Part shown: piece by piece, positions 1-64,000 of the stretch
Numbering within the stretch: the stretch's first letter is position 1
Layout: each line of letters begins with the position of its first letter
Assembly: GCF_900176145.1 (NCBI RefSeq)
Contig: NZ_FWWY01000001.1
Location: 563,517-627,516, forward strand
Length of the DNA stretch: 64,000 nucleotides
DNA from: Sulfobacillus thermosulfidooxidans DSM 9293
GTDB lineage: Bacteria; Bacillota; Sulfobacillia; Sulfobacillales; Sulfobacillaceae
Reading direction: 5' to 3'
Translations under genes and position numbers: made by a program
The notes under the pieces: model-generated
Database searches by the model: none
The model's input: the letters and a program-made list of their open reading frames with translations, nothing else
What the model was told of the DNA's origin: nothing

Positions 1-524
1 TGCGCAGGAACCTTTTTGATTAGGACAGACAACAAGGCCCAGGTCAGCGCTGCGACAACTAAAATCATTCCGCCTAGACGTAAATCTCCTGTAGATGGTC
101 CCAATCCGACGATCATGACGACGCCTAATGACGCCAGCACCACCGAGGCCACTTTGGCCCACGTCAGCGGTTCTTTCAATATTCCATAAGCAAAGATCAC
201 CATAAACGCCGGAGTAGCCGCAGTAATAATAGCTCCCCATTGGGCGGTCGAAAGAGCCGTTCCAAGAAACTGCGCCCAAATGGAAATGGTATAACCAACA
301 AGCCCCAAAATGCCAATCAATAACCAATCGCGGCGTTCAATGCGCCACGACACACGCCATATTTTCCCCACGACAATCAGCGCAGCAATCCCCAAAACAT
401 AACGAAGCCATACTAATGGCACCGGCGGAATTTTGGTGAGGACGACTTTACTGACAACATACATGCCACCCCAAATCGATGCCGCTAATGCTAAAAAGAG
501 GTTACCCCAAAGCTTGCGTGACAT
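1..524 (-). CDS. EamA/DMT-family transporter, 3' end cut by window edge
   Basis: The reading frame opens at an ATG (MSRKLWGNLF...) and runs off the left edge, so only the N-terminal ~174 residues are visible. It is a string of hydrophobic helices with the drug/metabolite transporter pattern: an opening helix with ALAASIWGGMYVVSK, then WLRY, then a second pair containing AAIITAATPAFMVIFAYGILKEPL, typical of the first EamA repeat. The family exports or imports small metabolites across the cytoplasmic membrane; the substrate cannot be read from sequence. It lies 158 nt downstream of pxpA on the same strand and could be cotranscribed with it, but the gap is long. The family call is good; the role is unknown. 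Confidence 0.8.
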   Translation of the reverse strand, partial: MSRKLWGNLFLALAASIWGGMYVVSKVVLTKIPPVPLVWLRYVLGIAALIVVGKIWRVSWRIERRDWLLIGILGLVGYTISIWAQFLGTALSTAQWGAIITAATPAFMVIFAYGILKEPLTWAKVASVVLASLGVVMIVGLGPSTGDLRLGGMILVVAALTWALLSVLIKKVPA

Positions 525-682
525 CCTCAAAGCCTCACTTCTTCATCTTGGTAGGCAAACCGTGAGTGAAATCATATTGCCAGCATTTTCGATTGCATCC
601 TAATTTGGCAAAAAGAGTCGGAAAGGCGAGTTTAAAAACTGGTATTCTTGCGCCCGGAAAATCAGGCAAATGCGCATTCCAC

Positions 683-1450
683 TTAACCATCCACAGGGCT
701 TAAAGGCGCAATGCGGACGTTTTGACTTTTTAGAAAACTCGAAAGACGCATGGCGATTTCATCGGCCCCTGGGGTATCCCCATGCACACAAACAGTATCA
801 ATCTTGCGAGGAAGATGTTCGCCAGTAATCGCCACAATTTCCTGGTGGGTAATCATGTGCATGACACGTTCAAGGACCTGGTGAACATCATGAATCACCG
901 CGCCCGGCACACTTCTCGGTACGAGTTGTCCATCGGCCTGATAGGCTCTGTCGGCATACACCTCATAAGCCACAGGCAGTCCCTTGGCTTGTGCCGCTTC
1001 CATTAACAATCCGCCATAGCTAATCACGATTAATTCCGGATTAAAGGCAGCAATTGCGTCGACAATGGCTTCGGCATAGGCAGGATTAGTCATGGCCATA
1101 TTGTTGAGTTGTCCATGGGGTTTCACATGTTGCAAAGGCCATTTTGCCTCCGTAGCAAAAGCGGATAACGCTCCGATTTGATATAAGACATCACTGCGAA
1201 TTTCTTCGTAAGACAGGACCATATTACGCCGTCCAAAGCCCACTAAATCCGGGAAACTGGGATGAGCCCCCACGCGCACTTGGTGCTCTTTAGCCAACTG
1301 AACCGTTTTTCTCATCACGCGGGGATCGCCAGCATGAAAGCCACAGGCGACATTGGCCGAGGAGATATAGGGCATAATGCGGGCATCATATCCCATGGTA
1401 TAAGCCCCAAAACTTTCGCCCATGTCGCAATTAATGTCAATGGTGAGCAT
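683..1450 (-). CDS. pxpA: LamB/YcsF family protein, 5-oxoprolinase subunit A
   Basis: The 255-residue protein begins MLTIDINCDMGESFG, the hallmark N-terminus of PxpA, and contains SSANVACGFHAGDP and HVKPHGQLNNM, the conserved His/Asp/Lys patches of this family. PxpA works with PxpB and PxpC to open 5-oxoproline to glutamate using ATP; pxpB and pxpC are not in view. The start is set at the ATG that follows AAAGGAG by 8 nt; a GTG three codons upstream overlaps the previous stop and is less well placed. The gene starts 5 nt after the acetamidase gene, so the two are almost certainly cotranscribed. Family is certain; the oxoprolinase role is inferred from homologs. Confidence 0.88.
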   Translation of the reverse strand: MLTIDINCDMGESFGAYTMGYDARIMPYISSANVACGFHAGDPRVMRKTVQLAKEHQVRVGAHPSFPDLVGFGRRNMVLSYEEIRSDVLYQIGALSAFATEAKWPLQHVKPHGQLNNMAMTNPAYAEAIVDAIAAFNPELIVISYGGLLMEAAQAKGLPVAYEVYADRAYQADGQLVPRSVPGAVIHDVHQVLERVMHMITHQEIVAITGEHLPRKIDTVCVHGDTPGADEIAMRLSSFLKSQNVRIAPLSPVDG

Positions 1451-1455
1451 CCCTG

Positions 1456-2490
1456 TCACTCCTTTGTGTCATGGTTAAACAGTTTTTTAGGTATGACCGC
1501 ATGAATCCCTTTAATCGAATTCACCACTTGCGTAATCTGAAAATCGCCGCCAGCACTGAGCAGCGCATATCCTTCGGCTTCATCTAAGCCACGAGACTTT
1601 AAAAACCGTAATGATCGCTCCAGGGTATCTGTCATGGCCTTATCCAATGTCTCGCCAAATCCATGCACCATCCAAGCCTCGTCGGTTTCCAGCACCGGTC
1701 CTGGCACCGTCCACTGGCGGTGCAGCGCAAGCTGAACCAGAACCGTCAAATGGCCTTCGATGGCTGTGCCTGATACTTCACCATCCCCTTCGGCTAAATG
1801 GGTATCTCCCATAAACACCATGGCCTCTGGTACTTGTACGGGATAATACATCGCTGTTCCGGGCATAAAATGCCGGTTATCCACATTGCCGCCAAAAACT
1901 CCTGGAGGAATTGTAGACACCTTTCCACGCATCTTAGGTGCTACCCCACAAATCCCTAAATGAGGTCTTAACGGAACACGGTAGGATGTACAGGGTAAAC
2001 GCGTGACGTCCTCTGGAAAAATCAAATCGCCCTTGCGACTATTTCGCCCAGAAGGCCACGGATATTGAAAGACCGGAATAGCCGCATCTCCATCAATCTT
2101 ATAGATCGTGACATATTCCGAGGTTTTCAGAGGGGTTTCGCCTTGAGTATATAGCCACCCCCATTTTGCCGCCAAATTGGAGCCATAAGGCAAAGGATAC
2201 TCCACTCCTAAAAGACGACATTCTAAGGTATCGCCAGGCATTGCTCCTTTGACGGCAATGGGACCCGTAACAATATGGCCGCCAGGACCTCGTTCGTCAT
2301 AATTCAGGGACTCATACACTGCTAATACGGTATCATTCATCATCAAATCGGGTGCATCACCGGCCCGGTGACTCAAACATTCAACACGCACCACACTTCC
2401 CGACTCCACGCGCAAAACCGGGTCGAGTTGATTATCAAAATATCCCCAATGACACGTATCCGGCCTAGCGCGCAACTCATAGTCCAACAA
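1456..2490 (-). CDS. Acetamidase/formamidase family protein
   Basis: The 344-residue protein has the FmdA/AmdA features: PGDTLECRLL, a GICGVAPKM segment, PPGVFGGNVDNRH and MGDTHLAEGDGEVSGTAIE, the acid-rich metal and substrate region. The family hydrolyses formamide or short amides to ammonia and the acid in the cytoplasm. The start is a TTG placed 7 nt after AAAGGAG (a second TTG follows directly). It leads a short operon with pxpA, suggesting a nitrogen-scavenging module that frees ammonia or glutamate from amides and oxoproline. The exact substrate is unknown. Confidence 0.85.
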   Translation of the reverse strand: MLDYELRARPDTCHWGYFDNQLDPVLRVESGSVVRVECLSHRAGDAPDLMMNDTVLAVYESLNYDERGPGGHIVTGPIAVKGAMPGDTLECRLLGVEYPLPYGSNLAAKWGWLYTQGETPLKTSEYVTIYKIDGDAAIPVFQYPWPSGRNSRKGDLIFPEDVTRLPCTSYRVPLRPHLGICGVAPKMRGKVSTIPPGVFGGNVDNRHFMPGTAMYYPVQVPEAMVFMGDTHLAEGDGEVSGTAIEGHLTVLVQLALHRQWTVPGPVLETDEAWMVHGFGETLDKAMTDTLERSLRFLKSRGLDEAEGYALLSAGGDFQITQVVNSIKGIHAVIPKKLFNHDTKE

Positions 2491-2672
2491 CTGACAGCTC
2501 CTTTACCAAAAGCCTGATGGATAGAATAGAAATAAAGGTATTCTCATTCAGTCATTCTTTTTTAGTATACAAATTTTGCTCTAGCCACAGCGAAAAACCA
2601 TCATTAATTCCCCGCAATTTATGGGGCCGACACGTTGTCAATAATGGCTCACTCAAGTCATACCTACAGTTA

Positions 2673-2681
2673 TGATATAAT
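2673..2681 (+). promoter_or_regulatory. Extended -10 promoter for small membrane gene
   Basis: TGA-TATAAT is an extended -10 with a perfect hexamer; no convincing -35 is seen, as expected for this promoter type. Predicted transcription start near 2688 supports translation of the next gene from the ATG at 2743 rather than from codons upstream. Confidence 0.5.
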
Positions 2682-2742
2682 AAATAGAAGTTCTCACTCT
2701 TATTGGTGTCGGTTCTGTTTTCCACGAAAGAAGGGTCGTGTT

Positions 2743-3003
2743 ATGCGAAAAACTTTGGCATTAGTCGGCACTGTGGTGAACGTTTTCGCTCCCGGTATCG
2801 GGTCTTTAATAATGGGTAAATTCGCGAGCGGCGCCATTCAATTGAGTCTGTTGTTGGGTGTTTGGCTATTAAAATTCATTAGTTTCGGGCTTCTTGGAGG
2901 GCTATTATGGCCTGTCACGGCGGTAGTATGGTTGTGGGCCGTGGGCGGCGGTGTCATCACCTATTTCTCCCTGCCCAATCATCATAAAGCCCTTCGCCCC
3001 TAA
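2743..3003 (+). CDS. Small TM2-like membrane protein
   Basis: This is an 86-residue protein starting MRKTLALVGTVVN. It has an N-terminal glycine/proline segment (APGIGSLIMGKFASGAIQL) resembling the start of TM2-domain proteins and two or three hydrophobic helices, ending in a short polar tail. The start is chosen at 2743 because AAGAAGG lies just upstream and the extended -10 at 2673 puts the upstream in-frame codons outside or at the edge of the transcript. No partner gene is evident. Function is unknown; the TM2 resemblance is weak. Confidence 0.6.
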   Translation: MRKTLALVGTVVNVFAPGIGSLIMGKFASGAIQLSLLLGVWLLKFISFGLLGGLLWPVTAVVWLWAVGGGVITYFSLPNHHKALRP

Positions 3004-3164
3004 TAACCTTATTGGTCTTCTGATTATCATGAAATTCCCCACATATCTCCTGAAAAATTTGGTAAAAATGTAAGCCTAATCGTGCATCCAAATCCTCCCA
3101 TTCTCTCGTAACCTTTTTATGATGGATGATTATTAATTTTTCTGATTATTAGGGGGGATTTAGG

Positions 3165-4577
3165 ATGGTGCATCGTTCTATGCGAATTGTCGCTGGGTCT
3201 GTCTTATCATTAGCGTTAGCAGGATGTGGAACTGTGGGTTCCTCTTTAGGCGCCCCTCATCATCCTGCCCCACTAGCGGCAGGTCCAAGTCAATGGACCG
3301 CGTTTGACTATAATCAACAGCATAATGCGGTATTTAATACGCCCAATAAATTGCTTAACAAAGGGGTTTCCTGGCAATTTCGGGAATTTGAAGGATTACC
3401 GAGCCTCTCATCGCCTCCTATCGACGAAAGCTTGCTCGGCCCCACAGGTGCCGGTATTGCTACCAATCACCAATTTGGTGACCCAGTAGGCGCATCCGTT
3501 GTCGATGGTGTCGTCTACGCCGATACCAACACCCATTATGTCTATGCTCTCAATGCGTTAAATGGGCACGTTTTATGGGCCAACACCACGGTAAACGCCA
3601 ATATGTCCAATCCGTTGATTGCTGATGGCGAAGTGCTCATTGGCATAGGAGACGCAGGGTTTCAATATGGACAGTTACCGGTATACAAAGCAGGCAAACC
3701 GGTAATTCGCGGCTACAGTTTCTCGGGTGTTGAAGCCTTTAGTCAAAAAACGGGCAAACCCTTATGGACCTTCCCCACATTAGGCGAAGTCATGCCGACG
3801 CCCGTGGTCTATCATAATGCCATTTATTTCGCAACTGGGGGCGGCCATGTCTATGCTCTCAATGTGAAAACAGGCCAGGAATTGTGGAAGACCACGATCC
3901 ATTCGTTCAATAACATGGATTCGCTTAACTGGTGGACAAATCCCCAAAATGGTCAAACCGAGATTTTGACAGGCGGAACCGATCCCGGATATCTTTATGC
4001 CATTTCCGCCAACACAGGAAAAATTTTATGGCAGTTTGCCCCTAATAACCTCAGTGCCAATGGGCTCGGTGAAGCGACCCCAGCCGTTTCTCCCCGTTTA
4101 GGGCTAGTGTTCGATGAAGGCGTTGTAAACCGGACGGCAACCCAAGAAGAACAAAGCATCTTTGCCCTGAACGCGGCAACAGGACAATTAGTCTGGCAAG
4201 ACATTCTAGGCCCTGGCAAACCCACGCCACCGTTCAAGGGCAGTGCCGCGCTCATGGAACACGACGGCATTGTCTATAACCTGTCGCCTGTTACCCATGA
4301 CGAACTAGCCATCGATGCCAAGACTGGCAAAATTCTTTGGCAAACGCCTTTGCCCAAAGTCTCCCATGGAGCCGGCACTTATGTGGATGGCTATCTCATT
4401 GTGCCAAACGGGCCGTATTTGAGTGTTCTTGATGCGCACACTGGACAATTGCTCCGCAATGTCAAAATCGGCGGAAGTTTCGGCGTTGTCGATCCCGTTG
4501 TTGTCGGCGGTACCGTCTTTGTCACCAACGGTTGGGGCTATGTCATTGCGGTCCCCCTATCGCACTTAATTCCGTAA
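3165..4577 (+). CDS. PQQ-type beta-propeller lipoprotein
   Basis: The 470-residue protein carries a lipoprotein signal (hydrophobic stretch then LALAGC, cleavage before Cys21). The mature part is a repeat protein with recurring 'VYALNALNGHVLW', 'VYALNVKTGQELW' and 'IDAKTGKILWQ' units, the PQQ/BamB-like propeller blade signature. It is expected to sit on the outer face of the membrane. PQQ-like propellers can be dehydrogenases or scaffolds; no dehydrogenase cofactor ligands were identified, so enzymatic activity is not claimed. It is a single gene closed by a terminator at 4604. Confidence 0.8.
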   Translation: MVHRSMRIVAGSVLSLALAGCGTVGSSLGAPHHPAPLAAGPSQWTAFDYNQQHNAVFNTPNKLLNKGVSWQFREFEGLPSLSSPPIDESLLGPTGAGIATNHQFGDPVGASVVDGVVYADTNTHYVYALNALNGHVLWANTTVNANMSNPLIADGEVLIGIGDAGFQYGQLPVYKAGKPVIRGYSFSGVEAFSQKTGKPLWTFPTLGEVMPTPVVYHNAIYFATGGGHVYALNVKTGQELWKTTIHSFNNMDSLNWWTNPQNGQTEILTGGTDPGYLYAISANTGKILWQFAPNNLSANGLGEATPAVSPRLGLVFDEGVVNRTATQEEQSIFALNAATGQLVWQDILGPGKPTPPFKGSAALMEHDGIVYNLSPVTHDELAIDAKTGKILWQTPLPKVSHGAGTYVDGYLIVPNGPYLSVLDAHTGQLLRNVKIGGSFGVVDPVVVGGTVFVTNGWGYVIAVPLSHLIP

Positions 4578-4603
4578 TCCCGGTCCACCTAATGATTTTC
4601 TCT

Positions 4604-4630
4604 ACCGCAGGCCATTATCCTGCGGTTTCT
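4604..4630 (+). terminator. Intrinsic terminator of propeller lipoprotein gene
   Basis: A perfect 8-bp stem (ACCGCAGG/CCTGCGGT) with a 7-nt loop is followed by a TTCTTG tract 27 nt after the stop codon. Confidence 0.6.
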
Positions 4631-4699
4631 TGTTGTCTTGCAGGAATTTTATCAGTTTATGACGAATATCCCGCAAGGTTGTTTACCGGTTGCGTGTTA

Positions 4700-4729
4700 T
4701 TGACGGAAGAGAATAGGAAAAGAAATAAT
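4700..4729 (+). promoter_or_regulatory. Sigma-A-like promoter of SQR gene
   Basis: TTGACG (5/6), an 18-nt spacer and AATAAT (5/6) lie about 85 nt ahead of the SQR start codon. Confidence 0.45.
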
Positions 4730-4815
4730 GGTATCATGAATTATGGCCAAATCGAAATAGATCCAGCGAGCTATGCAGAACCTTCTCGCTGTTTCTCGAG
4801 TGAGGAGTTAGTCTT

Positions 4816-6063
4816 ATGGAACGAATGCCGCAAACACGAATGGTGATTCTTGGGGGAGGGTTTGCCGGTCTTCGCATACTATATCGTTTGCATAACGCCC
4901 TATATCACCATGCGGATATCACCTTAGTCGACTCCCGAGATTATACATTGCAAAAGCCTGGCATGCCCGATGTCGCTTTAGTGGGAACGCCAGTTGATAT
5001 GTTTCGCCATAAATTGCAGCCGATTGCGGACCGCGCTGGAGCTCGCTTTATTCAAGCCACCGCGCAATATATTGATCCGATGAAACAAACGGTGGCCCTA
5101 TCCAATGGCCAACAACTGCCCTATGACTATCTCTTCATCACTACCGGCATTGTCAAAGATTATGACGCCATCGAAGGTTACCGCCATTTTGGATACTCTG
5201 TCTGTGATGATATTGAGGCGCCAAGACTACATGCTGCTTTGCAAAAGTTCAAAGGTGGGCCGATTGTTCTTGGAGCTGCAAAAACGGAATGGGGACATAG
5301 TGTACATGTTCCGCATTTAGACATCGCCTGCGAAGGACCTATGGGAGAAGTTACCTTTATGTTAGACCATGACCTTCGGCGGCTGAACAAACGACAAAAA
5401 AGTACGATCACTCTCTTTACTCCTGGTCATGAATTTCTCGAAGATGTGGGAACGACCGTTCACCATATTTTACGTGAACGCCTCGATACACGGGGAGTTA
5501 CTGTCTATCCTCGCAAGAACATTAAAGCCATTACCGAACACTCGGTTCAATTTTCGGATGGAACCGAATTGCCCAGTGCGTTGACCATAGTTATCCCGCC
5601 CTATACCGGTCCAACTCTCATTAAATATTCAGGGCTAGGCGATGATAAGGGATATGTACCGACCGACTATGCCATGCGCCATTTATCCTATCCCAACATT
5701 TTTGCCGCAGGAGATGTCAATGCTTTAACCCTACCAAAACTGGGACATTTAGCGATTATTCAAGCAGATATTTCCGCCGCTACGGTTATCCGGGAACTCA
5801 CCAATACCGGAGAGGTCCCCCTCTACAAGCCGGAAGTCTTTTGTATTATGTATGAAGGTGGCAGTGAAGCGACACTCATTTTATCTAACACCATGTATGG
5901 AGGAAAAACCGATATCGCGCTGCATGGAGTTAGTGCGCATCTGATGAAATGGTCATTTGACAGCTATTATTTCTACTCCCATGGGCACTTGCCACCCGAT
6001 TTGGTGCAGGCCGGGTTGGAATCGGTGCTCGGTCATGTCAATATCAAAGGCCGCAATTCCTAG
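4816..6063 (+). CDS. Sulfide:quinone oxidoreductase-like flavoprotein
   Basis: The 415-residue protein opens with the FAD-binding VILGGGFAGL motif (10-19) and has the second FAD signature NIFAAGDVNAL (294-304). Three cysteines fall at 130, 172 and 343, closely matching the spacing of the three redox cysteines of archaeal and bacterial SQRs (for example 129/178/350 in Acidianus). NDH-2 enzymes, the nearest alternative, lack this trio. The family oxidises sulfide at the membrane surface, stores sulfur as polysulfide on two cysteines and passes electrons through FAD to quinone. It has its own promoter and is convergent with the cyd operon, which would supply a quinol oxidase. An N-terminal Met at 4828 is an alternative start. 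Confidence 0.72.
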   Translation: MERMPQTRMVILGGGFAGLRILYRLHNALYHHADITLVDSRDYTLQKPGMPDVALVGTPVDMFRHKLQPIADRAGARFIQATAQYIDPMKQTVALSNGQQLPYDYLFITTGIVKDYDAIEGYRHFGYSVCDDIEAPRLHAALQKFKGGPIVLGAAKTEWGHSVHVPHLDIACEGPMGEVTFMLDHDLRRLNKRQKSTITLFTPGHEFLEDVGTTVHHILRERLDTRGVTVYPRKNIKAITEHSVQFSDGTELPSALTIVIPPYTGPTLIKYSGLGDDKGYVPTDYAMRHLSYPNIFAAGDVNALTLPKLGHLAIIQADISAATVIRELTNTGEVPLYKPEVFCIMYEGGSEATLILSNTMYGGKTDIALHGVSAHLMKWSFDSYYFYSHGHLPPDLVQAGLESVLGHVNIKGRNS

Positions 6064-6102
6064 GATTTCCCGTTCAAAAAGTGCTTATTGAGCGTTCACA
6101 GC

Positions 6103-7878
6103 TTACACCGAGGCGACATGATGGGGTGTCTTGGCCGCGGTCCATGTTACACTTTGCTCTTCGGCAATCAGCATTCGTGTAAACAACCCATTTTGCCGCA
6201 CTAAGTCTTTGGCCGGTCCAGATTCCACAACTTCTCCATGAGACAGAACAATCACGCCATCAAACGCATCAAGATTCGATAGGCGGTGCGTAATCCATAT
6301 CATGGTTTTGTGTGCAGCCCACTTGCGTAATGCGTGAATAATTTCTCGCTCTGTTAAAGCATCGAGTCCTTCGGTCGCCTCATCCATTACCACAATCGGG
6401 GTATTTTGAAGAATCACTCGGGCAATAGCAATACGCTTGCGTTCTCCCCCAGATAATTGCGCACCCTGATCCCCGACCACCGTTTCAAGACCTTTAGGCA
6501 GTGTCGAGACGAGTTCAGACAATTGAGCCATCTGCACAGCAGCCATCAGTTGCGCCTCGGTGGCATCAGGATTAGCCAAGAGAAGATTTTGTCGTAACGT
6601 GGTATTAAACAAATGGGGTTCTTGTTCCACTACCGAAACTAGATGGGCGAGATCCTGGGGATACACTTCGTCCAAAGCTACCCCATTAAAGAGCACTTGC
6701 CCATGTTGATAAGGCCATAACCCCGACACGATACCGGCCACAGTGGTTTTTCCAGCACCGCTGGGTCCGACAATGGCCACATGCGTTCCGGCAGCAATCG
6801 TAAACTGCATGCCGCGTAAAATCTCTGGGCCATGTTGCCCATAAGCAAAATGCACATCGTCAAAGGCCACCGTTGGGGGATTCCCTTGCTGAAGAATATC
6901 CTCGGCCCTTACCGTCCCCGATCTCGCTGGAGGTCTTTCATCCACCAGTTCATTAATGCGCAAGGCGGCTTCAGCCACCTGTCCCCGAAATTGAAAGGCT
7001 GCTGGAAGCGCGTTAACGGCCTCAAAGCTGGCCAAACTTAATAACACGACCACAGGCAAGAGCACCGGAGCCAAATGATGCGTACTCACTAGTGCAATGC
7101 CAATCACCAAAATCATCCACATAGCCCCGTTGTTCAAACCCTGCATGAGGGCCGCACCCAATCCACTAATCCAATGCAAGAACATCCGCCGCTTCGTCCA
7201 TTGCTGGATAGACGCCTGCAACCTATTGAGGTGATTAGCTTCCTGTCCCAGAGCTAAAATATCCGTATTGCCGTTAATAATTTCCACCAGTTCCGTACTT
7301 AATGCCGCCCTGGCCCTGACCATCGCCCCACTCGTCCGGTTTGCCATCCACTGTGTCAAAAAGGGCACGACGAAGCCACTCACCAACAAAAAGACCGCCA
7401 GAGCCATTGCGAGAGGGTACCCAAAGACATTCATAAAAGCGACCGCCATTACAAAGGTCAAGATAGCAATAATGGGAGGAGAAAAAAGACCGAGATAGAG
7501 ATTTTGCAGCACATCAATATCCCCAACCACGCGGCTCAGCAAATCGCCGGAATGATACGATCCCAATTTACCGGGGATCAAAGGCTCTAGATGCCGATAC
7601 ACAAATACCCGCAATTCTTTGAGAAGCTGGAACGTAACGTCATGAGAAATATACCGTTCAAGATATCGAAACACACCACGCGACGTGCCAAAGAATCGGA
7701 CCCCCACAATGGGCACCCATAACAGCAAAATGGTATAGGGATGCTGAGCGGCCTTCGCGATTAGATACGCCGAAGTGGACATAAGTCCCATATTGGCGCC
7801 CACCGTGAAGGTCCCCATCAACAACGCTAAAACGACCCACCATTTATAAGGTTTTAGCATGCTGAGATAGCGCCGCAT
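6103..7878 (-). CDS. cydC: Heterodimeric ABC exporter subunit CydC
   Basis: This 591-residue half-transporter has six predicted membrane helices in the first ~300 residues, followed by an ATPase domain with Walker A GPSGAGKTT, signature LSGGERKR, Walker B IVVMDEATEG and the switch histidine ITHR. With CydD it exports cysteine/glutathione and is needed for assembly of cytochrome bd. It overlaps the end of cydD by 35 nt and is the last gene of the cydABDC operon. CydC versus CydD is assigned by order and by resemblance. Confidence 0.9.
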   Translation of the reverse strand: MRRYLSMLKPYKWWVVLALLMGTFTVGANMGLMSTSAYLIAKAAQHPYTILLLWVPIVGVRFFGTSRGVFRYLERYISHDVTFQLLKELRVFVYRHLEPLIPGKLGSYHSGDLLSRVVGDIDVLQNLYLGLFSPPIIAILTFVMAVAFMNVFGYPLAMALAVFLLVSGFVVPFLTQWMANRTSGAMVRARAALSTELVEIINGNTDILALGQEANHLNRLQASIQQWTKRRMFLHWISGLGAALMQGLNNGAMWMILVIGIALVSTHHLAPVLLPVVVLLSLASFEAVNALPAAFQFRGQVAEAALRINELVDERPPARSGTVRAEDILQQGNPPTVAFDDVHFAYGQHGPEILRGMQFTIAAGTHVAIVGPSGAGKTTVAGIVSGLWPYQHGQVLFNGVALDEVYPQDLAHLVSVVEQEPHLFNTTLRQNLLLANPDATEAQLMAAVQMAQLSELVSTLPKGLETVVGDQGAQLSGGERKRIAIARVILQNTPIVVMDEATEGLDALTEREIIHALRKWAAHKTMIWITHRLSNLDAFDGVIVLSHGEVVESGPAKDLVRQNGLFTRMLIAEEQSVTWTAAKTPHHVASV

Positions 7879-9610
7879 ATAATCCCTCCTGACTGGATGC
7901 CCGGTATGCTCGCGTCAACTCATGGTACAACCCGTGGGACGTTTCGAGTTCTCGCAATGTGCCTTGTTGTACCAGTCGTCCCTGATTCATCACCCAAATT
8001 TTGTCAAGTCGTCTCGCCGTGGATAACCGGTGTGCCACAACCAAAGCCGTGCGATTTTCTAACAGTTTCTCTAAATACTGCCATAAAATAGACTCGGTTT
8101 CCGGATCCAAATTGGCGGTCGGCTCATCCATGAGTACAATGGGCGCATCCTTTAAGAATGCTCGCGCCATAGCTAATCGCTGTTTTTGCCCCCCGCTAAG
8201 TCCTCGTCCTTTTTCATCAATATAGGTATCAAGGCCCTGAGGCAACATTTTCACAAATTCCATGGCCCCTGACATTTCTAACGCGTATTCCAACTGGTCT
8301 TCCGACGCCTTGGGATTGGCCATCAACAAATTGTCGCGTAAGGTACCCGAAAAAATATACGGGTTCTGGGTTAAAAAACTGATCTGTTGACGCCACCACA
8401 ATAAGTCAAGATTTTGCAAAGAAATCGTTCCTAGACGAATAGTCCCTTGAGAGGGTTGAGCAAAGCCCATGACCAGGGATAATAAAGTACTCTTCCCCGC
8501 GCCGCTCGGTCCAACAATCGCGATCCGTTCATGCGGATGAACCACCGCGCGAATGTCTTCGATAGCTGATTGCTCCCGGTCTTCGTAGCGAAAAGACACC
8601 TGATCAAACACTAAAGGATGGTCGACATCCTCGAGCCGCACCGTGCCATGCGACTCGGCTAAAGGCGGGGCATCTAAAATTTGAAAGATTCGCTTAGCCG
8701 CTTCCATGCCGTTTAACCCGTCGTGAAAACGGGTTCCTAGCATCCGCCACGGCAAATAAAATTCGGGAACCAAGACGAGCAAGAAAAAGGACGTTTGAAA
8801 TGAAATCAAGCCCGGAATTAGTCTGAGTCCGATGCCCACCGCGACCATCGCCATACTTAAAGAAGCGAGCATTTCGAGTACCAGGGCAGACAAAAACGCA
8901 ATACGTAGGCTAGCCATGGTTGCCCGCCGAAATTCATCACTGGCCCTCTCAATTCCCTGGGCTTGATGTCCACTTTGACCCAGTAATTTTAATGTGGTTA
9001 ACCCTTGCAAAACATCTAAGAAATGGGCACTCAACCGGCTCAACATTTCCCATTGCTTTTGGGTCTTCGATTCGGCTTGACGGCCGATGAGAATCATAAA
9101 AAAGGGAATTAACGGGATGGTAACGAGCAAAATCACCCCGGTAATCCAATCTTTAACAAACGCCTCAATTAAAATAATTGTTGGTACTAAACCAGTAATT
9201 GCTACTTGGGGAATGTAACGGGCCAGATAGGGTTCGAGATCCTCTACCCCTTTAATCACGGTATTGACAAGTTCTCCGGTCTGTTCCCGGTTGACATATA
9301 AAGGCCCGGCATCTAAGATGCGCTGGCTTAATTGCAAACGTAGCCGCGCCTGAATTTTTGTTGCTAAGCTGAGCGCTCCTGTCTCTCCAAAAAGAGTCAG
9401 GAGCGCTCTTGCGATAATGATGACCAGTAAACTCCATATCGTATGCTCAACGTGGACGAATCCCTGGTGATCTAGATATACGCGGTTGACAATATCAGCA
9501 AGGTCATACGCCTGAAAGATAATCAAGATTCCACTCAGCACGCCTTGAAGCACGACGAGACCGAGTAGCATGCGTACGGATTTGACCTCTTTCAACAACC
9601 GCGGATTCAT
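7844..9610 (-). CDS. cydD: Heterodimeric ABC exporter subunit CydD
   Basis: The 588-residue ABC half-transporter has an N-terminal six-helix membrane domain and a C-terminal ATPase with GPSGAGKST, LSGGQKQR, Walker B IVLMDEPTAN and VVAHRLST. It begins directly after the cydB stop codon, which implies translational coupling. It pairs with CydC to export thiols needed for the oxidase's haem assembly. Confidence 0.9.
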   Translation of the reverse strand: MNPRLLKEVKSVRMLLGLVVLQGVLSGILIIFQAYDLADIVNRVYLDHQGFVHVEHTIWSLLVIIIARALLTLFGETGALSLATKIQARLRLQLSQRILDAGPLYVNREQTGELVNTVIKGVEDLEPYLARYIPQVAITGLVPTIILIEAFVKDWITGVILLVTIPLIPFFMILIGRQAESKTQKQWEMLSRLSAHFLDVLQGLTTLKLLGQSGHQAQGIERASDEFRRATMASLRIAFLSALVLEMLASLSMAMVAVGIGLRLIPGLISFQTSFFLLVLVPEFYLPWRMLGTRFHDGLNGMEAAKRIFQILDAPPLAESHGTVRLEDVDHPLVFDQVSFRYEDREQSAIEDIRAVVHPHERIAIVGPSGAGKSTLLSLVMGFAQPSQGTIRLGTISLQNLDLLWWRQQISFLTQNPYIFSGTLRDNLLMANPKASEDQLEYALEMSGAMEFVKMLPQGLDTYIDEKGRGLSGGQKQRLAMARAFLKDAPIVLMDEPTANLDPETESILWQYLEKLLENRTALVVAHRLSTARRLDKIWVMNQGRLVQQGTLRELETSHGLYHELTRAYRASSQEGLYAALSQHAKTL

Positions 9611-10621
9611 TTAATACCCCAGCTCCTCGTCATTTACGGGCTTACGGAAGGTCCAGTATAACCAGCTTTGATACCCCAAAATAATGGGCAAAATGATTAA
9701 AGCGGTCACGGACATGATATCAAGAGTATAGCTCGTCGACGATGCGTTATAAATCGTCAAACTCCAGGCCGGGTTAAGACTCGATACCATGACCCGCGGA
9801 AACAAAATCCGGAAAATACTAAAGGTAGTGGAGGCAATGGACACACTAAACAATACAAGCGTCCATCCGTTTTTGGTTAGGTACGATGCGAATCGCGCCA
9901 AAATCAATGCCAACACGGCCACCACTTGCAAAACAATGGCGAGAGAGTCCACATGGCCCAAAGAGCTCGGCAACCGATCCATCCAGACAAACCAAATCAC
10001 CAGCGCTATAAGTGCTGGCCATACCGTCTTTTGAGCCACCATTCGACCATGCTTGCGAGAACGGCTATCCCCTTTAATAGCCAGGTAGGCTCCTCCTTGA
10101 GTTAAGAACAATAAGATAAAGGTTAATGCCGCCCATAAGCTAAAGCCATTAAACAACGTTCCGAAATTACCCACATAAACCATGTGCCCATTAATTGGGA
10201 CCCCACGGACTAAATTGGCAAAGGCCATGCCCCATAAAATTGTGGTGAGCAACGATCCCGAAAAAATGAGCCAGTCCCAGGTTGCCCGCCATTTCGGACT
10301 TTTGTCCTGACTGCGATATTCCAATCCTACGCCTCTCACAATCAGGGCTAACAAAATGAGAATTAAGGCCAAATAAAACCCGCTAAACATCGTGGCATAC
10401 CAATAAGGAAATGCTGCAAATAATGCACCACCCGCGGCGACAAGCCAGACCTCATTGGCCGACCAAATAGGTCCAATGGCATTTAAGGATGCCCGCCGCT
10501 CGAGATCGGTATGATTGAGGAACGGATGCAACATTCCAACGCCGTAATCAAATCCTTCCAGAATGAAATATCCGGTAAAAAGTATGCCCACCAACACAAA
10601 CCATAATTCACGTAACCACAT
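9611..10621 (-). CDS. cydB: Cytochrome bd ubiquinol oxidase subunit II
   Basis: The 336-residue integral membrane protein has the CydB N-terminus (ELWFVLVGILFTGYFILEGFDYGVGML) and the conserved GPIWSANEVWLVAAGGALFAAFP stretch. Together with CydA it forms the quinol-oxidising, oxygen-reducing bd oxidase in the cytoplasmic membrane. It follows cydA by 62 nt, and cydD begins immediately after it. Confidence 0.95.
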   Translation of the reverse strand: MWLRELWFVLVGILFTGYFILEGFDYGVGMLHPFLNHTDLERRASLNAIGPIWSANEVWLVAAGGALFAAFPYWYATMFSGFYLALILILLALIVRGVGLEYRSQDKSPKWRATWDWLIFSGSLLTTILWGMAFANLVRGVPINGHMVYVGNFGTLFNGFSLWAALTFILLFLTQGGAYLAIKGDSRSRKHGRMVAQKTVWPALIALVIWFVWMDRLPSSLGHVDSLAIVLQVVAVLALILARFASYLTKNGWTLVLFSVSIASTTFSIFRILFPRVMVSSLNPAWSLTIYNASSTSYTLDIMSVTALIILPIILGYQSWLYWTFRKPVNDEELGY

Positions 10622-10683
10622 GATCTCACCTTCTTTGTTGGCATGTTGTTTTGCTCAGAAAATCTTGAAGGATGAGGTGGGGT

Positions 10684-12096
10684 TTACCGTGCAACCCCAC
10701 CGGTTCCAACAAATAGATCACTCGATTCGGTGGGTTTGTGCTGCAATTCCGGATCGGGATCAAGACCCTCTGCGATCGCTTTCTTCCACAAGTGAACAGC
10801 CGCATAAGCCATAGCACTGTAAAAGACTAAGAATCCAAGTAGAGACAATTCGATATCAAGCGCCGGGACAGAAGCCGTAGGAGAAACGCCTTGTTCCGTT
10901 AACTGCAACCCATAAACGACCCATGGTTGACGTCCCACTTCCGTCATGATCCACCCAGCGGAATTCGCCAAATACGGCAAGGCAATCGCCCAGGTAAGCA
11001 CCTTAAGAAACCATGTTTTTTGCGTAAAGCGATTTTTCTTCAACAAGTACAGCGCATAATAGGCTAGCGCAAGCATAGCGGTTCCCGCGAAAATCATGGT
11101 ACGGAATGAATAGAACGTTACAGCAACTGGAGGGATATAATCTCCCGGACCATATTGATGCACCATCTGGGCTTGCACTTGGTTAATACCTTCTACAGCC
11201 CCCGAAAGACGTTTGTACGCTAAGATCGTTAACATCTCAGGAATTTGAATCTGGAATGGATCGGTGTGCTTCTTCGCATCAATGATCGCGACCACACTCC
11301 ATGGAGCATGCTGTGAACTGGTATTCCACAACGCTTCAGCAGCAGCCAGTTTCATGGGTTGAGCTTTTACCAAGTGTGCTGCCTGAGCATCACCAATCAC
11401 AATCACCAAAACACTGGTAATAGCGGCAACAATTGTGGAAATCTTAAACGAACGGGAAAAAGCTTCCACATTTTTCTTCCGCCAAATCTGGTAGGCACTA
11501 ATGGATAACATGAAGAAAGAACCCGTTAAAATCGCGGCGATTTCCGTGTGGGGAAATTCCACCCATAATTGCGGGTTGGTCAAAATATCGCCAAAACTCG
11601 TCATAACAGCCCGACCATCCCGAATCACATATCCCACAGGTTCTTGCATCCACGAGTTCGCGGTTAAAATCCAAAATGCTGATAAACTCGTCCCCAAAGC
11701 GACTAACCAAATCGTGACGGCATGAGCCCGTGCGGATAAACGATCCCACCCAAAAGCCCAAGCGCCAATAAAGGTCGATTCCAAGAAGAAGGCTGCTAGA
11801 GCTTCAACCGCTAGAGGGGCACCAAAAACATCGCCCACAAACTTTGAATAAGTGGCCCAGTCTAAACCAAATTGAAATTCCTGGAGTAACCCGGTCACCA
11901 CACCCACGGCGAAGTTAATGAGAAACAAATGTCCCCAAAATTTCGCCAAATCTCGATAGACCTTATCTTTCGTCCGAACATATATCGTTTCTATAATGGC
12001 GATTAGAAAGGCCAATCCAATTGTGACCGGCACAAAGAAAAAGTGAAATACTGTTGTCACTCCGAACTGTAATTCGGCCCAACCTAATTGAGTCAT
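10684..12096 (-). CDS. cydA: Cytochrome bd ubiquinol oxidase subunit I
   Basis: The 470-residue subunit carries the haem ligands expected of CydA: His18 in VFHFFFVPVTIG, a second His in FPHTEIAAILTGS and a Met in GWIMTEVGRQPW, the last also being the conserved quinol-site motif. The loop between helices VI and VII is the short type found in Firmicute and CIO-like enzymes. It is the first gene of cydABDC, with AGGGGAGGGG upstream as the ribosome site, and its promoter overlaps a Rex operator. It would act as a high-affinity terminal oxidase under low oxygen. Confidence 0.95.
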   Translation of the reverse strand: MTQLGWAELQFGVTTVFHFFFVPVTIGLAFLIAIIETIYVRTKDKVYRDLAKFWGHLFLINFAVGVVTGLLQEFQFGLDWATYSKFVGDVFGAPLAVEALAAFFLESTFIGAWAFGWDRLSARAHAVTIWLVALGTSLSAFWILTANSWMQEPVGYVIRDGRAVMTSFGDILTNPQLWVEFPHTEIAAILTGSFFMLSISAYQIWRKKNVEAFSRSFKISTIVAAITSVLVIVIGDAQAAHLVKAQPMKLAAAEALWNTSSQHAPWSVVAIIDAKKHTDPFQIQIPEMLTILAYKRLSGAVEGINQVQAQMVHQYGPGDYIPPVAVTFYSFRTMIFAGTAMLALAYYALYLLKKNRFTQKTWFLKVLTWAIALPYLANSAGWIMTEVGRQPWVVYGLQLTEQGVSPTASVPALDIELSLLGFLVFYSAMAYAAVHLWKKAIAEGLDPDPELQHKPTESSDLFVGTGGVAR

Positions 12097-12252
12097 GCTT
12101 TCCCCTCCCCTGCACCAATGTTGGCCATTTCCTTAACATTCGTGCTGATAGGATTTAATCTTCGCGAAATCGCTATTACAGGTATAACATAGATGTGCCA
12201 AAGGATTCAGAACCTATCGGTGCTAGCATGCATTCGATTTTTGCAGGGGAGG

Positions 12253-12289
12253 AATATACCACAGTTAGTCGTTGTGAGCTAATTCACAA
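12253..12289 (-). promoter_or_regulatory. cyd promoter with overlapping Rex operator
   Basis: On the minus strand TGG-TATATT forms an extended -10 (12261-12253). Directly upstream, 12272-12289 reads TTGTGAGCTAATTCACAA on the plus strand: perfect 6-bp arms, and one change from the Rex consensus TTGTGAANNNNTTCACAA. The operator covers the place where the -35 would be, so bound Rex should block polymerase. Rex is the NADH/NAD+ sensor that represses cyd genes in other Gram-positive bacteria. The predicted leader of cydA is ~150 nt. Confidence 0.75.
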
Positions 12290-12340
12290 AGCCCAATTCA
12301 GAAGGAGGGATATTCATCTCGGATTAGATCGTTGGAACTA

Positions 12341-13243
12341 TTATGACATGTTTGGGCTCAAATTGACAACATGGGAATTAAAACGCCCAATCACCGATAG
12401 CGCTCGTGGTTGCACTGAAAACCGGCAGGGAGTCTTTTCCCATACCTCGCCATCGATATCAATCGCCATAATCGGTTCTGCTGTGACGAGAATATCTTTT
12501 ACAGCACAATAATGCGCCGAGCGGTCACTAATTTGACGGCCAATAAGAAGACGGCTCGCGACTTTAAATAGGGACCACCAATCTTGCCCTCCTAAACTAA
12601 ATACATGCAGCCGGCCATCCTGATAGGAAGCATGATCCAGCATGAATACGGGTCCTGCCAGATTACGACCTTTGGCGACAATCAATTGACGGGTACGAAA
12701 GACATCGACACGATTCCAATATTCCAGGCGCACCTGAAAAACCGGCGTTTGCATAATGGCTTTGCGCACGCCCTTGGGCCATGCCAACCACCCTAATTTG
12801 CGTTTAGATTCGGCTGTTAATAACTGGGTGAGACGTTCGCTGACTCCTAAGGTGGCTGTATTTAAAAAGTAACGTTGATGTGACCCGCTTTGTGCTAATC
12901 CAAGATCAATCGGCACCACGGGCCCATTGGCTAAGATCGGGATAAGTTGCGACAAAGAAGTGGGTAAATTCAATCCCGAAAAGAAGGTATTGCCAGTTCC
13001 TAGGGGCAATACCCCCATCACCACCGGCCGATGCGCCAAAATATTTGCCGCTGCTGATTGAGTCCCATCGCCCCCACCTATCAAAAAACGGGTAATTCCG
13101 GCACGGTAATAGGAATCAATGGCTTCCCGAAACGCCTTTTCATCTTCTGGTAAGGTGGCTTCCACCAAATTTAACGCATTAGCAAGAGCCTTCTTGACTT
13201 CGGCAAATCGCTCACGTCCGGTTCGGGAATGAGGGTTAACCAC
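12341..13243 (-). CDS. Diacylglycerol/lipid kinase family protein
   Basis: The 300-residue protein has the soluble DAGK catalytic fold markers: VVNPHSRTG at the N-terminus, the nucleotide loop IGGGDGT near residue 55 and PLGTGNTF near residue 82. Family members phosphorylate diacylglycerol or related lipids; substrate cannot be assigned. The start is a GTG because no ATG, GTG or TTG codon lies further upstream in frame before a stop. It is upstream of cydA on the same strand but separated from it by 244 nt containing the cyd promoter, so it is probably an independent unit. Confidence 0.82.
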   Translation of the reverse strand: MVNPHSRTGRERFAEVKKALANALNLVEATLPEDEKAFREAIDSYYRAGITRFLIGGGDGTQSAAANILAHRPVVMGVLPLGTGNTFFSGLNLPTSLSQLIPILANGPVVPIDLGLAQSGSHQRYFLNTATLGVSERLTQLLTAESKRKLGWLAWPKGVRKAIMQTPVFQVRLEYWNRVDVFRTRQLIVAKGRNLAGPVFMLDHASYQDGRLHVFSLGGQDWWSLFKVASRLLIGRQISDRSAHYCAVKDILVTAEPIMAIDIDGEVWEKTPCRFSVQPRALSVIGRFNSHVVNLSPNMS

Positions 13244-13714
13244 AAGAGCCGTTGGCTCTTCCCGAAATGTCTGTCTGATGACGTCGACGGATCACACCAC
13301 CCATCATGTTGGCCTTGTTGAATACTATATTAACCGGAAATTCCCCTGGCGGCGCAAATATCATCATCGCCTTTTTGCTGGTTAACGGCCATTAGGCTAT
13401 CCTTCTTCGCTGCTTCTTACTCAAAATCTTGTTCGACCAATCCTTACGTTACCGGCCATCACGGAGAATTACCGGGGTATTTCCCCCACAAAATTTTCAG
13501 GTAATTTATTACTCAGTATTATTACTTGGTGATAATTAGCATATAATAAACCTAGAGTATGGGATGCAGAGCCGAAAACCTTACATGTATTTATTTTATT
13601 TGTTAAGTTTTTCTGTTTGACCGATACAAAACTAACAAATATGATTTGCATATCGCAGAGTTCTAACATATATTAGATTTAACAGGAAATCTACTAATTC
13701 CGGAGGTGCGGAAA
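13244..13714. other. 471-nt intergenic region between divergent genes
   Basis: This AT-rich gap separates the lipid kinase (minus) from the HisA-like gene (plus). The only recognisable element is a perfect TATAAT at 13542-13547 on the plus strand without a good -35, which could start a ~165-nt leader for the HisA-like gene. Short open frames on the minus strand here have no ribosome site or recognisable sequence. Confidence 0.4.
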
Positions 13715-14428
13715 GTGTCAACTCCATCCCCATTCAATATCGTTCCGGTCATGCATATTTCTTCAGGCCGTGTTATCCGGTGGCAGGGCGACCACTTTAT
13801 CCGTTGCCACGGAATCGAAGCTAATCCCTTATCTCTTGCCCTCCATTGGCTTCAACAAGGAGCACACCAACTTCATGTCATCGACTTAGATGCGGCACAA
13901 GGTCGCGCATCTGTCGTCCCGGCGCTTTTATTGGCTCTCATGAACAAAAGTGCCCAGGTCTCAGTGGGTGGCGGTATTCACAATGTATGCACCGCCAAAG
14001 AACGTCTATCGTACGGAGCCTCGCATATTGTGGTGGGATCATTGCTGGCCGATCCCCTATTACTTCACAAAGTTGTTCGGGCTGTCGGCTTACCCCGAAT
14101 CTGGGGCAGTATCCCGGTCGAAAACGGAAACGGTATCGATCAACATATTATCCATGCCAAGGAAGCAGGACTGCACAATTTGGTCCTAGTTGCCCAAAGC
14201 CCATACACCATGGCTGAGCCAGCCAACTTACGCCTCATTGAAAAACTTACCCAAGACGGTTTTACTATTTGGACTTCCGGCCAAATTCACCACAGTCACG
14301 AACTTGTAACGATGTATCAGGCGGGGGCTAAAGGCGCGTTTATTAGCCGTGCCCTTCATGATGGATCGTTACGGGTAGACAGGATTGCTGAAGACATCCA
14401 GCGTGCTGGAGCCCATATGAGCGCTTAA
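13715..14428 (+). CDS. HisA-like TIM-barrel protein lacking catalytic residues
   Basis: The 237-residue protein aligns by eye along the whole HisA fold: VPVMHISSGRVIRWQGD (11-26), HVIDLDAAQG (54-63), the phosphate loop SVGGGI (83-88), GASHIVVGS (101-109) and the C-terminal SGQIHHSHELVTMYQAGAKGAFISRAL. However, the catalytic Asp of strand 1 is His14, the Asp of strand 5 is Pro134 (GSIPVENG), and the Thr/Asp loop of strand 6 is gone. It is therefore unlikely to perform the histidine-pathway isomerase reaction, although both phosphate-binding loops remain. No his gene is nearby. The start is GTG at 13715, 8 nt after GGAGG; an earlier GTG lies inside the ribosome site. Confidence 0.7.
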   Translation: MSTPSPFNIVPVMHISSGRVIRWQGDHFIRCHGIEANPLSLALHWLQQGAHQLHVIDLDAAQGRASVVPALLLALMNKSAQVSVGGGIHNVCTAKERLSYGASHIVVGSLLADPLLLHKVVRAVGLPRIWGSIPVENGNGIDQHIIHAKEAGLHNLVLVAQSPYTMAEPANLRLIEKLTQDGFTIWTSGQIHHSHELVTMYQAGAKGAFISRALHDGSLRVDRIAEDIQRAGAHMSA

Positions 14429-14994
14429 GATCTCTTATAATTTCTGGGGTACACTGGAGAATTTTTCGCCTTTGTGAGCACAACCCCAAGTGTATCGTAA
14501 TGCTCGACTAATTTTTAATCGTCTTCTGTACCATCCCATTGCTTCGATGTCCAACCTACCATCCCCGAAAGCAGGCCCTCGAAATGTGTCCGATTACGCA
14601 TCAAGCATTAAAAGTCATGTACGAGGACACACGGGATTCCCCCCATTTTTAAATGGCTTGGGCCTGTTAGGCAGGGGTTATTTCTGATCACTGTGTAGCA
14701 CCCGGCCTAAAAGATATGCGGCATAATCATGTGCCCAGGTCCCCTATAAAATTACTCTCCCTCTGGTCTCGTGCTCATGGGCTATTCCACGCCCCTATAA
14801 CGAAGGGAACCGCTTGGTGGGTTTTCTCGTGCGCATCATCACAAATGACTGAGATGGACGATGATCCCAATACCACTTTTGCGGTACCATAGAGGTTGAT
14901 GATTAAGAAAGTACCTCAGTTGATTTGGGCACTAATATTCTACCGGCCGAATGTTTCCCGGGATGAATAGTCCAGAAGAGAGAAGGAATTGTTT
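14429..14994. other. 566-nt intergenic region upstream of folE
   Basis: I see no convincing gene, riboswitch, promoter or repeat here. One open frame of ~65 codons at 14490 lacks a ribosome site and family resemblance. AGAAGGA at 14981 is the folE ribosome site. The length leaves room for an unrecognised regulatory RNA. Confidence 0.35.
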
Positions 14995-15654
14995 ATGTCG
15001 CAGTCTTTGCGTTCGAAAAAAGCTACGTCAAAATCAGGAGATGGTGTGCTCGCTGTGACTCCGCCAGAGATTGTTAAAGAGTCAGATGCACCCCTGGTGG
15101 ATCATGAAAAGATCGAACAAGCTGTTCGTATGATACTCGAAGCTATTGGGGAAAATCCAGACCGGGAAGGATTACAAGATACCCCTGCTCGCGTCGCCAG
15201 GATGTACGAAGAAATTTTTTCAGGACTTCACCGTGATCCTTCCGAAGTCTTATCGGCCCGTTTTCATGTGGATCACAATGAAGTGGTATTAGTGAAAGAT
15301 ATTCCGTTTTATTCGGCTTGCGAACACCATCTTTTGCCCTTTTTCGGCCAGGCACACGTGGCATATCTCCCCCGCCATGGCGTTGTGACCGGTTTATCAA
15401 AACTGGCTAGATTGGTCGATTTAGTCGCCAAACGACCCCAAATTCAAGAACGGATGACCAATATTATTGCGGATACTTTAGAGAACGATCTTGATGCGGC
15501 TGGGGTTATGGTGGTCATTGAAGCGGAACACTTATGCATGACCATGCGAGGCATCAAGAAACCGGGCAGCAAAACGGTGACCATTGCATCGCGCGGAGCA
15601 TATGAAGATCCCGACCGCCAGCAAGAAATCTTGCGGATGTTAAAACTGGGATAA
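14995..15654 (+). CDS. folE: GTP cyclohydrolase I
   Basis: The 219-residue protein contains the GTPCH-I core: [18 protein letters not shown], the zinc ligands in [14 protein letters not shown] and HLCMTMRG, and the [11 protein letters not shown] segment. It converts GTP to dihydroneopterin triphosphate, the first step of folate and pterin synthesis. The start is the ATG at 14995, 7 nt after AGAAGGA; an in-frame TTG two codons earlier is too close. The first ~30 residues are a charged extension. No other folate gene is adjacent. Confidence 0.95.
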
Positions 15655-15657
15655 GTA

Positions 15658-15705
15658 CTTGGACCAGCCGACCGCCAAAACGAATAAAGCATACGCTGGT
15701 CCAAG
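15658..15705 (+). terminator. Long-stem hairpin after folE
   Basis: An 11-bp perfect stem (CTTGGACCAGC/GCTGGTCCAAG) with a 26-nt loop begins 3 nt after the folE stop. There is no T-run after it, so it may be a transcript-end or mRNA-stability structure and not a classic intrinsic terminator. Confidence 0.35.
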
Positions 15706-15792
15706 CCCCTAATAAGGTTATACCGCAATTTTATGTTATATTTATTCATTATTATGCATCATTTATTCACTGAAGGGATGTGATGAACGGTC

Positions 15793-18411
15793 ATGCCGAT
15801 CTCTAAATCTTCTCATGCGCCCGACTGGCAAAGTACCGTTCAAATGCTTTGGGAGATTTTGCACCAAGTCGTCCACGAGGAAGAAAGTACTCCGGTCGTC
15901 CAAAAGGCTCAGGAATCGTACGTATTTGCTGATCGCTTACGCATCGAGCAGGTTCCCTACCATTTACGAGGAAATATTGATGCGCAAAGTGATTCTCATG
16001 CGTTAGAACTATTAGATCACACAATTCGGCTACTTACAGAACAGATCCGGTTACAAAACTTAACCGAAGATCTGCATCGGATTAACTTAGTTGAAAAGGG
16101 AAGACGGTCTCCCATTCGACCCTTGCGAGGTTCCATTCGCGAATTAGCGGACGTGGTCAATCGCGAGCAAGCCAGCCGATATCCTGAACGCGTCGAAGGC
16201 CGGCTAGTTCTCACATCACATCCAACAGAAAGCACCCGGCGCACAATTCTCCAACACCTGCGCAAAATCGCAGATTTACTCGAACAGCCGGAGTTTGATG
16301 CATCTGATCCGAAGTGGCATCATCATCTCAAGGAACTATTGCGCGTCTTGTGGCGGACACCCAATCAACGGGTAGCGCGCCCCACCGTCATGGATGAGGT
16401 TGAACTCGGTCTTTATTACATTCGCCAGTCGCTATTCCAAGCCTTACCCGCGGTTTATGATGATTTAGACGCGGCGTTAGGCCACCATACTCCAGTGTCC
16501 TGGGCGATTGATTCATGGATTGGCGGGGACCGGGATGGCCATCCGTTCGTCGACGTTGCTGTCACACAAAAAACATTACAACGCCATCAAGAAGTCGCTA
16601 TCCAGCTATACTTACAGTCCCTGGATGAATTGGAACGCACCTTAACCGCCGAGCCTCGATATATTCATCATCTTGACTTGTTGGAACGCTGGCTCACAGC
16701 CCAAGGTCGTCTCTTTTTGGATCGCGCCGAAGATTTGAGGCAGCATTACCCACAAGAACCCTTGCGTCAAATGATTGGTCTCATTGCAGAAAAACTGAAG
16801 GTGACCTTGACCCACCGTTTAGGCGGATATGTCTCGACCGAGAGTTTTCTTCAAGATGTCCGTCAATTAGCCGCTCATTGGGATCCCGACCCCCTAAGGT
16901 GGCCCCGTGAACTCCGGATTTTACTCCGTCAAATCGAGATTTTTGGATTACATTTAGCGGCTTTGGATATCCGACAACATAGCCGGGTACATACACAAGC
17001 CATGGCAGACATTTTGGGTGCGCAATATTGGGACTGGACAGATGACGAGCGAATTGAAGCCATTCACAATGCGTGGGTCAATCATCCTCCCTTTGTCCCC
17101 CAAAGTCCCGTAACCCAAGATTTAAAGGATGTTCTCGATTTGATGGCCCATTACCAGCGCGTTTCTGGCCAAGATGGTATCCGCAACTACCTTGTCAGTA
17201 TGGCTCACCGCGCCAGCGATCTCTTGGCCGTGCTATTTCTTATTCACATCACAGACCCCCAGGTCTCTGTCAATATAATTCCGGTGGTTGAGACCTTAGA
17301 TGACCTGCAACATGCGCGGGCGATGATGGACAAGGTTAATCATGATACCTTGTGGCAAGAGCATATTGCTAGGCGCAATGGATACCAAGAGGTGATGCTA
17401 GGATACTCGGATAGCACTAAAGATGCCGGGAGCTTGACCGCGTCGTGGGCAATCTTTCGCGCCCAATTGGATCTTACGGAATGGGCTCAAGAACAGCAAT
17501 TACGGATGGGATTTTTTCACGGGCGCGGAGGAGCGCTTGGTCGGGGCGGAGGGCCGACGTCCTACGCTATTACGGGACAGCCCAGTGCCAGTGTCAAAAG
17601 CTTTCTACGCATTACCCAGCAAGGAGAAGTATTATCCCAAAAATTTTTGTTACCCAAGATTGCGTACCGAAGTCTTGAACTCATGATGGTGTCTCATGCC
17701 CGTGCGGTGATGTTCCCAAGCCCTGATCCGGATGAGGACACGCGAAGGGATATGGACGCTTTAGCTGAGATTGCCTTCCAACATTATCGCCAATTGATTA
17801 ATCATCCTGATTTTTGGGAGTACTTTTTGGCTGTCACTCCCATACGCGAAATGAGCGCTCTCAACTGGGGATCACGCCCATCATGGCGCGAACAATTCCG
17901 CTGGGAAGATTTACGGGCCATCCCCTGGGTCTTCTCGTGGACCCAGAATCGGATGTTATTACCCGGGTGGTATGGTGCGGGTCATGCCCTAGATACATTT
18001 CTTAAAAATGGCAAAACTCATCTTTTGCAAGAGTGGTACCAAACCTGGCCATTTTGGACAACGAGCATGCACAATTTGGAGCTGGCTTTGGTGAAATCGG
18101 ATATGCACGTGGCTATCGCATACCATGACCTCGTGCCAAGAGAGCTCACCGCTCAATTTTGGCCCCTTATCCAAGATGACTATAACCGGTTACATGACGC
18201 CTTATTAACCATTACCGGTCATTCCCAGCTTCTAGACGACCAGCCCCGGCTTCAAGAAGTAATTCAGTGGCGAAACCCTCATGTGGATCCATTAAACTAT
18301 CTTCAAATTGAACTGTTAGCGCGCTACCGAGAAAAAAATGACGATATCCTTCTTCCTCTCATCGCTAAAACGATGGAAGGCATCGCATTAGGCATGCGCA
18401 ACACCGGATAA
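15793..18411 (+). CDS. ppc: Phosphoenolpyruvate carboxylase
   Basis: The 872-residue protein has the catalytic His motif LTSHPTEST, the GGDRDGHPFV box, YSDSTKDAG and the mobile glycine loop FHGRGGALGRGGGPT, ending in the typical CMRNTG-like 'ALGMRNTG'. It carboxylates PEP to oxaloacetate, replenishing the TCA cycle. It is transcribed alone and ends before a hairpin at 18420. With ppdK further along, the cell can make PEP from pyruvate and then fix bicarbonate on it, sensible for an organism living on CO2 or on few carbon sources. Confidence 0.96.
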   Translation: MPISKSSHAPDWQSTVQMLWEILHQVVHEEESTPVVQKAQESYVFADRLRIEQVPYHLRGNIDAQSDSHALELLDHTIRLLTEQIRLQNLTEDLHRINLVEKGRRSPIRPLRGSIRELADVVNREQASRYPERVEGRLVLTSHPTESTRRTILQHLRKIADLLEQPEFDASDPKWHHHLKELLRVLWRTPNQRVARPTVMDEVELGLYYIRQSLFQALPAVYDDLDAALGHHTPVSWAIDSWIGGDRDGHPFVDVAVTQKTLQRHQEVAIQLYLQSLDELERTLTAEPRYIHHLDLLERWLTAQGRLFLDRAEDLRQHYPQEPLRQMIGLIAEKLKVTLTHRLGGYVSTESFLQDVRQLAAHWDPDPLRWPRELRILLRQIEIFGLHLAALDIRQHSRVHTQAMADILGAQYWDWTDDERIEAIHNAWVNHPPFVPQSPVTQDLKDVLDLMAHYQRVSGQDGIRNYLVSMAHRASDLLAVLFLIHITDPQVSVNIIPVVETLDDLQHARAMMDKVNHDTLWQEHIARRNGYQEVMLGYSDSTKDAGSLTASWAIFRAQLDLTEWAQEQQLRMGFFHGRGGALGRGGGPTSYAITGQPSASVKSFLRITQQGEVLSQKFLLPKIAYRSLELMMVSHARAVMFPSPDPDEDTRRDMDALAEIAFQHYRQLINHPDFWEYFLAVTPIREMSALNWGSRPSWREQFRWEDLRAIPWVFSWTQNRMLLPGWYGAGHALDTFLKNGKTHLLQEWYQTWPFWTTSMHNLELALVKSDMHVAIAYHDLVPRELTAQFWPLIQDDYNRLHDALLTITGHSQLLDDQPRLQEVIQWRNPHVDPLNYLQIELLARYREKNDDILLPLIAKTMEGIALGMRNTG

Positions 18412-18724
18412 TCAAATGGGCGAACGGGCATCGCCCGTTCGCATCCCCGGTGGCTTGTCTTAAATGTAAGCTGCCACAACGCCACAGATAGATCCTCACA
18501 AGGAACTTGCTAAAAAACCGGTTTCTCTATCAAGGAAAACCGAACGCTGCTGGATAATGTATTCTTTAGGTTGTTGACAGATAACCGACCTGGGTGACGC
18601 CTTGAATTCTGATAAGGCATGACGTTAAAGATTTCCAACTAGAGCAGCGAAATGGACGTGAATCAAACAAGCCTAATGTCCTCTTAACGGGTTTTCCCCA
18701 AAGACGTCATGTTCGGATATTTTT
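18412..18724. other. 313-nt gap between convergent ppc and TPR gene
   Basis: At 18420-18442 a perfect 10-bp stem (GCGAACGGGC/GCCCGTTCGC, loop ATC) lies just after the ppc stop; it lacks a T-run but is the likely transcript end. The remaining ~280 nt shows a TTGACA without a matching -10 and nothing else recognisable. Confidence 0.5.
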
Positions 18725-19213
18725 TCAAATCCGGTCGTTAAAATGTTGGCTGTAATACCTAAGGGTGGCCCGGTATGGATCTAGACCTTTAAAAGCCGGT
18801 TCATTGACAATGAGCGTCCATAATAAGCGAAAAGCGCTGCCCCGGTCATCGTCATTCCATAGCGTTAAGGCATAGAAGAGATCAAGGGCCACATCATGGG
18901 GAAATTCTTGTCGTGCCCTTTCTAACCATAGGCGCGCATCATAAATTTGGCCATTAAGTCGTAAATCATTGGCCAAAGCAATGATAATGCGCCGTTTCAA
19001 GACTTTCGGTGGGTCATGTTCAAGAGCTTGATGATAGAGCCCCATCGCGTCTTTCACCCTATTCAGTTCATCCAAAATCATACCCATTTCCAGTTCCAAG
19101 TACGGATTGTCGGGCTCTTGTTCCATCCATTGGGCCAGTTGTTCTCGAGCCTCTTCGAACTTGCCATGATTTTTTAAGTGACGAATTAACGTCAAATCTG
19201 GTTCCGTTGGCAT
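18725..19213 (-). CDS. Tetratricopeptide-repeat protein
   Basis: This 162-residue soluble protein is built of helical repeats with TPR spacing, such as GKFEEAREQLAQWMEQEPDNPYLELEMG and RVKDAMGLYHQALEHDP, then a third at residues ~90-120. TPR proteins are scaffolds, so no reaction can be named. It is a single gene with an extended -10 promoter 45 nt upstream, divergent from the IscB element. Confidence 0.75.
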   Translation of the reverse strand: MPTEPDLTLIRHLKNHGKFEEAREQLAQWMEQEPDNPYLELEMGMILDELNRVKDAMGLYHQALEHDPPKVLKRRIIIALANDLRLNGQIYDARLWLERARQEFPHDVALDLFYALTLWNDDDRGSAFRLLWTLIVNEPAFKGLDPYRATLRYYSQHFNDRI

Positions 19214-19257
19214 CAGGCGTCCTCATTTCACAATTTATGGTAAACTCTATGATCTTC

Positions 19258-19266
19258 ACTATATCA
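19258..19266 (-). promoter_or_regulatory. Extended -10 promoter of TPR gene
   Basis: On the minus strand TGA-TATAGT (5/6 match with TGn extension) lies 45 nt upstream of the TPR start codon. Confidence 0.45.
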
Positions 19267-19311
19267 CGGTTCCAAATCCGATGTATCCTCTGGCAGTCTT
19301 TGAAGCCAGGA

Positions 19312-19340
19312 TTGGTCGAAGATAGTTCTCGTGGTATGCT
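19312..19340 (+). promoter_or_regulatory. Possible promoter ahead of IscB insertion
   Basis: TTGGTC, a 17-nt spacer and TATGCT lie ~75 nt before the element. The match is modest. It may be the original promoter of the dsrE-like gene and could now drive the omega-RNA. Confidence 0.3.
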
Positions 19341-19403
19341 GAATGCCAAGGGTCCACATGGTACCCCCAAAAGATTGGGATGACCAAAATGTGCTCTTCT
19401 CCC

Positions 19404-19640
19404 TATTCCGAGGTGATGACGTCAATAACCCCGCCGTAAACGGCGAGGCTTGGTAAAGCCTCAGATTGACTAGCCTCAGTGCTTTGGGCACTCCGTTGGG
19501 ATCGTCACGACACCTTGGGATACGCGTCCTAGTTCCAAGCCCTGTCGTCCGTGGTTAAAAGTCTTGTGGGGTAGAGACGGTGCTGCGGGCACGACAAGCG
19601 GTTCCAACATTGGCGAAGGACAACGCACTCCGAAAGGAGA
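19404..19640 (+). ncRNA. omega-RNA (HEARO RNA) of the IscB element
   Basis: Immediately inside the left end is the HEARO-type scaffold: ATAACCCCGCCGTAAACGGCG folds as CGCCG-TAAA-CGGCG, followed by a perfect 7-bp stem GAGGCTT/AAGCCTC (19445-19462) and a stem AGTGC/GCACT near 19478-19492, then a longer structured region reaching the iscB ribosome site (AAAGGAGA at 19633). In characterised IscB systems the ~16 nt just upstream of the scaffold is the guide; here that would be 19404-19419 (TATTCCGAGGTGATGA). Boundaries are inferred from the family, and the 3' end is uncertain. Confidence 0.72.
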
Positions 19641-19648
19641 TAGACGTG

Positions 19649-20905
19649 ATGCTCGTCTATGTATTAAACCAATACGGTAAACCCCTGATGCCTTGCGCTC
19701 CCCGAAAGGCTCGCCTGCTTCTTAAAGCCGGAAAAGCCCAGGTAGTACGCCGGACACCGTTTACAATCCAATTGCTCTACGGGAGTTCTGGATATCAGCA
19801 AGCCGTTTCTTTAGGTGTAGATGCTGGTACGATGTATATCGGTCTTTCCGCTACTACAGAAAAAAAGGTGCTGTTTGAGGCGGAAGTGATGCTTCGCACG
19901 GATATTCAAGAATTGCTTTCTACCCGGCGTGAGTTCCGCCGGGCAAGAAGACACCGCAAAACCCGGTATCGTAAACCCCGATTCTTGAATCGCCAGAAAC
20001 CGGAGAGGTGGCTGGCTCCTTCCGTACAGAACAAAGTCGATACCCATGCCAAGGTCATTCAGAGGGTGTTAAGCATCCTGCCCATTACCAACATCACCGT
20101 TGAAGTCGCCCAATTCGATATTCAGAAGATCAAAAACCCTGATATTGCCGGGACTGAATATCAACAGGGCGAACAAATGGGATTCTGGAACGTGCGGGAG
20201 TATGTGTTGTTTCGGGATAAACATACCTGCCAGCACTGCAAAGGCAAGTCAGGAGACAAGATCTTAAATGTCCACCACATCGAAAGCCGCAAGACGGGTG
20301 GGGATGCTCCTGGCAATTTGATTACTCTCTGCGATGCTTGCCACGTGAAAATCCACCGAGAAGGCCTTACTCATCTCTTTCAGAGGCAACAAAAGTCCTT
20401 CCGAGATGCCAGCCAAATGACGGTCATGCGGTGGTTTATCTATCGGGGTATCCAAAAAGTGTTCCCTCATGCCGAGGTGACCTATGGGTACATTACCAAG
20501 AACACCCGTATCCAAAACGGTTTAGAGAAAAGCCATCTAGTCGATGCCAGGTGCATCAGCGGGAATCCCACGGCAACGTCTTTGGCGGGCACATACCTCA
20601 TCAAACAGGTACGGGGGCAAAATCGGCAACTCCACAAAGCTACGATTCTCAAAGGCGGAGTGCGTAAAGCGAACAAATCTCCGAGCTTCGTTTTTGGTTT
20701 CCAGTTGTTCGATAAGGTGCGGTACAATGGGCAAGAGTGCTTTGTCTTTGGTAGGCGTTTGCGTGGTGCGTTCGATCTGCGGTTACTTGACGGAACAAAG
20801 ATAACTTCTGGAGCCAGCCATAACAAACTGACTTTGCTTGAACGTGCCTCAACCTTGTTAATTCAGCTTGAGAAAGGAGGAAAGGCGGCTTCCTCTCCGG
20901 CCTAA
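19649..20905 (+). CDS. iscB: IscB RNA-guided nuclease (RuvC + HNH)
   Basis: This is a 418-residue protein. In order: N-terminal PLMP/RRXRR domain (PLMPCAPRKARLLLKAGKAQ, 12-31); RuvC-I SLGVDAG with Asp58; arginine-rich bridge helix (~93-110); RuvC-II TVEVAQFD with Glu152; an HNH domain 194-237 with CQHC, LNVHHIES (His209/210) and CDACH zinc cysteines; and RuvC-III KSHLVDARC with Asp299. All expected catalytic residues of both nuclease centres are present. IscB is the ancestor-like relative of Cas9 and cuts DNA guided by omega-RNA. The start is ATG at 19649 after AAAGGAGA, matching the family N-terminus MLVYVLNQYGKP. The stop lies within the right-end hairpin. Confidence 0.93.
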   Translation: MLVYVLNQYGKPLMPCAPRKARLLLKAGKAQVVRRTPFTIQLLYGSSGYQQAVSLGVDAGTMYIGLSATTEKKVLFEAEVMLRTDIQELLSTRREFRRARRHRKTRYRKPRFLNRQKPERWLAPSVQNKVDTHAKVIQRVLSILPITNITVEVAQFDIQKIKNPDIAGTEYQQGEQMGFWNVREYVLFRDKHTCQHCKGKSGDKILNVHHIESRKTGGDAPGNLITLCDACHVKIHREGLTHLFQRQQKSFRDASQMTVMRWFIYRGIQKVFPHAEVTYGYITKNTRIQNGLEKSHLVDARCISGNPTATSLAGTYLIKQVRGQNRQLHKATILKGGVRKANKSPSFVFGFQLFDKVRYNGQECFVFGRRLRGAFDLRLLDGTKITSGASHNKLTLLERASTLLIQLEKGGKAASSPA

Positions 20906-20914
20906 ACGCCGGAG
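20895..20914 (+). repeat. Right-end hairpin of IscB element
   Basis: A 7-bp perfect stem CTCCGGC/GCCGGAG with loop CTAAAC contains the iscB stop codon. Subterminal hairpins of this kind are what Y1 transposases recognise in IS200/IS605 elements; it may also end the iscB transcript. Confidence 0.6.
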
Positions 20915-20932
20915 TCCCCGCCACCGATCTGG

Positions 20933-21280
20933 ATGGATTTCGATTTAGGAGTGGTTTTTCACGTCAACGACGCCTCTTCTCAAAAGCAGCGCGCCGCTTT
21001 AAAAAATATTTCTAATTTGCTAGCCGAAATGCCCGAGATTCCCGTAGAATTAGTCGTCCAAGGTGACGCCATTAATTTGGTTGTTTCGAACGAGACGACA
21101 CTCGCCCAAGAACTCGCTGCCTTGCAACAACAAGGCGTTGTGATTGCCGTCTGTCACAATACAATGAAAGCCAAGGGTGTCACAGAAGCCGAATTGTTAC
21201 CGGGAATGACAATCGTTCCTTCGGCCGTCGGCGAATTGGTGCGCCGGCAACGCCAAGGATTAGCGTATATTAAACCCTAA
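20933..21280 (+). CDS. DsrE/DsrF-like family protein
   Basis: The 115-residue protein matches the COG1416-type DsrE fold: VVFHVND at the start, ELVVQGDAINLVV, the single conserved cysteine in VIAVCHNTM (about residue 82) and the tail GMTIVPSAVGELVRRQRQGLAYIKP. Relatives take part in sulfur relay or are of unknown role. The visible ATG has no ribosome site, because the IscB element ends 8 nt before it. If the element is removed, the left flank supplies GAGGTG-ATGA and, with the right junction at 20924, the frame is continuous (M-T-I-W-M-D-F...). Expression may therefore be altered by the insertion. Confidence 0.75.
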   Translation: MDFDLGVVFHVNDASSQKQRAALKNISNLLAEMPEIPVELVVQGDAINLVVSNETTLAQELAALQQQGVVIAVCHNTMKAKGVTEAELLPGMTIVPSAVGELVRRQRQGLAYIKP

Positions 21281-21312
21281 ACCCAATCCGTTGAAACACC
21301 CCAAAATCTAGT

Positions 21313-21349
21313 AAACCCCTTGGAGACCGTGGTTCTTCTCCAGGGGTTT
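21313..21349 (+). terminator. Hairpin terminator after dsrE-like gene
   Basis: AAACCCC...TGGAGA pairs with TCTCCA-GGGGTTT across a 9-nt loop with a one-base bulge; the 3' arm ends in GTTTGATT. It sits ~33 nt after the stop codon. Confidence 0.55.
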
Positions 21350-21485
21350 GATTATCTATCGGCAAAATCATCCGATTGGGTCTTCTCATCACATGAACTG
21401 CATAGGATATAGCAAAAGCTTCACCTGTTAGCGCGATGGAGATCAATCAATCCTGCCAACTTTATCACTGAAGGAGGACAAGGTT

Positions 21486-21749
21486 ATGACGTGGAAAGAA
21501 GCGCTCCAAGAAGCCGTAGAAGAACGCGATCTCGCCGAACATGCATTTATCCATGCCTCCACCGAGTACTGTGATTACCACATCTACCGGCTTCAGGCCG
21601 CCGAAGAAAAAGTGCGCTTAGTTATACGTCAAGCTCGCGCCGCCATGGGTTATGAGACCAACAAGCTTAGTGCACCTGTGGTACCACAACTCCGTGCACA
21701 GTCCGAAGCTCATTTTAGCGGTTACGACCGGATGACCGAAGACGAATAA
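21486..21749 (+). CDS. Small helical protein, DUF2508/YaaL-like
   Basis: The 87-residue protein starts 7 nt after AAGGAGGA and is almost wholly helical and charged: LAEHAFIHASTEYCDYHIYRLQAAEEKVRLVIRQAR. The spacing of aromatic and Ala/Glu residues resembles DUF2508 (YaaL), a family of small Firmicute proteins of unknown role. Its last 28 nt overlap the end of asnB on the other strand. The gene call is strong because of the ribosome site and composition; the family call is tentative. Confidence 0.6.
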   Translation: MTWKEALQEAVEERDLAEHAFIHASTEYCDYHIYRLQAAEEKVRLVIRQARAAMGYETNKLSAPVVPQLRAQSEAHFSGYDRMTEDE

Positions 21750-23611
21750 CCACGGCGCTGGGCATCTCGAACCTTAGACTGCATTTCTTCCGCCCACAAT
21801 TCCAGCATGAGCAAGGAATAAATTTGGCGAGCTGTGGTACCGTGGCCAGGCCCCATATCCGCCAACAACCGGTGTACTTCGGAAATATTTAGCCATTCTT
21901 GTGTCAAAGCCGAATCGCTTGTAAGGGTATCCCAAGCAATATCATGCAGGGGTCCAGCTAAAAGATCCGTAAGCGGTGTCGGAAAACCTTGTTTCGGTCT
22001 GCGCACAATTTCAGGTGGCAAGACCCGTTTTGCCACTTCCCGTAAGACCCTCTTGTCTTCTTTTCCCGATCGGCGCAGTGCTAAGGGCAAACGCAGAGCT
22101 AAATCGACCACTTCGTGATCACAAAATGGCACCCGGATTTCCAGATTATAGTGCATGCCAATCCTATCCGCTTTGAGAAGCACATCATCTGGCAAGAACC
22201 ATTGCACATCAAACCCTTGCATGGCCTGTAATTCGGGAAGATTGGCATGAGTCATCCAATATTCGGCGACAGCCCCTGGTCTATCCGGTTGAACCCATTC
22301 GGGCTTCAAAATGCGCCGTTGTTCTTCCGAATTGAAGGTGAAACCGACACCACGATATCGTTCGCTTATCGGTACGGCCGCACGTCGAAAAGCGTTAGAC
22401 CCCGGCCAATTTTGCTGGATCCACAGATTCCTCGCCCATGTGGGCACTTTTCGCAGCCAGGAGAGGCTGTGAACCTCGCCATATCCCGCATATCCAGCGA
22501 AAATTTCATCCGCGCCTTCGCCTGAGATCATCACGGTTTCTTGCTCCGCAGCGGCTTTAGCCACCCCGTCAAGCGGCAACACGGTTGGATCAGCCATCGG
22601 TTCATCTAAAACGTAAGCGAGTTCCCGAACGCGCTCGGGAGTAATGGTTAAATCCACATCAACCCGGTGCAGCTCAATGCCGTAGGTTTTGGCAACCTTT
22701 TCGGCCCATGCAAATTCGTCGTACCCCGGGTATTTCGCAGGAAATGTGGCCGACCATGCGGCCAAAGGTCGCTCCAGGGTTCCCGCAGCAATAGCTGTCA
22801 ATACACTCGAATCTAATCCCCCAGACAAAAACACCCCTAATGGGACATCGGAAGCTAAATGACCGCGCACGACATCGACCAACAAGCCGTGCAGGCGATC
22901 GGCCCAATAAGTCATTTGCATGGTGGAATCGGGCTCGGTAATTGATGGCTGCCAATATAACCAGCGTTGTCGACGGCCATCGGCATGAATGACCATCACT
23001 TCGCCTGGTCTTAATTTGGTCACGTTTTTCACTAAAGTGTGAGGTGCCGGAACAAAACGGTGTGCGAGATAACTGGACAACATCTTCGGATCCACGTCAA
23101 AGCGAAAGCCGTTCAAGTTCATAAAGGACTTCAATTCCGAAGAAAAGGCCAGCATCTCGCCATTTTCGTACAGGTATAAAGGCTTTTGACCGACGCGGTC
23201 CCGGGCAAGAATGAGACGGTGAGTTTTCCGGTCCCAAAGGGCGATAGCATACATGCCCGAAAGTCGGTCCAAAAAGTTCATGCCAAATTCTTCATATAAG
23301 TGGACGAGCACTTCTCCATCCGCTTGACTATTCAGGTGATGGCCCATGGACTCCACTAATATTTTCAAATCAGGGTAATTGTAAAGTTCCCCATTATAGA
23401 CTGCTACGACTTTGCCGTCTTCTGAATAATAGGGCTGTTTGCCATGGAGAACGTCGATTACAGCGAGCCGACGCATACCAAAACCCATGTTGCGATCGGT
23501 AAAGCGCCCCTCATCATCAGGGCCGCGGTGTATCATCGCATTTAACATGCCTGTCAAGTCGCTGGCTTGTACCGGGCGTTCTCGATGCCATATCCCTGCT
23601 ATTCCGCAGAT
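21722..23611 (-). CDS. asnB: Asparagine synthase (glutamine-hydrolysing)
   Basis: The protein has an N-terminal glutaminase domain beginning CGIAGIWHRE, with RRLAVID, GEIYN-like NGELYNYPDL and ADGEVLVHLYEE, and a C-terminal synthetase domain with the PP-loop FLSGGLDSSVLTA and SGEGADEIFAGY. It makes asparagine from aspartate using glutamine and ATP. In this family the catalytic Cys must become residue 1 after Met removal. The codon before Cys is ATC (23611-23609), which lies 5 nt after GAGGTGG. The nearest ordinary start, GTG at 23620, lies inside that ribosome site and would add four residues before Cys. I place the start at ATC (629 residues); GTG with N-terminal trimming is the alternative. 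Confidence 0.88.
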   Translation of the reverse strand: MCGIAGIWHRERPVQASDLTGMLNAMIHRGPDDEGRFTDRNMGFGMRRLAVIDVLHGKQPYYSEDGKVVAVYNGELYNYPDLKILVESMGHHLNSQADGEVLVHLYEEFGMNFLDRLSGMYAIALWDRKTHRLILARDRVGQKPLYLYENGEMLAFSSELKSFMNLNGFRFDVDPKMLSSYLAHRFVPAPHTLVKNVTKLRPGEVMVIHADGRRQRWLYWQPSITEPDSTMQMTYWADRLHGLLVDVVRGHLASDVPLGVFLSGGLDSSVLTAIAAGTLERPLAAWSATFPAKYPGYDEFAWAEKVAKTYGIELHRVDVDLTITPERVRELAYVLDEPMADPTVLPLDGVAKAAAEQETVMISGEGADEIFAGYAGYGEVHSLSWLRKVPTWARNLWIQQNWPGSNAFRRAAVPISERYRGVGFTFNSEEQRRILKPEWVQPDRPGAVAEYWMTHANLPELQAMQGFDVQWFLPDDVLLKADRIGMHYNLEIRVPFCDHEVVDLALRLPLALRRSGKEDKRVLREVAKRVLPPEIVRRPKQGFPTPLTDLLAGPLHDIAWDTLTSDSALTQEWLNISEVHRLLADMGPGHGTTARQIYSLLMLELWAEEMQSKVRDAQRRGYSSSVIRS

Positions 23612-23640
23612 TGCAACCACCTCATTTCCAAGTTGCGTCG

Positions 23641-23646
23641 ATTATA
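23641..23646 (-). promoter_or_regulatory. -10 element of asnB
   Basis: A perfect TATAAT on the minus strand predicts a start near 23634 and a short ~23-nt leader. No good -35 at the right distance. Confidence 0.4.
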
Positions 23647-23761
23647 CGTCACCGACACCAAAAGCCGGTGAATCTATTGTGAGAGATTCTCATCTACTCT
23701 CATTACCGGTCGTTTAAATCAATACTTCCCTATGATACCCAACTTCCGGAGGATTGGAAAG

Positions 23762-23790
23762 TTGACACGGTTCGCGTTATCTGCTATAAG
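23762..23790 (+). promoter_or_regulatory. Strong sigma-A promoter with no gene downstream
   Basis: TTGACA (6/6), exactly 17 nt, TATAAG (5/6). It points at the convergent rpoD gene and no open reading frame follows before a terminator. Confidence 0.65.
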
Positions 23791-23796
23791 TCTTCA

Positions 23797-23873
23797 GCAT
23801 TTGACATCCTTCAGCATGTTATAGAAAGAAAACGGATAGATAAAAAAGACCGCCTGAGGCGGTCTTTTTGAGG
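23797..23873 (+). ncRNA. Candidate ~75-nt small RNA between asnB and rpoD
   Basis: Defined by the promoter at 23762-23790 and the hairpin plus T5 tract at 23844-23869. The only ATG inside leads to a stop after two codons. The body is A-rich (AGAAAGAAAACGG) between two TTCAGCAT repeats and the terminator stem. It matches no RNA family I recognise. The alternative is that the promoter is fortuitous and the hairpin serves only rpoD. Confidence 0.45.
23844..23870 (-). terminator. Bidirectional terminator after rpoD
   Basis: AAAAGACCGCC-TGA-GGCGGTCTTTT is a long GC-rich stem flanked by A/T tracts on both sides, so it can end rpoD transcripts on the minus strand and the candidate small RNA on the plus strand. 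Confidence 0.85.
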
Positions 23874-24983
23874 CTAATCCAAGTAGTCTTTAAGCTTTTT
23901 GCTCCGAGTGGGATGGCGCAATTTCCTCAAGGCTTTGGCTTCGATTTGACGAATCCGCTCTCGCGTCACCCCGAAAACCTGACCCACTTCTTCCAAGGTA
24001 CGTGCCCGTCCGTCATTGAGGCCAAAACGTAGACGCAAAACCTTTTCCTCACGGTTGGTTAACGTGTCTAAAACCTCTTCCAACTGTTCTTTCAACAGTT
24101 GGTAGCCAGCAGCCTCCGCGGGAGCGGGAGCATCCTCGTCCTCGATGAAGTCGCCCAAATGAGAATCCTCTTCTTCTCCAATAGGCGTTTCGAGTGATAC
24201 CGGCTCTTGGGCAACTTTCAAAATTTCCCGCACCCGTTCTTCCGTAATGCCCATCTCTTTGGCAATTTCTTCTGGCGTCGGATCACGCCCTAATTCCTGT
24301 AACAATTGACGTTGGACACGAATCAGTTTATTTATCGTTTCCACCATATGCACAGGAATTCGGATAGTCCGAGCCTGATCAGCAATGGCTCGGGTAATAG
24401 CTTGCCGTATCCACCACGTCGCATACGTACTGAACTTATATCCCTTACGATAATCAAATTTCTCGACCGCTTTAATGAGTCCTAGATTGCCCTCTTGAAT
24501 CAGATCTAAGAACAGCATCCCACGACCGACATACCGTTTGGCGATGGAGACAACAAGTCGTAAGTTGGCTTCAGCCAATTTACGTTTAGCTTCCTCATCT
24601 CCCTGTTCAATACGTTTCGCTAATTCCACTTCTTCTTCGGCTGTTAACAAGGGCACACGACCAATTTCCTTCAAATACATTCTGACCGGATCATCAATGG
24701 CCACCCCATCCGGTACACTTAAATCCCGACCAATATCTTCTGTCTCTTCAACATCAACTTCGTCAGGCTCTGGCTCTTGTTCATCCGCTACCTGTTCTCC
24801 AACCAATTCAATTCCTAACTCGCCAAACATTTCATATATGCTGTCAATCTGGTCGGGAGGAAGGTCAACAGACTGCAGAGTGTCCACAATTTCACCATAA
24901 GACAACTTACCCCGCTCTTGACCACGGCGAATCAGGGATTTGACCTCATCAATTTGCCCCACAGATTTCTTTCCCTGAGCCAT
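23874..24983 (-). CDS. rpoD: Primary RNA polymerase sigma factor (SigA/RpoD)
   Basis: The 369-residue protein has an acidic N-terminal region 1.1 (about 1-85), region 1.2/2 with [17 protein letters not shown] and the -10 recognition helix in [37 protein letters not shown] (split here only for reading), region 3, and the -35 recognition helix [21 protein letters not shown] near the C-terminus. It directs the polymerase to housekeeping promoters. It begins 1 nt after dnaG and ends at a strong terminator, the usual dnaG-rpoD arrangement. Confidence 0.97.
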
Positions 24984-24984
24984 G

Positions 24985-26775
24985 TTATCCCTCCTTTCCT
25001 ATGCGAACAGCATCCCATGGCGCAGATGTTCTGGTCATCTGATCCTGAGCCAAGCGGCTCTGCAACGCCTGAATTTCCCGTATCAATTCAGGCGAATCCT
25101 CGCCTTGTTTTAGCCGCGCAATGAGTGATTTCCATCGAGTATTATCCCGTTGCCGCACAATGGCCTGCATAACATCTTCAAACACACGCGGCCCTCCATC
25201 GGGACCATCATACGCAAGGGCCTCCAAAACGAGGCGACGGACCTGCGTTTCCATCCTGTCAATCTGACTCGTTAACTCTGCCAGGGGTTTACCCTGTTCC
25301 AGGTTATCTAAAACTGGAGTCAGATCATGTTCCAAAATCCATTCTGGCAAGGTTTCCCGTACCTTTCCCACATATTCTGGATGCCGAACTAATAAGGCCA
25401 GTAAATAGACATCATACGATGGTCTTTTGACCTTTGAAACGATTCTCTCCATATTATGCCTATTTTTCGGCGATATATGCCCATTTCCTTGCTTCAACCC
25501 AAAACTCTGTGCTAAAATACTTTGATCAACTTGCAGTTTTCTCGCCATCAGTTCGAGATAGCCTGCTTTCTCAATGGGGTTGCTCAAAGCATTCCAAAAA
25601 GGTTTTAGCCCTTCCACTAACTCGGCCTTTGCTCGGGCTGACTGTCTAGGTGAGTCGGCCAGACGTTCTTCTAATATCGCCTCAAAATAGGGTATGCGAC
25701 GTTCCACACTTTCGGCTAGAGCTGACAAACCCTTTTCCCTTAAAAATTCATCCGGATCTTTCCCGCTAGTCAACGTGACTCGATTCACCTGGACGCCTTC
25801 CTCCGAAAGAATCATAAAAGCCCGTCTCATAGCCTCTTGCCCGGCTTGATCCCGGTCATACAGCAAGTCCACTTCCTTGCTATAACGCGCTAACGCCCGC
25901 GCATGTTCTTTGCTCAAAGCCGTTCCCAAACTCGCCACAGCCTGTCCTAATCCAGCCTCGTGACACGCTATGACATCGAAATATCCCTCAACCAATAAGG
26001 GCCGCCGACCTTGACGCCAAAATTTCCGTGCCAAATGTTCTCCATAGAGTACCGTACTTTTATGAAATAACGGCGTATCAGGTGAATTAAGATATTTCGG
26101 TTCCTGATCGGGCTCAATTGAACGGCCCCCAAAGGCAATAAGTTGACCCCGGTGATTCCAAATAGGAAACATGATACGATGACGCCACCGATCATAAATG
26201 CCTTGATTTTCCTGTCGGGAGACAGCAACCCCCGCTTCGAGCATTTCGGCATCGGTAATACCATGTTTCGATAAGAACTGTGTGAGAGCATTCCATGACT
26301 TGGGAGCATAGCCCAATTCAAATCGTTTTCGCGCCGCTTCACTGACTTGACGAGATGCCAAATATCCTAAAAAGATCTCAGCATATTGATTAGCGCTGAT
26401 TTGAAAAAATTCCTGAGTCCACTCCATCACGGCCTGTAGTCGACTAAAGTGGCGTGTCACTTCCGTGTTCTCAGACTTTTGAGGTCGCGGTATGCCCACT
26501 TCGGTAGCAAGCATGTCCACTGCCTCATTAAAACTTAAGCCATCATGCTCCATCAAAAATGTGTAGACAGTGCCTCCCGTGTGACAGCCGAAACAATAAA
26601 ATAATTGCTGCTGGGGATCCACACTAAACGACGGCGTTTTTTCCTGATGAAACGGACACAATCCCCAAAAATTTTTGCCTTTCTGCTTTAGACTGACATA
26701 ACGTCCGATGACGTCAACAATATCAGCAGCATCTCTCACTGCGTTGACCCAGGCCTCGTATGTGGAATCAAGCAT
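24985..26775 (-). CDS. dnaG: DNA primase
   Basis: The 596-residue protein has the N-terminal CHC2 zinc ribbon (CPFH...CFGC, about 40-65), the TOPRIM core with [15 protein letters not shown] and the acidic [10 protein letters not shown], and a C-terminal helicase-interaction region. It makes RNA primers at the replication fork. It is followed by rpoD with a 1-nt gap. The upstream region (26776-26934) contains two TATAAT-like strings in AT-rich DNA but no clear full promoter. Confidence 0.96.
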
Positions 26776-26934
26776 CAGGAATCACTCCAGTCCATGAGGA
26801 AAAATTCGCCGCCAATGCAAATATTCCTGCTTATTTTTTCGCAATGACGAGAAATGAAGAAAAAAAATCCCCAGCCACACGGACGGGTTCGTAAATGATC
26901 ATTATTCACAATCATTATATTTACCATTATTATA

Positions 26935-26967
26935 GCACAGGATGCAAGAGTTTCTTGCATCCTGTGC
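26935..26967 (-). terminator. Terminator of the ppdK transcript
   Basis: A perfect 15-bp stem (26935-26949 with 26953-26967) and a 3-nt loop, followed on the minus strand by an A/T-rich TATAATAAT tract, sits 25 nt after the ppdK stop and ahead of dnaG. Confidence 0.7.
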
Positions 26968-26992
26968 CTATCTATCGTCGTCTAAACTCCGA

Positions 26993-29629
26993 TTAATTAG
27001 GGTGACGCAAATTGGCTTGCGCTGCTGCCAAACGTGCAATCGGCACACGATATGGTGAAGCACTCACATAATTGAGACCGGCCAGATGGCAAAATTCGAT
27101 GGACGACGGATCGCCGCCGTGTTCTCCACAAATCCCCACTTTGAGATCCGGTCGCGTCTCGCGGCCATCAGCCACAGCAATCTTAATGAGCCGCCCCACA
27201 CCCTCCCGGTCTAACACCATGAAGGGATTGTCCGGCAGAATTTTTTCCGCGAGATAATGGGGCAAGAACTTGCTCTCGGCATCATCCCGGCTAAAGCCAA
27301 AGGTGGTTTGCGTTAAGTCATTGGTTCCAAACGAGAAGAACTCAGCCTCTTCCGCAATGCTGCCCGCAGTTAACGCGGCACGGGGAATTTCAATCATGGT
27401 GCCAATCTTGTACGGCAGAGCGATGTTTTCGGCTTCTTGGGTCCGGGCATTCACGTCCGCAATCAATTCTTTCATCTTGGTAAATTCAGCTAAGGTCCCG
27501 ACCAAGGGAATCATGACTTCCACTACGGGGTGATACCCCTCGTGAAGCAGTTGAGCCTGGGCTTGGAAAATCGCTTGGGCCTGCATCGCGTAAATTTCGG
27601 GATACACGATTCCCAGACGTACGCCACGAAAACCGAGCATCGGGTTAAATTCAAAGAGAGTCCTGGCTCGCCGCAAGATGGCTTCTAATCGCACGACATC
27701 ATCCGTACGCTGCTCTTGGCGGGCTAGTGCCAGTTCTTTTTCCGTGTCCGGGATGTTCGGCAAAAATTCATGCAGTGGCGGGTCGAGCAAACGAATGGTG
27801 ACAGGGTACCCGTCCATTGCCTTGAGAATCCCGTAGAAGTCGCTTTGTTGCATCGGCAGTAACTCGTTCAACGCTTTTTGACGCTCTTCGAGTGTCTCCG
27901 CCAAAATCATTTTTTGCATGACCGGCAAGCGGTCCTGTCCCATAAACATGTGTTCAGTTCGGCACAATCCTACCCCTTGGGCACCGAAATCCCGGGCAAT
28001 CTGTGCATCTTCTGGTGTATCGGCATTGGCTTCAACGCCTAAGCGCTTCATGTCATCGGCCCACTGTAGTAGCGTCGTAAAATCTTCTGACAAGCCCGGG
28101 TCCACGGTGGGAACGACTCCCAATACTACCCGGCCTGTCCCTCCATCAATGGTAATGACATCATTGTGTGACACCTTAACGTCGCCGACGTAAAAGACCT
28201 CTTCCTCGAGATTAATTCGTACCGCCTCACAGCCCGTTACCGCAGGTTTTCCCATGCCCCGGGCCACAATGGCCGCATGGGAGGTCATACCGCCCCGGCT
28301 AGTCAAAACGCCTTGGGCCGCGACAATTCCGTGAATATCATCTGGCGTGGTTTCAGGGCGCACTAATATCACGGCTTCCCCTTGGTTGCCTCGTGCTTCA
28401 GCTTCATCCGCGTTAAAGACCACTTTACCGGAGGCAGCACCTGGTGAAGCGGGTAATCCTTGTGCGAGGACATCCAATTTAGCAGAGGGATCAATTTGCC
28501 GGTATAACAACCGCGCCACTTGATCGGGGTCTTGCCGTAAAATGGCTTCTTCCCGGGTAATAATCCCTTCCCGTACCAAGTCCACGGCAATTTTTACCGC
28601 AGCCCGAGCCGTGCGTTTTCCGGTGCGTGTCTGCAATAAGTAGAGTTTTTCACGTTCCACGGTAAATTCGATGTCTTGCATGTCCCGGTAGTGTTTTTCA
28701 AGCAAGGCACAAACCTCGGTAATTTCTTGAAATGTCTTGGGCATTTCTTGTGCCATTTCTTGAATCGGTTTCGGAGTGCGAATACCGGCGACCACGTCTT
28801 CCCCTTGGGCATTCGTCAGATATTCCCCGTACATACCGGGTTCTCCCGTATTCGGATTTCGAGTAAATAACACGCCCGTCGCCGATGTCGGACCCATATT
28901 CCCGAAGACCATAGACTGAACGTTGACAGCCGTTCCGAGCGTCTCAGGAATTTTGTTTAACCGCCGGTACACAATGGCACGCGGGTTTTTCCACGAGTCG
29001 AAAACCGCCTTAATGGCCATCTCGAGCTGTTCGTGGGCATTTTCTGGAAATTCGCGACCAGTAACCTCACGCACCAAGTCTTTATAACGTGCGATCAGGA
29101 TTTCGAGATAGGATTCGCTCAAATCCGGATCCAGCGTGACCCCTGCTTCATCTTTGACCTCTTGCAGGATGTGCTCAAACCGGTGATGTTCCATATGCAT
29201 GACCACATTGCCAAACATTTGAATAAACCGGCGGTAACTATCGAGTGCAAACCGGCGATTTTGCGTTAACCGTGCCAACCCTTCGGTTGTCTGAGTATTG
29301 AGACCTAAGTTCAGCACAGTATCCATCATGCCGGGCATGGATATGGGAGCTCCTGACCGAACCGAAACCAAAAGGGGTTTTTCGGGATCCCCCAGTGTTC
29401 GGGATAATTTCTGTTCCAACAACCGCAGGTTCTCCCAAACCTCATCCATCATGCCGTCAGGAAACTGGCCTAACTCCTGGTAAAGATTACATGCCTCTGT
29501 CGTAATCGTAAACCCGGGAGGGACCGGCAATCCTATGTAACTCATTTCTGCTAGGCCGGCGCCCTTTCCTCCCAATAAGTCACGCTGATTGGCCCGTCCT
29601 TGTTCGAACGGAAACACATACCGAGACAT
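26993..29629 (-). CDS. ppdK: Pyruvate, phosphate dikinase
   Basis: The 878-residue enzyme has the N-terminal ATP-grasp domain (LLGGKGAGLAEM), the swivelling domain with phospho-His in GGMTSHAAIVARGMGKP, and the C-terminal PEP domain with GTNDLTQTTFGFSRDD and GICGEHGGDP. It interconverts pyruvate, ATP and phosphate with PEP, AMP and pyrophosphate. It lies 2 nt after the gene for its own regulator. With ppc elsewhere in the window it supports carbon flow from pyruvate to oxaloacetate. Confidence 0.97.
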   Translation of the reverse strand: MSRYVFPFEQGRANQRDLLGGKGAGLAEMSYIGLPVPPGFTITTEACNLYQELGQFPDGMMDEVWENLRLLEQKLSRTLGDPEKPLLVSVRSGAPISMPGMMDTVLNLGLNTQTTEGLARLTQNRRFALDSYRRFIQMFGNVVMHMEHHRFEHILQEVKDEAGVTLDPDLSESYLEILIARYKDLVREVTGREFPENAHEQLEMAIKAVFDSWKNPRAIVYRRLNKIPETLGTAVNVQSMVFGNMGPTSATGVLFTRNPNTGEPGMYGEYLTNAQGEDVVAGIRTPKPIQEMAQEMPKTFQEITEVCALLEKHYRDMQDIEFTVEREKLYLLQTRTGKRTARAAVKIAVDLVREGIITREEAILRQDPDQVARLLYRQIDPSAKLDVLAQGLPASPGAASGKVVFNADEAEARGNQGEAVILVRPETTPDDIHGIVAAQGVLTSRGGMTSHAAIVARGMGKPAVTGCEAVRINLEEEVFYVGDVKVSHNDVITIDGGTGRVVLGVVPTVDPGLSEDFTTLLQWADDMKRLGVEANADTPEDAQIARDFGAQGVGLCRTEHMFMGQDRLPVMQKMILAETLEERQKALNELLPMQQSDFYGILKAMDGYPVTIRLLDPPLHEFLPNIPDTEKELALARQEQRTDDVVRLEAILRRARTLFEFNPMLGFRGVRLGIVYPEIYAMQAQAIFQAQAQLLHEGYHPVVEVMIPLVGTLAEFTKMKELIADVNARTQEAENIALPYKIGTMIEIPRAALTAGSIAEEAEFFSFGTNDLTQTTFGFSRDDAESKFLPHYLAEKILPDNPFMVLDREGVGRLIKIAVADGRETRPDLKVGICGEHGGDPSSIEFCHLAGLNYVSASPYRVPIARLAAAQANLRHPN

Positions 29630-29631
29630 TT

Positions 29632-30444
29632 CTAGTGGTGTCCTCCTTGTCTGATCTCTAATACTCTTGTCGCCGTTTCTTCAACGGCATGATTACTAAC
29701 ATCAACCACCGGGCATTTTAACCGATTGAAGATGTCCCACGCATAGTCTAATTCTGCCACAATTCGTTCCATTGTGGCATATTGTGCTGACGATCCTAAT
29801 CCTAAAGATTTTAGTCGTTGCCGTCTAATGCTCATTAATAACTCGGCGTCAATGACTAAACCGATACTTTTATTTCGTCCCTCTTGAAACACCTCTTGCG
29901 GAACTGGGACTTCGGGGACCAGCGGCACATTGGCAACTTTCAGGCGATGATTAGCCAAATATAAGCTGACGGGAGTTTTGCTGGTGCGAGAAACACCTAA
30001 CAAGACAATATCGGCCTCGCGGATGCCCCGAGGATCTTTGCCGTCATCATATTTCACCGCAAATTCGATAGCTTCGACCCGGTCAAAGTATTCGCGATCA
30101 AGCCGGTGCGAAAGACCAGGAACCAGCTGTGGCTTCAATTCCAGCGTGTCCTCCAAGGCCTGAATGACGGGTCCCATGACATCGACGGTGCGAATCCCAA
30201 GTTCTTGGGCACGCTGTTTTAAATACGCGCTTAAATCAGGACGCACAATCGTATAAATTACGATGGCTGTCTCGCCGGCTGCCCGTTCCAAAACAGCATC
30301 GATACCACGACAATCCGACACATTGGATAGCCGTTCAATACGAATTTCCGCTTGTTCGAACTGAATGGCCGCCCCGTGCGCAACGCGTTCAGCCGTTTCG
30401 CCCAAAGAGTCGGAGACGATATAGATTCTTCCACGATGGGCCAT
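29632..30444 (-). CDS. yqfL: PPDK regulatory protein (DUF299 kinase/phosphorylase)
   Basis: The 270-residue protein opens RIYIVSDSLGETAERVAHG and carries the nucleotide loop GVSRTSKTPVSLYLA, both diagnostic of DUF299. In plants and bacteria this bifunctional enzyme uses ADP to inactivate PPDK by threonine phosphorylation and restores it by phosphorolysis. A strong AGGAGGAAACAT precedes the ATG. Placed between glyS and ppdK, it sits in the same neighbourhood as B. subtilis yqfL but here next to its target gene. Confidence 0.92.
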   Translation of the reverse strand: MAHRGRIYIVSDSLGETAERVAHGAAIQFEQAEIRIERLSNVSDCRGIDAVLERAAGETAIVIYTIVRPDLSAYLKQRAQELGIRTVDVMGPVIQALEDTLELKPQLVPGLSHRLDREYFDRVEAIEFAVKYDDGKDPRGIREADIVLLGVSRTSKTPVSLYLANHRLKVANVPLVPEVPVPQEVFQEGRNKSIGLVIDAELLMSIRRQRLKSLGLGSSAQYATMERIVAELDYAWDIFNRLKCPVVDVSNHAVEETATRVLEIRQGGHH

Positions 30445-30454
30445 ATGTTTCCTC

Positions 30455-32512
30455 CTAAACCGAAATTTGCCTCAGGTCGAAGAATCGATTATAAGCTTCC
30501 CGGGCGTACGCCAACAGTGATGCCCGACGCATCCTTACGGCAGGATCTGGATCATTGATCAACACGGCATTAAACAAGGCGTCCACAGCATTAGACAAGG
30601 CTTGAATGGCAATCCACCATTCATCCATAGACCCGCCATGATTTAACACATTTTGGGTCGCCTCCCATACTGTTTGTTCAATGGGCAATTCCCATTCAGG
30701 CATCATTTCAGGCACATGGGCATCTTTAATGACCCGGTCAATACGCTTAAAAGCCAAAGCCACGGTCTCCCAATTGGGATCGTGAATAATTTTGGTCAGG
30801 AAATCTAATCTGGCCTGGTAGGTATACCAGGGCAAAGATACCGATAAAATCGCGTGAGCCCTCTGTTCGGGGATATGATGAACCTCATCTAAATAATGTT
30901 CTAATCGCGCCATGACCAAGTCATATGATTCATCCACGGCCGTCTTGTCCACCGCTAATACTTGCCCTGCCAAAGCAAATAACTCATAGGCCGGATATTG
31001 CCAAATGGCAGATTCCGCTAAAATTCGCCCAATAGCCAAGGCCGCCCGGCGTAAGCCAAAAGGATCTTCCGAACCCGTCGGTTTTAATCCATGGGCCGCG
31101 CCCTCCAAAACCGTATCCAGGCGATCTAACAAGACAAGGATTTGACCCATAGGCGACTGAGGAATATGGTCTCCTTGAAAACCCGGGTGATATTGTTCCC
31201 CAATGGCGGTGGCGACATCGTCCGCTAAACCTTCATGACGGGCATAAATTTCCCCCATAATGCCTTGCAGCTCAGGAAATTCTTGCACGACTTGTGTTAA
31301 CAAATCGGCCTTATATAACTCGATGACCGTCTTAAAATGTTCTTGTTGTGTGTTATTCAAAGGCCATCGATCCCGGGTGGCTTCAAATAGGGCGTGGACT
31401 CTTTGGATCTTATCACCGTAAGTTCCCAATTTGGCATGGAAGATGACCCGATCCAGTTGGGGACGGTGCTCACTCAAAGGATGATGAAGATCCGCCCGGT
31501 AAAAATATAAGGCATCGGAAAGACGGGCCCGTAAGACTTTTTCGTTTCCGTGGCGTACCGAATCCAAGTCATTGCCAATTCCATTGCGAACCCCAACAAA
31601 ATAAGGCAACAACGTACCCTGTTCGCTCCAAACGGGGAAATACCGTTGATGAACACGCATCGATGTCACCACGATCGGCGCAGGAACCTCTAGAAAGGCT
31701 TCATCAAAGTGGCCAAGAAAGGGTGTGGGCCATTCCACAAGCTCCGTCACCTCTTCCAGCAGGTCTTCATCCCGATCAATGTGTCCCCTGACACTGTCAG
31801 CGAGGTCATTGGCTTCATTTTCAATCACTTGTTTACGCCGGTCGGCATCTAACATGACGAGGCCCCGTGCCAGGGCTTGTTCATAGGAGGCAATACTGTG
31901 AATCGCCAACGCCCCGGGATGGTCGGTGCGGTTTCCATAGGTTTTCGGTTCCCCTATCACGCCCGCAATGGTGACGGGCACAAAGGTGTCATCTATCCAT
32001 AAACTACACCATCTAACCGGACGGATAAAGCGGTAGTCATCACTTCCCCAGCGCATACTACGCGGCAAAGGAATCCGGGAAAAAGCTTTTTCAACAGCTG
32101 GGGCCAACAAGTCTTCCAATGGCCGAATAGGTTGGTCAATGTCCACACAGACATAGACTTTATCGCCCTCTGTCATCGTTTCAACCTCACCAGGCGACAC
32201 ACCCACTCGCCGGCAAAATCCTAACAAGGCTGGTGTAGGCATATTGTCCTTATAGGCGCTAGCTAAAAGAGGTCCGCGAATTCTTTCACGTAAAGGATCT
32301 TGTTCTTTGCGTGCCTGGGCCATGACAACTAAGCGCCTTGGCGTCGCCAGAGCCTTCACATTGCGTACAACAATCCGCTGTGCTTCTAATTCTTCGACAA
32401 TTAGGTTACCAAAATTGGTGACAAGGTCTCGCAAATATTGGCTGGGAATTTCTTCAACTCCCACTTCCACTAAAACCTGGCGCATATCTGGAGAAATGTC
32501 GTAATCAATCAT
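30455..32512 (-). CDS. glyS: Glycyl-tRNA synthetase beta subunit
   Basis: The 685-residue protein begins [27 protein letters not shown], the family N-terminus, and includes [12 protein letters not shown], the [16 protein letters not shown] segment and the C-terminal anticodon-binding helices. It works with GlyQ as a heterotetramer charging tRNA-Gly. The ATG overlaps the glyQ stop by 4 nt (ATGA) and follows AGGAGG; the frame is open further upstream inside glyQ but that part is only a shadow. Confidence 0.96.
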
Positions 32513-33381
32513 GACAAGGCCTCCTCCTTTGCTGCCGGGTTTTGGATCTGGTCTAAATATTTTTGGGCGGCGATGCGCGCTAAGGCTCGCATACGTCCGA
32601 GATAGGCTTGCCGTTCTGTCACCGAAATGGCTCCTAGAGCATCTAACGTATTGAAAACGTGGGAACATTTGATTAAATATTCGTATCCGGGCCTGACTAA
32701 TCCTTGTTCTAACAGCCGTTTAGCTTCGGACTCATATAAGTCGAACAATTGAAATAAGACCGGGGCCGAAGCGTATTCAAAACTATAGGACGCTTGTTCC
32801 CATTCTGCCCGGCGAAATAAGCTGTCGTAACTGACACCTGGTGCCCATTCAATCGACCAAATTTCATCCACACCAACCAGATAACTCACCAGGCGTTCTA
32901 ACCCATAGGTTAATTCGGCAGAAACTGGTCGGCATTCTTGTCCACCCATTTGCTGAAAATAAGTAAATTGACTAATTTCCATGCCGTCAAGCCAGACTTC
33001 CCATCCTAGTCCCCAGGCCCCAAGACTCGGTGCTTCCCAATTGTCTTCGACAAAACGAATATCGTGTTGCCGTCGGTCTAAGCCTAAATGCTCCAAACTC
33101 CCAAGATAAAGCTCAATGACGTCATCCGGAGCTGGCTTGAGTAATACCTGAAATTGATGATGTTGGTACAGGCGATTGGGATTCTCCCCATAGCGCCCAT
33201 CGACCGGACGTCTGGATGGCTGAACGTAGGCCACTCGCCAGGGATCTGGTCCTAGCGCACGAAAAAATGTTAACGGGCTCATCGTTCCTGCCCCCATTTC
33301 CACATCATAGGGCTCAGCAATCATGCAGCCATGATCTTTCCAATAAGTTTTCAGGGCCATCACAATATCTTGTAGGGTCAA
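32509..33381 (-). CDS. glyQ: Glycyl-tRNA synthetase alpha subunit
   Basis: The 290-residue protein contains [21 protein letters not shown], the [28 protein letters not shown] aminoacylation core and [19 protein letters not shown]. It provides the catalytic class II core of the alpha2beta2 enzyme. It overlaps the recO stop by 4 nt and the glyS start by 4 nt, so recO-glyQ-glyS are coupled. No T-box leader precedes it because it is internal to an operon. Confidence 0.97.
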
Positions 33382-34178
33382 AGTGGCTTATTCCTCTCTT
33401 TCTCTACCATATTCTCGACTTCACGCACGAATTGCAAAGAGCGTGGCATCCGGCCAATATGACTCTCGACATATCGGCCAAAAAGAGCAAATAACTGCTC
33501 AGCAATGAGTCCCTTGGCATCATAATTCCCAATTTTGCTGACGTCCAGTGTCATCCACTGCTGCCAGGTACGCAGTGTCCCAAAAGAAATTTCCATTCCA
33601 AAATGTCCATAATGGTTATTCTCCCTATGCGAGGCAGGGCTATGTTCATGGCAATACAACACATCATTCTCCCAATCCACCACGACAGTGGGGGGAACAG
33701 GCGGCTTATGGCAAATCTCGCAGGTATCCCATTTCGGCGTATATCCCGCCAACTTGAGCAAGTGCCAACTTGCAGTCAAGGCAATGCTTAAAGAGCCTGG
33801 AGCCACGCCAAGCCGCTCCCACGCGGCAATAAGCCACGGCACAACGGCGGGATTCGCGTCGCGTTCTTGAAACATTTCATCGACGAAGTCGGCTAAAAAC
33901 ATGGCCCAGCTTAACTTATCTAAATCTTTTTGCAAACTGGGGAAACCATCCACCAAGTCGACAGCGGTTAACGTGTCTAAATTAGAACGCCCATGATAAA
34001 TTTGACACACGGCATAGGACAAAGGATAAATCCCGGCCAAGCGACTTTTCGGTCGCCTGGCCCCTTTCGCCACCGCGCCAATTTTTCCCGATTTGATGCC
34101 AAATAGGGTTAAAAGCAAATCGGCTTCACGGTAAGGCCTAGATTTTAAGATTAACATGTGGTCTTGATACTGCGCCAT
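33378..34178 (-). CDS. recO: DNA repair protein RecO
   Basis: The 266-residue protein has an OB-fold N-terminus ([19 protein letters not shown]...[12 protein letters not shown]) and a zinc site with CEIC...CHEH. RecO loads RecA with RecF/RecR and anneals single strands. The start is the ATG one base after the era stop, preceded by GTGGAG; open codons upstream lie in era. Confidence 0.92.
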
Positions 34179-34179
34179 A

Positions 34180-35070
34180 TCATGACTCCACTTTGGGATA
34201 ACCAAAACGAGTCAACCATGCGTCCTGATCCCGCCAGTGGCCTCGGACTTTCACCCACAGGTCTAAGTATACCTGTTTATTGTAATATTCTTCCAAGTCT
34301 TTCCGGGCAAGTTGCCCAATTTGTTTCAACATCTGCCCATGGTTGCCAATAATGATGGCTTTCTGACTGTCTCGTTCGACATAAATTGCAGCGCGAATAT
34401 ACATCAGATGATCGGACCGAGGTTGTCTTTCTTCAATGGTCACCGCCACAGAATGCGGGACTTCATCGCGTGTTTGTTCCAAAATCTTTTCACGAATGAC
34501 TTCCGAAACATAAAAGTCTTCAGTTTGATCGGTGACCATATCTTCGGGAAAATAAGGCATCCCTTCCGGCAGTAATTCCCACAATGTATCCATCAGCGGT
34601 TGTAATCCTGATTCTAACTGGGCAGACACAACGAAATGATGGCGGTACGGCGCCAACGCCAAGTAGGGATCCAATCGGCCCGTTGTGTTGGCGACAAGAT
34701 CGCTCTTATTTCCAATGAGGACCGCCATTTGTCCCGATTGCCGAATCGTTCGTGCAATCTGAAGATCTTCATCCCGTGGGGGCTTGGAAATATCCACCAC
34801 ATGAGCGATAATGTCCACTTCCTTGAGCGCCCGCATCACGGTAGCGACCATGCGTTCATCCAATTTATGCTTCGGGCGCAGAACCCCTGGAGTATCGACA
34901 AACACGATTTGCCCCTGAGGATCGTGCAAAACCCCTTGAATGCGGTTGCGAGTCGTCTGGGGTTTGGGGGTGGTAATAGCGATTTTTCGACCCAACAGCG
35001 CATTAAGTAAGGTCGATTTGCCTACATTGGGACGTCCCACCAGCGCCACAAATCCTGATTTATATGCCAT
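34180..35070 (-). CDS. era: GTPase Era
   Basis: The 296-residue protein has G1 GRPNVGKST, G3 DTPG, G4 NKSD and a C-terminal KH RNA-binding domain ending near GNHGQMLKQIGQLARKDLE. Era binds 16S rRNA and is needed for 30S maturation. AAGGAG lies 6 nt before its ATG. It sits between cdd and recO as in most Firmicutes, close to ybeY, another rRNA-maturation gene. Confidence 0.96.
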   Translation of the reverse strand: MAYKSGFVALVGRPNVGKSTLLNALLGRKIAITTPKPQTTRNRIQGVLHDPQGQIVFVDTPGVLRPKHKLDERMVATVMRALKEVDIIAHVVDISKPPRDEDLQIARTIRQSGQMAVLIGNKSDLVANTTGRLDPYLALAPYRHHFVVSAQLESGLQPLMDTLWELLPEGMPYFPEDMVTDQTEDFYVSEVIREKILEQTRDEVPHSVAVTIEERQPRSDHLMYIRAAIYVERDSQKAIIIGNHGQMLKQIGQLARKDLEEYYNKQVYLDLWVKVRGHWRDQDAWLTRFGYPKVES

Positions 35071-35085
35071 ACTTTCGCTCCTTGC

Positions 35086-35490
35086 TTATTCCAAAGAAGA
35101 CGGATTGAGTTGAAAACTTTCGGGCAACAATTCGTGTAACCAAAAATGCTTGGTTTCTTGTCCATCTCCATAAGAGACATAGACATGCAAATCGCCAAAC
35201 TCGCTGAGGACTTGTCGACATCCCCCGCACGGCATCGCCAAGCTCTTTTCACCCACGATAAAAATGGCATCAAATTGACGTACGCCTGATGACACGGCAG
35301 ATGCTACAGCCGCTCGCTCCGCACATAAACTTAAAGGATAGCTTGCGTTTTCGACATTGCATCCCGTAAAGATTTGCCCGTCACGACTCAACAAGGCCGC
35401 CCCCACAGGAAAATGGGAGTAAGGCACATAGGCATGCTGACGGACTGCAATCGCCTTTTCACGAAGAACGTCTGGTGATATTGTCGACAC
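35086..35490 (-). CDS. cdd: Cytidine deaminase
   Basis: The 134-residue protein has the substrate loop AYVPYSHFPVGAAL, the catalytic CAERAA motif and the second zinc pair PCGGC. It deaminates cytidine and deoxycytidine in pyrimidine salvage. The GTG at 35490 follows AAAAGGAGA at suitable distance and gives the usual family length; an ATG overlapping the previous gene would add 13 residues. Confidence 0.92.
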   Translation of the reverse strand: MSTISPDVLREKAIAVRQHAYVPYSHFPVGAALLSRDGQIFTGCNVENASYPLSLCAERAAVASAVSSGVRQFDAIFIVGEKSLAMPCGGCRQVLSEFGDLHVYVSYGDGQETKHFWLHELLPESFQLNPSSLE

Positions 35491-35515
35491 CTGACTACCG
35501 TCTCCTTTTCGCCAT

Positions 35516-36793
35516 TCAGTCATCCTCATCAGTGGTTTGCTCAGGCTTTTGCGCTTTGATAATCACACGGGCAACGCGCCGACCAACCACTTTGGATACC
35601 GTAAACTCGAGATTATCCCAGCGGACAATTTCCCCTTCCACAGGCGCTCGTCCTAACAAGTGAAGAATTAATCCGCCTACCGTATCAAAATCTTCATGCG
35701 GCAAATCCACATCTAAAATATCATTCACTTCTTCCAATTGAACCATCCCTGCCACATCAATGACTCCATCATCGAGCTGACGTATCGGTTGATCTTCCTG
35801 GTCGTATTCATCTTGGATCTCGCCAACAATTTCTTCGAGCAGATCTTCAATAGTGACAATACCAGCGGTTCCGCCATATTCATCAAGCACGACAGCAATC
35901 TGAGTCCGTTGACGCCTAAAGTCTGCCAGTAATTCATCCACTTTTTTGGTTTCAGGAATGTATAACACAGGTCGAGCCAATTCCCCAATCGGCGTTTGCG
36001 GATCGCGTTCTTTCAAATAAGCCAAAATATCCCGGGCATAAATAACTCCTACCACATCATCAATCGTTTTGCGAAACACCGGCAGCCGAGAATGGCCCCA
36101 GTGAATGACCGCATCCCATGCTTCACGCAAAGGTGCCGTATCAGGCAAGGCATTCACGTCAATTCGTGGTACCATCACTTCACGGGCCACCGTCTCACCT
36201 AAATCAAAGATACCCTGGATCATTTGTCTCTCGTCAGCTTCTAATAAACCTTCTTCCTCGCCGACTTCGACCATGCTCCGGATTTCCTCTTCAGTCAAAA
36301 GACGGCCGCCTTGAGCGCGAGCCCCAAACAGACGAATAATGCCCACCCCAAACCAGGTGAGCACACGCACGACCGGATAGAATATCCGGGCCGAGGCTTC
36401 AAGGAAAAAGGCAAAACGCAATGCCACACGTTCAGAATTATGCGCTGCATAGGTCTTAGGAATAATTTCTGCCACTAACAAAATGAACAACGTCATTACC
36501 ACGGTGGCAATAGCAATCCCATTGCTGCCAAAATAATAGATAAATACGCCGGTGGCAATTGTCGATGCCATGATATTGGTTAAATTGTTACCGAACAACA
36601 CCGTTCCCAGTAACCTGTTGGGCTGTTCTACTAAACGCTCTAGCCAACGTCCCTGTTTATGCCCTTCCTCGACGAGATTGCGGACCTTTCCCCGCGATAA
36701 GGACATCATCGCGGTTTCCGTCATCGAGTACATTGCCGAGAGGCCCACAAGAACAATTAGTACTACTATCGGGCCCCACCGTATAGCTCTCAC
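35516..36793 (-). CDS. CNNM/HlyC-CorC family membrane protein
   Basis: The 425-residue protein has an N-terminal DUF21 domain of about four helices (1-170, beginning after GTG with VVLIVLVGLSAMYSMTETAMMSL), a tandem CBS domain (~205-325, VPRIDVNAL... and VVLDEYGGTAGIVTIEDLLEEIVGEI) and a C-terminal CorC transporter-associated domain. These proteins bind adenylates and are linked to magnesium/cobalt efflux. In some Firmicutes such a gene sits at this spot between dgkA and cdd. Confidence 0.9.
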   Translation of the reverse strand: MRAIRWGPIVVLIVLVGLSAMYSMTETAMMSLSRGKVRNLVEEGHKQGRWLERLVEQPNRLLGTVLFGNNLTNIMASTIATGVFIYYFGSNGIAIATVVMTLFILLVAEIIPKTYAAHNSERVALRFAFFLEASARIFYPVVRVLTWFGVGIIRLFGARAQGGRLLTEEEIRSMVEVGEEEGLLEADERQMIQGIFDLGETVAREVMVPRIDVNALPDTAPLREAWDAVIHWGHSRLPVFRKTIDDVVGVIYARDILAYLKERDPQTPIGELARPVLYIPETKKVDELLADFRRQRTQIAVVLDEYGGTAGIVTIEDLLEEIVGEIQDEYDQEDQPIRQLDDGVIDVAGMVQLEEVNDILDVDLPHEDFDTVGGLILHLLGRAPVEGEIVRWDNLEFTVSKVVGRRVARVIIKAQKPEQTTDEDD

Positions 36794-36832
36794 CGGTTTT
36801 TGTCCTTCCCCTTTCGCCGTCCCGGTCAGTTT

Positions 36833-37330
36833 TCAATGATCTTGCGATGTCGGGTGACCATGCCAAGTACGAGGCAGCCAAATAACCATCAACAGAATTC
36901 CCACCAGTACTAGCAACAATAAAATGGTTACCCCCCGCTCATTGTTCCATCGTACCATAAATTCCTCGCCAAATGACGGCAACCGTGGCACGAAAACCCA
37001 TAAACCCAACAAGGCGGCTCCGATAGCGGCTAGTAGAACGGCGCCAGCGGCAACATCCTTCGCCGTCTGGGCTAAGGGATGAATCTCTGGACTCGCCAAA
37101 TCCACTACGGCTTCTACCGCCGTGTTTAGCATTTCGGCCACCATCACCACCATAATGGCGGCTAATACAACAATAAACTCGCGTTTAGGCAAATTCAGTA
37201 TCCAGCCCAAAGTCATCACAAACGCGGCAGTAAAAAAATGCAAGCGTAAATTCCTTTGTGTGACGAACGCATAGCGCAAGCCTGAAAACGCGTACCGAAA
37301 AGATTCTTTAAGGTTTTCAGCGCGTTTCAC
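36833..37330 (-). CDS. dgkA: DgkA-type undecaprenol/diacylglycerol kinase
   Basis: The 165-residue membrane protein contains the family core EFIVVLAAIMVVMVAEMLNTAVEAVVDL and AQTAKDVAAGAVLLAAIGA. In Gram-positive bacteria this family mainly phosphorylates undecaprenol for cell-wall synthesis. It is longer than usual (about 120 residues) through an extra C-terminal hydrophobic helix. The GTG start overlaps the ybeY end by 14 nt. Confidence 0.9.
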   Translation of the reverse strand: MKRAENLKESFRYAFSGLRYAFVTQRNLRLHFFTAAFVMTLGWILNLPKREFIVVLAAIMVVMVAEMLNTAVEAVVDLASPEIHPLAQTAKDVAAGAVLLAAIGAALLGLWVFVPRLPSFGEEFMVRWNNERGVTILLLLVLVGILLMVIWLPRTWHGHPTSQDH

Positions 37331-37766
37331 GACTCAGGCCGATGCCTCCTAAAATCTCTTCCGTCTTGGCCATCATTCGCTGTTCTTCGTCGGGTGTCTC
37401 ATGATCCCAGCCCAGCAAATGCAAGATGCCATGCACTGTTAAGAATCCCAGTTCCCGCTCAAAACTATGCCCGTATTCTAGAGCTTGTTGACGCGTCCGG
37501 TCCAACGAAATCACGATATCCCCTAAAACCGGGTCGTCAAACGCATCCTCTCCTTCTCGTTGACTAAAGGACAAGACATCCGTCGGGCGATCCACGCCCC
37601 GATACGTTCGATTCAACTCATGAATTGTCGAATCATCCGTCAGAACAATACTGAGCTCTGCGTCCTCAAGCCCACCTAAATTATCGAGAGCTGCGATGGC
37701 TACCCGTCGAACGGTCTCCTCCAATTCGGCGGATGAACCGGGAGGACTTTCCACCCATATGTCCAT
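37317..37766 (-). CDS. ybeY: Endoribonuclease YbeY
   Basis: The 149-residue protein has the zinc motif HGILHLLGWDH and the upstream TDVLSFSQ element. YbeY takes part in 16S rRNA 3' maturation and ribosome quality control. Its ATG, after GGAGAGGAG, lies 86 nt inside the 3' end of pgpH, an unusually long same-strand overlap. Confidence 0.95.
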   Translation of the reverse strand: MDIWVESPPGSSAELEETVRRVAIAALDNLGGLEDAELSIVLTDDSTIHELNRTYRGVDRPTDVLSFSQREGEDAFDDPVLGDIVISLDRTRQQALEYGHSFERELGFLTVHGILHLLGWDHETPDEEQRMMAKTEEILGGIGLSRETR

Positions 37767-39888
37767 GACTATGACTCCTCTCCATTTCCTTTAAAACTTT
37801 TTCAGGATATTCAATGCGTTGGTGAAACACACCGGTTAATACTCGCACGAACGTGCGTGCGATAATGTCCAACTCTTTTAGTGTAAGATTGGATTCGTCC
37901 AGTTGGCCATCCTCCAAACGGTCTTTAATAATTTTACGCACCACTTGTTCGATAGCTTGCGGCGTCGGCTGCTTTAATGTCCGGCTAGTGGCTTCAGAAG
38001 CGTCCGCTAGCATGACAATCGCGGTTTCTTTACTCTGTGGCCTTGGCCCGTCATAACGGTAATCCTCTTCCAGCACACCGTCTCCCGTATCCGCCTGTAA
38101 CGCCTTGTGGTAGAAAAAGCTAATCAATGTGGTTCCGTGATGTTCCCGGATAAAGTTAATAATGGCATCGGGAATATGATATTGGCGAGCTAACTCAATC
38201 CCGTCGCGAACATGGGAGGAGATGATAAGCGCCGATAATGCTGGCGCTAATTTGTCGTGGGGATTGTCCGCCCCAAATTGGTTGTCCACAAAGAAATATG
38301 GGCGCTTTGACTTTCCGATATCGTGGTAGTAGGCGCCCACCCGTGCCAAAAGCGAGTTACCACCTACGGCTTCCGTGGCTTGTTCCGCCAAATTTCCCAC
38401 CATAATACTGTGATGATAGGTACCAGGCGCTTCCACGAGCAACTTGCGTAATAGCGGTTGATTAGGGTTACTCAACTCAATCAACTTCATCGAGGTGATA
38501 ATGCCAAATGGCCCTTCCAAAAATGGAATGGAGCCCATCGCCAAAATCGCCGCCAATACTCCGTCTAAGAGTCCCCATAACAACGTTTCCCATGTAGGCG
38601 TTTGGGCAATTCCCGCCCCTTCCATAATGTCGAGTCCCAATAACGTCATCAAATTGACAATTCCCACGAGGAGTCCCGCACGGATAATGTCATAACGTTG
38701 GGACAAACGGCTCACTCCGAAAACTCCAGCCAGCCCACCAAAGAATGATACTAGCGCCACATTGAGATCTGCCCCCGTCAATGTGGCCATCCCCAAAGCC
38801 AAAACTCCAGCCATAACCATCCCAAGACCAGAATCTACCAGAGCAGTCACCATAATCGCGGCGGTGGGCACCACCAGATAATTTAAAGCCGGCAATCCTT
38901 TCATGACATCCGCAGCAATCAAGGAAGCCGTGAAAATAATGCCGGTAATGATTGTCGACGGCAGAGAATTTAATAAAGGACGTTTTAAAAACCACAGGTA
39001 CCCACTCAATAGAGCAACCAATACCAACGACACAAGAGCCGAGCCAACAACAGGAGCCGGGTTAAAGCCTTGGTCTAATAATCCGAGTTCTTGAAGGACT
39101 TTGATATCCGCAGGAGTCACAACCTGGCCAGCTTGTAAAACTTGCTCGCCTTTTAAGATCTTGACAATGGGCACGCGCGCCATCGCAGCCGCTTTTTTGG
39201 CCTGCGTATCTTGGACATTCAAAAAGGTGTTGGGAACGATGAGACTTTTTGTAAAGTCCGCCAAAAACAAGCGGAGTCCTGATTGAGACTCTTCTTGGGA
39301 GGCCAGCTGCGCAGCAAAGCCTTTGGCTTCTGCTAAACCGACCTGATTATTTCTAACCCCGTTGCCGTTCCCCATTACCGACGACACAATAACCAGGGCA
39401 TCTTGTTGGAGTTGGGAGAGACTTGAGGGGGATAATTGCAGCACTTCACCCCAAACACTATTGGGCAATCCCACAGGAATGGCCTGGGCCACGGTTTGTT
39501 CCCGCAAAGACAAGGGCGCAGCTTGATCGAGAGACAGAGACAAAATCAGCGAAAAATCCTTCCGAATGGTGTTTTCCTGGTTTTTCAGCACCTGATTATT
39601 CGTCGTGTACACATTCGGAACGGATTTAGCCGCTTGTTCTCTCGCTTTAGCAGTAGCCCCCCAATCGACCACACCATAAGGGGCCACAATCGTTCGGGGT
39701 GCTAAATCGCCCACCGACACATCAATGCGTTGCGCAAATAATGTGGCGGTAAACACGATCGTGGTCAACAGCCAGACACTTAATGCCACAACCAGCTGTT
39801 GCCAGTGTAAGGACCATGGTTCTTTTAGATCCCACCTCAATGCGCGAACATGTGACAGCCACTTTCCCACATTACGTTTTGTGGTCAT
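37681..39888 (-). CDS. pgpH: 7TM-HD family c-di-AMP phosphodiesterase-like protein (PgpH)
   Basis: The 735-residue protein has one N-terminal helix, an extracytoplasmic domain (about 60-290) with LAPRTIVAP and VPNVY, seven membrane helices (about 290-470) and a cytoplasmic HD domain with PGTYHHSIMVGNLAEQA and YYHDIGKSKRP. PgpH homologs hydrolyse c-di-AMP. Start is an ATG after AAGGAG that overlaps the phoH stop region; upstream open codons lie in phoH. The last ~28 codons, rich in Ser/Gly/Arg, overlap ybeY. Confidence 0.92.
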   Translation of the reverse strand: MTTKRNVGKWLSHVRALRWDLKEPWSLHWQQLVVALSVWLLTTIVFTATLFAQRIDVSVGDLAPRTIVAPYGVVDWGATAKAREQAAKSVPNVYTTNNQVLKNQENTIRKDFSLILSLSLDQAAPLSLREQTVAQAIPVGLPNSVWGEVLQLSPSSLSQLQQDALVIVSSVMGNGNGVRNNQVGLAEAKGFAAQLASQEESQSGLRLFLADFTKSLIVPNTFLNVQDTQAKKAAAMARVPIVKILKGEQVLQAGQVVTPADIKVLQELGLLDQGFNPAPVVGSALVSLVLVALLSGYLWFLKRPLLNSLPSTIITGIIFTASLIAADVMKGLPALNYLVVPTAAIMVTALVDSGLGMVMAGVLALGMATLTGADLNVALVSFFGGLAGVFGVSRLSQRYDIIRAGLLVGIVNLMTLLGLDIMEGAGIAQTPTWETLLWGLLDGVLAAILAMGSIPFLEGPFGIITSMKLIELSNPNQPLLRKLLVEAPGTYHHSIMVGNLAEQATEAVGGNSLLARVGAYYHDIGKSKRPYFFVDNQFGADNPHDKLAPALSALIISSHVRDGIELARQYHIPDAIINFIREHHGTTLISFFYHKALQADTGDGVLEEDYRYDGPRPQSKETAIVMLADASEATSRTLKQPTPQAIEQVVRKIIKDRLEDGQLDESNLTLKELDIIARTFVRVLTGVFHQRIEYPEKVLKEMERSHSHGHMGGKSSRFIRRIGGDRSTGSHRSSR

Positions 39889-40855
39889 GATTATTGGCTC
39901 CTTGCTCTCCTTCAAACCGTTGATAGGCCGCAATAATTTCTCCTACTAAGGGATGACGAACGACATCGCGCTTGCCCAGATGAATCGTGCGAATACCAGG
40001 AATCCCCTCCAAAATACGTTCTGCTTCATACAGTCCTGATCGTTCACCTCGTGCCAAGTCCACCTGCGTCGCGTCTCCTGTTACGACCATTTTGGAACCA
40101 TAACCAAGACGGGTTAAAAACATCTTCATTTGTTCGTACGTGGTATTTTGCGCTTCATCGAGAATAATAAAGCTCGAATTTAATGTTCTTCCACGCATAT
40201 AAGCCAGCGGCGCCACTTCAATGTGTCCTCGTTCCCGGTAACGTTCAACCGCTTCCTGTCCGAGAAATTCGAAAAGGGCATCATAGAGCGGACGCAAATA
40301 GGGATCCACTTTGTCCTCCAATGCGCCGGGCAAAAAGCCTAGCTTTTCTCCGGCTTCCACTGCGGGTCGGGTCAAGATAATCCGCTCAACCTCATGCGTT
40401 TTTAACGCTTGCACCGCCATTGCCATGGCTAAATAGGTCTTTCCCGTACCGGCAGGGCCAATGCCAAACACCAGAGTATTTTGCCGAATGGCTTCAATAT
40501 ATACTTGTTGACCAACGGTCTTCGGACGGATTATCCGCCCCGCAGTTGTGGTATAGACGGATTCCGTCAACAAATGCAGGAATTCATTTTGGGTGCCTTC
40601 TTGCACAGCCGTTACCGCTGCATCGACTGTATCGAGCCGGATAGGCTGACCCGCATACGCCCACTGTGCTAATAAGTCTAGAACTTGCCGAGCCAGTGCT
40701 TGGTCTTGATCCGGTCCTTGGATAGCAATGACATTCCCACGAGCTGTAAGTTTCACATGTAGCGTATTTTCAATATGCTTCAAATGTTCATCGCCGCGAC
40801 CAACCAATGTTGTCACGGCATTATTGTCAGTAATAACCCACTGAGAAAGTGGCAA
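39872..40855 (-). CDS. phoH: PhoH family ATPase
   Basis: This is a 327-residue P-loop protein: Walker A FGIGPAGTGKTYLAMAMA, Walker B SFIILDEAQNTT and an N-terminal KH-like segment. PhoH/YbeZ proteins act with YbeY in RNA processing, in keeping with ybeY two genes on. Start chosen at TTG 40855, which follows AAAAAGGGGG by 7 nt; a TTG at 40888 has no ribosome site. Confidence 0.9.
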   Translation of the reverse strand: MPLSQWVITDNNAVTTLVGRGDEHLKHIENTLHVKLTARGNVIAIQGPDQDQALARQVLDLLAQWAYAGQPIRLDTVDAAVTAVQEGTQNEFLHLLTESVYTTTAGRIIRPKTVGQQVYIEAIRQNTLVFGIGPAGTGKTYLAMAMAVQALKTHEVERIILTRPAVEAGEKLGFLPGALEDKVDPYLRPLYDALFEFLGQEAVERYRERGHIEVAPLAYMRGRTLNSSFIILDEAQNTTYEQMKMFLTRLGYGSKMVVTGDATQVDLARGERSGLYEAERILEGIPGIRTIHLGKRDVVRHPLVGEIIAAYQRFEGEQGANNHDHKT

Positions 40856-40894
40856 TGGCGTCCCCCTTTTTCTGCTTAGATTACCCAATGTCCA

Positions 40895-42097
40895 TCAATT
40901 GGTCACGGGCACTGCAATATTTTGATTCACGACCCATATCAATTGTACCGACACGCTATGATTTGACCAATGAATAATCCGACGTTCCCGAACTTTGGTT
41001 CCCCCATGCACCATGTTGTGCATACGACGTGATACGTGATCGATGGCTCGCGCCAAAGCTTGTTTTCTCGATAACATAACACGTCGCCTTTGTAATTCAT
41101 TATATACGATTTTGACTGTCTCTACTGGCAAGTTGACATCTTGCCAGCGCCACGGCTCCACAAATTTGTGGGTTTTGTAGGAACGAAAGGGAATGCTTCC
41201 ATATCCCTGCAAGAGCACAGGAGCATTGTCGCCAATTTGGATAAAAGTTTGGGTGAAGGTATGTCCCGAGGGAACCCATTCATGAAACTGGTATGGCTGG
41301 ACCACTGTGGCTTGATAACGCACATCTGCGTAAACTTCGCCCCGCGCAGGAGTTTGCACCGCATCCGTAAGAGGCTTGGTAGCCCCTTCGGGCTGTATGG
41401 GCACCGGAGCACTAACCGCTCCCGAAATGAGGGTTTGACCCTTTTTGACCACTTCACCGGGACTGACTTCGGGATCGCCCATATAAACTAAAACACTGGT
41501 CACGGTCCCGCTATGCGCAGCAATCATTTTACGAGGGAGTTTGTTTGAAGGTTTAGTGACTAAAGGTACAACTTGTACCGTCAACAACACACCGTGAAGG
41601 GACAATCCAATAAAGGCATACTGCGGTAAAATCCGTTGCATAATCAAGCGAGATTTGCTCAAATTAATCGCCCGAGAAGGTGTACCGACATGAATACCTG
41701 CCGCTTTTGCCGCTTGAATCAATTGGGTTTTGGCTGTTGGCGTAATGTTGGCGGTAGGTACGTTAATAATCCAAATCCGACTCGTTGTTACAAAAATTAA
41801 AGCCACCGCGGTTAATGCCCCCACTCCCAGAAAAGGGCGCGCTGTAAACTGCCGCCATTTAAAAGGCAGGCCCCCACGCCGACCAAAATGAAGATGATAA
41901 TGTTTGCCCCGCAAGACTTGACGCAAAATACGTAAACTGCTGAGCGGTGCAATAAAGCGGTAGCCTTTAGACGTATTCTTCACAGCCCACAAGCGTTGTC
42001 CTGATAAGGCCAATTGGCTGATGATCTCTTCAGGATGCCGCCCCACCAGGGTAACTTCAACCCACCCAAAAAATAATCGGTATAAAAAATCGATCAC
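40895..42097 (-). CDS. yqfD: Sporulation protein YqfD
   Basis: The 400-residue protein begins with a soluble FLYRLFFGWVEVTLVGRHPEEI segment, has a membrane helix near 90-110 and a long extracytoplasmic part with GTPSRAINLSKSRLIMQRILPQYAFIGLSLHG and repeated 'GEVVKKGQTLISG'. YqfD is required in the mother cell for sporulation of Bacillus. The ATG overlaps the yqfC stop (ATGA). Confidence 0.88.
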   Translation of the reverse strand: MIDFLYRLFFGWVEVTLVGRHPEEIISQLALSGQRLWAVKNTSKGYRFIAPLSSLRILRQVLRGKHYHLHFGRRGGLPFKWRQFTARPFLGVGALTAVALIFVTTSRIWIINVPTANITPTAKTQLIQAAKAAGIHVGTPSRAINLSKSRLIMQRILPQYAFIGLSLHGVLLTVQVVPLVTKPSNKLPRKMIAAHSGTVTSVLVYMGDPEVSPGEVVKKGQTLISGAVSAPVPIQPEGATKPLTDAVQTPARGEVYADVRYQATVVQPYQFHEWVPSGHTFTQTFIQIGDNAPVLLQGYGSIPFRSYKTHKFVEPWRWQDVNLPVETVKIVYNELQRRRVMLSRKQALARAIDHVSRRMHNMVHGGTKVRERRIIHWSNHSVSVQLIWVVNQNIAVPVTN

Positions 42098-42375
42098 CGT
42101 TGCCCCTCCTGAAAGACCAAAGAGTGGACTTGACCGGTAACGAGAATTTCTCCCCGGTCAATCCATCCAATCACCAAGTCCTTCCCCCGCACGACGAGAT
42201 AGCCTTCTGCCAAACGCAAGACAATATGTTCTGGCCCATATTTTTGAAGACCCCGATGATTCTCCACGCGGAACTGGAGGTGTCCTACCACTTCAATACG
42301 AGGAACATTCACCAACACTTCAGGTGGAATTTCAAGCCATTGTGCCACCCGGGTTAGATTCTTTCCTCTTTTCAT
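42094..42375 (-). CDS. yqfC: Sporulation protein YqfC
   Basis: The 93-residue protein matches the small YqfC family: EIPPEVLVNVPRIEVVGHLQFRVENHRGL and LRLAEGYLVVRGKDL. The start is ATG after GGGAGG, giving the same length as the Bacillus protein. It heads the run yqfC-yqfD-phoH-pgpH. Confidence 0.88.
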   Translation of the reverse strand: MKRGKNLTRVAQWLEIPPEVLVNVPRIEVVGHLQFRVENHRGLQKYGPEHIVLRLAEGYLVVRGKDLVIGWIDRGEILVTGQVHSLVFQEGQR

Positions 42376-42580
42376 CCGGATTCCTCCCCCGTCCATCCTC
42401 TGGTTCATGGTATGCTTGGCTTTCATAGGCCATGATGAAAGAAATGTTCGGATCGAGCAGGAATCTTTGATAAAACCGCGTATAACTCAGATAAAGAGGA
42501 TCCTAACCAGCCTAAAAACGCATGAAAAATTTGCCTATTTGTCAATAGTGATTGTCAGATAGCAAGAATTGAGTGGAAAA

Positions 42581-43423
42581 ATGGAAGAGACTTTGCAGTA
42601 TACACCCGTAAAGCCCGACAAATTGTCGTCGTCATGGACAATCATACATGTTTTAAAAATCACCACGACCCGGGCTTGCTGGATGCAGTGTCGGTTCTGT
42701 GATTTTAGCCACTTTGTCCCGCTCGTGGGAAACAATCCCGTCAAACCCTTAGCCCTGTTAAATCTTGTACAAACTGATCCCAGATTAGACGGCCCCTATG
42801 ATCTCGTTAAAATTCGTGGGGGATTAAGCTTTTTTGAGCCCTGGAGCTATTTCCGCTCGGCCATTCGCCATATTCATACCCGTAACCCCGCACCCATCCA
42901 AGCTTTGTCCGCGGTAGAACTGATGCATTTTCACCGTGTAGAAAAAAAGCCATTTCAAGAACTGCTGGAAGAACTAAGATGGGCAGGTGCATCGAGCTTG
43001 GGCCCAGGCGGGAGTGAATTGCTCTGGGATGAATGGCGCCAAGATGTAGCTCCACTACGCCTCAGCGCAAAAGAATGGCTTCGCATTCACCAACTCGCTG
43101 AATCCTGTGGTCTCCAATCCCGTGCGAGTCTTATGGTATTTCCCGGCATAACAGGGCGGCATGTTCACGATCATCTTGCGGTTCTCAAGCAACTTCGGGG
43201 ATTATCTGTAATAGAGATCAAACCATTTCGCCCGACACCTCTGTTCACCGTGGACCATCCCCATACGTTAGATCTTTTAGCCGTCGTACAACTGATCCGC
43301 CAAGAATTGCCGCACGTACTTATTGAAATCAATATTGACCATATTTCTCATGACATGCGCGATCTGCTGCGAGGACACGGGGTATCGCGCGCATTAGTGA
43401 CCCAGGAGGAAATGGACGCGTGA
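42581..43423 (+). CDS. Radical SAM protein distantly related to MqnE/MqnC
   Basis: The 280-residue protein has the cluster motif C33-x3-C37-x2-C40 (CWMQCRFCDF). Further on, SLGPGGSELLWDEWRQDVAP followed by KEWLRIHQLAESCGLQSRASLMVF mirrors the 'PGGGAE...VR..I.P...WL.....AH..G..T.ATM' stretch of the futalosine-pathway enzymes MqnE and MqnC. It is ~90 residues shorter than those (about 370) and lacks their C-terminal part. The reaction is unknown. Start is ATG at 42581; a TTG four codons earlier is possible. It overlaps the following gene by 4 nt. Confidence 0.65.
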   Translation: MEETLQYTPVKPDKLSSSWTIIHVLKITTTRACWMQCRFCDFSHFVPLVGNNPVKPLALLNLVQTDPRLDGPYDLVKIRGGLSFFEPWSYFRSAIRHIHTRNPAPIQALSAVELMHFHRVEKKPFQELLEELRWAGASSLGPGGSELLWDEWRQDVAPLRLSAKEWLRIHQLAESCGLQSRASLMVFPGITGRHVHDHLAVLKQLRGLSVIEIKPFRPTPLFTVDHPHTLDLLAVVQLIRQELPHVLIEINIDHISHDMRDLLRGHGVSRALVTQEEMDA

Positions 43424-44091
43424 TGAACGACATTCTTTGGGTTCCTTGGTTACAGGTTCCCCGCTTACAATATCCGGCCTACGAAACCCATATTGTTCAA
43501 CTCTTTCTTAAAGGCCATCTACAACGAGGTCATGTCCTGTGGAGTTCCGAAACCTACAAACCGATCCCGTCCTTTTCTCTTTGGCATCCGAAACCAGGAG
43601 TGTTATGGCATGTTCGTTATGATCTTACGACTCATCCCGAGGACATTGGCGACTTCAACGGACCTATAGAAATGGCGATAACGCTTGAGCATATTCCCTT
43701 CGATCTTCTTAAAACGTTATCCGAAACATCTCGGTTAACCCGAATCATTCTCTACAGGGCTAGCGGCCAGGGATTATTACCTGTCATCCACAGCATTGAA
43801 CAACTTTTGAGCGTGTTGCCTGGGATTCCATTATGGTTGGATCAAGTCACCATAGGCTGGGAAGCTCTAGCCTATTTACTGGCAGTGTTTCCGGACGTTC
43901 AGCCCTTTAATGTGCAAGATCAGGGGTTAGATCAGCTCTTAATCATCGCTCAAAAATTAAACCGTCGCGTATTTTTGTCTGACTTCAGTGGTCGGGCGCC
44001 TATTTTGGTCCCCTATCTCCCCACCTTTGCCATGGACCACGAGTCTCTTTGGAATATGGACAAGCTTCCTATTTATCCCGGATACCTCTAA
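43420..44091 (+). CDS. Unrecognised partner of the radical SAM gene
   Basis: The 223-residue soluble protein has no motif I recognise. It is rich in aromatic and hydrophobic residues, including ILWVPWLQVPRLQYPAYETH near the start and a tail PIYPGYL. The GTG start (10 nt after GGAGG) overlaps the stop of the radical SAM gene, so the two proteins are probably made in fixed ratio and may act together. It does not look like the missing C-terminal part of MqnE. The next gene is convergent. Confidence 0.55.
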   Translation: MMNDILWVPWLQVPRLQYPAYETHIVQLFLKGHLQRGHVLWSSETYKPIPSFSLWHPKPGVLWHVRYDLTTHPEDIGDFNGPIEMAITLEHIPFDLLKTLSETSRLTRIILYRASGQGLLPVIHSIEQLLSVLPGIPLWLDQVTIGWEALAYLLAVFPDVQPFNVQDQGLDQLLIIAQKLNRRVFLSDFSGRAPILVPYLPTFAMDHESLWNMDKLPIYPGYL

Positions 44092-44122
44092 AAAATGAGG
44101 GTTACGAATCCGTCTCCCGTCC

Positions 44123-45157
44123 TTAAGCGTTCCATGGTTGTACAGCCCGAGGAAAAGTGTTGGGCGGAGCTATAACCTGAAATGCTGGACCAAAACGGTC
44201 CCCCCGTGCATTAAACCACAGACCTTGACTTGGACCGTCCAAAATGATAACCCAGGAAGCACTCAGAACGGAGGTGACGGTCGTCTGTAAAGGTTGCGGC
44301 CATTTCACCAAGTCTTGATCGGAAAACGAAACACCAGTAAGGGGAATAAGCCCCTTAAGGGTGAGTCCATAGGCCGGATGAGAAGGAATCACTTCAATCA
44401 CAGCGTCCTTCACGGAAGAAAACATATGGAGCTGACGGTGCCCCAAATGCGTTAACGGTAAAATTTCTATGCCAAAATTCCGCAGTCCTTCCGTAACGGG
44501 TAAATACACATCTCTAGTACCGACAGCGACCGATCCTTGGGGCACATGAGCCACAGTCCACTGTTGAATAACTCCCCGCGTATATCCCCATAGCGTCACC
44601 TGGGCTTTATCCGGCCATACCCGAAGAATGACCATTTGACCCTGGTGCGCGGGATATAACGTGGTAATGGCCAATGGTCCCTGCAATACTTGAACAAAAT
44701 GCCCGTGGTGCTGGCAATATAAATCAACAGACTGACCGTCTACTCTTTCAACGACAGCCCACAAACGCCCAGAAATGTAATCAACTGACAAGATCGTTCT
44801 ATGGGATGGCGCCTTCCAAATAAGGTGGTCATGGCCAGAAGGCGTCAACTGGTACAAAGCCGATCCTGTAGTGACCCATAAGAGACGACCATGACTCGCC
44901 ATGATTTGTGATTGGGCCACCAACCCCAAGGATCCCAAATTGATGAGATGTCCTTGAGGGTGTCCTTGAGCCGTATATCGCCCCACCAAGAGATCTTCGG
45001 TCCCGGTAGCTGTCGTGCGGGCAAAGGCAATAGCCAGATCCGGGGGAGAATTATTCCCCCCACAACCGCTCAATCCTATGCCCATAAAAATAACAAAAAC
45101 AGCGACCCACTTTCTCCTCCATAACCATGGGCGAGAAAATAGGCGCTGCTTCTTCAT
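44123..45157 (-). CDS. Lipoprotein with propeller-like repeats
   Basis: The 344-residue protein carries a lipoprotein signal: basic start MKKQRLFSRPWLWRRK, hydrophobic core and GLSGC (Cys32). The rest is beta-rich with 'GRLLWVTTGSALYQLTPSG' and 'GRLWAVVE' units suggesting a beta-propeller or beta-sandwich. Function is unknown. It starts 7 nt after yqeY and is thus the last gene of the rpsU-yqeY transcript. Confidence 0.6.
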   Translation of the reverse strand: MKKQRLFSRPWLWRRKWVAVFVIFMGIGLSGCGGNNSPPDLAIAFARTTATGTEDLLVGRYTAQGHPQGHLINLGSLGLVAQSQIMASHGRLLWVTTGSALYQLTPSGHDHLIWKAPSHRTILSVDYISGRLWAVVERVDGQSVDLYCQHHGHFVQVLQGPLAITTLYPAHQGQMVILRVWPDKAQVTLWGYTRGVIQQWTVAHVPQGSVAVGTRDVYLPVTEGLRNFGIEILPLTHLGHRQLHMFSSVKDAVIEVIPSHPAYGLTLKGLIPLTGVSFSDQDLVKWPQPLQTTVTSVLSASWVIILDGPSQGLWFNARGDRFGPAFQVIAPPNTFPRAVQPWNA

Positions 45158-45164
45158 AGGACTC

Positions 45165-45614
45165 TTAACGGGATAAACGGGCTTTTACAAGATCCGCTAC
45201 ATGCCGGCCATCAGCCCGCCCCCGAATCTGAGGATTGACGATCGCCATGACTTTGCCCATATCTTTCGGTGAGGTCGCTCCACAGGCCGTGATCGCGGCG
45301 TCAATTAACTGCGCCAGTTCATCTTCAGATAAGGGCTCTGGTAAATATGACGATAAAATCTCGATTTCTTTGAGATTTTTCTCGACTAAATCTTGCCTTC
45401 CGGCTTTTTCAAATTCGCTATTGGCATCTTTGCGTTCTTTGATTTCCTTGACGATCACCTGAAGGATTCCTTCGTCATCTAAGGTGGTTCGCTCGGATCG
45501 TGTTTCTTGTGCTAGGATGCCGGCTTTTATCGACCGGATCACCGACAAGCGGGCTTGGTCTTTAGCCCGCATCGCCGATTTAAGGTCCTCATTCAATTGT
45601 TCTCGGAGAGACAA
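45165..45614 (-). CDS. yqeY: GatB/YqeY domain protein
   Basis: The 149-residue protein starts LREQLNEDLKSAMRAKDQARLSVIRSIKAGI and has the YqeY tail SPKDMGKVMAIVNPQIRGRADGR. The domain resembles the tRNA-binding tail of GatB; its own role is unproven. The start is TTG after AAGGGGG. It follows rpsU as in most Firmicutes. Confidence 0.93.
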   Translation of the reverse strand: MSLREQLNEDLKSAMRAKDQARLSVIRSIKAGILAQETRSERTTLDDEGILQVIVKEIKERKDANSEFEKAGRQDLVEKNLKEIEILSSYLPEPLSEDELAQLIDAAITACGATSPKDMGKVMAIVNPQIRGRADGRHVADLVKARLSR

Positions 45615-45642
45615 GGGAGAACCCCCTTAGAAACCATATTTA

Positions 45643-45819
45643 TTATTTCGCACGCTTCTTCCGTGCGGCCTCGGATTTCTTTTTCCGGCGCACACTCGGC
45701 TTTTCATAATGTTCGTGCCTGCGAGCTTCCGCAAGGACTCCAGCCTTTTGGATTTGTCTCTTAAAACGCCGCAGCGCGCTATCCAAGCTTTCGTTTTTAC
45801 CGACTTTAACCTCTGACAT
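45643..45819 (-). CDS. rpsU: 30S ribosomal protein S21
   Basis: This short gene of 58 codons reads [19 protein letters not shown], continues with [20 protein letters not shown] and ends with the basic tail [13 protein letters not shown]. All match S21 of Firmicutes. S21 sits near the 3' end of 16S rRNA and aids initiation. It has GGGAGGG upstream and a consensus promoter at 45867-45896, and is followed by yqeY. Confidence 0.97.
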
Positions 45820-45866
45820 AGTTCTCCCTCCCCTCCACCCGAACGGGTCGGGGTACGCTTCTCTTT

Positions 45867-45896
45867 ATTATATGTGTCGGGGGAAAAGTGTGTCAA
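45867..45896 (-). promoter_or_regulatory. Consensus sigma-A promoter of rpsU-yqeY
   Basis: On the minus strand TTGACA, 18 nt, TATAAT: both hexamers are perfect. It lies ~50 nt before rpsU, with a small CCCGTTCGGG hairpin in the leader. Confidence 0.8.
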
Positions 45897-45920
45897 ATTT
45901 CCTATGTCAAACGTTAAAGA

Positions 45921-46070
45921 TTACCATGGTCGATAAAGGTGCCCGTATTTGGATAAACATTCTTTGCACAAGGTGCTTTCCAGAAAACCGGTGGACATAG
46001 AGGTCGCCTCTCGTTTGACCACCGGCTTATGACAGATATCACAAAACTTTAGTTCTACGACTTTGCCCAT
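45921..46070 (-). CDS. Tiny zinc-ribbon protein
   Basis: The 49-residue protein starts MGKVVELKFCDICHKPVVKR and has a second pair in LCKECLSKYGHLYRPW, so four cysteines in two CxxC pairs 26 residues apart, a likely zinc site. AGGAGG lies 9 nt before the ATG. It is placed after rsmE on the same strand. I do not recognise the family. Confidence 0.6.
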   Translation of the reverse strand: MGKVVELKFCDICHKPVVKREATSMSTGFLESTLCKECLSKYGHLYRPW

Positions 46071-46187
46071 CGTCTCGACCTCCTGCCCATAGGATGGCCG
46101 AAACGCTGCTGTTAAAACCCTAGAAATCGTCACCAAATTTGTCGACAAGCACCCCAGTTTTCCCACTCCAACGCGTCCTCCACCGCG

Positions 46188-46919
46188 TTAGGATTGACCG
46201 TGCGCAAAGTAATGAGAGGACATCCACGCCCTAAGTAATGCTGCCGCAAAAACGCCAGCGTTTTCAGCCCGGTAGATATACGGGCCTAATGATACGGCGT
46301 CAAATCCGTTGCGGGTCAATTGGTCTCGTTCTGATGGTGTTAACCCACCTTCGGGCCCTACCACGAGAAGGCAAGCGGATAAAGGCGACATGGGGTGTTC
46401 CATTAGCCAATCCCAGAGATTTTTCCCTTGCGCGTCTAATACCAACTTGTGCGGAATCTTTAAATCCATCACCTCGCTAAGCGTGGTCAAGGGAAAAATT
46501 TCCGGGACACGGCTTCTGTGTGCCTGTTCGGTGGCCTCTTTAGCCACTTTATGCCAGCGGTTCCATTTGCTTGGTGAAATTTCCCGGACAATTGTTCGCT
46601 CGGTCAGTACTGGATAAAATCCCGCAATCCCTGCCTCAGTGCCTTTTTCGATGATATCGCTAAATAAATCTTTCTTAATCAGGGATTGCGCCAAGAAAAG
46701 CGAGACATCCTCGAAAACTTCCCGAGTTCTAAGACACTCGAGTACCTGATTATCTTGCGTCATTACACACTCAAAAATCGCTTGCCCGCTTAACAAGGCT
46801 TCAATTTTCTCTCCGGGACGCACCCGCATCACATGACCCAGATAGTGACTTTGCTCTGGTGTTAAAATAATCCTCTTGTCGGGGATTATTTGCTCACTGC
46901 TCACCACAATCCGGATCAT
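46188..46919 (-). CDS. rsmE: 16S rRNA m3U1498 methyltransferase
   Basis: The 243-residue SPOUT methyltransferase has HYLGHVMRVRPGEKIE at the N-terminus and the SAM knot VVGPEGGLTPSE with LGPYIYRAENAGVFA. It methylates U1498 of 16S rRNA. Its start overlaps the prmA stop by 4 nt. Confidence 0.94.
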   Translation of the reverse strand: MIRIVVSSEQIIPDKRIILTPEQSHYLGHVMRVRPGEKIEALLSGQAIFECVMTQDNQVLECLRTREVFEDVSLFLAQSLIKKDLFSDIIEKGTEAGIAGFYPVLTERTIVREISPSKWNRWHKVAKEATEQAHRSRVPEIFPLTTLSEVMDLKIPHKLVLDAQGKNLWDWLMEHPMSPLSACLLVVGPEGGLTPSERDQLTRNGFDAVSLGPYIYRAENAGVFAAALLRAWMSSHYFAHGQS

Positions 46920-47821
46920 GGTGCCGCCACCATCATCGCCCAGCCTTCTCGTTCTACCATCTTGGTAATGCGTCCACCATAAGATTCCACAACCCGGACA
47001 ATCTCCTCACGTCTGTCCCACAAAATCCCCGATAATATCGCTTGACTTCCTTTGTGCAAGTGCTGAATCAATGACGGCCATTCGGGAATGATAATATCCG
47101 CGATCAAATTGCATAATGCCAGGTCAAACACCTTATCTGGGGGTACATCCTTCAAGGTCCCTAAAAGCGTATGGATTTTCAAATGATTGAGGGCAATATT
47201 TGACTCCAAAGCCCGAAACGCCACCGGATCGGGTTCCACAGCCCAAGTTTCATGGGCCTGCATTCTTGCGGCTAATATGGCGAGAATGCCAGATCCCGCT
47301 CCTAAATCTAAAACTCGCAAGCTATGAGGATTGATCTCGATAATTTCGTTTAAGCACATAAAGGTGGTCGGATGTGTTCCGGTGCCAAACGCCATCGCCG
47401 GATCCAAAATAATCTGGTGGTCCTCATCAATGCCGTCCACATCTTGCCAGGCCGGGACGACGACGTAGTGATCCTTTAAATAAATCGGGTGATAATATTG
47501 TTTCCAATTGTTAGCCCAGTCTTCTGTACGGATCCGGTCCATTGTTATAGTCCAGCCGTGCTCATTAGCCAAACGTTCCAATTCCGCCCGAATCTTGCCA
47601 AATCCCGGCTCATCAGGAAAATAGCCGCGAACAAACGGTTTTCCGGGAATTAAGGGAATATCCGTAAAAGGAGCTTGCACGGGTTGACCATCTTCCCATT
47701 CAATCCCACTAAGGCCAAAATCTAACAACACCTGGGCAGCCATTTCCACATCATCAGGGGACACAAAACAGGTTACCGCCATATAATCAGGAGAAGAGGA
47801 TGAATTACCGACCCAGGGCAT
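46916..47821 (-). CDS. prmA: Ribosomal protein L11 methyltransferase
   Basis: The 301-residue protein has the SAM motif [25 protein letters not shown] and the NLIADII motif of PrmA. The ATG follows AAGAAGGTG and overlaps the dnaJ end by 17 nt. It trimethylates L11. Confidence 0.94.
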
Positions 47822-48923
47822 CTTTCACCTTCTTGAATATGCTCTTGTCTTCGTGCGCAACATCTTCTTTGCGCATTTCAGCCCACATATGCAACAATTC
47901 CCGTTCTTTATGGGTCAAAGATGTCGGCACCATGACTTTAACTTTGACATTCAACGAACCGCGAATACTGGCATTCCCCAATCTTGGCAATCCTTGCCGC
48001 GACAGCTTAAAGACGGTGCCGGTTTGGGTGCCACCCGGAATATGCAAGGTTTCTTCCCCATTCAACGTCTTAATTTTCAGATCCGCGCCTAACGCTGCTT
48101 GCGCAAAAGTAATGGGTTCTTCCACCCAAATGTCATCGCCATCACGGGTGAATCGCTCATGTTCTTTCACGTGCACAAACACAATTAAATCTCCCGGCGG
48201 CCCTCCATGCTGTCCAGCCCCACCTTCACCAGCCACCCGAAGCCGTGTGCCTTCATCGACACCTGCAGGAATGGTAACACTTAAACTTTTTTCAGCACGA
48301 ACTTGACCGCGACCGTGACATTCTTTACACGGCACCGGAATGATGCGTCCACTGCCATGACATTTTGGACAAGTTTCCACCTGCCGAATCCGTCCTAAGA
48401 AACTTTCTCGAATCCGTTCGACTTGACCATTACCATGACAAGTTGGACACATTTCGAGCCGTGTCCCCGGTTCCGCCTGATTGCCGTGACATCTCGGGCA
48501 GATTTCATCCCGTGTCACCCGAATCGTCTGCGTACTCCCGGTGAGCACTTCTTCTAAGGTTAAGGTCAAATCGTAGCGCAAATCAGGACCTTTAATAGGA
48601 CCGCTGCGGCGTCCTTGCGAAGACCCATTGCCGAAGAAAATATCGAAAATGTCACCAAACCCGCCAAAGCCAAAATCTTGGCCAAAGGGGTTTCCCATCT
48701 GTGGGCCATCGGCGCCAAATTGATCATAACGTGCACGTTTTTCGGGGTCCTGTAGCACTTGATACGCTTCATTGATTTCTTTAAATCGCTCTTCCGCCGT
48801 CTTATCTCCAGGATTGGCATCGGGGTGATACTTGGCGGCAAGGCGTCTAAAGGCACGCTTGATTTCGTCAGGACTCGCATTGCGGCTGACACCCAACACT
48901 TCATAATAATCGCGCTTTGCCAT
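47805..48923 (-). CDS. dnaJ: Chaperone protein DnaJ
   Basis: This 372-residue type I J-protein has a J domain with the HPD motif ([10 protein letters not shown]), a Gly/Phe region ([18 protein letters not shown]), four CxxCxGxG-type zinc motifs between about 145 and 205, and a C-terminal substrate domain. It should stimulate DnaK, but dnaK is not next to it. Confidence 0.96.
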
Positions 48924-48970
48924 TCGCTAAATTCCCTCCTCTTCTCTGCCTCAATGCCAGTCGCAAGACT

Positions 48971-49606
48971 TCATGACGCCGAATCCGTTTGCGATTTTTG
49001 GGCTTCTGGCGTGCCCTGCCCCGTGGAAACTTTGACCAAGCTCGCACGCAAGACACGGTCTTTCCATTGAAATCCCTTTAATAATTCCTCGATAATGGTC
49101 CCTTCAGGCTCATCGCTGTCAACCCGTTGGACGGCTTCATGCACTCTGGGATCAAAGATGGTTCCCACTGTGGGAATCGGGGTCACCCCAAATTTGGTCA
49201 AGACATCGTTGAAGCCTTTCAGAGTCATTTCGACTCCCATGCGCCACGCTTTGGCTTCATCAGTGTCCGGCATGTATTTCAACGCCCGCTCTAAGTTGTC
49301 GTAGACGGGCAAGAAATCTCCCAAGATCGCGCCCGTTACATATCCGCGGAGCTCTTCCCGTTCTCGGTCTACCCGGCGCCTGTAGTTATCAAAATCTGCT
49401 TGAAGGCGCACTAACTGATCATAACGGTCCTGCGCTACCTGCTGCCAATTGGTTTCAGTGTCATTCGCAGCGGCTTCTTGGTCTTCCGCCTCACCTTGAG
49501 AATCCACCTGTTCTTGATTTTCATCAACGAGTCCTTCGGTGTCTTGTTGTTCTTCATCATATGGTTCCCTATCTGTTTGCGCTTTCTTGTCGCGCTCGTC
49601 CGCCAT
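48971..49606 (-). CDS. grpE: Nucleotide exchange factor GrpE
   Basis: The 211-residue protein has a long acidic coiled-coil N-terminus (EEQQDTEGLVDENQEQVDS), then LQADFDNYRRRVDREREEL and the C-terminal VGTIFDPRVHEAVQRVDSDE beta-wing signature. It releases ADP from DnaK. It is followed after only 47 nt by dnaJ. Confidence 0.95.
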   Translation of the reverse strand: MADERDKKAQTDREPYDEEQQDTEGLVDENQEQVDSQGEAEDQEAAANDTETNWQQVAQDRYDQLVRLQADFDNYRRRVDREREELRGYVTGAILGDFLPVYDNLERALKYMPDTDEAKAWRMGVEMTLKGFNDVLTKFGVTPIPTVGTIFDPRVHEAVQRVDSDEPEGTIIEELLKGFQWKDRVLRASLVKVSTGQGTPEAQKSQTDSAS

Positions 49607-49695
49607 TAAAAAATCCTCCCCATTTGACTAAGCTCTTGTTGAGATTTCCATCTCATCTTAGCATTCCTTATTTTTAATACCGCGGTGGCTTTTCA

Positions 49696-50709
49696 TTACG
49701 CCCACTTGAGCGCTTGAGACAGTTCGTCCGAAACCACTTCCAAAACCGTCATCACATAAGCATATTGCATCCGTCTAGGCCCGACAACCATCACGCGTCC
49801 CACCACGGTCTGTCCTACCCGGTAGGACGCGGTGACCACACTACAATCTTGTATATCTTCAATGGACGTCTCCGAACCAATCAATGCCATAACCCCGTCG
49901 GCAGGATGCGAATGGACAATTTGTTCGACAGCTTTATCTTGCTCCAAAAACCCTAAGACTCTGCGTACTTTGTTGATATCATTAAATTCCGGATAATTGA
50001 GGATGGTTAAGGGACCCGCCACGGTCATCCGCTCATCATCGGATCCCTCCGTTAAGAACCATCCCAGTACGGTTTGCCATAAGGCAGCATGTTCGAAGAG
50101 GCTCGTCGATAACGGATCTAATATATAATTTTGCAAATCGCGCATCGAAACCCCGGCAAATTGGCGCGAGAAATCTTGAGCGAGGGCATTTAACTGGGCC
50201 AAACTCAGCTCTTTGGGAATCGACACAGTCTTATTTTGTGTAAATCCATCCGCTGTGCGAATAATTAATAGGGCACTATCTTCTCCCACCCCCACAAAAT
50301 GCAACGCGGAAAAAATTCCTTGTTCCCACGATGGAGCCAGGACAATAGAAGGATACCCCGTAATATCACTGACTAACTTGGCGGTCTGGTGAATAAACCA
50401 CTCCAGTTCTCGCACACGTGACTGGTACGTGGACCGGATGCGCTCCAGCAATTCATGGCCAATTGGCGCTTTGGACATTAACTCATCGACATAAAAACGG
50501 TAACCCTTATCCGAGGGTACTCGGCCAGCCGATGTATGCGGCTGTTCCAGAAAACCCCATTCTTCCAAATCCGCCATTTCATTGCGGATGGTCGCCGGAC
50601 TAATGCCCAAATTATATTTTTTTGCTAAAGTGCGTGAACCCACAGGCTCTGCCGAATTAATGTAGTCTTCCGTCAAAGCTTGCAAAATGGTTCGTTTCCG
50701 TGTATCCAC
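49696..50709 (-). CDS. hrcA: Heat-inducible transcription repressor HrcA
   Basis: The 337-residue repressor has the N-terminal winged helix (ILQALTEDYINSAEPVGSRTLAKKY) and GFLEQPHTSAGRVPSDKGYRFYVD. It binds CIRCE with help from GroEL. The start is GTG 8 nt after AGGAGG; an earlier GTG overlaps that site. It controls itself through the CIRCE element directly upstream. Confidence 0.95.
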   Translation of the reverse strand: MDTRKRTILQALTEDYINSAEPVGSRTLAKKYNLGISPATIRNEMADLEEWGFLEQPHTSAGRVPSDKGYRFYVDELMSKAPIGHELLERIRSTYQSRVRELEWFIHQTAKLVSDITGYPSIVLAPSWEQGIFSALHFVGVGEDSALLIIRTADGFTQNKTVSIPKELSLAQLNALAQDFSRQFAGVSMRDLQNYILDPLSTSLFEHAALWQTVLGWFLTEGSDDERMTVAGPLTILNYPEFNDINKVRRVLGFLEQDKAVEQIVHSHPADGVMALIGSETSIEDIQDCSVVTASYRVGQTVVGRVMVVGPRRMQYAYVMTVLEVVSDELSQALKWA

Positions 50710-50730
50710 CCCAGTCACCTCCTGCCCGTG

Positions 50731-50757
50731 TTAGCACTCTCATATGCCGAGTGCTAA
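50731..50757 (-). promoter_or_regulatory. CIRCE operator of the hrcA operon
   Basis: The perfect consensus inverted repeat TTAGCACTC-N9-GAGTGCTAA lies between the promoter and the hrcA start. It is the HrcA binding site. Confidence 0.97.
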
Positions 50758-50772
50758 TATACCCTATTAGGT

Positions 50773-50802
50773 AAAATAGCCTGGGATTCACATCACTGTC
50801 AA
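50773..50802 (-). promoter_or_regulatory. hrcA promoter overlapping hemW stop
   Basis: On the minus strand TTGACA (6/6), 18 nt, TATTTT. The -35 overlaps the last codons of hemW and the start falls just before CIRCE. Confidence 0.6.
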
Positions 50803-51968
50803 GCATATTGGTCAGTTCCGACAAATTCCCGAAACACATAGTTGGCCATATCCCGGCCGCGTGAAGTCAGCCGAATCCGGTCCTTGTCCCGCTCAATAAG
50901 ACCTTGATTATGCAGGCGACGAAATATAGAACCCAAGAGTCCTTCGGGATTTACCCCAAATTTATGATGGAATCGCGTACGGGAGAATCCTCCCTCTTCT
51001 CGCAAGCCTAACCACACATATTCCCGCATTTCCTCTTGGCGATCCAACCATTCCTCTCCTGCCTTAACGTTTTCACCGGCCTCTATCGCTTCCATATAGC
51101 GTCTAATGCCGCGAATATTCCACCACCGACGTCCATGCCAATATCCGTGGGCCCCAGCGCCTAAAGCTAAATAAGGATTCATGGTCCAATATAGACGGTT
51201 ATGCCGCGAATGTTTTCCCGGAAGACAATAGTTCGATATTTCATAAGGCATAAAACCTGCCCGTAATAACGTCATGCGCCCAATATCGGCCATATCGGCA
51301 GTCAAATCGGTAGCGGGTAAGGACAAGAGGCCCCTTTTCAATTGGGTGGCTAAAGGAGTGCCTTCCTCAATTTGTAATTGATATAAGGATAAGTGATCAG
51401 GTTTTAGGGCCAACACGGCTTCCAGAGATTCTTGCCATTCGGCTAAGCTCTGTTGCGGCAACCCATAAATTAAATCACAATTGACATTTTCAAATCCCGC
51501 CTCACGAGCAGATTCCATGGCAATCCTAGCGTCTTGGGCGGTATGAATCCGGTTAAGTTGTTGCAGGTGATGATTTTGCCATGCCTGCACACCTAATGAC
51601 AGGCGATTAACGCCTGCCATACGGTACTGACGTAATCGTTTGACATTAACAGTTCCGGGATTCGCCTCCATCGTAATCTCTATGGATTGCCCGGTATGCG
51701 GTAGCCGCTTGGCCACGGCCTCAAGGATGCTGGCAACCTGGGCTGGTTCCAACAACGACGGAGTGCCTCCGCCTAAAAAGATGGAGACCAGATTTCCAGC
51801 AGGTATTTCTATTTGCTGATCCCACTCTTTTATTAAGGCACTGACATACCGCCGGTAATCGTCTTCACCCATTCCCGTAATGGTATTAAAGTCGCAATAG
51901 GTACAACGCGCCTGGCAAAACGGAATGTGAATATATAGCCCCCAATCCGATAAGGCCGGATCCATCAT
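50799..51968 (-). CDS. hemW: Radical SAM haem chaperone HemW
   Basis: The 389-residue protein has [12 protein letters not shown] (Cys-x3-Cys-x2-Cys), [13 protein letters not shown] and [10 protein letters not shown]. HemW resembles oxygen-independent coproporphyrinogen oxidase but acts in haem delivery in studied cases. The ATG overlaps the lepA stop. Order lepA-hemW-hrcA is standard in Firmicutes. Confidence 0.93.
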
Positions 51969-53764
51969 TTATTATCATCCACTCGTAAAATGGCCATAAA
52001 GGCTTCCTGGGGAATTTCCACATTGCCCACGGCTTTCATCCGTTTTTTTCCTTCTTTCTGTTTCTCGAGAAGCTTTCGTTTACGGGTAATGTCACCCCCA
52101 TAACATTTGGCCAAAACATCCTTGCGCATCGCCTTGACCGTTTCCCGGGCAATAACCCGTCCCCCAATTGCTGCTTGCAGTGGTACTTCAAACAACTGAC
52201 GGGGAATCAGATCGCGTAGTTTCTCCACCAGTGTTCGTCCCCGGTAATAAGCCTTGTCCCGGTGCACAATCATGGAAAAAGCATCCACGACTTCCCCATT
52301 GATGAGGATGTCAAGACGCACCAGATCCGAGGGAGCAAAGCCGCTCCACTGGTAATCAAAAGAGGCATACCCCCGGGTTCGGGATTTTAATTGGTCAAAG
52401 AAATCGAACATAATTTCTCCCAAGGGGAGAGAATAGGACAACATGGCTCGCTGGCTATCAATATAGGAAAGATCTTTATAAATGCCACGGCGTTCCTGTG
52501 CCAGTTCCATGACCGCCCCAATATATTCACTGGGAGTAATAATACTGGCACTCACCATCGGCTCCCGAATTTCCTCAATATCGCCCGCTGGCGGCATGAG
52601 TGCTGGATTGTCGACCCGAATTTCTTCTCCTGTAACGAGCCGCACTTGATAGACCACGTTAGGCGCGGTGGTAATCAAGGACAAATTGTACTCACGTTCC
52701 AACCGTTCTTGAATGACGTCTAAGTGTAATAGACCAAGAAATCCCGCCCGAAATCCAAAGCCTAGGGCAGCAGAGGTTTCTGGTTCAAATGTTAACGAGG
52801 CATCATTGAGTTGCAATTTTTCTAAGGCTTCTCTAAGCCGCCCGTAATCACTGGTGTCAACGGGGTATAAGCCGGAAAATACCATCGGTTGCGCGGGGCG
52901 ATAGCCCGGTAATGCTTCTTTGGCCGGATGGTCGGCGAGGGTGACGGTATCCCCGACACGGGTATCTTGGACCGTTTTAATGGATGCCGCAAAAAACCCC
53001 ACCTCTCCGGTCGACAGGGACGAAACCGTCGTAGGATGAGGACGAAATACACCGATTTCCGTCACTTCAAAGGATGCCCCGGTCGCCATAAATTGGATCT
53101 TATCTCCCACATGAAGGGATCCATCAACAACCCGAATATATACCAAGACGCCTTTATAACTGTCAAAGCGAGAATCAAAAATTAGAGCTCTTAATGGGGC
53201 CTCTGGGTTGCCAACAGGAGGCGGAATGCGGGAGACAATAGCTGCCAGCGTCTCATCGATACCGATGCCTTGTTTAGCCGAAACCAAAATGGCTTCGGTC
53301 CCGTCTAAACCGATTTCAATTAATTCTTCTTGGACACGCTCGGGATTGGCGTTAGGCAAATCAATTTTATTGATGATCGGGATAACGGTCAGATCATGTT
53401 CTAAGGCCAAATACAAATTCGCTAATGTTTGGGCTTCAACGCCTTGTGCCGCGTCAATCACTAATAAAGCGCCTTCACAAGCTTGCAACGCTCGTGAGAC
53501 TTCATAGGTAAAATCAACATGGCCCGGGGTATCAATTAAATTGAGTTCGTAACGCTGCCCTTGATATTCATATTCCAAACGCACCGCTTGCGCTTTAATG
53601 GTAATCCCGCGCTCGCGTTCTAGATCCATCGAATCCAACACTTGGGGAGCCATCTCACGCGCCGTTAATGTTCCGGTTCGTTCAATGAGACGGTCCGCCA
53701 AAGTACTTTTGCCATGATCAATATGGGCGATAATTGAGAAGTTCCGAATTTCCGATTGGTTCAC
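51965..53764 (-). CDS. lepA: Elongation factor 4
   Basis: The 599-residue translational GTPase has G1 [30 protein letters not shown]3 DTPGHVDF and NKIDLP, and the LepA C-terminal domain ending in [20 protein letters not shown]. It remodels stalled or mistranslocated ribosomes. The start is GTG ([11 protein letters not shown]) 5 nt after CTGGAGGG. Confidence 0.96.
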
Positions 53765-53904
53765 GTTTGCCCTCCAGCATCCCAATTCCTATCTTACCTA
53801 TTTTACTGGTTTGCTGTATCAATGAAAAGAAAGGCAAGACCGATGGTCCCACTCACCTATCAGGGGATCCATCGGCCAGCTCCTCGTGTTGTGTGTCTTT
53901 TTAA

Positions 53905-54303
53905 TTAGGCGACAGGCAAGAATTTGACACTTTGTGGTTCCATCTGCCCATTATGATATCCATCATTACGTTCAGGGTGTGCTTTCATTAATCGGACACT
54001 AAAGGTACCATTGTCGTCACTGTCAAAGTCCCCTAAATTGGCCCAATGCGCGCTGGGCGTCTCCCTTACGCTGACATAGGTATTGTGATTGGCATGAAAG
54101 ACATCATATTGCGCAGTACCATTGCCTGGCGGAACTAAAACTTCCACATCATATTTTGAAGCCGCTCCAATTTCCGGATTTAAAAATGATTGGTCATAAC
54201 GCCTGGCTAATCCGCGCACGCGAACAGCATCGGTGAGAAAAAATGAGCCCACAATCACCACAAGTCCGCCTGCTACCCATAAAACCTTAGCGGCTTTCGT
54301 CAT
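53905..54303 (-). CDS. Membrane-anchored extracytoplasmic protein, unknown
   Basis: The 132-residue protein has a basic start and one hydrophobic helix (VLWVAGGLVVIVGSFFLTDAV, trimmed at its ends), with no cleavable motif evident, then a soluble beta-rich domain of about 100 residues with many Asn, Asp and His (HANHNTYVSVRE, FDSDDNGTFSVRL). The ribosome site GGAGGG precedes ATG. It diverges from the NicO-like gene across a regulatory-looking gap. I do not recognise the family. Confidence 0.6.
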   Translation of the reverse strand: MTKAAKVLWVAGGLVVIVGSFFLTDAVRVRGLARRYDQSFLNPEIGAASKYDVEVLVPPGNGTAQYDVFHANHNTYVSVRETPSAHWANLGDFDSDDNGTFSVRLMKAHPERNDGYHNGQMEPQSVKFLPVA

Positions 54304-54371
54304 AAATTACCCTCCTTTATTTAGTATTAGTTCATTATAATCGTCTCGTTACAAACTTCGGCAATCACTCA

Positions 54372-54399
54372 CTTGAACCAATCGTGTCATAGGTTCAAG
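54372..54399. promoter_or_regulatory. Inverted repeat in divergent regulatory region
   Basis: CTTGAACC-N12-GGTTCAAG has perfect 8-bp arms and lies between the two divergent genes, about 70 nt upstream of the 53905-54303 gene. It may be a regulator site; the regulator is unknown. Two copies of ATTTAACTG (54409-54417 and 54442-54450), 33 bp apart, follow it. Confidence 0.45.
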
Positions 54400-54450
54400 A
54401 TTAAATCCATTTAACTGCACACGAAAAATATTATCCGCAAAATTTAACTG

Positions 54451-54480
54451 TTGCAAAACTCAGCCGGGTCATCGTATAAT
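54451..54480 (+). promoter_or_regulatory. Promoter of NicO-like transporter
   Basis: TTGCAA, 18 nt, TATAAT (6/6) sits 40 nt before the start codon and directly ahead of the palindrome at 54483. Confidence 0.65.
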
Positions 54481-54482
54481 GC

Positions 54483-54503
54483 AAATGCAAATAATTTGCA
54501 TTT
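54483..54503 (+). promoter_or_regulatory. Fur-type palindromic operator
   Basis: AAATGCAAAT-A-ATTTGCATTT is a perfect 21-bp dyad whose core TGCAAAT-A-ATTTGCA has the 7-1-7 layout bound by Fur-family metalloregulators. It covers the predicted transcription start, so binding should repress the transporter. Confidence 0.65.
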
Positions 54504-54519
54504 AAAGAAGGGATAGGCC

Positions 54520-55404
54520 ATGATTAATCTCTGGAACCCTCATGCTATTGGACTCAGCATTGGCTTGATTCTGTTAACGGCCGTGTTACTCGGCATGATT
54601 CACGGAATTACACCCGATGAACATACCTGGCCTATTACGTTTAGTTATGCCATTGGCAGTTATAGCAGCCGTGGAGGAATGAAAGCGGGATTTTTGTTTT
54701 CACTTGCCTTCACATTTCAGCGGGCCATCGCTTCCGAATTAGCGTTTCTCGCTCTCGCCCGCTTTCTTTTTAACGGTTCCTGGGAGTATATCGTATACAG
54801 CATTGTCGGAATTGTTATGGTCGGCTCGGGAGCCTACATTTTAAAATGGAATCGTCATTTTCATTTCTTCCACTTTGCTGATCATTTGCCATCCCCTGAT
54901 TCCCAAGATCCGCGACCCATTCCCATGTACATGCCCTTGGTTCATGGCTTCATTGCCGGATGGGGGACAGGCGCTTTTGCGCTTATCGTCTACACCGTGC
55001 TAGCCCCGGCTATGCATCACTGGTACTTGGCATTTTTGCCCGGTTTATTCTTCGGATTAGGGACGATGCTTATGCAAATCCTTTTAGGCTCAATGGTCGG
55101 TTTGTGGATGGAAAAGCGTCACTTAAGTGAAGAAGATAAAAGCTATGTCGCCCGGAAAGTGAGTGGCCGTACCTTGTTATATGGCGGTTTGGCATTTGTT
55201 CTTGCTGGGTTTTTGGGGATCGTATTTCCCGTGATTGGAAGTTGGCAAATCACAACAGGAATTAAAGTGCATAATCTCGATCACTTAGGTATTGGCTTCG
55301 TTCTTGCTGTTATCGTTCTCTTCTCAGTGGCATGGATTTCATTCATTAAAAGCCTTCACGAAATCAGCCAATCAAAACTCCCGCCCTCCCGGGAAGTTGG
55401 ATAA
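54520..55404 (+). CDS. NicO/TauE-like membrane transporter
   Basis: The 294-residue protein has about seven hydrophobic helices. The first pair encloses GMIHGITPDEHTWPI, which resembles the 'HALxPDHW' metal-binding motif of NicO/RcnA nickel-cobalt transporters; a His-rich loop (HFHFFHFADH, 115-125) follows helix 4. The Fur-type palindrome at its promoter fits a role in metal-ion transport, but sulfite-exporter-like proteins share this architecture. The substrate is not known. Confidence 0.65.
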   Translation: MINLWNPHAIGLSIGLILLTAVLLGMIHGITPDEHTWPITFSYAIGSYSSRGGMKAGFLFSLAFTFQRAIASELAFLALARFLFNGSWEYIVYSIVGIVMVGSGAYILKWNRHFHFFHFADHLPSPDSQDPRPIPMYMPLVHGFIAGWGTGAFALIVYTVLAPAMHHWYLAFLPGLFFGLGTMLMQILLGSMVGLWMEKRHLSEEDKSYVARKVSGRTLLYGGLAFVLAGFLGIVFPVIGSWQITTGIKVHNLDHLGIGFVLAVIVLFSVAWISFIKSLHEISQSKLPPSREVG

Positions 55405-55486
55405 GCCAACCTCCCGGATCATCGCAACCTGTTGTTTAGGGATCGATAAGATTTCGTGGGGAGTTCTCTTGCTCTATTCATGATGG

Positions 55487-55915
55487 TTAAGTGGCAGTCG
55501 ACTGTTTTGTCGCCTTTTGCTGTACGCTCATGGCAAACATAAGATTCATAATCCCCATCAGCAAATTAAGTTCCATATCATGCGGTTCTTTGAAACCTAG
55601 CGTCAAAAAGAATACCGTGTTTAAGATAAATAAAATAAATGGAGGTATGCGTCCTCCGAGACCCAATACTAACAGTCCTCCACCAAAAATTTCAAGAACC
55701 CCGACCGCATAACCAAAAACCACGACATGAGGAAAAATATACGTGCGAATGATCGGCGCGAGCGGCGTCGTCGGCAGCGCTTGGGTTACGCGGGGAATCA
55801 ACCACACACTGGTGGGGGTATACATTTTAAAAATACCCCGCCACAGAAAATACAATCCGTCAACAATGCGTAAGACTGTTATCCAGCGCATGTCAACAAT
55901 CTGATAGCGATTCAT
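55487..55915 (-). CDS. DoxX-like membrane protein
   Basis: The 142-residue protein has four hydrophobic helices with the DoxX pattern: an early LRIVDGLYFLWRGIFKM, a central GYAVGVLEIFGGGLLVLG and NTVFFLTLGF. DoxX/DoxD relatives include a subunit of thiosulfate:quinone oxidoreductase in acidophiles and many proteins of unknown role. The second ATG is chosen because AAGGAGG is 7 nt away; the first is adjacent to it. Confidence 0.72.
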   Translation of the reverse strand: MNRYQIVDMRWITVLRIVDGLYFLWRGIFKMYTPTSVWLIPRVTQALPTTPLAPIIRTYIFPHVVVFGYAVGVLEIFGGGLLVLGLGGRIPPFILFILNTVFFLTLGFKEPHDMELNLLMGIMNLMFAMSVQQKATKQSTAT

Positions 55916-56088
55916 GCCCATGCCTCCTTGACATCCCTTGACTGCATCTTATCGCACTGTACGATCTATAGAGCACTTTTGCATAAAAATAGGCCAAACA
56001 GACTACGCATTTAGCGACTTTCGGCCCAAGACAGCTTTTACCTCGGCCGCCATACTAGGGCTATGTCTAACCAAAGGAGTGGATAGGT

Positions 56089-56841
56089 GTGATACGGGTG
56101 AATCCCGAATTGACCGATGAGCAACTTTTACGGCTCTTTGATAAGGGAACCCTGGGACAATGGACACCAGATGCCATCGATTGGGGGGATATGGAACGTA
56201 TTTCACCAGAACAGCGGCATGCCATTGCGCAAATCTTAACGCCTGTCTACCTTGGCGAACAAACGGCAATGTTTGGAGTGAGCGCCGTTCTCCCGGACAT
56301 GTTAGGCCATGGGCATCACGAAGAAGCCCTATATCTTAGCAGTATGGGTTTGGATGAGGCTCGGCATTTCCGCAATTTACACAAGCTCTACCGCATATTC
56401 CAAGAAGAGCCGGCATCGCGTCATCGCATTCCGGAAATGTTTCGGTATCACGCGCGTTTGCTCAGTCACAAAGATTCAACTGAGTGGATTTGGGGAATTT
56501 TAATCAGTGACCTGTTCGCCAAGCATTTTTATGGCGGACTCTATTCACGTTTCCCCGATACTCTAGTAGGTCGGTTAGCACGCCGCACTTTGCGAGATGA
56601 AGCTCGCCATCAAGCATTCTCGGAGCGTTATTTGGAAAAACGGCTACCCACCATGGATGAAGACAAGAAAGGGCAGTTGTTTATCTTGCGCGATGATTTG
56701 TTTCGAATCATGGAAGCCATTGGTGAACGGCTCAAAGACCCGATGCTGACCCTGGCTTGGGAACCGTCAACATTCTTAGAAGAACTGTTCGAAGACACCG
56801 AGCGTTGGGTCAACCGTCTTTACATAGCTCAACCGTCATAA
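56089..56841 (+). CDS. R2-like ferritin-fold di-iron protein
   Basis: The 250-residue helical protein has the full set of possible iron ligands: Glu57 (YLGEQTAMFG), Glu90-x2-His93 and Glu171-x2-His174, both in DEARH, and Asp141 (ISDLFAKHFYGG) where relatives usually have Glu. Related families are ribonucleotide reductase R2, R2-like ligand-binding oxidases and N-oxygenases; no catalytic tyrosine assignment is possible by eye. The start is GTG after AAAGGAG. It is a single gene ended by a terminator. Oxidase, hydroxylase or peroxide-handling roles are all possible. Confidence 0.65.
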   Translation: MIRVNPELTDEQLLRLFDKGTLGQWTPDAIDWGDMERISPEQRHAIAQILTPVYLGEQTAMFGVSAVLPDMLGHGHHEEALYLSSMGLDEARHFRNLHKLYRIFQEEPASRHRIPEMFRYHARLLSHKDSTEWIWGILISDLFAKHFYGGLYSRFPDTLVGRLARRTLRDEARHQAFSERYLEKRLPTMDEDKKGQLFILRDDLFRIMEAIGERLKDPMLTLAWEPSTFLEELFEDTERWVNRLYIAQPS

Positions 56842-56848
56842 GTCCCCC

Positions 56849-56878
56849 TTCCCGCCGCGTCCACGCGGTGGGAATTTT
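56849..56878 (+). terminator. Terminator after R2-like gene
   Basis: TTCCCGCCGCG pairs with CGCGGTGGGAA (one G-U) across a 4-nt loop, followed by TTTT, 7 nt after the stop codon. Confidence 0.8.
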
Positions 56879-56965
56879 GCTCTCTTTATGCGCATTTTCC
56901 AAGAATAAAAAATCCTTTGAGCACATGTGGTCCTCACTTAAAAGGTCCTCTAACGACCACCATGT

Positions 56966-57169
56966 CTATACCCAATCGTCGTAACCCGACATCTTGATCT
57001 TATTCCAGCCATGAAAACAAAATCTGATTAAATGCCGCTTTTCTAGGTTTGGCAACAGCACCGCATTGTGGATGACATTCCTTGCCCTTTCCCAATCCAG
57101 CGATGAGTCAAACGGCTGTCCCCACATCCCCTGGTTATCGGCCGTGACGAGTTTTGGGGCTCGCGGCAT
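56966..57169 (-). CDS. Small hypothetical protein
   Basis: The frame encodes 67 residues, MPRAPKLVTADNQGMWGQPF onward, rich in Trp, Asn and basic residues. GAGGT lies about 11 nt before the ATG and codon choice resembles the neighbours. It is divergent from the HAD gene. No family is recognised. Confidence 0.4.
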   Translation of the reverse strand: MPRAPKLVTADNQGMWGQPFDSSLDWERARNVIHNAVLLPNLEKRHLIRFCFHGWNKIKMSGYDDWV

Positions 57170-57239
57170 ATGCGATAATACCTCATGATGAAATATGGAT
57201 AAGGTCTCGCCATCCATCATGATGAGGAGGTATCAGCCC

Positions 57240-57956
57240 ATGTCTCGTCCCAAAGCCATCTTATTCGATTTAGATAACACCTTATATGATTTTACCGCAA
57301 CGTGGACTCAAGCCACTTATCCCCTGGTGCAGGAGCTCATAGAGGCTCACCACAAAGAGGAAATTCCCGTTCCCGAATTATGGGGAATTTTTGAACGTAT
57401 TAACCGCGTGATTTTTTCTCATGTCGATCATGGCCATCTTCCCGGCCGTTTAGGTCGGCAATTACGGTGGGAACTACTCGGTGCGGTGTTAAATATCCCT
57501 ATTGACCCGCATGAGATGAACTCGCGCCACCTGGACGCCATGATGTTTTGCATCCCCTTTGAGGAAACCTCCCTCGTCATACCTACCTTGGCCCAGTCCT
57601 ACCCGTTAGGGATTGTCACCAATGGCCCGGAAGATCTTTTAAATCGGCGTCTTACAGCCATAGGTCTGGACTCCTATTTCCCCGCTCAATGCCGGATTTC
57701 CGCCGAGCGTGCCGGATTCTTCAAACCCCACCCGGAAATATTCCAAAAGGCTTTAACCGCGTTAGGGGTTGCCCCTCAAGACGCCCTGTATATTGGAGAT
57801 TCCTGGGAATATGATGTATTAGGTGCTTATAACGCTCATATTCCTTGTCTATGGTTTAATCCCTACCATCGTCCTTGTCCCACTCCTCAGATGGTGTTAC
57901 AAGAAATTCATACACTTTCAGATCTCCTACATAGTCAGTGGATTCCCCTACCATAA
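57240..57956 (+). CDS. HAD-family hydrolase
   Basis: The 238-residue protein has motif I FDLDNTLYDF, motif II GIVTNGPEDL, Lys in FKPHPEIFQKAL and motif IV YIGDSWEYDVLGA, with an alpha-helical cap (about 20-95). It matches YjjG-like/2-haloacid-type phosphatases of unknown substrate. The ATG follows GAGGAGG. Its last 22 nt overlap the end of the convergent small membrane gene. Confidence 0.85.
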   Translation: MSRPKAILFDLDNTLYDFTATWTQATYPLVQELIEAHHKEEIPVPELWGIFERINRVIFSHVDHGHLPGRLGRQLRWELLGAVLNIPIDPHEMNSRHLDAMMFCIPFEETSLVIPTLAQSYPLGIVTNGPEDLLNRRLTAIGLDSYFPAQCRISAERAGFFKPHPEIFQKALTALGVAPQDALYIGDSWEYDVLGAYNAHIPCLWFNPYHRPCPTPQMVLQEIHTLSDLLHSQWIPLP

Positions 57957-58147
57957 GAAGACGTGATGACAATCCAGATCAAAAAGACGTACGTCACAAG
58001 GGCCATGGTAATATGAGCAAAAATCAATCCTTGGGGAACTCTGCTTCTACCCAGCACGATCCAGAAAAAAATGATGCCGCCTAGAACCGCAACTATCAAC
58101 AAACTAAAATATCCGTAAAACACAAAGGGGTCATAAATCATGAACAT
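57935..58147 (-). CDS. Small membrane protein, copy 1 of a pair
   Basis: The 70-residue protein has two helices joined by a short basic loop (GRSRVPQ), with His in the second (IFAHITMALVTYVFLIWI). GAGAGGA precedes ATG. It resembles the next upstream gene in layout and sequence, suggesting duplication. Function is unknown. Confidence 0.55.
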   Translation of the reverse strand: MFMIYDPFVFYGYFSLLIVAVLGGIIFFWIVLGRSRVPQGLIFAHITMALVTYVFLIWIVITSSYGRGIH

Positions 58148-58228
58148 TTTCCTCTCGCTAACGATGATAAACTGACGGATTTTCCCAGCATACATGGACA
58201 ATACGAAGTCCTGCCCTTTCTTCTTCCT

Positions 58229-58492
58229 TTACGGTTGATGATAGCGACGGCGCAATTCTTGATGTCTTCTATCATTACTCCACGGAGAGTTCGATGGATG
58301 CACGGGCTTAGGCTTTTGCCAAGAATATCCGGATAATGACGCCGTCCACAGGATAAAGGTTAATATCGCTAAGAAAACATGCGTAATCAACCACTTGGAT
58401 GGTAACCGCCGATTTTGGCGGTCAAATGTCCAAAAGAAGCCCAATCCCACCACCAAGGTCACGGTATACATGGCTAACGTCACGATGAGCAT
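58229..58492 (-). CDS. Small membrane protein, copy 2 of a pair
   Basis: The 87-residue protein has two helices and a basic loop (DRQNRRLPSK), then LITHVFLAILTFILWTAS, which parallels the second helix of its neighbour, and a polar C-terminal tail (about 30 residues) that copy 1 lacks. GGGGGGAAA precedes the ATG. Confidence 0.55.
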   Translation of the reverse strand: MLIVTLAMYTVTLVVGLGFFWTFDRQNRRLPSKWLITHVFLAILTFILWTASLSGYSWQKPKPVHPSNSPWSNDRRHQELRRRYHQP

Positions 58493-58619
58493 TTTGATTT
58501 CCCCCCATCCTCTTCGGGACATAGGAAGTATTCACCTCGTCCGACAAAATATGCGAGATCTTGACTGATTTGCGTATACTGATAGTAATGAGTGAGCAAC
58601 CGATAACGGGGGGATTTTC

Positions 58620-59447
58620 ATGACACCATTACCAGCCAATTTCTTTGACGATGCGATTCGCATTTATCCGCGCCAGCATTATGCGCATGGACAGTGGCAT
58701 CAAGAACCGGCGGAAGTGGTCATTGAAGAACCCCTGACCCTGTTTATTAATGGCCGGGAATTTGTCACCATGGTGGTGACACCTACTAACATTCAGGAAT
58801 TAATCGTGGGTTTTTTAGCCGCTGAAGGTTTTATCACAAACGCCGAGGAAATTCGGGTTTTTCAATATCACCCGGATGATAAGCAAGTATGGATTCGAGT
58901 ACCCCATCTTAAGGAAGAGCAGCTTAATCAATTTGGTAAAAGATATTTAAGTGGTTGTTGTGGGCGTGGCCGCCCTGGCTTTTATTTTGCGGATGATGCC
59001 GACGTTGAGCCCCTTCATCTTCCAACACGACCATATCACCTGGATGTCCACAGGATTAATCACTTATTCCTAGAGCTCACACAATACACACATCAACAGC
59101 ATTCAGGTGGTCTTCACGCTGCGGGATTAGCCGACAGCGAACACATGATTGCCGTCCGTTTTGACGCCGGCCGCCACAACGCCTTGGATAAACTCTATGG
59201 ATACACGCTACTTCATCAGATTACTCGTGACAATAAAGTCATTGTGTTCTCTGGACGTCTTTCAGCTGAAGTCATCATTAAAACAGGTCGAATGGGCGTC
59301 CCCTTGATTATTTCCAATGCCGCGCCGACAACCATGGGTCTCGAATTAGCTGACGCTTTAGGCATTACGGTGATTGGTTTTGTTCGCAATGATGAGATGA
59401 GCATCTATACGCACGAAGAACGCTTGTCCACTATCACCACCTTATAG
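58620..59447 (+). CDS. fdhD: Formate dehydrogenase accessory sulfurtransferase FdhD
   Basis: The 275-residue protein has the flexible cysteine loop SGCCGRGRPGFYF (Cys113-Cys114), HSGGLHAAGLAD and the GRMGVPLIISNAAPTTMGLELA nucleotide region. FdhD moves sulfur from IscS to the molybdenum cofactor of formate dehydrogenase. No formate dehydrogenase gene is in the window. The start is ATG after GGGGGG. Confidence 0.92.
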   Translation: MTPLPANFFDDAIRIYPRQHYAHGQWHQEPAEVVIEEPLTLFINGREFVTMVVTPTNIQELIVGFLAAEGFITNAEEIRVFQYHPDDKQVWIRVPHLKEEQLNQFGKRYLSGCCGRGRPGFYFADDADVEPLHLPTRPYHLDVHRINHLFLELTQYTHQQHSGGLHAAGLADSEHMIAVRFDAGRHNALDKLYGYTLLHQITRDNKVIVFSGRLSAEVIIKTGRMGVPLIISNAAPTTMGLELADALGITVIGFVRNDEMSIYTHEERLSTITTL

Positions 59448-59499
59448 TCATTAGAAAGTTGTCGATATGCTGGTGTTTTTGGCGTTAAGGGATTTGGGC

Positions 59500-60753
59500 T
59501 TAGGATGGGTACTGTTTATCACGGATCACTTGACTGATTGCCTTAGCTAGGTCATTCACCGCATATCTTTCTTCGGCTAATGTATTGTAAGCGCCTCCAA
59601 TTTCTATTAATAAGTCTCCCGGTGCTAGCTGCTGATTATAACGGTAGGGAACCATGTCAATCCCGTCGCCTTGAAGGATACCGGGCGCAATACTCCGCAG
59701 ATGATGCGCGATATGGATGGCCAATTCCAAATTTTGATGCCAATACGGATTGGGCAATAATTTGTTGCTACCCACAACTAATAAGATGCGGGCCGTTTTG
59801 ACCCCATGAATCACCGCTGTGGTTTCATCTAAGGGTTTGTCACTGCGATGAATGTCCAACAAAATGTGAACACTCGGATACCATTTTAACAGGCGTTTGG
59901 CGGTATGGTAGGACTCATTATAACTGGGCAAAAGACCTTGGGACATGTTATCGACCCGGGATTGCACCACCGCAATCCCGCGGTTATTCAAATCTTGAGC
60001 CAACCACCATCCCACCTGTACCACGGTCTTGGACCAATCAGTGGAATACGCTGTGGGAGAATTTTTTGGTAACGCCGGCCAAAATGCCTCATGGCTGTGT
60101 GTTTGATAAATGCCCACTAGGGGTTTTGTACCCAGTTCCGCCCAAATGCGGCCGTTGTCCCCGGGTAAATTGGCATCAGTGGCATCTTGCTCTTTGGGAC
60201 GAGGTAAAGGACGAGAATGAGTCGTCAATCCCTCGACATGCGAGGGAACCTGGCTTAAGGCCGGAATTTCGGCCTGCAAAATGCGTTCCAAGCTATTTAA
60301 CTCAATCCCCGAGATATCGGACAAGGCCGTCATAATGATCGAACGAATATGCCAAGAAAAGGTGTGGGAGGATTCTTTTGATATCTTCGCAAGCGGTAAT
60401 CCTTGGTCTAACCAGCTAATCAAGGTGGACGGATTATTTTTCCACTTTTCCAGGTTGCGGCTTAACCATGACGTCTTGGTGGGAATGCCAACATGCCCCG
60501 TCACCGGCAATGCCGGGCCCGTTCGGGCAGGCACATTGAAAAAAATCATTCCCGCTAATCCGAGTACACCCGCATATAAGCCAAGACTTGTCCACGGTAT
60601 CCGCTTGGGCAAGAATGGTTGAAAGGGCTTCTCATGGTGGGGCATTCCCGCGACACGCAAACGCCTTTTCCAGTCCTTAGGCCGTTTAGACCTTCCCGGT
60701 GTCCAATGAATCCAAATGACCCGTGGAAATCGCCAACGAAACGGTCGACGCAT
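59500..60753 (-). CDS. spoIIP: Stage II sporulation protein P
   Basis: The 417-residue protein has a basic N-terminus, one membrane helix (about 70-90) and an extracytoplasmic hydrolase domain with VGIYQTHSHEAFWP, HILLDIHRSD and LLIEIGGAYNT. SpoIIP cuts peptidoglycan during engulfment together with SpoIID. The ATG follows GAGGAGGG. It is next to rpsT as in Bacillus, but the gpr gene that usually lies between them is missing. Confidence 0.9.
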   Translation of the reverse strand: MRRPFRWRFPRVIWIHWTPGRSKRPKDWKRRLRVAGMPHHEKPFQPFLPKRIPWTSLGLYAGVLGLAGMIFFNVPARTGPALPVTGHVGIPTKTSWLSRNLEKWKNNPSTLISWLDQGLPLAKISKESSHTFSWHIRSIIMTALSDISGIELNSLERILQAEIPALSQVPSHVEGLTTHSRPLPRPKEQDATDANLPGDNGRIWAELGTKPLVGIYQTHSHEAFWPALPKNSPTAYSTDWSKTVVQVGWWLAQDLNNRGIAVVQSRVDNMSQGLLPSYNESYHTAKRLLKWYPSVHILLDIHRSDKPLDETTAVIHGVKTARILLVVGSNKLLPNPYWHQNLELAIHIAHHLRSIAPGILQGDGIDMVPYRYNQQLAPGDLLIEIGGAYNTLAEERYAVNDLAKAISQVIRDKQYPS

Positions 60754-60874
60754 ACGGCTTCCCTCCTCACTAATATGTATGGTAAATCTTGGACAAATAG
60801 ACCGGGTCCGTATTAGTGAGTTCATCATAAGTCGAACATCCATAGGTTTAGGGAAAATCGGTGGATATCAAGAC

Positions 60875-60903
60875 TTTACCCAGGCTTTGGACCATGCTAT
60901 AAT
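60875..60903 (+). promoter_or_regulatory. rpsT promoter
   Basis: TTTACC, 17 nt, TATAAT (6/6) ends 21 nt before the GTG start codon. Confidence 0.55.
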
Positions 60904-60924
60904 CAACCGTCAGGAGGTATAACC

Positions 60925-61200
60925 GTGGCCAATATTAAGTCTGCCAAAAAGCGCATCAAACAAACACAGGTTCGGACTTTGCGCAATAAGATCCGGAAAA
61001 CCATGGTACGAACGGCTGTACGGCGCTTTGAAGATGCCTTAAACCGGAATGATTTAGAGTCTGCTGAGATGGCTTTACGTTTTTGCTATGCTCGTTTAGA
61101 CCGGGCTGCACAAAAGGGCGCCATTCACCGAAATGCCGCAGCTCGTAAGAAATCTCGGTTAACGCAGCGCCTGAACAAACTGAAATCAGCGTCTGCATAA
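60925..61200 (+). CDS. rpsT: 30S ribosomal protein S20
   Basis: The 91-residue basic protein reads MANIKSAKKRIKQTQVRTLR and ends with KGAIHRNAAARKKSRLTQRLN and a short tail, the S20 pattern. It binds 16S rRNA early in assembly. The GTG start follows AGGAGG. It has its own promoter and terminator. Confidence 0.97.
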   Translation: MANIKSAKKRIKQTQVRTLRNKIRKTMVRTAVRRFEDALNRNDLESAEMALRFCYARLDRAAQKGAIHRNAAARKKSRLTQRLNKLKSASA

Positions 61201-61206
61201 AAGGAG

Positions 61207-61233
61207 AAAAACCCCGCTGATTCGGGGTTTTTT
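61207..61233 (+). terminator. Bidirectional terminator between rpsT and holA
   Basis: AAAAACCCCG-CTGATT-CGGGGTTTTT stem with a T-run, 6 nt after rpsT and touching the holA stop; A-tract on the other side lets it serve holA too. Confidence 0.85.
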
Positions 61234-62212
61234 ATTTTCCCGAATCCTTTCCGGTTAATGCCAGATAGCTGAGGACCCACGATTCAGGATCCCCAAATCC
61301 CGTTTTAAGCGCCCGGTCCACAAAGGCTGCGCGACGTAATAAATCATGTAATTCGTTTAATGACCAGTACTGCGAGTATTGCCAAACTTTCTTAGCCGGA
61401 AATTCTTTCATTCCTTCCTGTCGCGCAAATTCCTGCACGGAAATGCCTTGTTGCCTGGCTTTTAAGGCCCGGTGCAATTTGATTAAGTGCCGAACCGCGA
61501 CAATAAAAATCAATAAAGGGGCTTTCCCTTCTCGCAATAAATCCTCTGTCTGCGCCACCGTCTTGGCCGTTTGACGCTGGGCTAAGGGTTCGGTAAGCCG
61601 CCATAGTTGCGTATCATGGGGCAACGGCGGAACAAATTGGCGCACACTCTCATCGTCCCATTTGCGGGTCGGATCATAGAGCGCCATTTTATCCAGTTCA
61701 TATAACACTTGTTGCTCATCATGTAAGACCAGTTCCGACAGCAACTCCACCGCTTCGGATGTCAACATCAACCGCCGTTTTTTGATTTCTTGATGCACGA
61801 AACGCCGAAAAACGTTCGGAGAAAGCGGCTTGAGCTCGATGGTCCTGGTGGGGCCAAACGCTTTGATTAAGGCGGGGCTTGCTTTCTTGTCCCACACAAT
61901 CAATAAGGCTTCGGGGTCTGGATGCATGAGATAGGCACTTAAACTCTCGTCTTTTTTGGCCCACGTCGCGTCCTTTACCACCACCATGCGGCGCTGGCTA
62001 AAAAATCCTGTCGTGCGCAATTCCATGTCGAGTTCTGCCCAGCTACTCACGTGATCTTTGATGAGGAATCCATCTTGATATCCCGCATCCAAAAAGCGTT
62101 TACGAACGCCTTCAATCCAGCGCCGCGCCCAGTAACTATGATCCCCATGCAAGAGATAACAGGGCGCAAGACTTCCATGTTCCACAATCGCCAACGCTTC
62201 CACAATATCCAC
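61232..62212 (-). CDS. holA: DNA polymerase III delta subunit
   Basis: The 326-residue protein begins VDIVEALAIVEHGSLAPCYLLHGDH and contains LLIVWDKKASP and YDPTRKWDDESV, matching HolA/YqeN. It is part of the clamp loader. The start is GTG 9 nt after GGGGAG; ATGs 5, 10 and 20 codons upstream are possible alternatives. Confidence 0.88.
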   Translation of the reverse strand: MDIVEALAIVEHGSLAPCYLLHGDHSYWARRWIEGVRKRFLDAGYQDGFLIKDHVSSWAELDMELRTTGFFSQRRMVVVKDATWAKKDESLSAYLMHPDPEALLIVWDKKASPALIKAFGPTRTIELKPLSPNVFRRFVHQEIKKRRLMLTSEAVELLSELVLHDEQQVLYELDKMALYDPTRKWDDESVRQFVPPLPHDTQLWRLTEPLAQRQTAKTVAQTEDLLREGKAPLLIFIVAVRHLIKLHRALKARQQGISVQEFARQEGMKEFPAKKVWQYSQYWSLNELHDLLRRAAFVDRALKTGFGDPESWVLSYLALTGKDSGK

Positions 62213-62317
62213 GGTTCCAATCTCCCCATGCATAAACCCTGTCATTAGTGGCCACATTGTACCAAAGAACAAAGACGCAAGAAAAGATCACCCATGCTTC
62301 AGGAAGGAGGACAGGGT

Positions 62318-64000
62318 ATGTGGCCATTTTCTCGGCTTAAACGCCGCATTCATCACACCCCGGCCCCCAAGGCACCGGTTATTGAGGATCATCTGGATGA
62401 CAAAAGGCCTTTAAAGACCCCGCCTGGCAGTGAGAAACTTATGGACAACCTGGTGACAACCCAGCAAACATTAGAAGACATTACCGGAGTCGACTTGGGA
62501 CTTCTGCAAGATCTTATCACCGAAACCAAAACCTTCGCCAAAGAACTGGAAACCTTAGAAAAAACGGTCAAACAACAAGGGTCTGCCACGCAATCATTAG
62601 ATACCTATAATGGCAGTGTTGAAGATGCCTATAACATTTTGCAAAATACGGTGGGACAATCGCCCGATGTCATTATCCGTCGATTCTTTCTCGGTCGAAA
62701 GCACCGTGTTCCCGCACTTTTGGTGTTTAATGATGGCTTAGCGGATAACCAGATGGTCGATCAAGATACCATTTTTCTTATGCAGCGTTACCAAAATGCT
62801 GAAGAACTCTGGAAGGACGGTCCCAAAATCCATCAATACGTCCATGATTCCATCGTTTCCGTAGGCCACGTGACCGTCGAAAATCGTTGGACCAAGTTGT
62901 TGCCGGACATGATGGGCGGTAATACGCTTGTCTTTATCCAAGGCGCTTCCCAAGTCTTAGTGCTCGATACCGTCAAATATCCAGCCCGGGCCATCGAAAC
63001 CCCAGATACGGAACGGGCCGTTAAAGGACCTCAAGAATCCTTTAATGAAGTGGTGCTGACCCAAATGAATTTGATTCGGCGCCGCATTAAAAGTCCCGCG
63101 CTACATTTTGATCCCTTAAGCATCGGATCCTATACCAAAACGGTGGTCATTATTGCCCATATTGAAGGCATCACTAATCCCGAACTGGTCATGTCCGTCA
63201 AACGCCGTTTACGTGGGGTAAAACTGGATGGGTTGCAGTATTCGAACGCGTTGGTCCCCTATCTGACCACCCATCCCCTGTCCTTGTTTCCCCAAGTTAG
63301 GTCTACTGAACGCGTGGATATCATTGTCCGCGATCTCCTTTTAGGGAAAGTGGTTATTTTAGTCGACAATACCCCTTATCCATTGACAGTTCCCTCCACG
63401 TTCATGGACTTTTATCAAACGACGGATGATTATACCGGGAATTTTTGGGAAGCCTCCTTGGAGCGCCTGGTTCGTCTCTTTGGTCTATTCGTGGGGCTTT
63501 TACTTCCGCCGTTTTATGTGGCCTTTGTATCGGTAAATCCCGATTTGCTGCCATTGAAGCTTGTTATCACGATTGCCGGTTCAAGGGAATCAGTCCCATT
63601 TCCGCCCGTGCTAGAAGTGTTAATTATGTGGATTATTGTAGAAGTCTTGCGGGAAGCGGCCATCCGCTTACCCAAAGAACTTTCAACCACGCTCGGTACC
63701 GTCGGCGCTATTGTCGTGGGAACCGCTATTGTCAAAGCCGGTATTGTCGATAGCATCATGATTGTCATCATAACCTTAACGGCACTGGGATTATTCACCT
63801 CTCCTGTCTATGAGATGGCCACCCCATGGCGAATTTTGTTCTGGGTCCTAGTGTTTGCCGCATATTTCTTAGGACTCTATGGCATGGTCCTGGCTATTAT
63901 GATGATCTTGGCCCATTTGACCAGTTTGGAAAATTTTGGTGTGGCCTATTTATCCCCGTTCGGTCCCATGCGTCTTAGAGACCTGCAAGATTCTTGGCTT
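62318..64000 (+). CDS. GerA-family spore germination protein, 3' end cut
   Basis: The visible 561 residues comprise a charged N-terminal region, a soluble domain with DVIIRRFFLGRKHRVPALLVF and VENRWTKLLPDMMGGNTLVFIQG, the family signature VDIIVRDLLLGKVVILVDNTPYPLTVPSTFMDFYQ (about 325-360), and then four or five membrane helices. These are traits of the GerAA/SpoVAF family; GerA receptors sense nutrients in the spore inner membrane. AAGGAGG precedes ATG. The gene continues past the window edge. GerAA versus SpoVAF cannot be decided here. Confidence 0.9.
   Translation, partial: MWPFSRLKRRIHHTPAPKAPVIEDHLDDKRPLKTPPGSEKLMDNLVTTQQTLEDITGVDLGLLQDLITETKTFAKELETLEKTVKQQGSATQSLDTYNGSVEDAYNILQNTVGQSPDVIIRRFFLGRKHRVPALLVFNDGLADNQMVDQDTIFLMQRYQNAEELWKDGPKIHQYVHDSIVSVGHVTVENRWTKLLPDMMGGNTLVFIQGASQVLVLDTVKYPARAIETPDTERAVKGPQESFNEVVLTQMNLIRRRIKSPALHFDPLSIGSYTKTVVIIAHIEGITNPELVMSVKRRLRGVKLDGLQYSNALVPYLTTHPLSLFPQVRSTERVDIIVRDLLLGKVVILVDNTPYPLTVPSTFMDFYQTTDDYTGNFWEASLERLVRLFGLFVGLLLPPFYVAFVSVNPDLLPLKLVITIAGSRESVPFPPVLEVLIMWIIVEVLREAAIRLPKELSTTLGTVGAIVVGTAIVKAGIVDSIMIVIITLTALGLFTSPVYEMATPWRILFWVLVFAAYFLGLYGMVLAIMMILAHLTSLENFGVAYLSPFGPMRLRDLQDSWL

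What the first reader, a model, noticed from the sequence alone, without database searches (positions are those of the whole stretch)
19404..20924. Complete IscB/omega-RNA element with intact nuclease centres and no transposase
Seen: RuvC residues Asp58, Glu152, Asp299 and an HNH with His209/210, plus a HEARO-type RNA scaffold with perfect stems directly upstream. Known: IscB is an RNA-guided nuclease related to the ancestor of Cas9, and the ~16 nt before the scaffold acts as guide. Inferred: guide TATTCCGAGGTGATGA (19404-19419), and a target-adjacent motif read from the right flank, beginning near CGATCT. A lone, intact copy without tnpA could be mobilised in trans or be a retained host function.
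Basis: partly seen in the sequence, partly recalled or inferred. Interest (0 to 1): 0.75.

Follow-up and report, generated by a model that had tools for sequence, protein, structure and literature searches.

The report
IscB element docked at start codon
This is an intact IscB RNA-guided nuclease element that has landed exactly between the ribosome-binding site and the start codon of a host gene, and a survey of relatives shows that such elements often land there and carry their own ribosome-binding site and hairpin to the junction, which would explain how they can sit in front of useful genes without silencing them.

Summary
19421-19628 is a full-length HEARO omega-RNA (133.7 bits, cut-off 83), and 19649-20905 encodes a complete IscB with invariant D58, E152, H210 and D299. 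The element spans about 19421-20932. The right-hand motif is ATGGA at 20933, not CGATCT. The copy is not alone: the genome has three more HEARO loci and 14 Y1-transposase hits, though none of these lies in the window.

The new point is where it sits. ATGGA is the start codon of a DsrE-family gene, and the guide is that gene's old Shine-Dalgarno (SD) region (GAGGTGatgac|ATGG). This is general. In 102 non-redundant IscB loci SD motifs peak just left of the element (43 against about 16; p=2e-9). In 29 of 72 an open reading frame starts at the motif (background 7.4%). In 7 of 18 annotated plasmids the element abuts the annotated start codon. Elements carry their own SD beside the right-end hairpin, 5-11 nt from the start codon. 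Three such right ends without nuclease precede start codons.

I infer that the element swaps its own ribosome-binding site for the host's; this is untested. No prior description was found, but key papers were not held.

The parts
19405..19420 (+). Guide (16 nt, ATTCCGAGGTGATGAC): left flank of the element, containing the former Shine-Dalgarno sequence GAGGTG of the DsrE gene
   Evidence: Left end fixed by HEARO position 1 in relatives; the orthologue in G007 has GAGGTGaagaaagccATG. The 5' end of the RNA was not tested.
19421..19628 (+). HEARO / omega-RNA scaffold, starting at the element's left end
   Evidence: Rfam RF02033, 133.7 bits, full length
19649..20905 (+). iscB, 418 aa, RuvC (D58, E152, D299) and HNH (H210)
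20872..20880 (+). GAAAGGAGG, element-borne Shine-Dalgarno-like sequence inside the 3' end of iscB
   Evidence: Conserved in close relatives; SD enrichment at this place in 74 elements. Use by ribosomes is inferred.
20884..20922 (+). Right-end hairpin (GGCGG...CCGCC); the iscB stop codon lies in its loop
20933..20937 (+). Right-flank motif ATGGA (TAM by position), which is the start codon of the DsrE gene
   Evidence: Subfamily alignment ATG(A/G); ORF list
20933..21280 (+). DsrE-family gene whose ribosome-binding site and start codon are separated by the element
   Evidence: Pfam DsrE PF02635; orthologues in 25 relatives

Best explanation
This is an intact, transposase-less IscB/omega-RNA element of the IS200/IS605 superfamily, about 19421-20932. 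Shown: it lies exactly between the native SD region and the start codon of a DsrE-family gene on the same strand, so by position its TAM (ATGGA) is a start codon and its guide is the gene's old ribosome-binding site. Shown in a survey: this placement is strongly over-represented among IscB elements of many phyla, and the elements carry an SD beside a right-end hairpin that ends a few bases before the start codon. Inferred: after insertion the element's own SD, brought near the start codon by the hairpin (or, in some relatives, an IscB stop codon overlapping the start codon), keeps the host gene translated, so the insertion is tolerated even in front of important genes. Inferred: IscB with this guide cuts the uninterrupted allele (ribosome-binding site plus start codon), which would help retain or spread the element; movement would use a Y1 transposase supplied in trans.
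For: Identity. Placement in the window; ortholog-verified second case in G002 against G005 and G006. Generality: SD core left of the element 43/102 against 9-23/102 in control windows, p 2.4e-9; long open frame starts at the TAM in 29/72 against 7.4% background, and frame 0 to frame 2 is 39 to 7; expected share 1.7% at random, 8% if coding sequence is barred; annotated start codon exactly at the TAM in 7 of 18 plasmid loci; RuvA, HisA and prephenate dehydrogenase products match curated models from residue 1 or 2. Element-borne SD next to the hairpin. Right ends without IscB or HEARO, upstream of start codons, in G003 (same DsrE gene), G019 and G015.
Against: No expression, translation or cleavage data. 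The window's own leader does not fold better than shuffled sequence (z -0.8 and -1.3), and in that fold its SD is partly paired. About 60% of surveyed elements are not at a recognisable start codon. The elements L101, L105, L107 and L110 have no clear SD before the hairpin. Selection and insertion preference cannot be told apart with these data.
Confidence: 0.6

Rival explanations
1. Survivorship only: insertion occurs at any NTGR tetranucleotide, insertions inside genes are purged, and those at start codons are the visible remainder. The SD before the hairpin serves something else, for example it is simply coding sequence or part of a transposase recognition structure.
For: The published TAMs of IsrB (NTGA, NTG, NTGG) resemble start codons by themselves, so some excess at start codons is expected. 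Several surveyed elements lie inside genes or shortly upstream of an SD.
Against: If coding sequence were barred, only about 8% would fall on start codons against about 40% seen. The SD sits at a fixed place beside the hairpin and outlives the nuclease in G003.
Confidence: 0.25
2. Domesticated host function: IscB has been kept at this locus to regulate or protect the DsrE gene or its region.
For: Intact catalytic residues and RNA; placement directly upstream of one gene.
Against: The orthologous interval lacks IscB in the congeners examined, the closest relative has lost all but the right end, and relatives sit at unrelated genes.
Confidence: 0.05
3. A stranded element: structurally intact but no longer moving or cutting, kept only because it does little harm.
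For: No transposase in the element. It is the only full-length member of its subfamily in the genome; L085 holds a partial, related HEARO.
Against: ORF, RNA and both ends are intact, and relatives at 73-81% identity sit at other places in two congeners. Y1 transposases are abundant in the genome.
Confidence: 0.1

Closest known systems
IscB / HEARO (ISC) elements of the IS200/IS605 superfamily
   Same: RRXRR, RuvC and HNH protein, HEARO RNA directly upstream, guide from the left flank, TAM from the right flank, no adjacent tnpA (few HEARO nucleases lie beside TnpA: PMC9755519)
   Different: Nothing in the element itself; the link of TAM to start codon and of guide to ribosome-binding site was not found in the papers available
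OgeuIscB (PDB 7XHT, 8CSZ)
   Same: Best-matching solved structures together with other IscB entries, E about 4e-43, catalytic residues aligned
   Different: 418 against 496 aa; from memory its TAM is NWRRNA, unlike the NTGR motif seen here
IsrB
   Same: RuvC architecture; published TAMs NTGA, NTG, NTGG (PMC9581776), like the right-flank motif here
   Different: IsrB lacks the HNH domain, present here
Leaders with a hairpin between SD and start codon, such as phage T4 genes 25 and 38 (from memory)
   Same: SD, then hairpin, then start codon, with a short effective spacer
   Different: Here the leader would be carried in by a mobile element

Membership tests
IscB | RRXRR/IscB protein family | tested here: met
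   PF14239 E 2.6e-69; guided_IscB 390 bits, cut-off 175
IscB | RuvC and HNH catalytic residues | tested here: met
   D58, E152, H210, D299 invariant in 13 proteins
IscB | HEARO omega-RNA directly upstream | tested here: met
   RF02033 full length, 133.7 bits
IscB | Guide and TAM at the two flanks of the insertion | tested here: met
   Ends defined by comparison with relatives; by position only
IscB | RNA-guided DNA cleavage | not testable with these tools
   Needs biochemistry
IS200/IS605 transposon | Y1 TnpA in the element | tested here: not met
   None in the window; 14 hits elsewhere in the genome. Absence is usual for HEARO elements.
IS200/IS605 transposon | Subterminal hairpin and insertion beside a short fixed motif | tested here: met
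   Right-end hairpin followed by ATG(A/G)
IS200/IS605 transposon | Mobilised by a Y1 transposase | not testable with these tools
   The comparison of ends with the multi-copy tnpA element was inconclusive
IsrB | No HNH domain | tested here: not met
   HNH PF01844 present
Cas9d (type II-D) | Full-length Cas9d model match | tested here: not met
   25.9 bits against a cut-off of 375, RuvC-I part only

The most novel reading that the evidence does not exclude
IscB elements are start-codon docking elements: their TAM is a start codon, their guide is a ribosome-binding site, and they bring their own SD and bridging hairpin (or a stop codon overlapping the start codon) so that the invaded gene stays translated. 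When the nuclease decays, the right end can stay behind as the gene's ribosome-binding leader.
Probability: 0.5. Interest if true: 0.8.

Novelty: new member of a known kind. Interest (0 to 1): 0.6.

Why it matters
It offers a reason why IscB/IsrB TAMs read NTGA or NTGG, why such elements persist upstream of important genes (ruvA, hisA, parB), and what the right end may do beyond transposition. It predicts that many natural IscB guides are ribosome-binding sites, a specific and testable statement about what these relatives of the ancestor of Cas9 cut in nature. The element in the window is itself an ordinary member.

Tried and rejected
(1) TAM at CGATCT: rejected by subfamily alignment. (2) Reading the ends from the closest relative's empty site: G003 is not empty; it keeps a right end with a different loop sequence. 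(3) Linking the element to the multi-copy tnpA/tnpB insertion sequence of the genome: its tnpA-side end resembles the right end of a different, GTG-flanked IscB subfamily, but its conserved flank does not match the IscB motif; no conclusion. (4) A DsrE-specific association: two insertions sit at DsrE-type genes but most others do not, so probably chance. (5) Self-targeting: the guide region occurs once in the genome; the only near match (3 mismatches in 20) is the ribosome-binding site of an Hsp20-like gene followed by ATGC, which lacks the motif. (6) The automatic right-end caller miscalled several loci (for example L106, L111, L112, L115); this adds noise to the 29 of 72, and its tie rule between NTGR sites 3 nt apart may slightly favour start codons. 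The left-flank test and the plasmid annotation do not depend on it. (7) Searches failed on limits or input; nothing was lost.

Full report
WHAT WAS CHECKED. The Rfam HEARO covariance model matches 19421-19628 over its full length at 133.7 bits. The ORF from ATG 19649 to TAA 20903-20905 is 418 aa and matches RRXRR, HNH and the curated RNA-guided IscB model. D58, E152, D299 and H210 are invariant in 13 IscB proteins, and the best solved homologues are IscB structures. Two coordinates change. The left end is G19421, where relatives begin GTCAA while the base before is random, so the 16-nt guide is 19405-19420. The right end is about 20932.

NOT ALONE. The genome (G000, 3.86 Mb) has three further HEARO matches: one with an IscB 37% identical, one internal-deletion derivative (omega-RNA, about 22 codons of IscB and the right end; L084), and one weak. 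A partial IscB-type hit lies near the first. There are 14 Y1-transposase hits, none in the window. The window's IscB subfamily is present at 73-81% identity in two congeners at other places.

WHERE IT SITS. Aligning right ends of the subfamily shows a hairpin and then ATG(A/G). In the window this ATG, at 20933, starts a DsrE-family gene. Joined without the element, the flanks read ...TATTCCGAGGTGATGAC|ATGGATTTCG..., an SD 5 nt before the start codon. Congeners lacking the element mostly have an SD directly before the start of the orthologous gene; G007 has GAGGTGaagaaagccATGGAG. In G002 the 81% relative sits at the start codon of a DsrE paralogue whose uninterrupted orthologues in G005 and G006 read GGAGGacacatccaatg and GGAGGccacatccggtg up to the end of the aligned start codon. 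So by position the guide is the host gene's ribosome-binding region and the TAM is its start codon.

IS IT GENERAL? I collected 160 further IscB loci from genomes and viral contigs besides those of the host's relatives. Three measures agree. First, without using any ORF or right-end call, pairing to the anti-SD peaks in the bases just left of the element in 102 non-redundant loci: SD core 43 of 102 against 9-23 of 102 in nine control windows, Fisher p 2.4e-9. Second, with right ends called from hairpins only, the frame starting at the TAM is the long open one in 39 loci, against 7 and 3 for the other two frames; a strict criterion is met by 29 of 72 against 7.4% of background sites. The third frame is closed by construction whenever the TAM is NTGA, so the informative comparison is 39 against 7. 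If insertions hit any RTGR site, 1.7% would fall on start codons; if coding sequence were barred, 8%. Third, in 18 plasmid loci with existing annotation, 7 have the annotated start codon exactly at the TAM: thioredoxin, metallophosphoesterase, parB, DUF4400 and three hypothetical proteins. These 18 were taken from the annotated, non-duplicate records among the 30 best hits. Products read from the TAM include RuvA, HisA and a prephenate dehydrogenase, matching curated models from residue 1 or 2; these examples were picked from loci already seen to be open, so they illustrate and do not count. The Allochromatium warmingii IscB locus (L185) also has an ORF, by eye a GGDEF protein, starting at its TAM. 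Published IsrB TAMs are NTGA, NTG or NTGG, and the term 'start codon' does not occur in that paper.

HOW IT LIKELY WORKS. Insertion between SD and start codon should silence the gene. Yet the elements carry an SD of their own: anti-SD pairing is strongest immediately 5' of the right-end hairpin in 74 elements, mean -4.0 against about -1 kcal/mol. In the window this is GAAAGGAGG (20872-20880), 3 nt before the hairpin, and the hairpin ends 10 nt before the ATG. If the hairpin forms, the effective SD-to-start distance is about 13 nt here and about 10 nt in close relatives. In 8 of 74 elements the IscB stop codon is instead the TGA of the target NTGA, a 4-nt overlap typical of translational coupling; in three plasmid loci the stop TGA shares its A with the ATG. 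In G003 the omega-RNA and IscB are gone from the same locus, but AAAGGAGGGA, the hairpin and the ATG remain, with the SD unpaired in the predicted fold. Two similar right ends precede a 318-aa ORF, by eye a sugar-transport permease, and a 230-aa ORF; that they derive from elements is inferred. I infer that the element replaces the host's ribosome-binding site by its own. This is not shown and needs a reporter assay. The window's own leader does not fold better than shuffled sequence. Whether the site preference reflects insertion or selection is open.

PRIOR KNOWLEDGE. Ten full-text searches found no paper linking IscB insertion to start codons or ribosome-binding sites. Three key papers are not held. 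From memory, the first HEARO description reports integration beside ATGA or GTGA; if so, the motif is old and the ribosome-binding-site link is the new part. Few HEARO nucleases lie beside TnpA in earlier surveys, so the missing tnpA is ordinary.

VERDICT. The element is a sound, ordinary IscB member. The placement is real and, in this sample, statistically general; the mechanism offered for it is a specific hypothesis with moderate support.

Noticed in passing
L084 about 10520-10980 (G000:C1 about 218.5 kb): Internal-deletion derivative: full omega-RNA, about 22 codons of IscB and a right end, no nuclease; a possible guide RNA used in trans.
   Followed up: partly
window 19627-19652: The omega-RNA 3' end holds CTCCGAAAGGAG, a small hairpin that pairs the SD of iscB itself; the same sequence recurs in relatives and could couple RNA binding to iscB translation.
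   Followed up: no
L023 about 1459-1503 (G003): The right end left at the DsrE gene in G003 has an inner hairpin sequence unlike its relatives, possibly an inversion between the outer arms.
   Followed up: no
L111, L112, L115, L117, L119; L290, L299, L302: The IscB reading frame runs through the right end and its stop codon is supplied or completed by the target site, overlapping the downstream start codon.
   Followed up: partly
L281 about 1503-1522 (G000:C1 about 634.57 kb): The guide resembles the ribosome-binding site of an Hsp20-like gene (3 mismatches in 20); guides taken from ribosome-binding sites may have near matches elsewhere.
   Followed up: yes
L282-L284 (G000:C1): Multi-copy tnpA/tnpB insertion sequence whose tnpA-side end (GCGGGCATTGTG) resembles the right end of the GTG-flanked IscB subfamily (GCGGGCATTTG).
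   Followed up: partly
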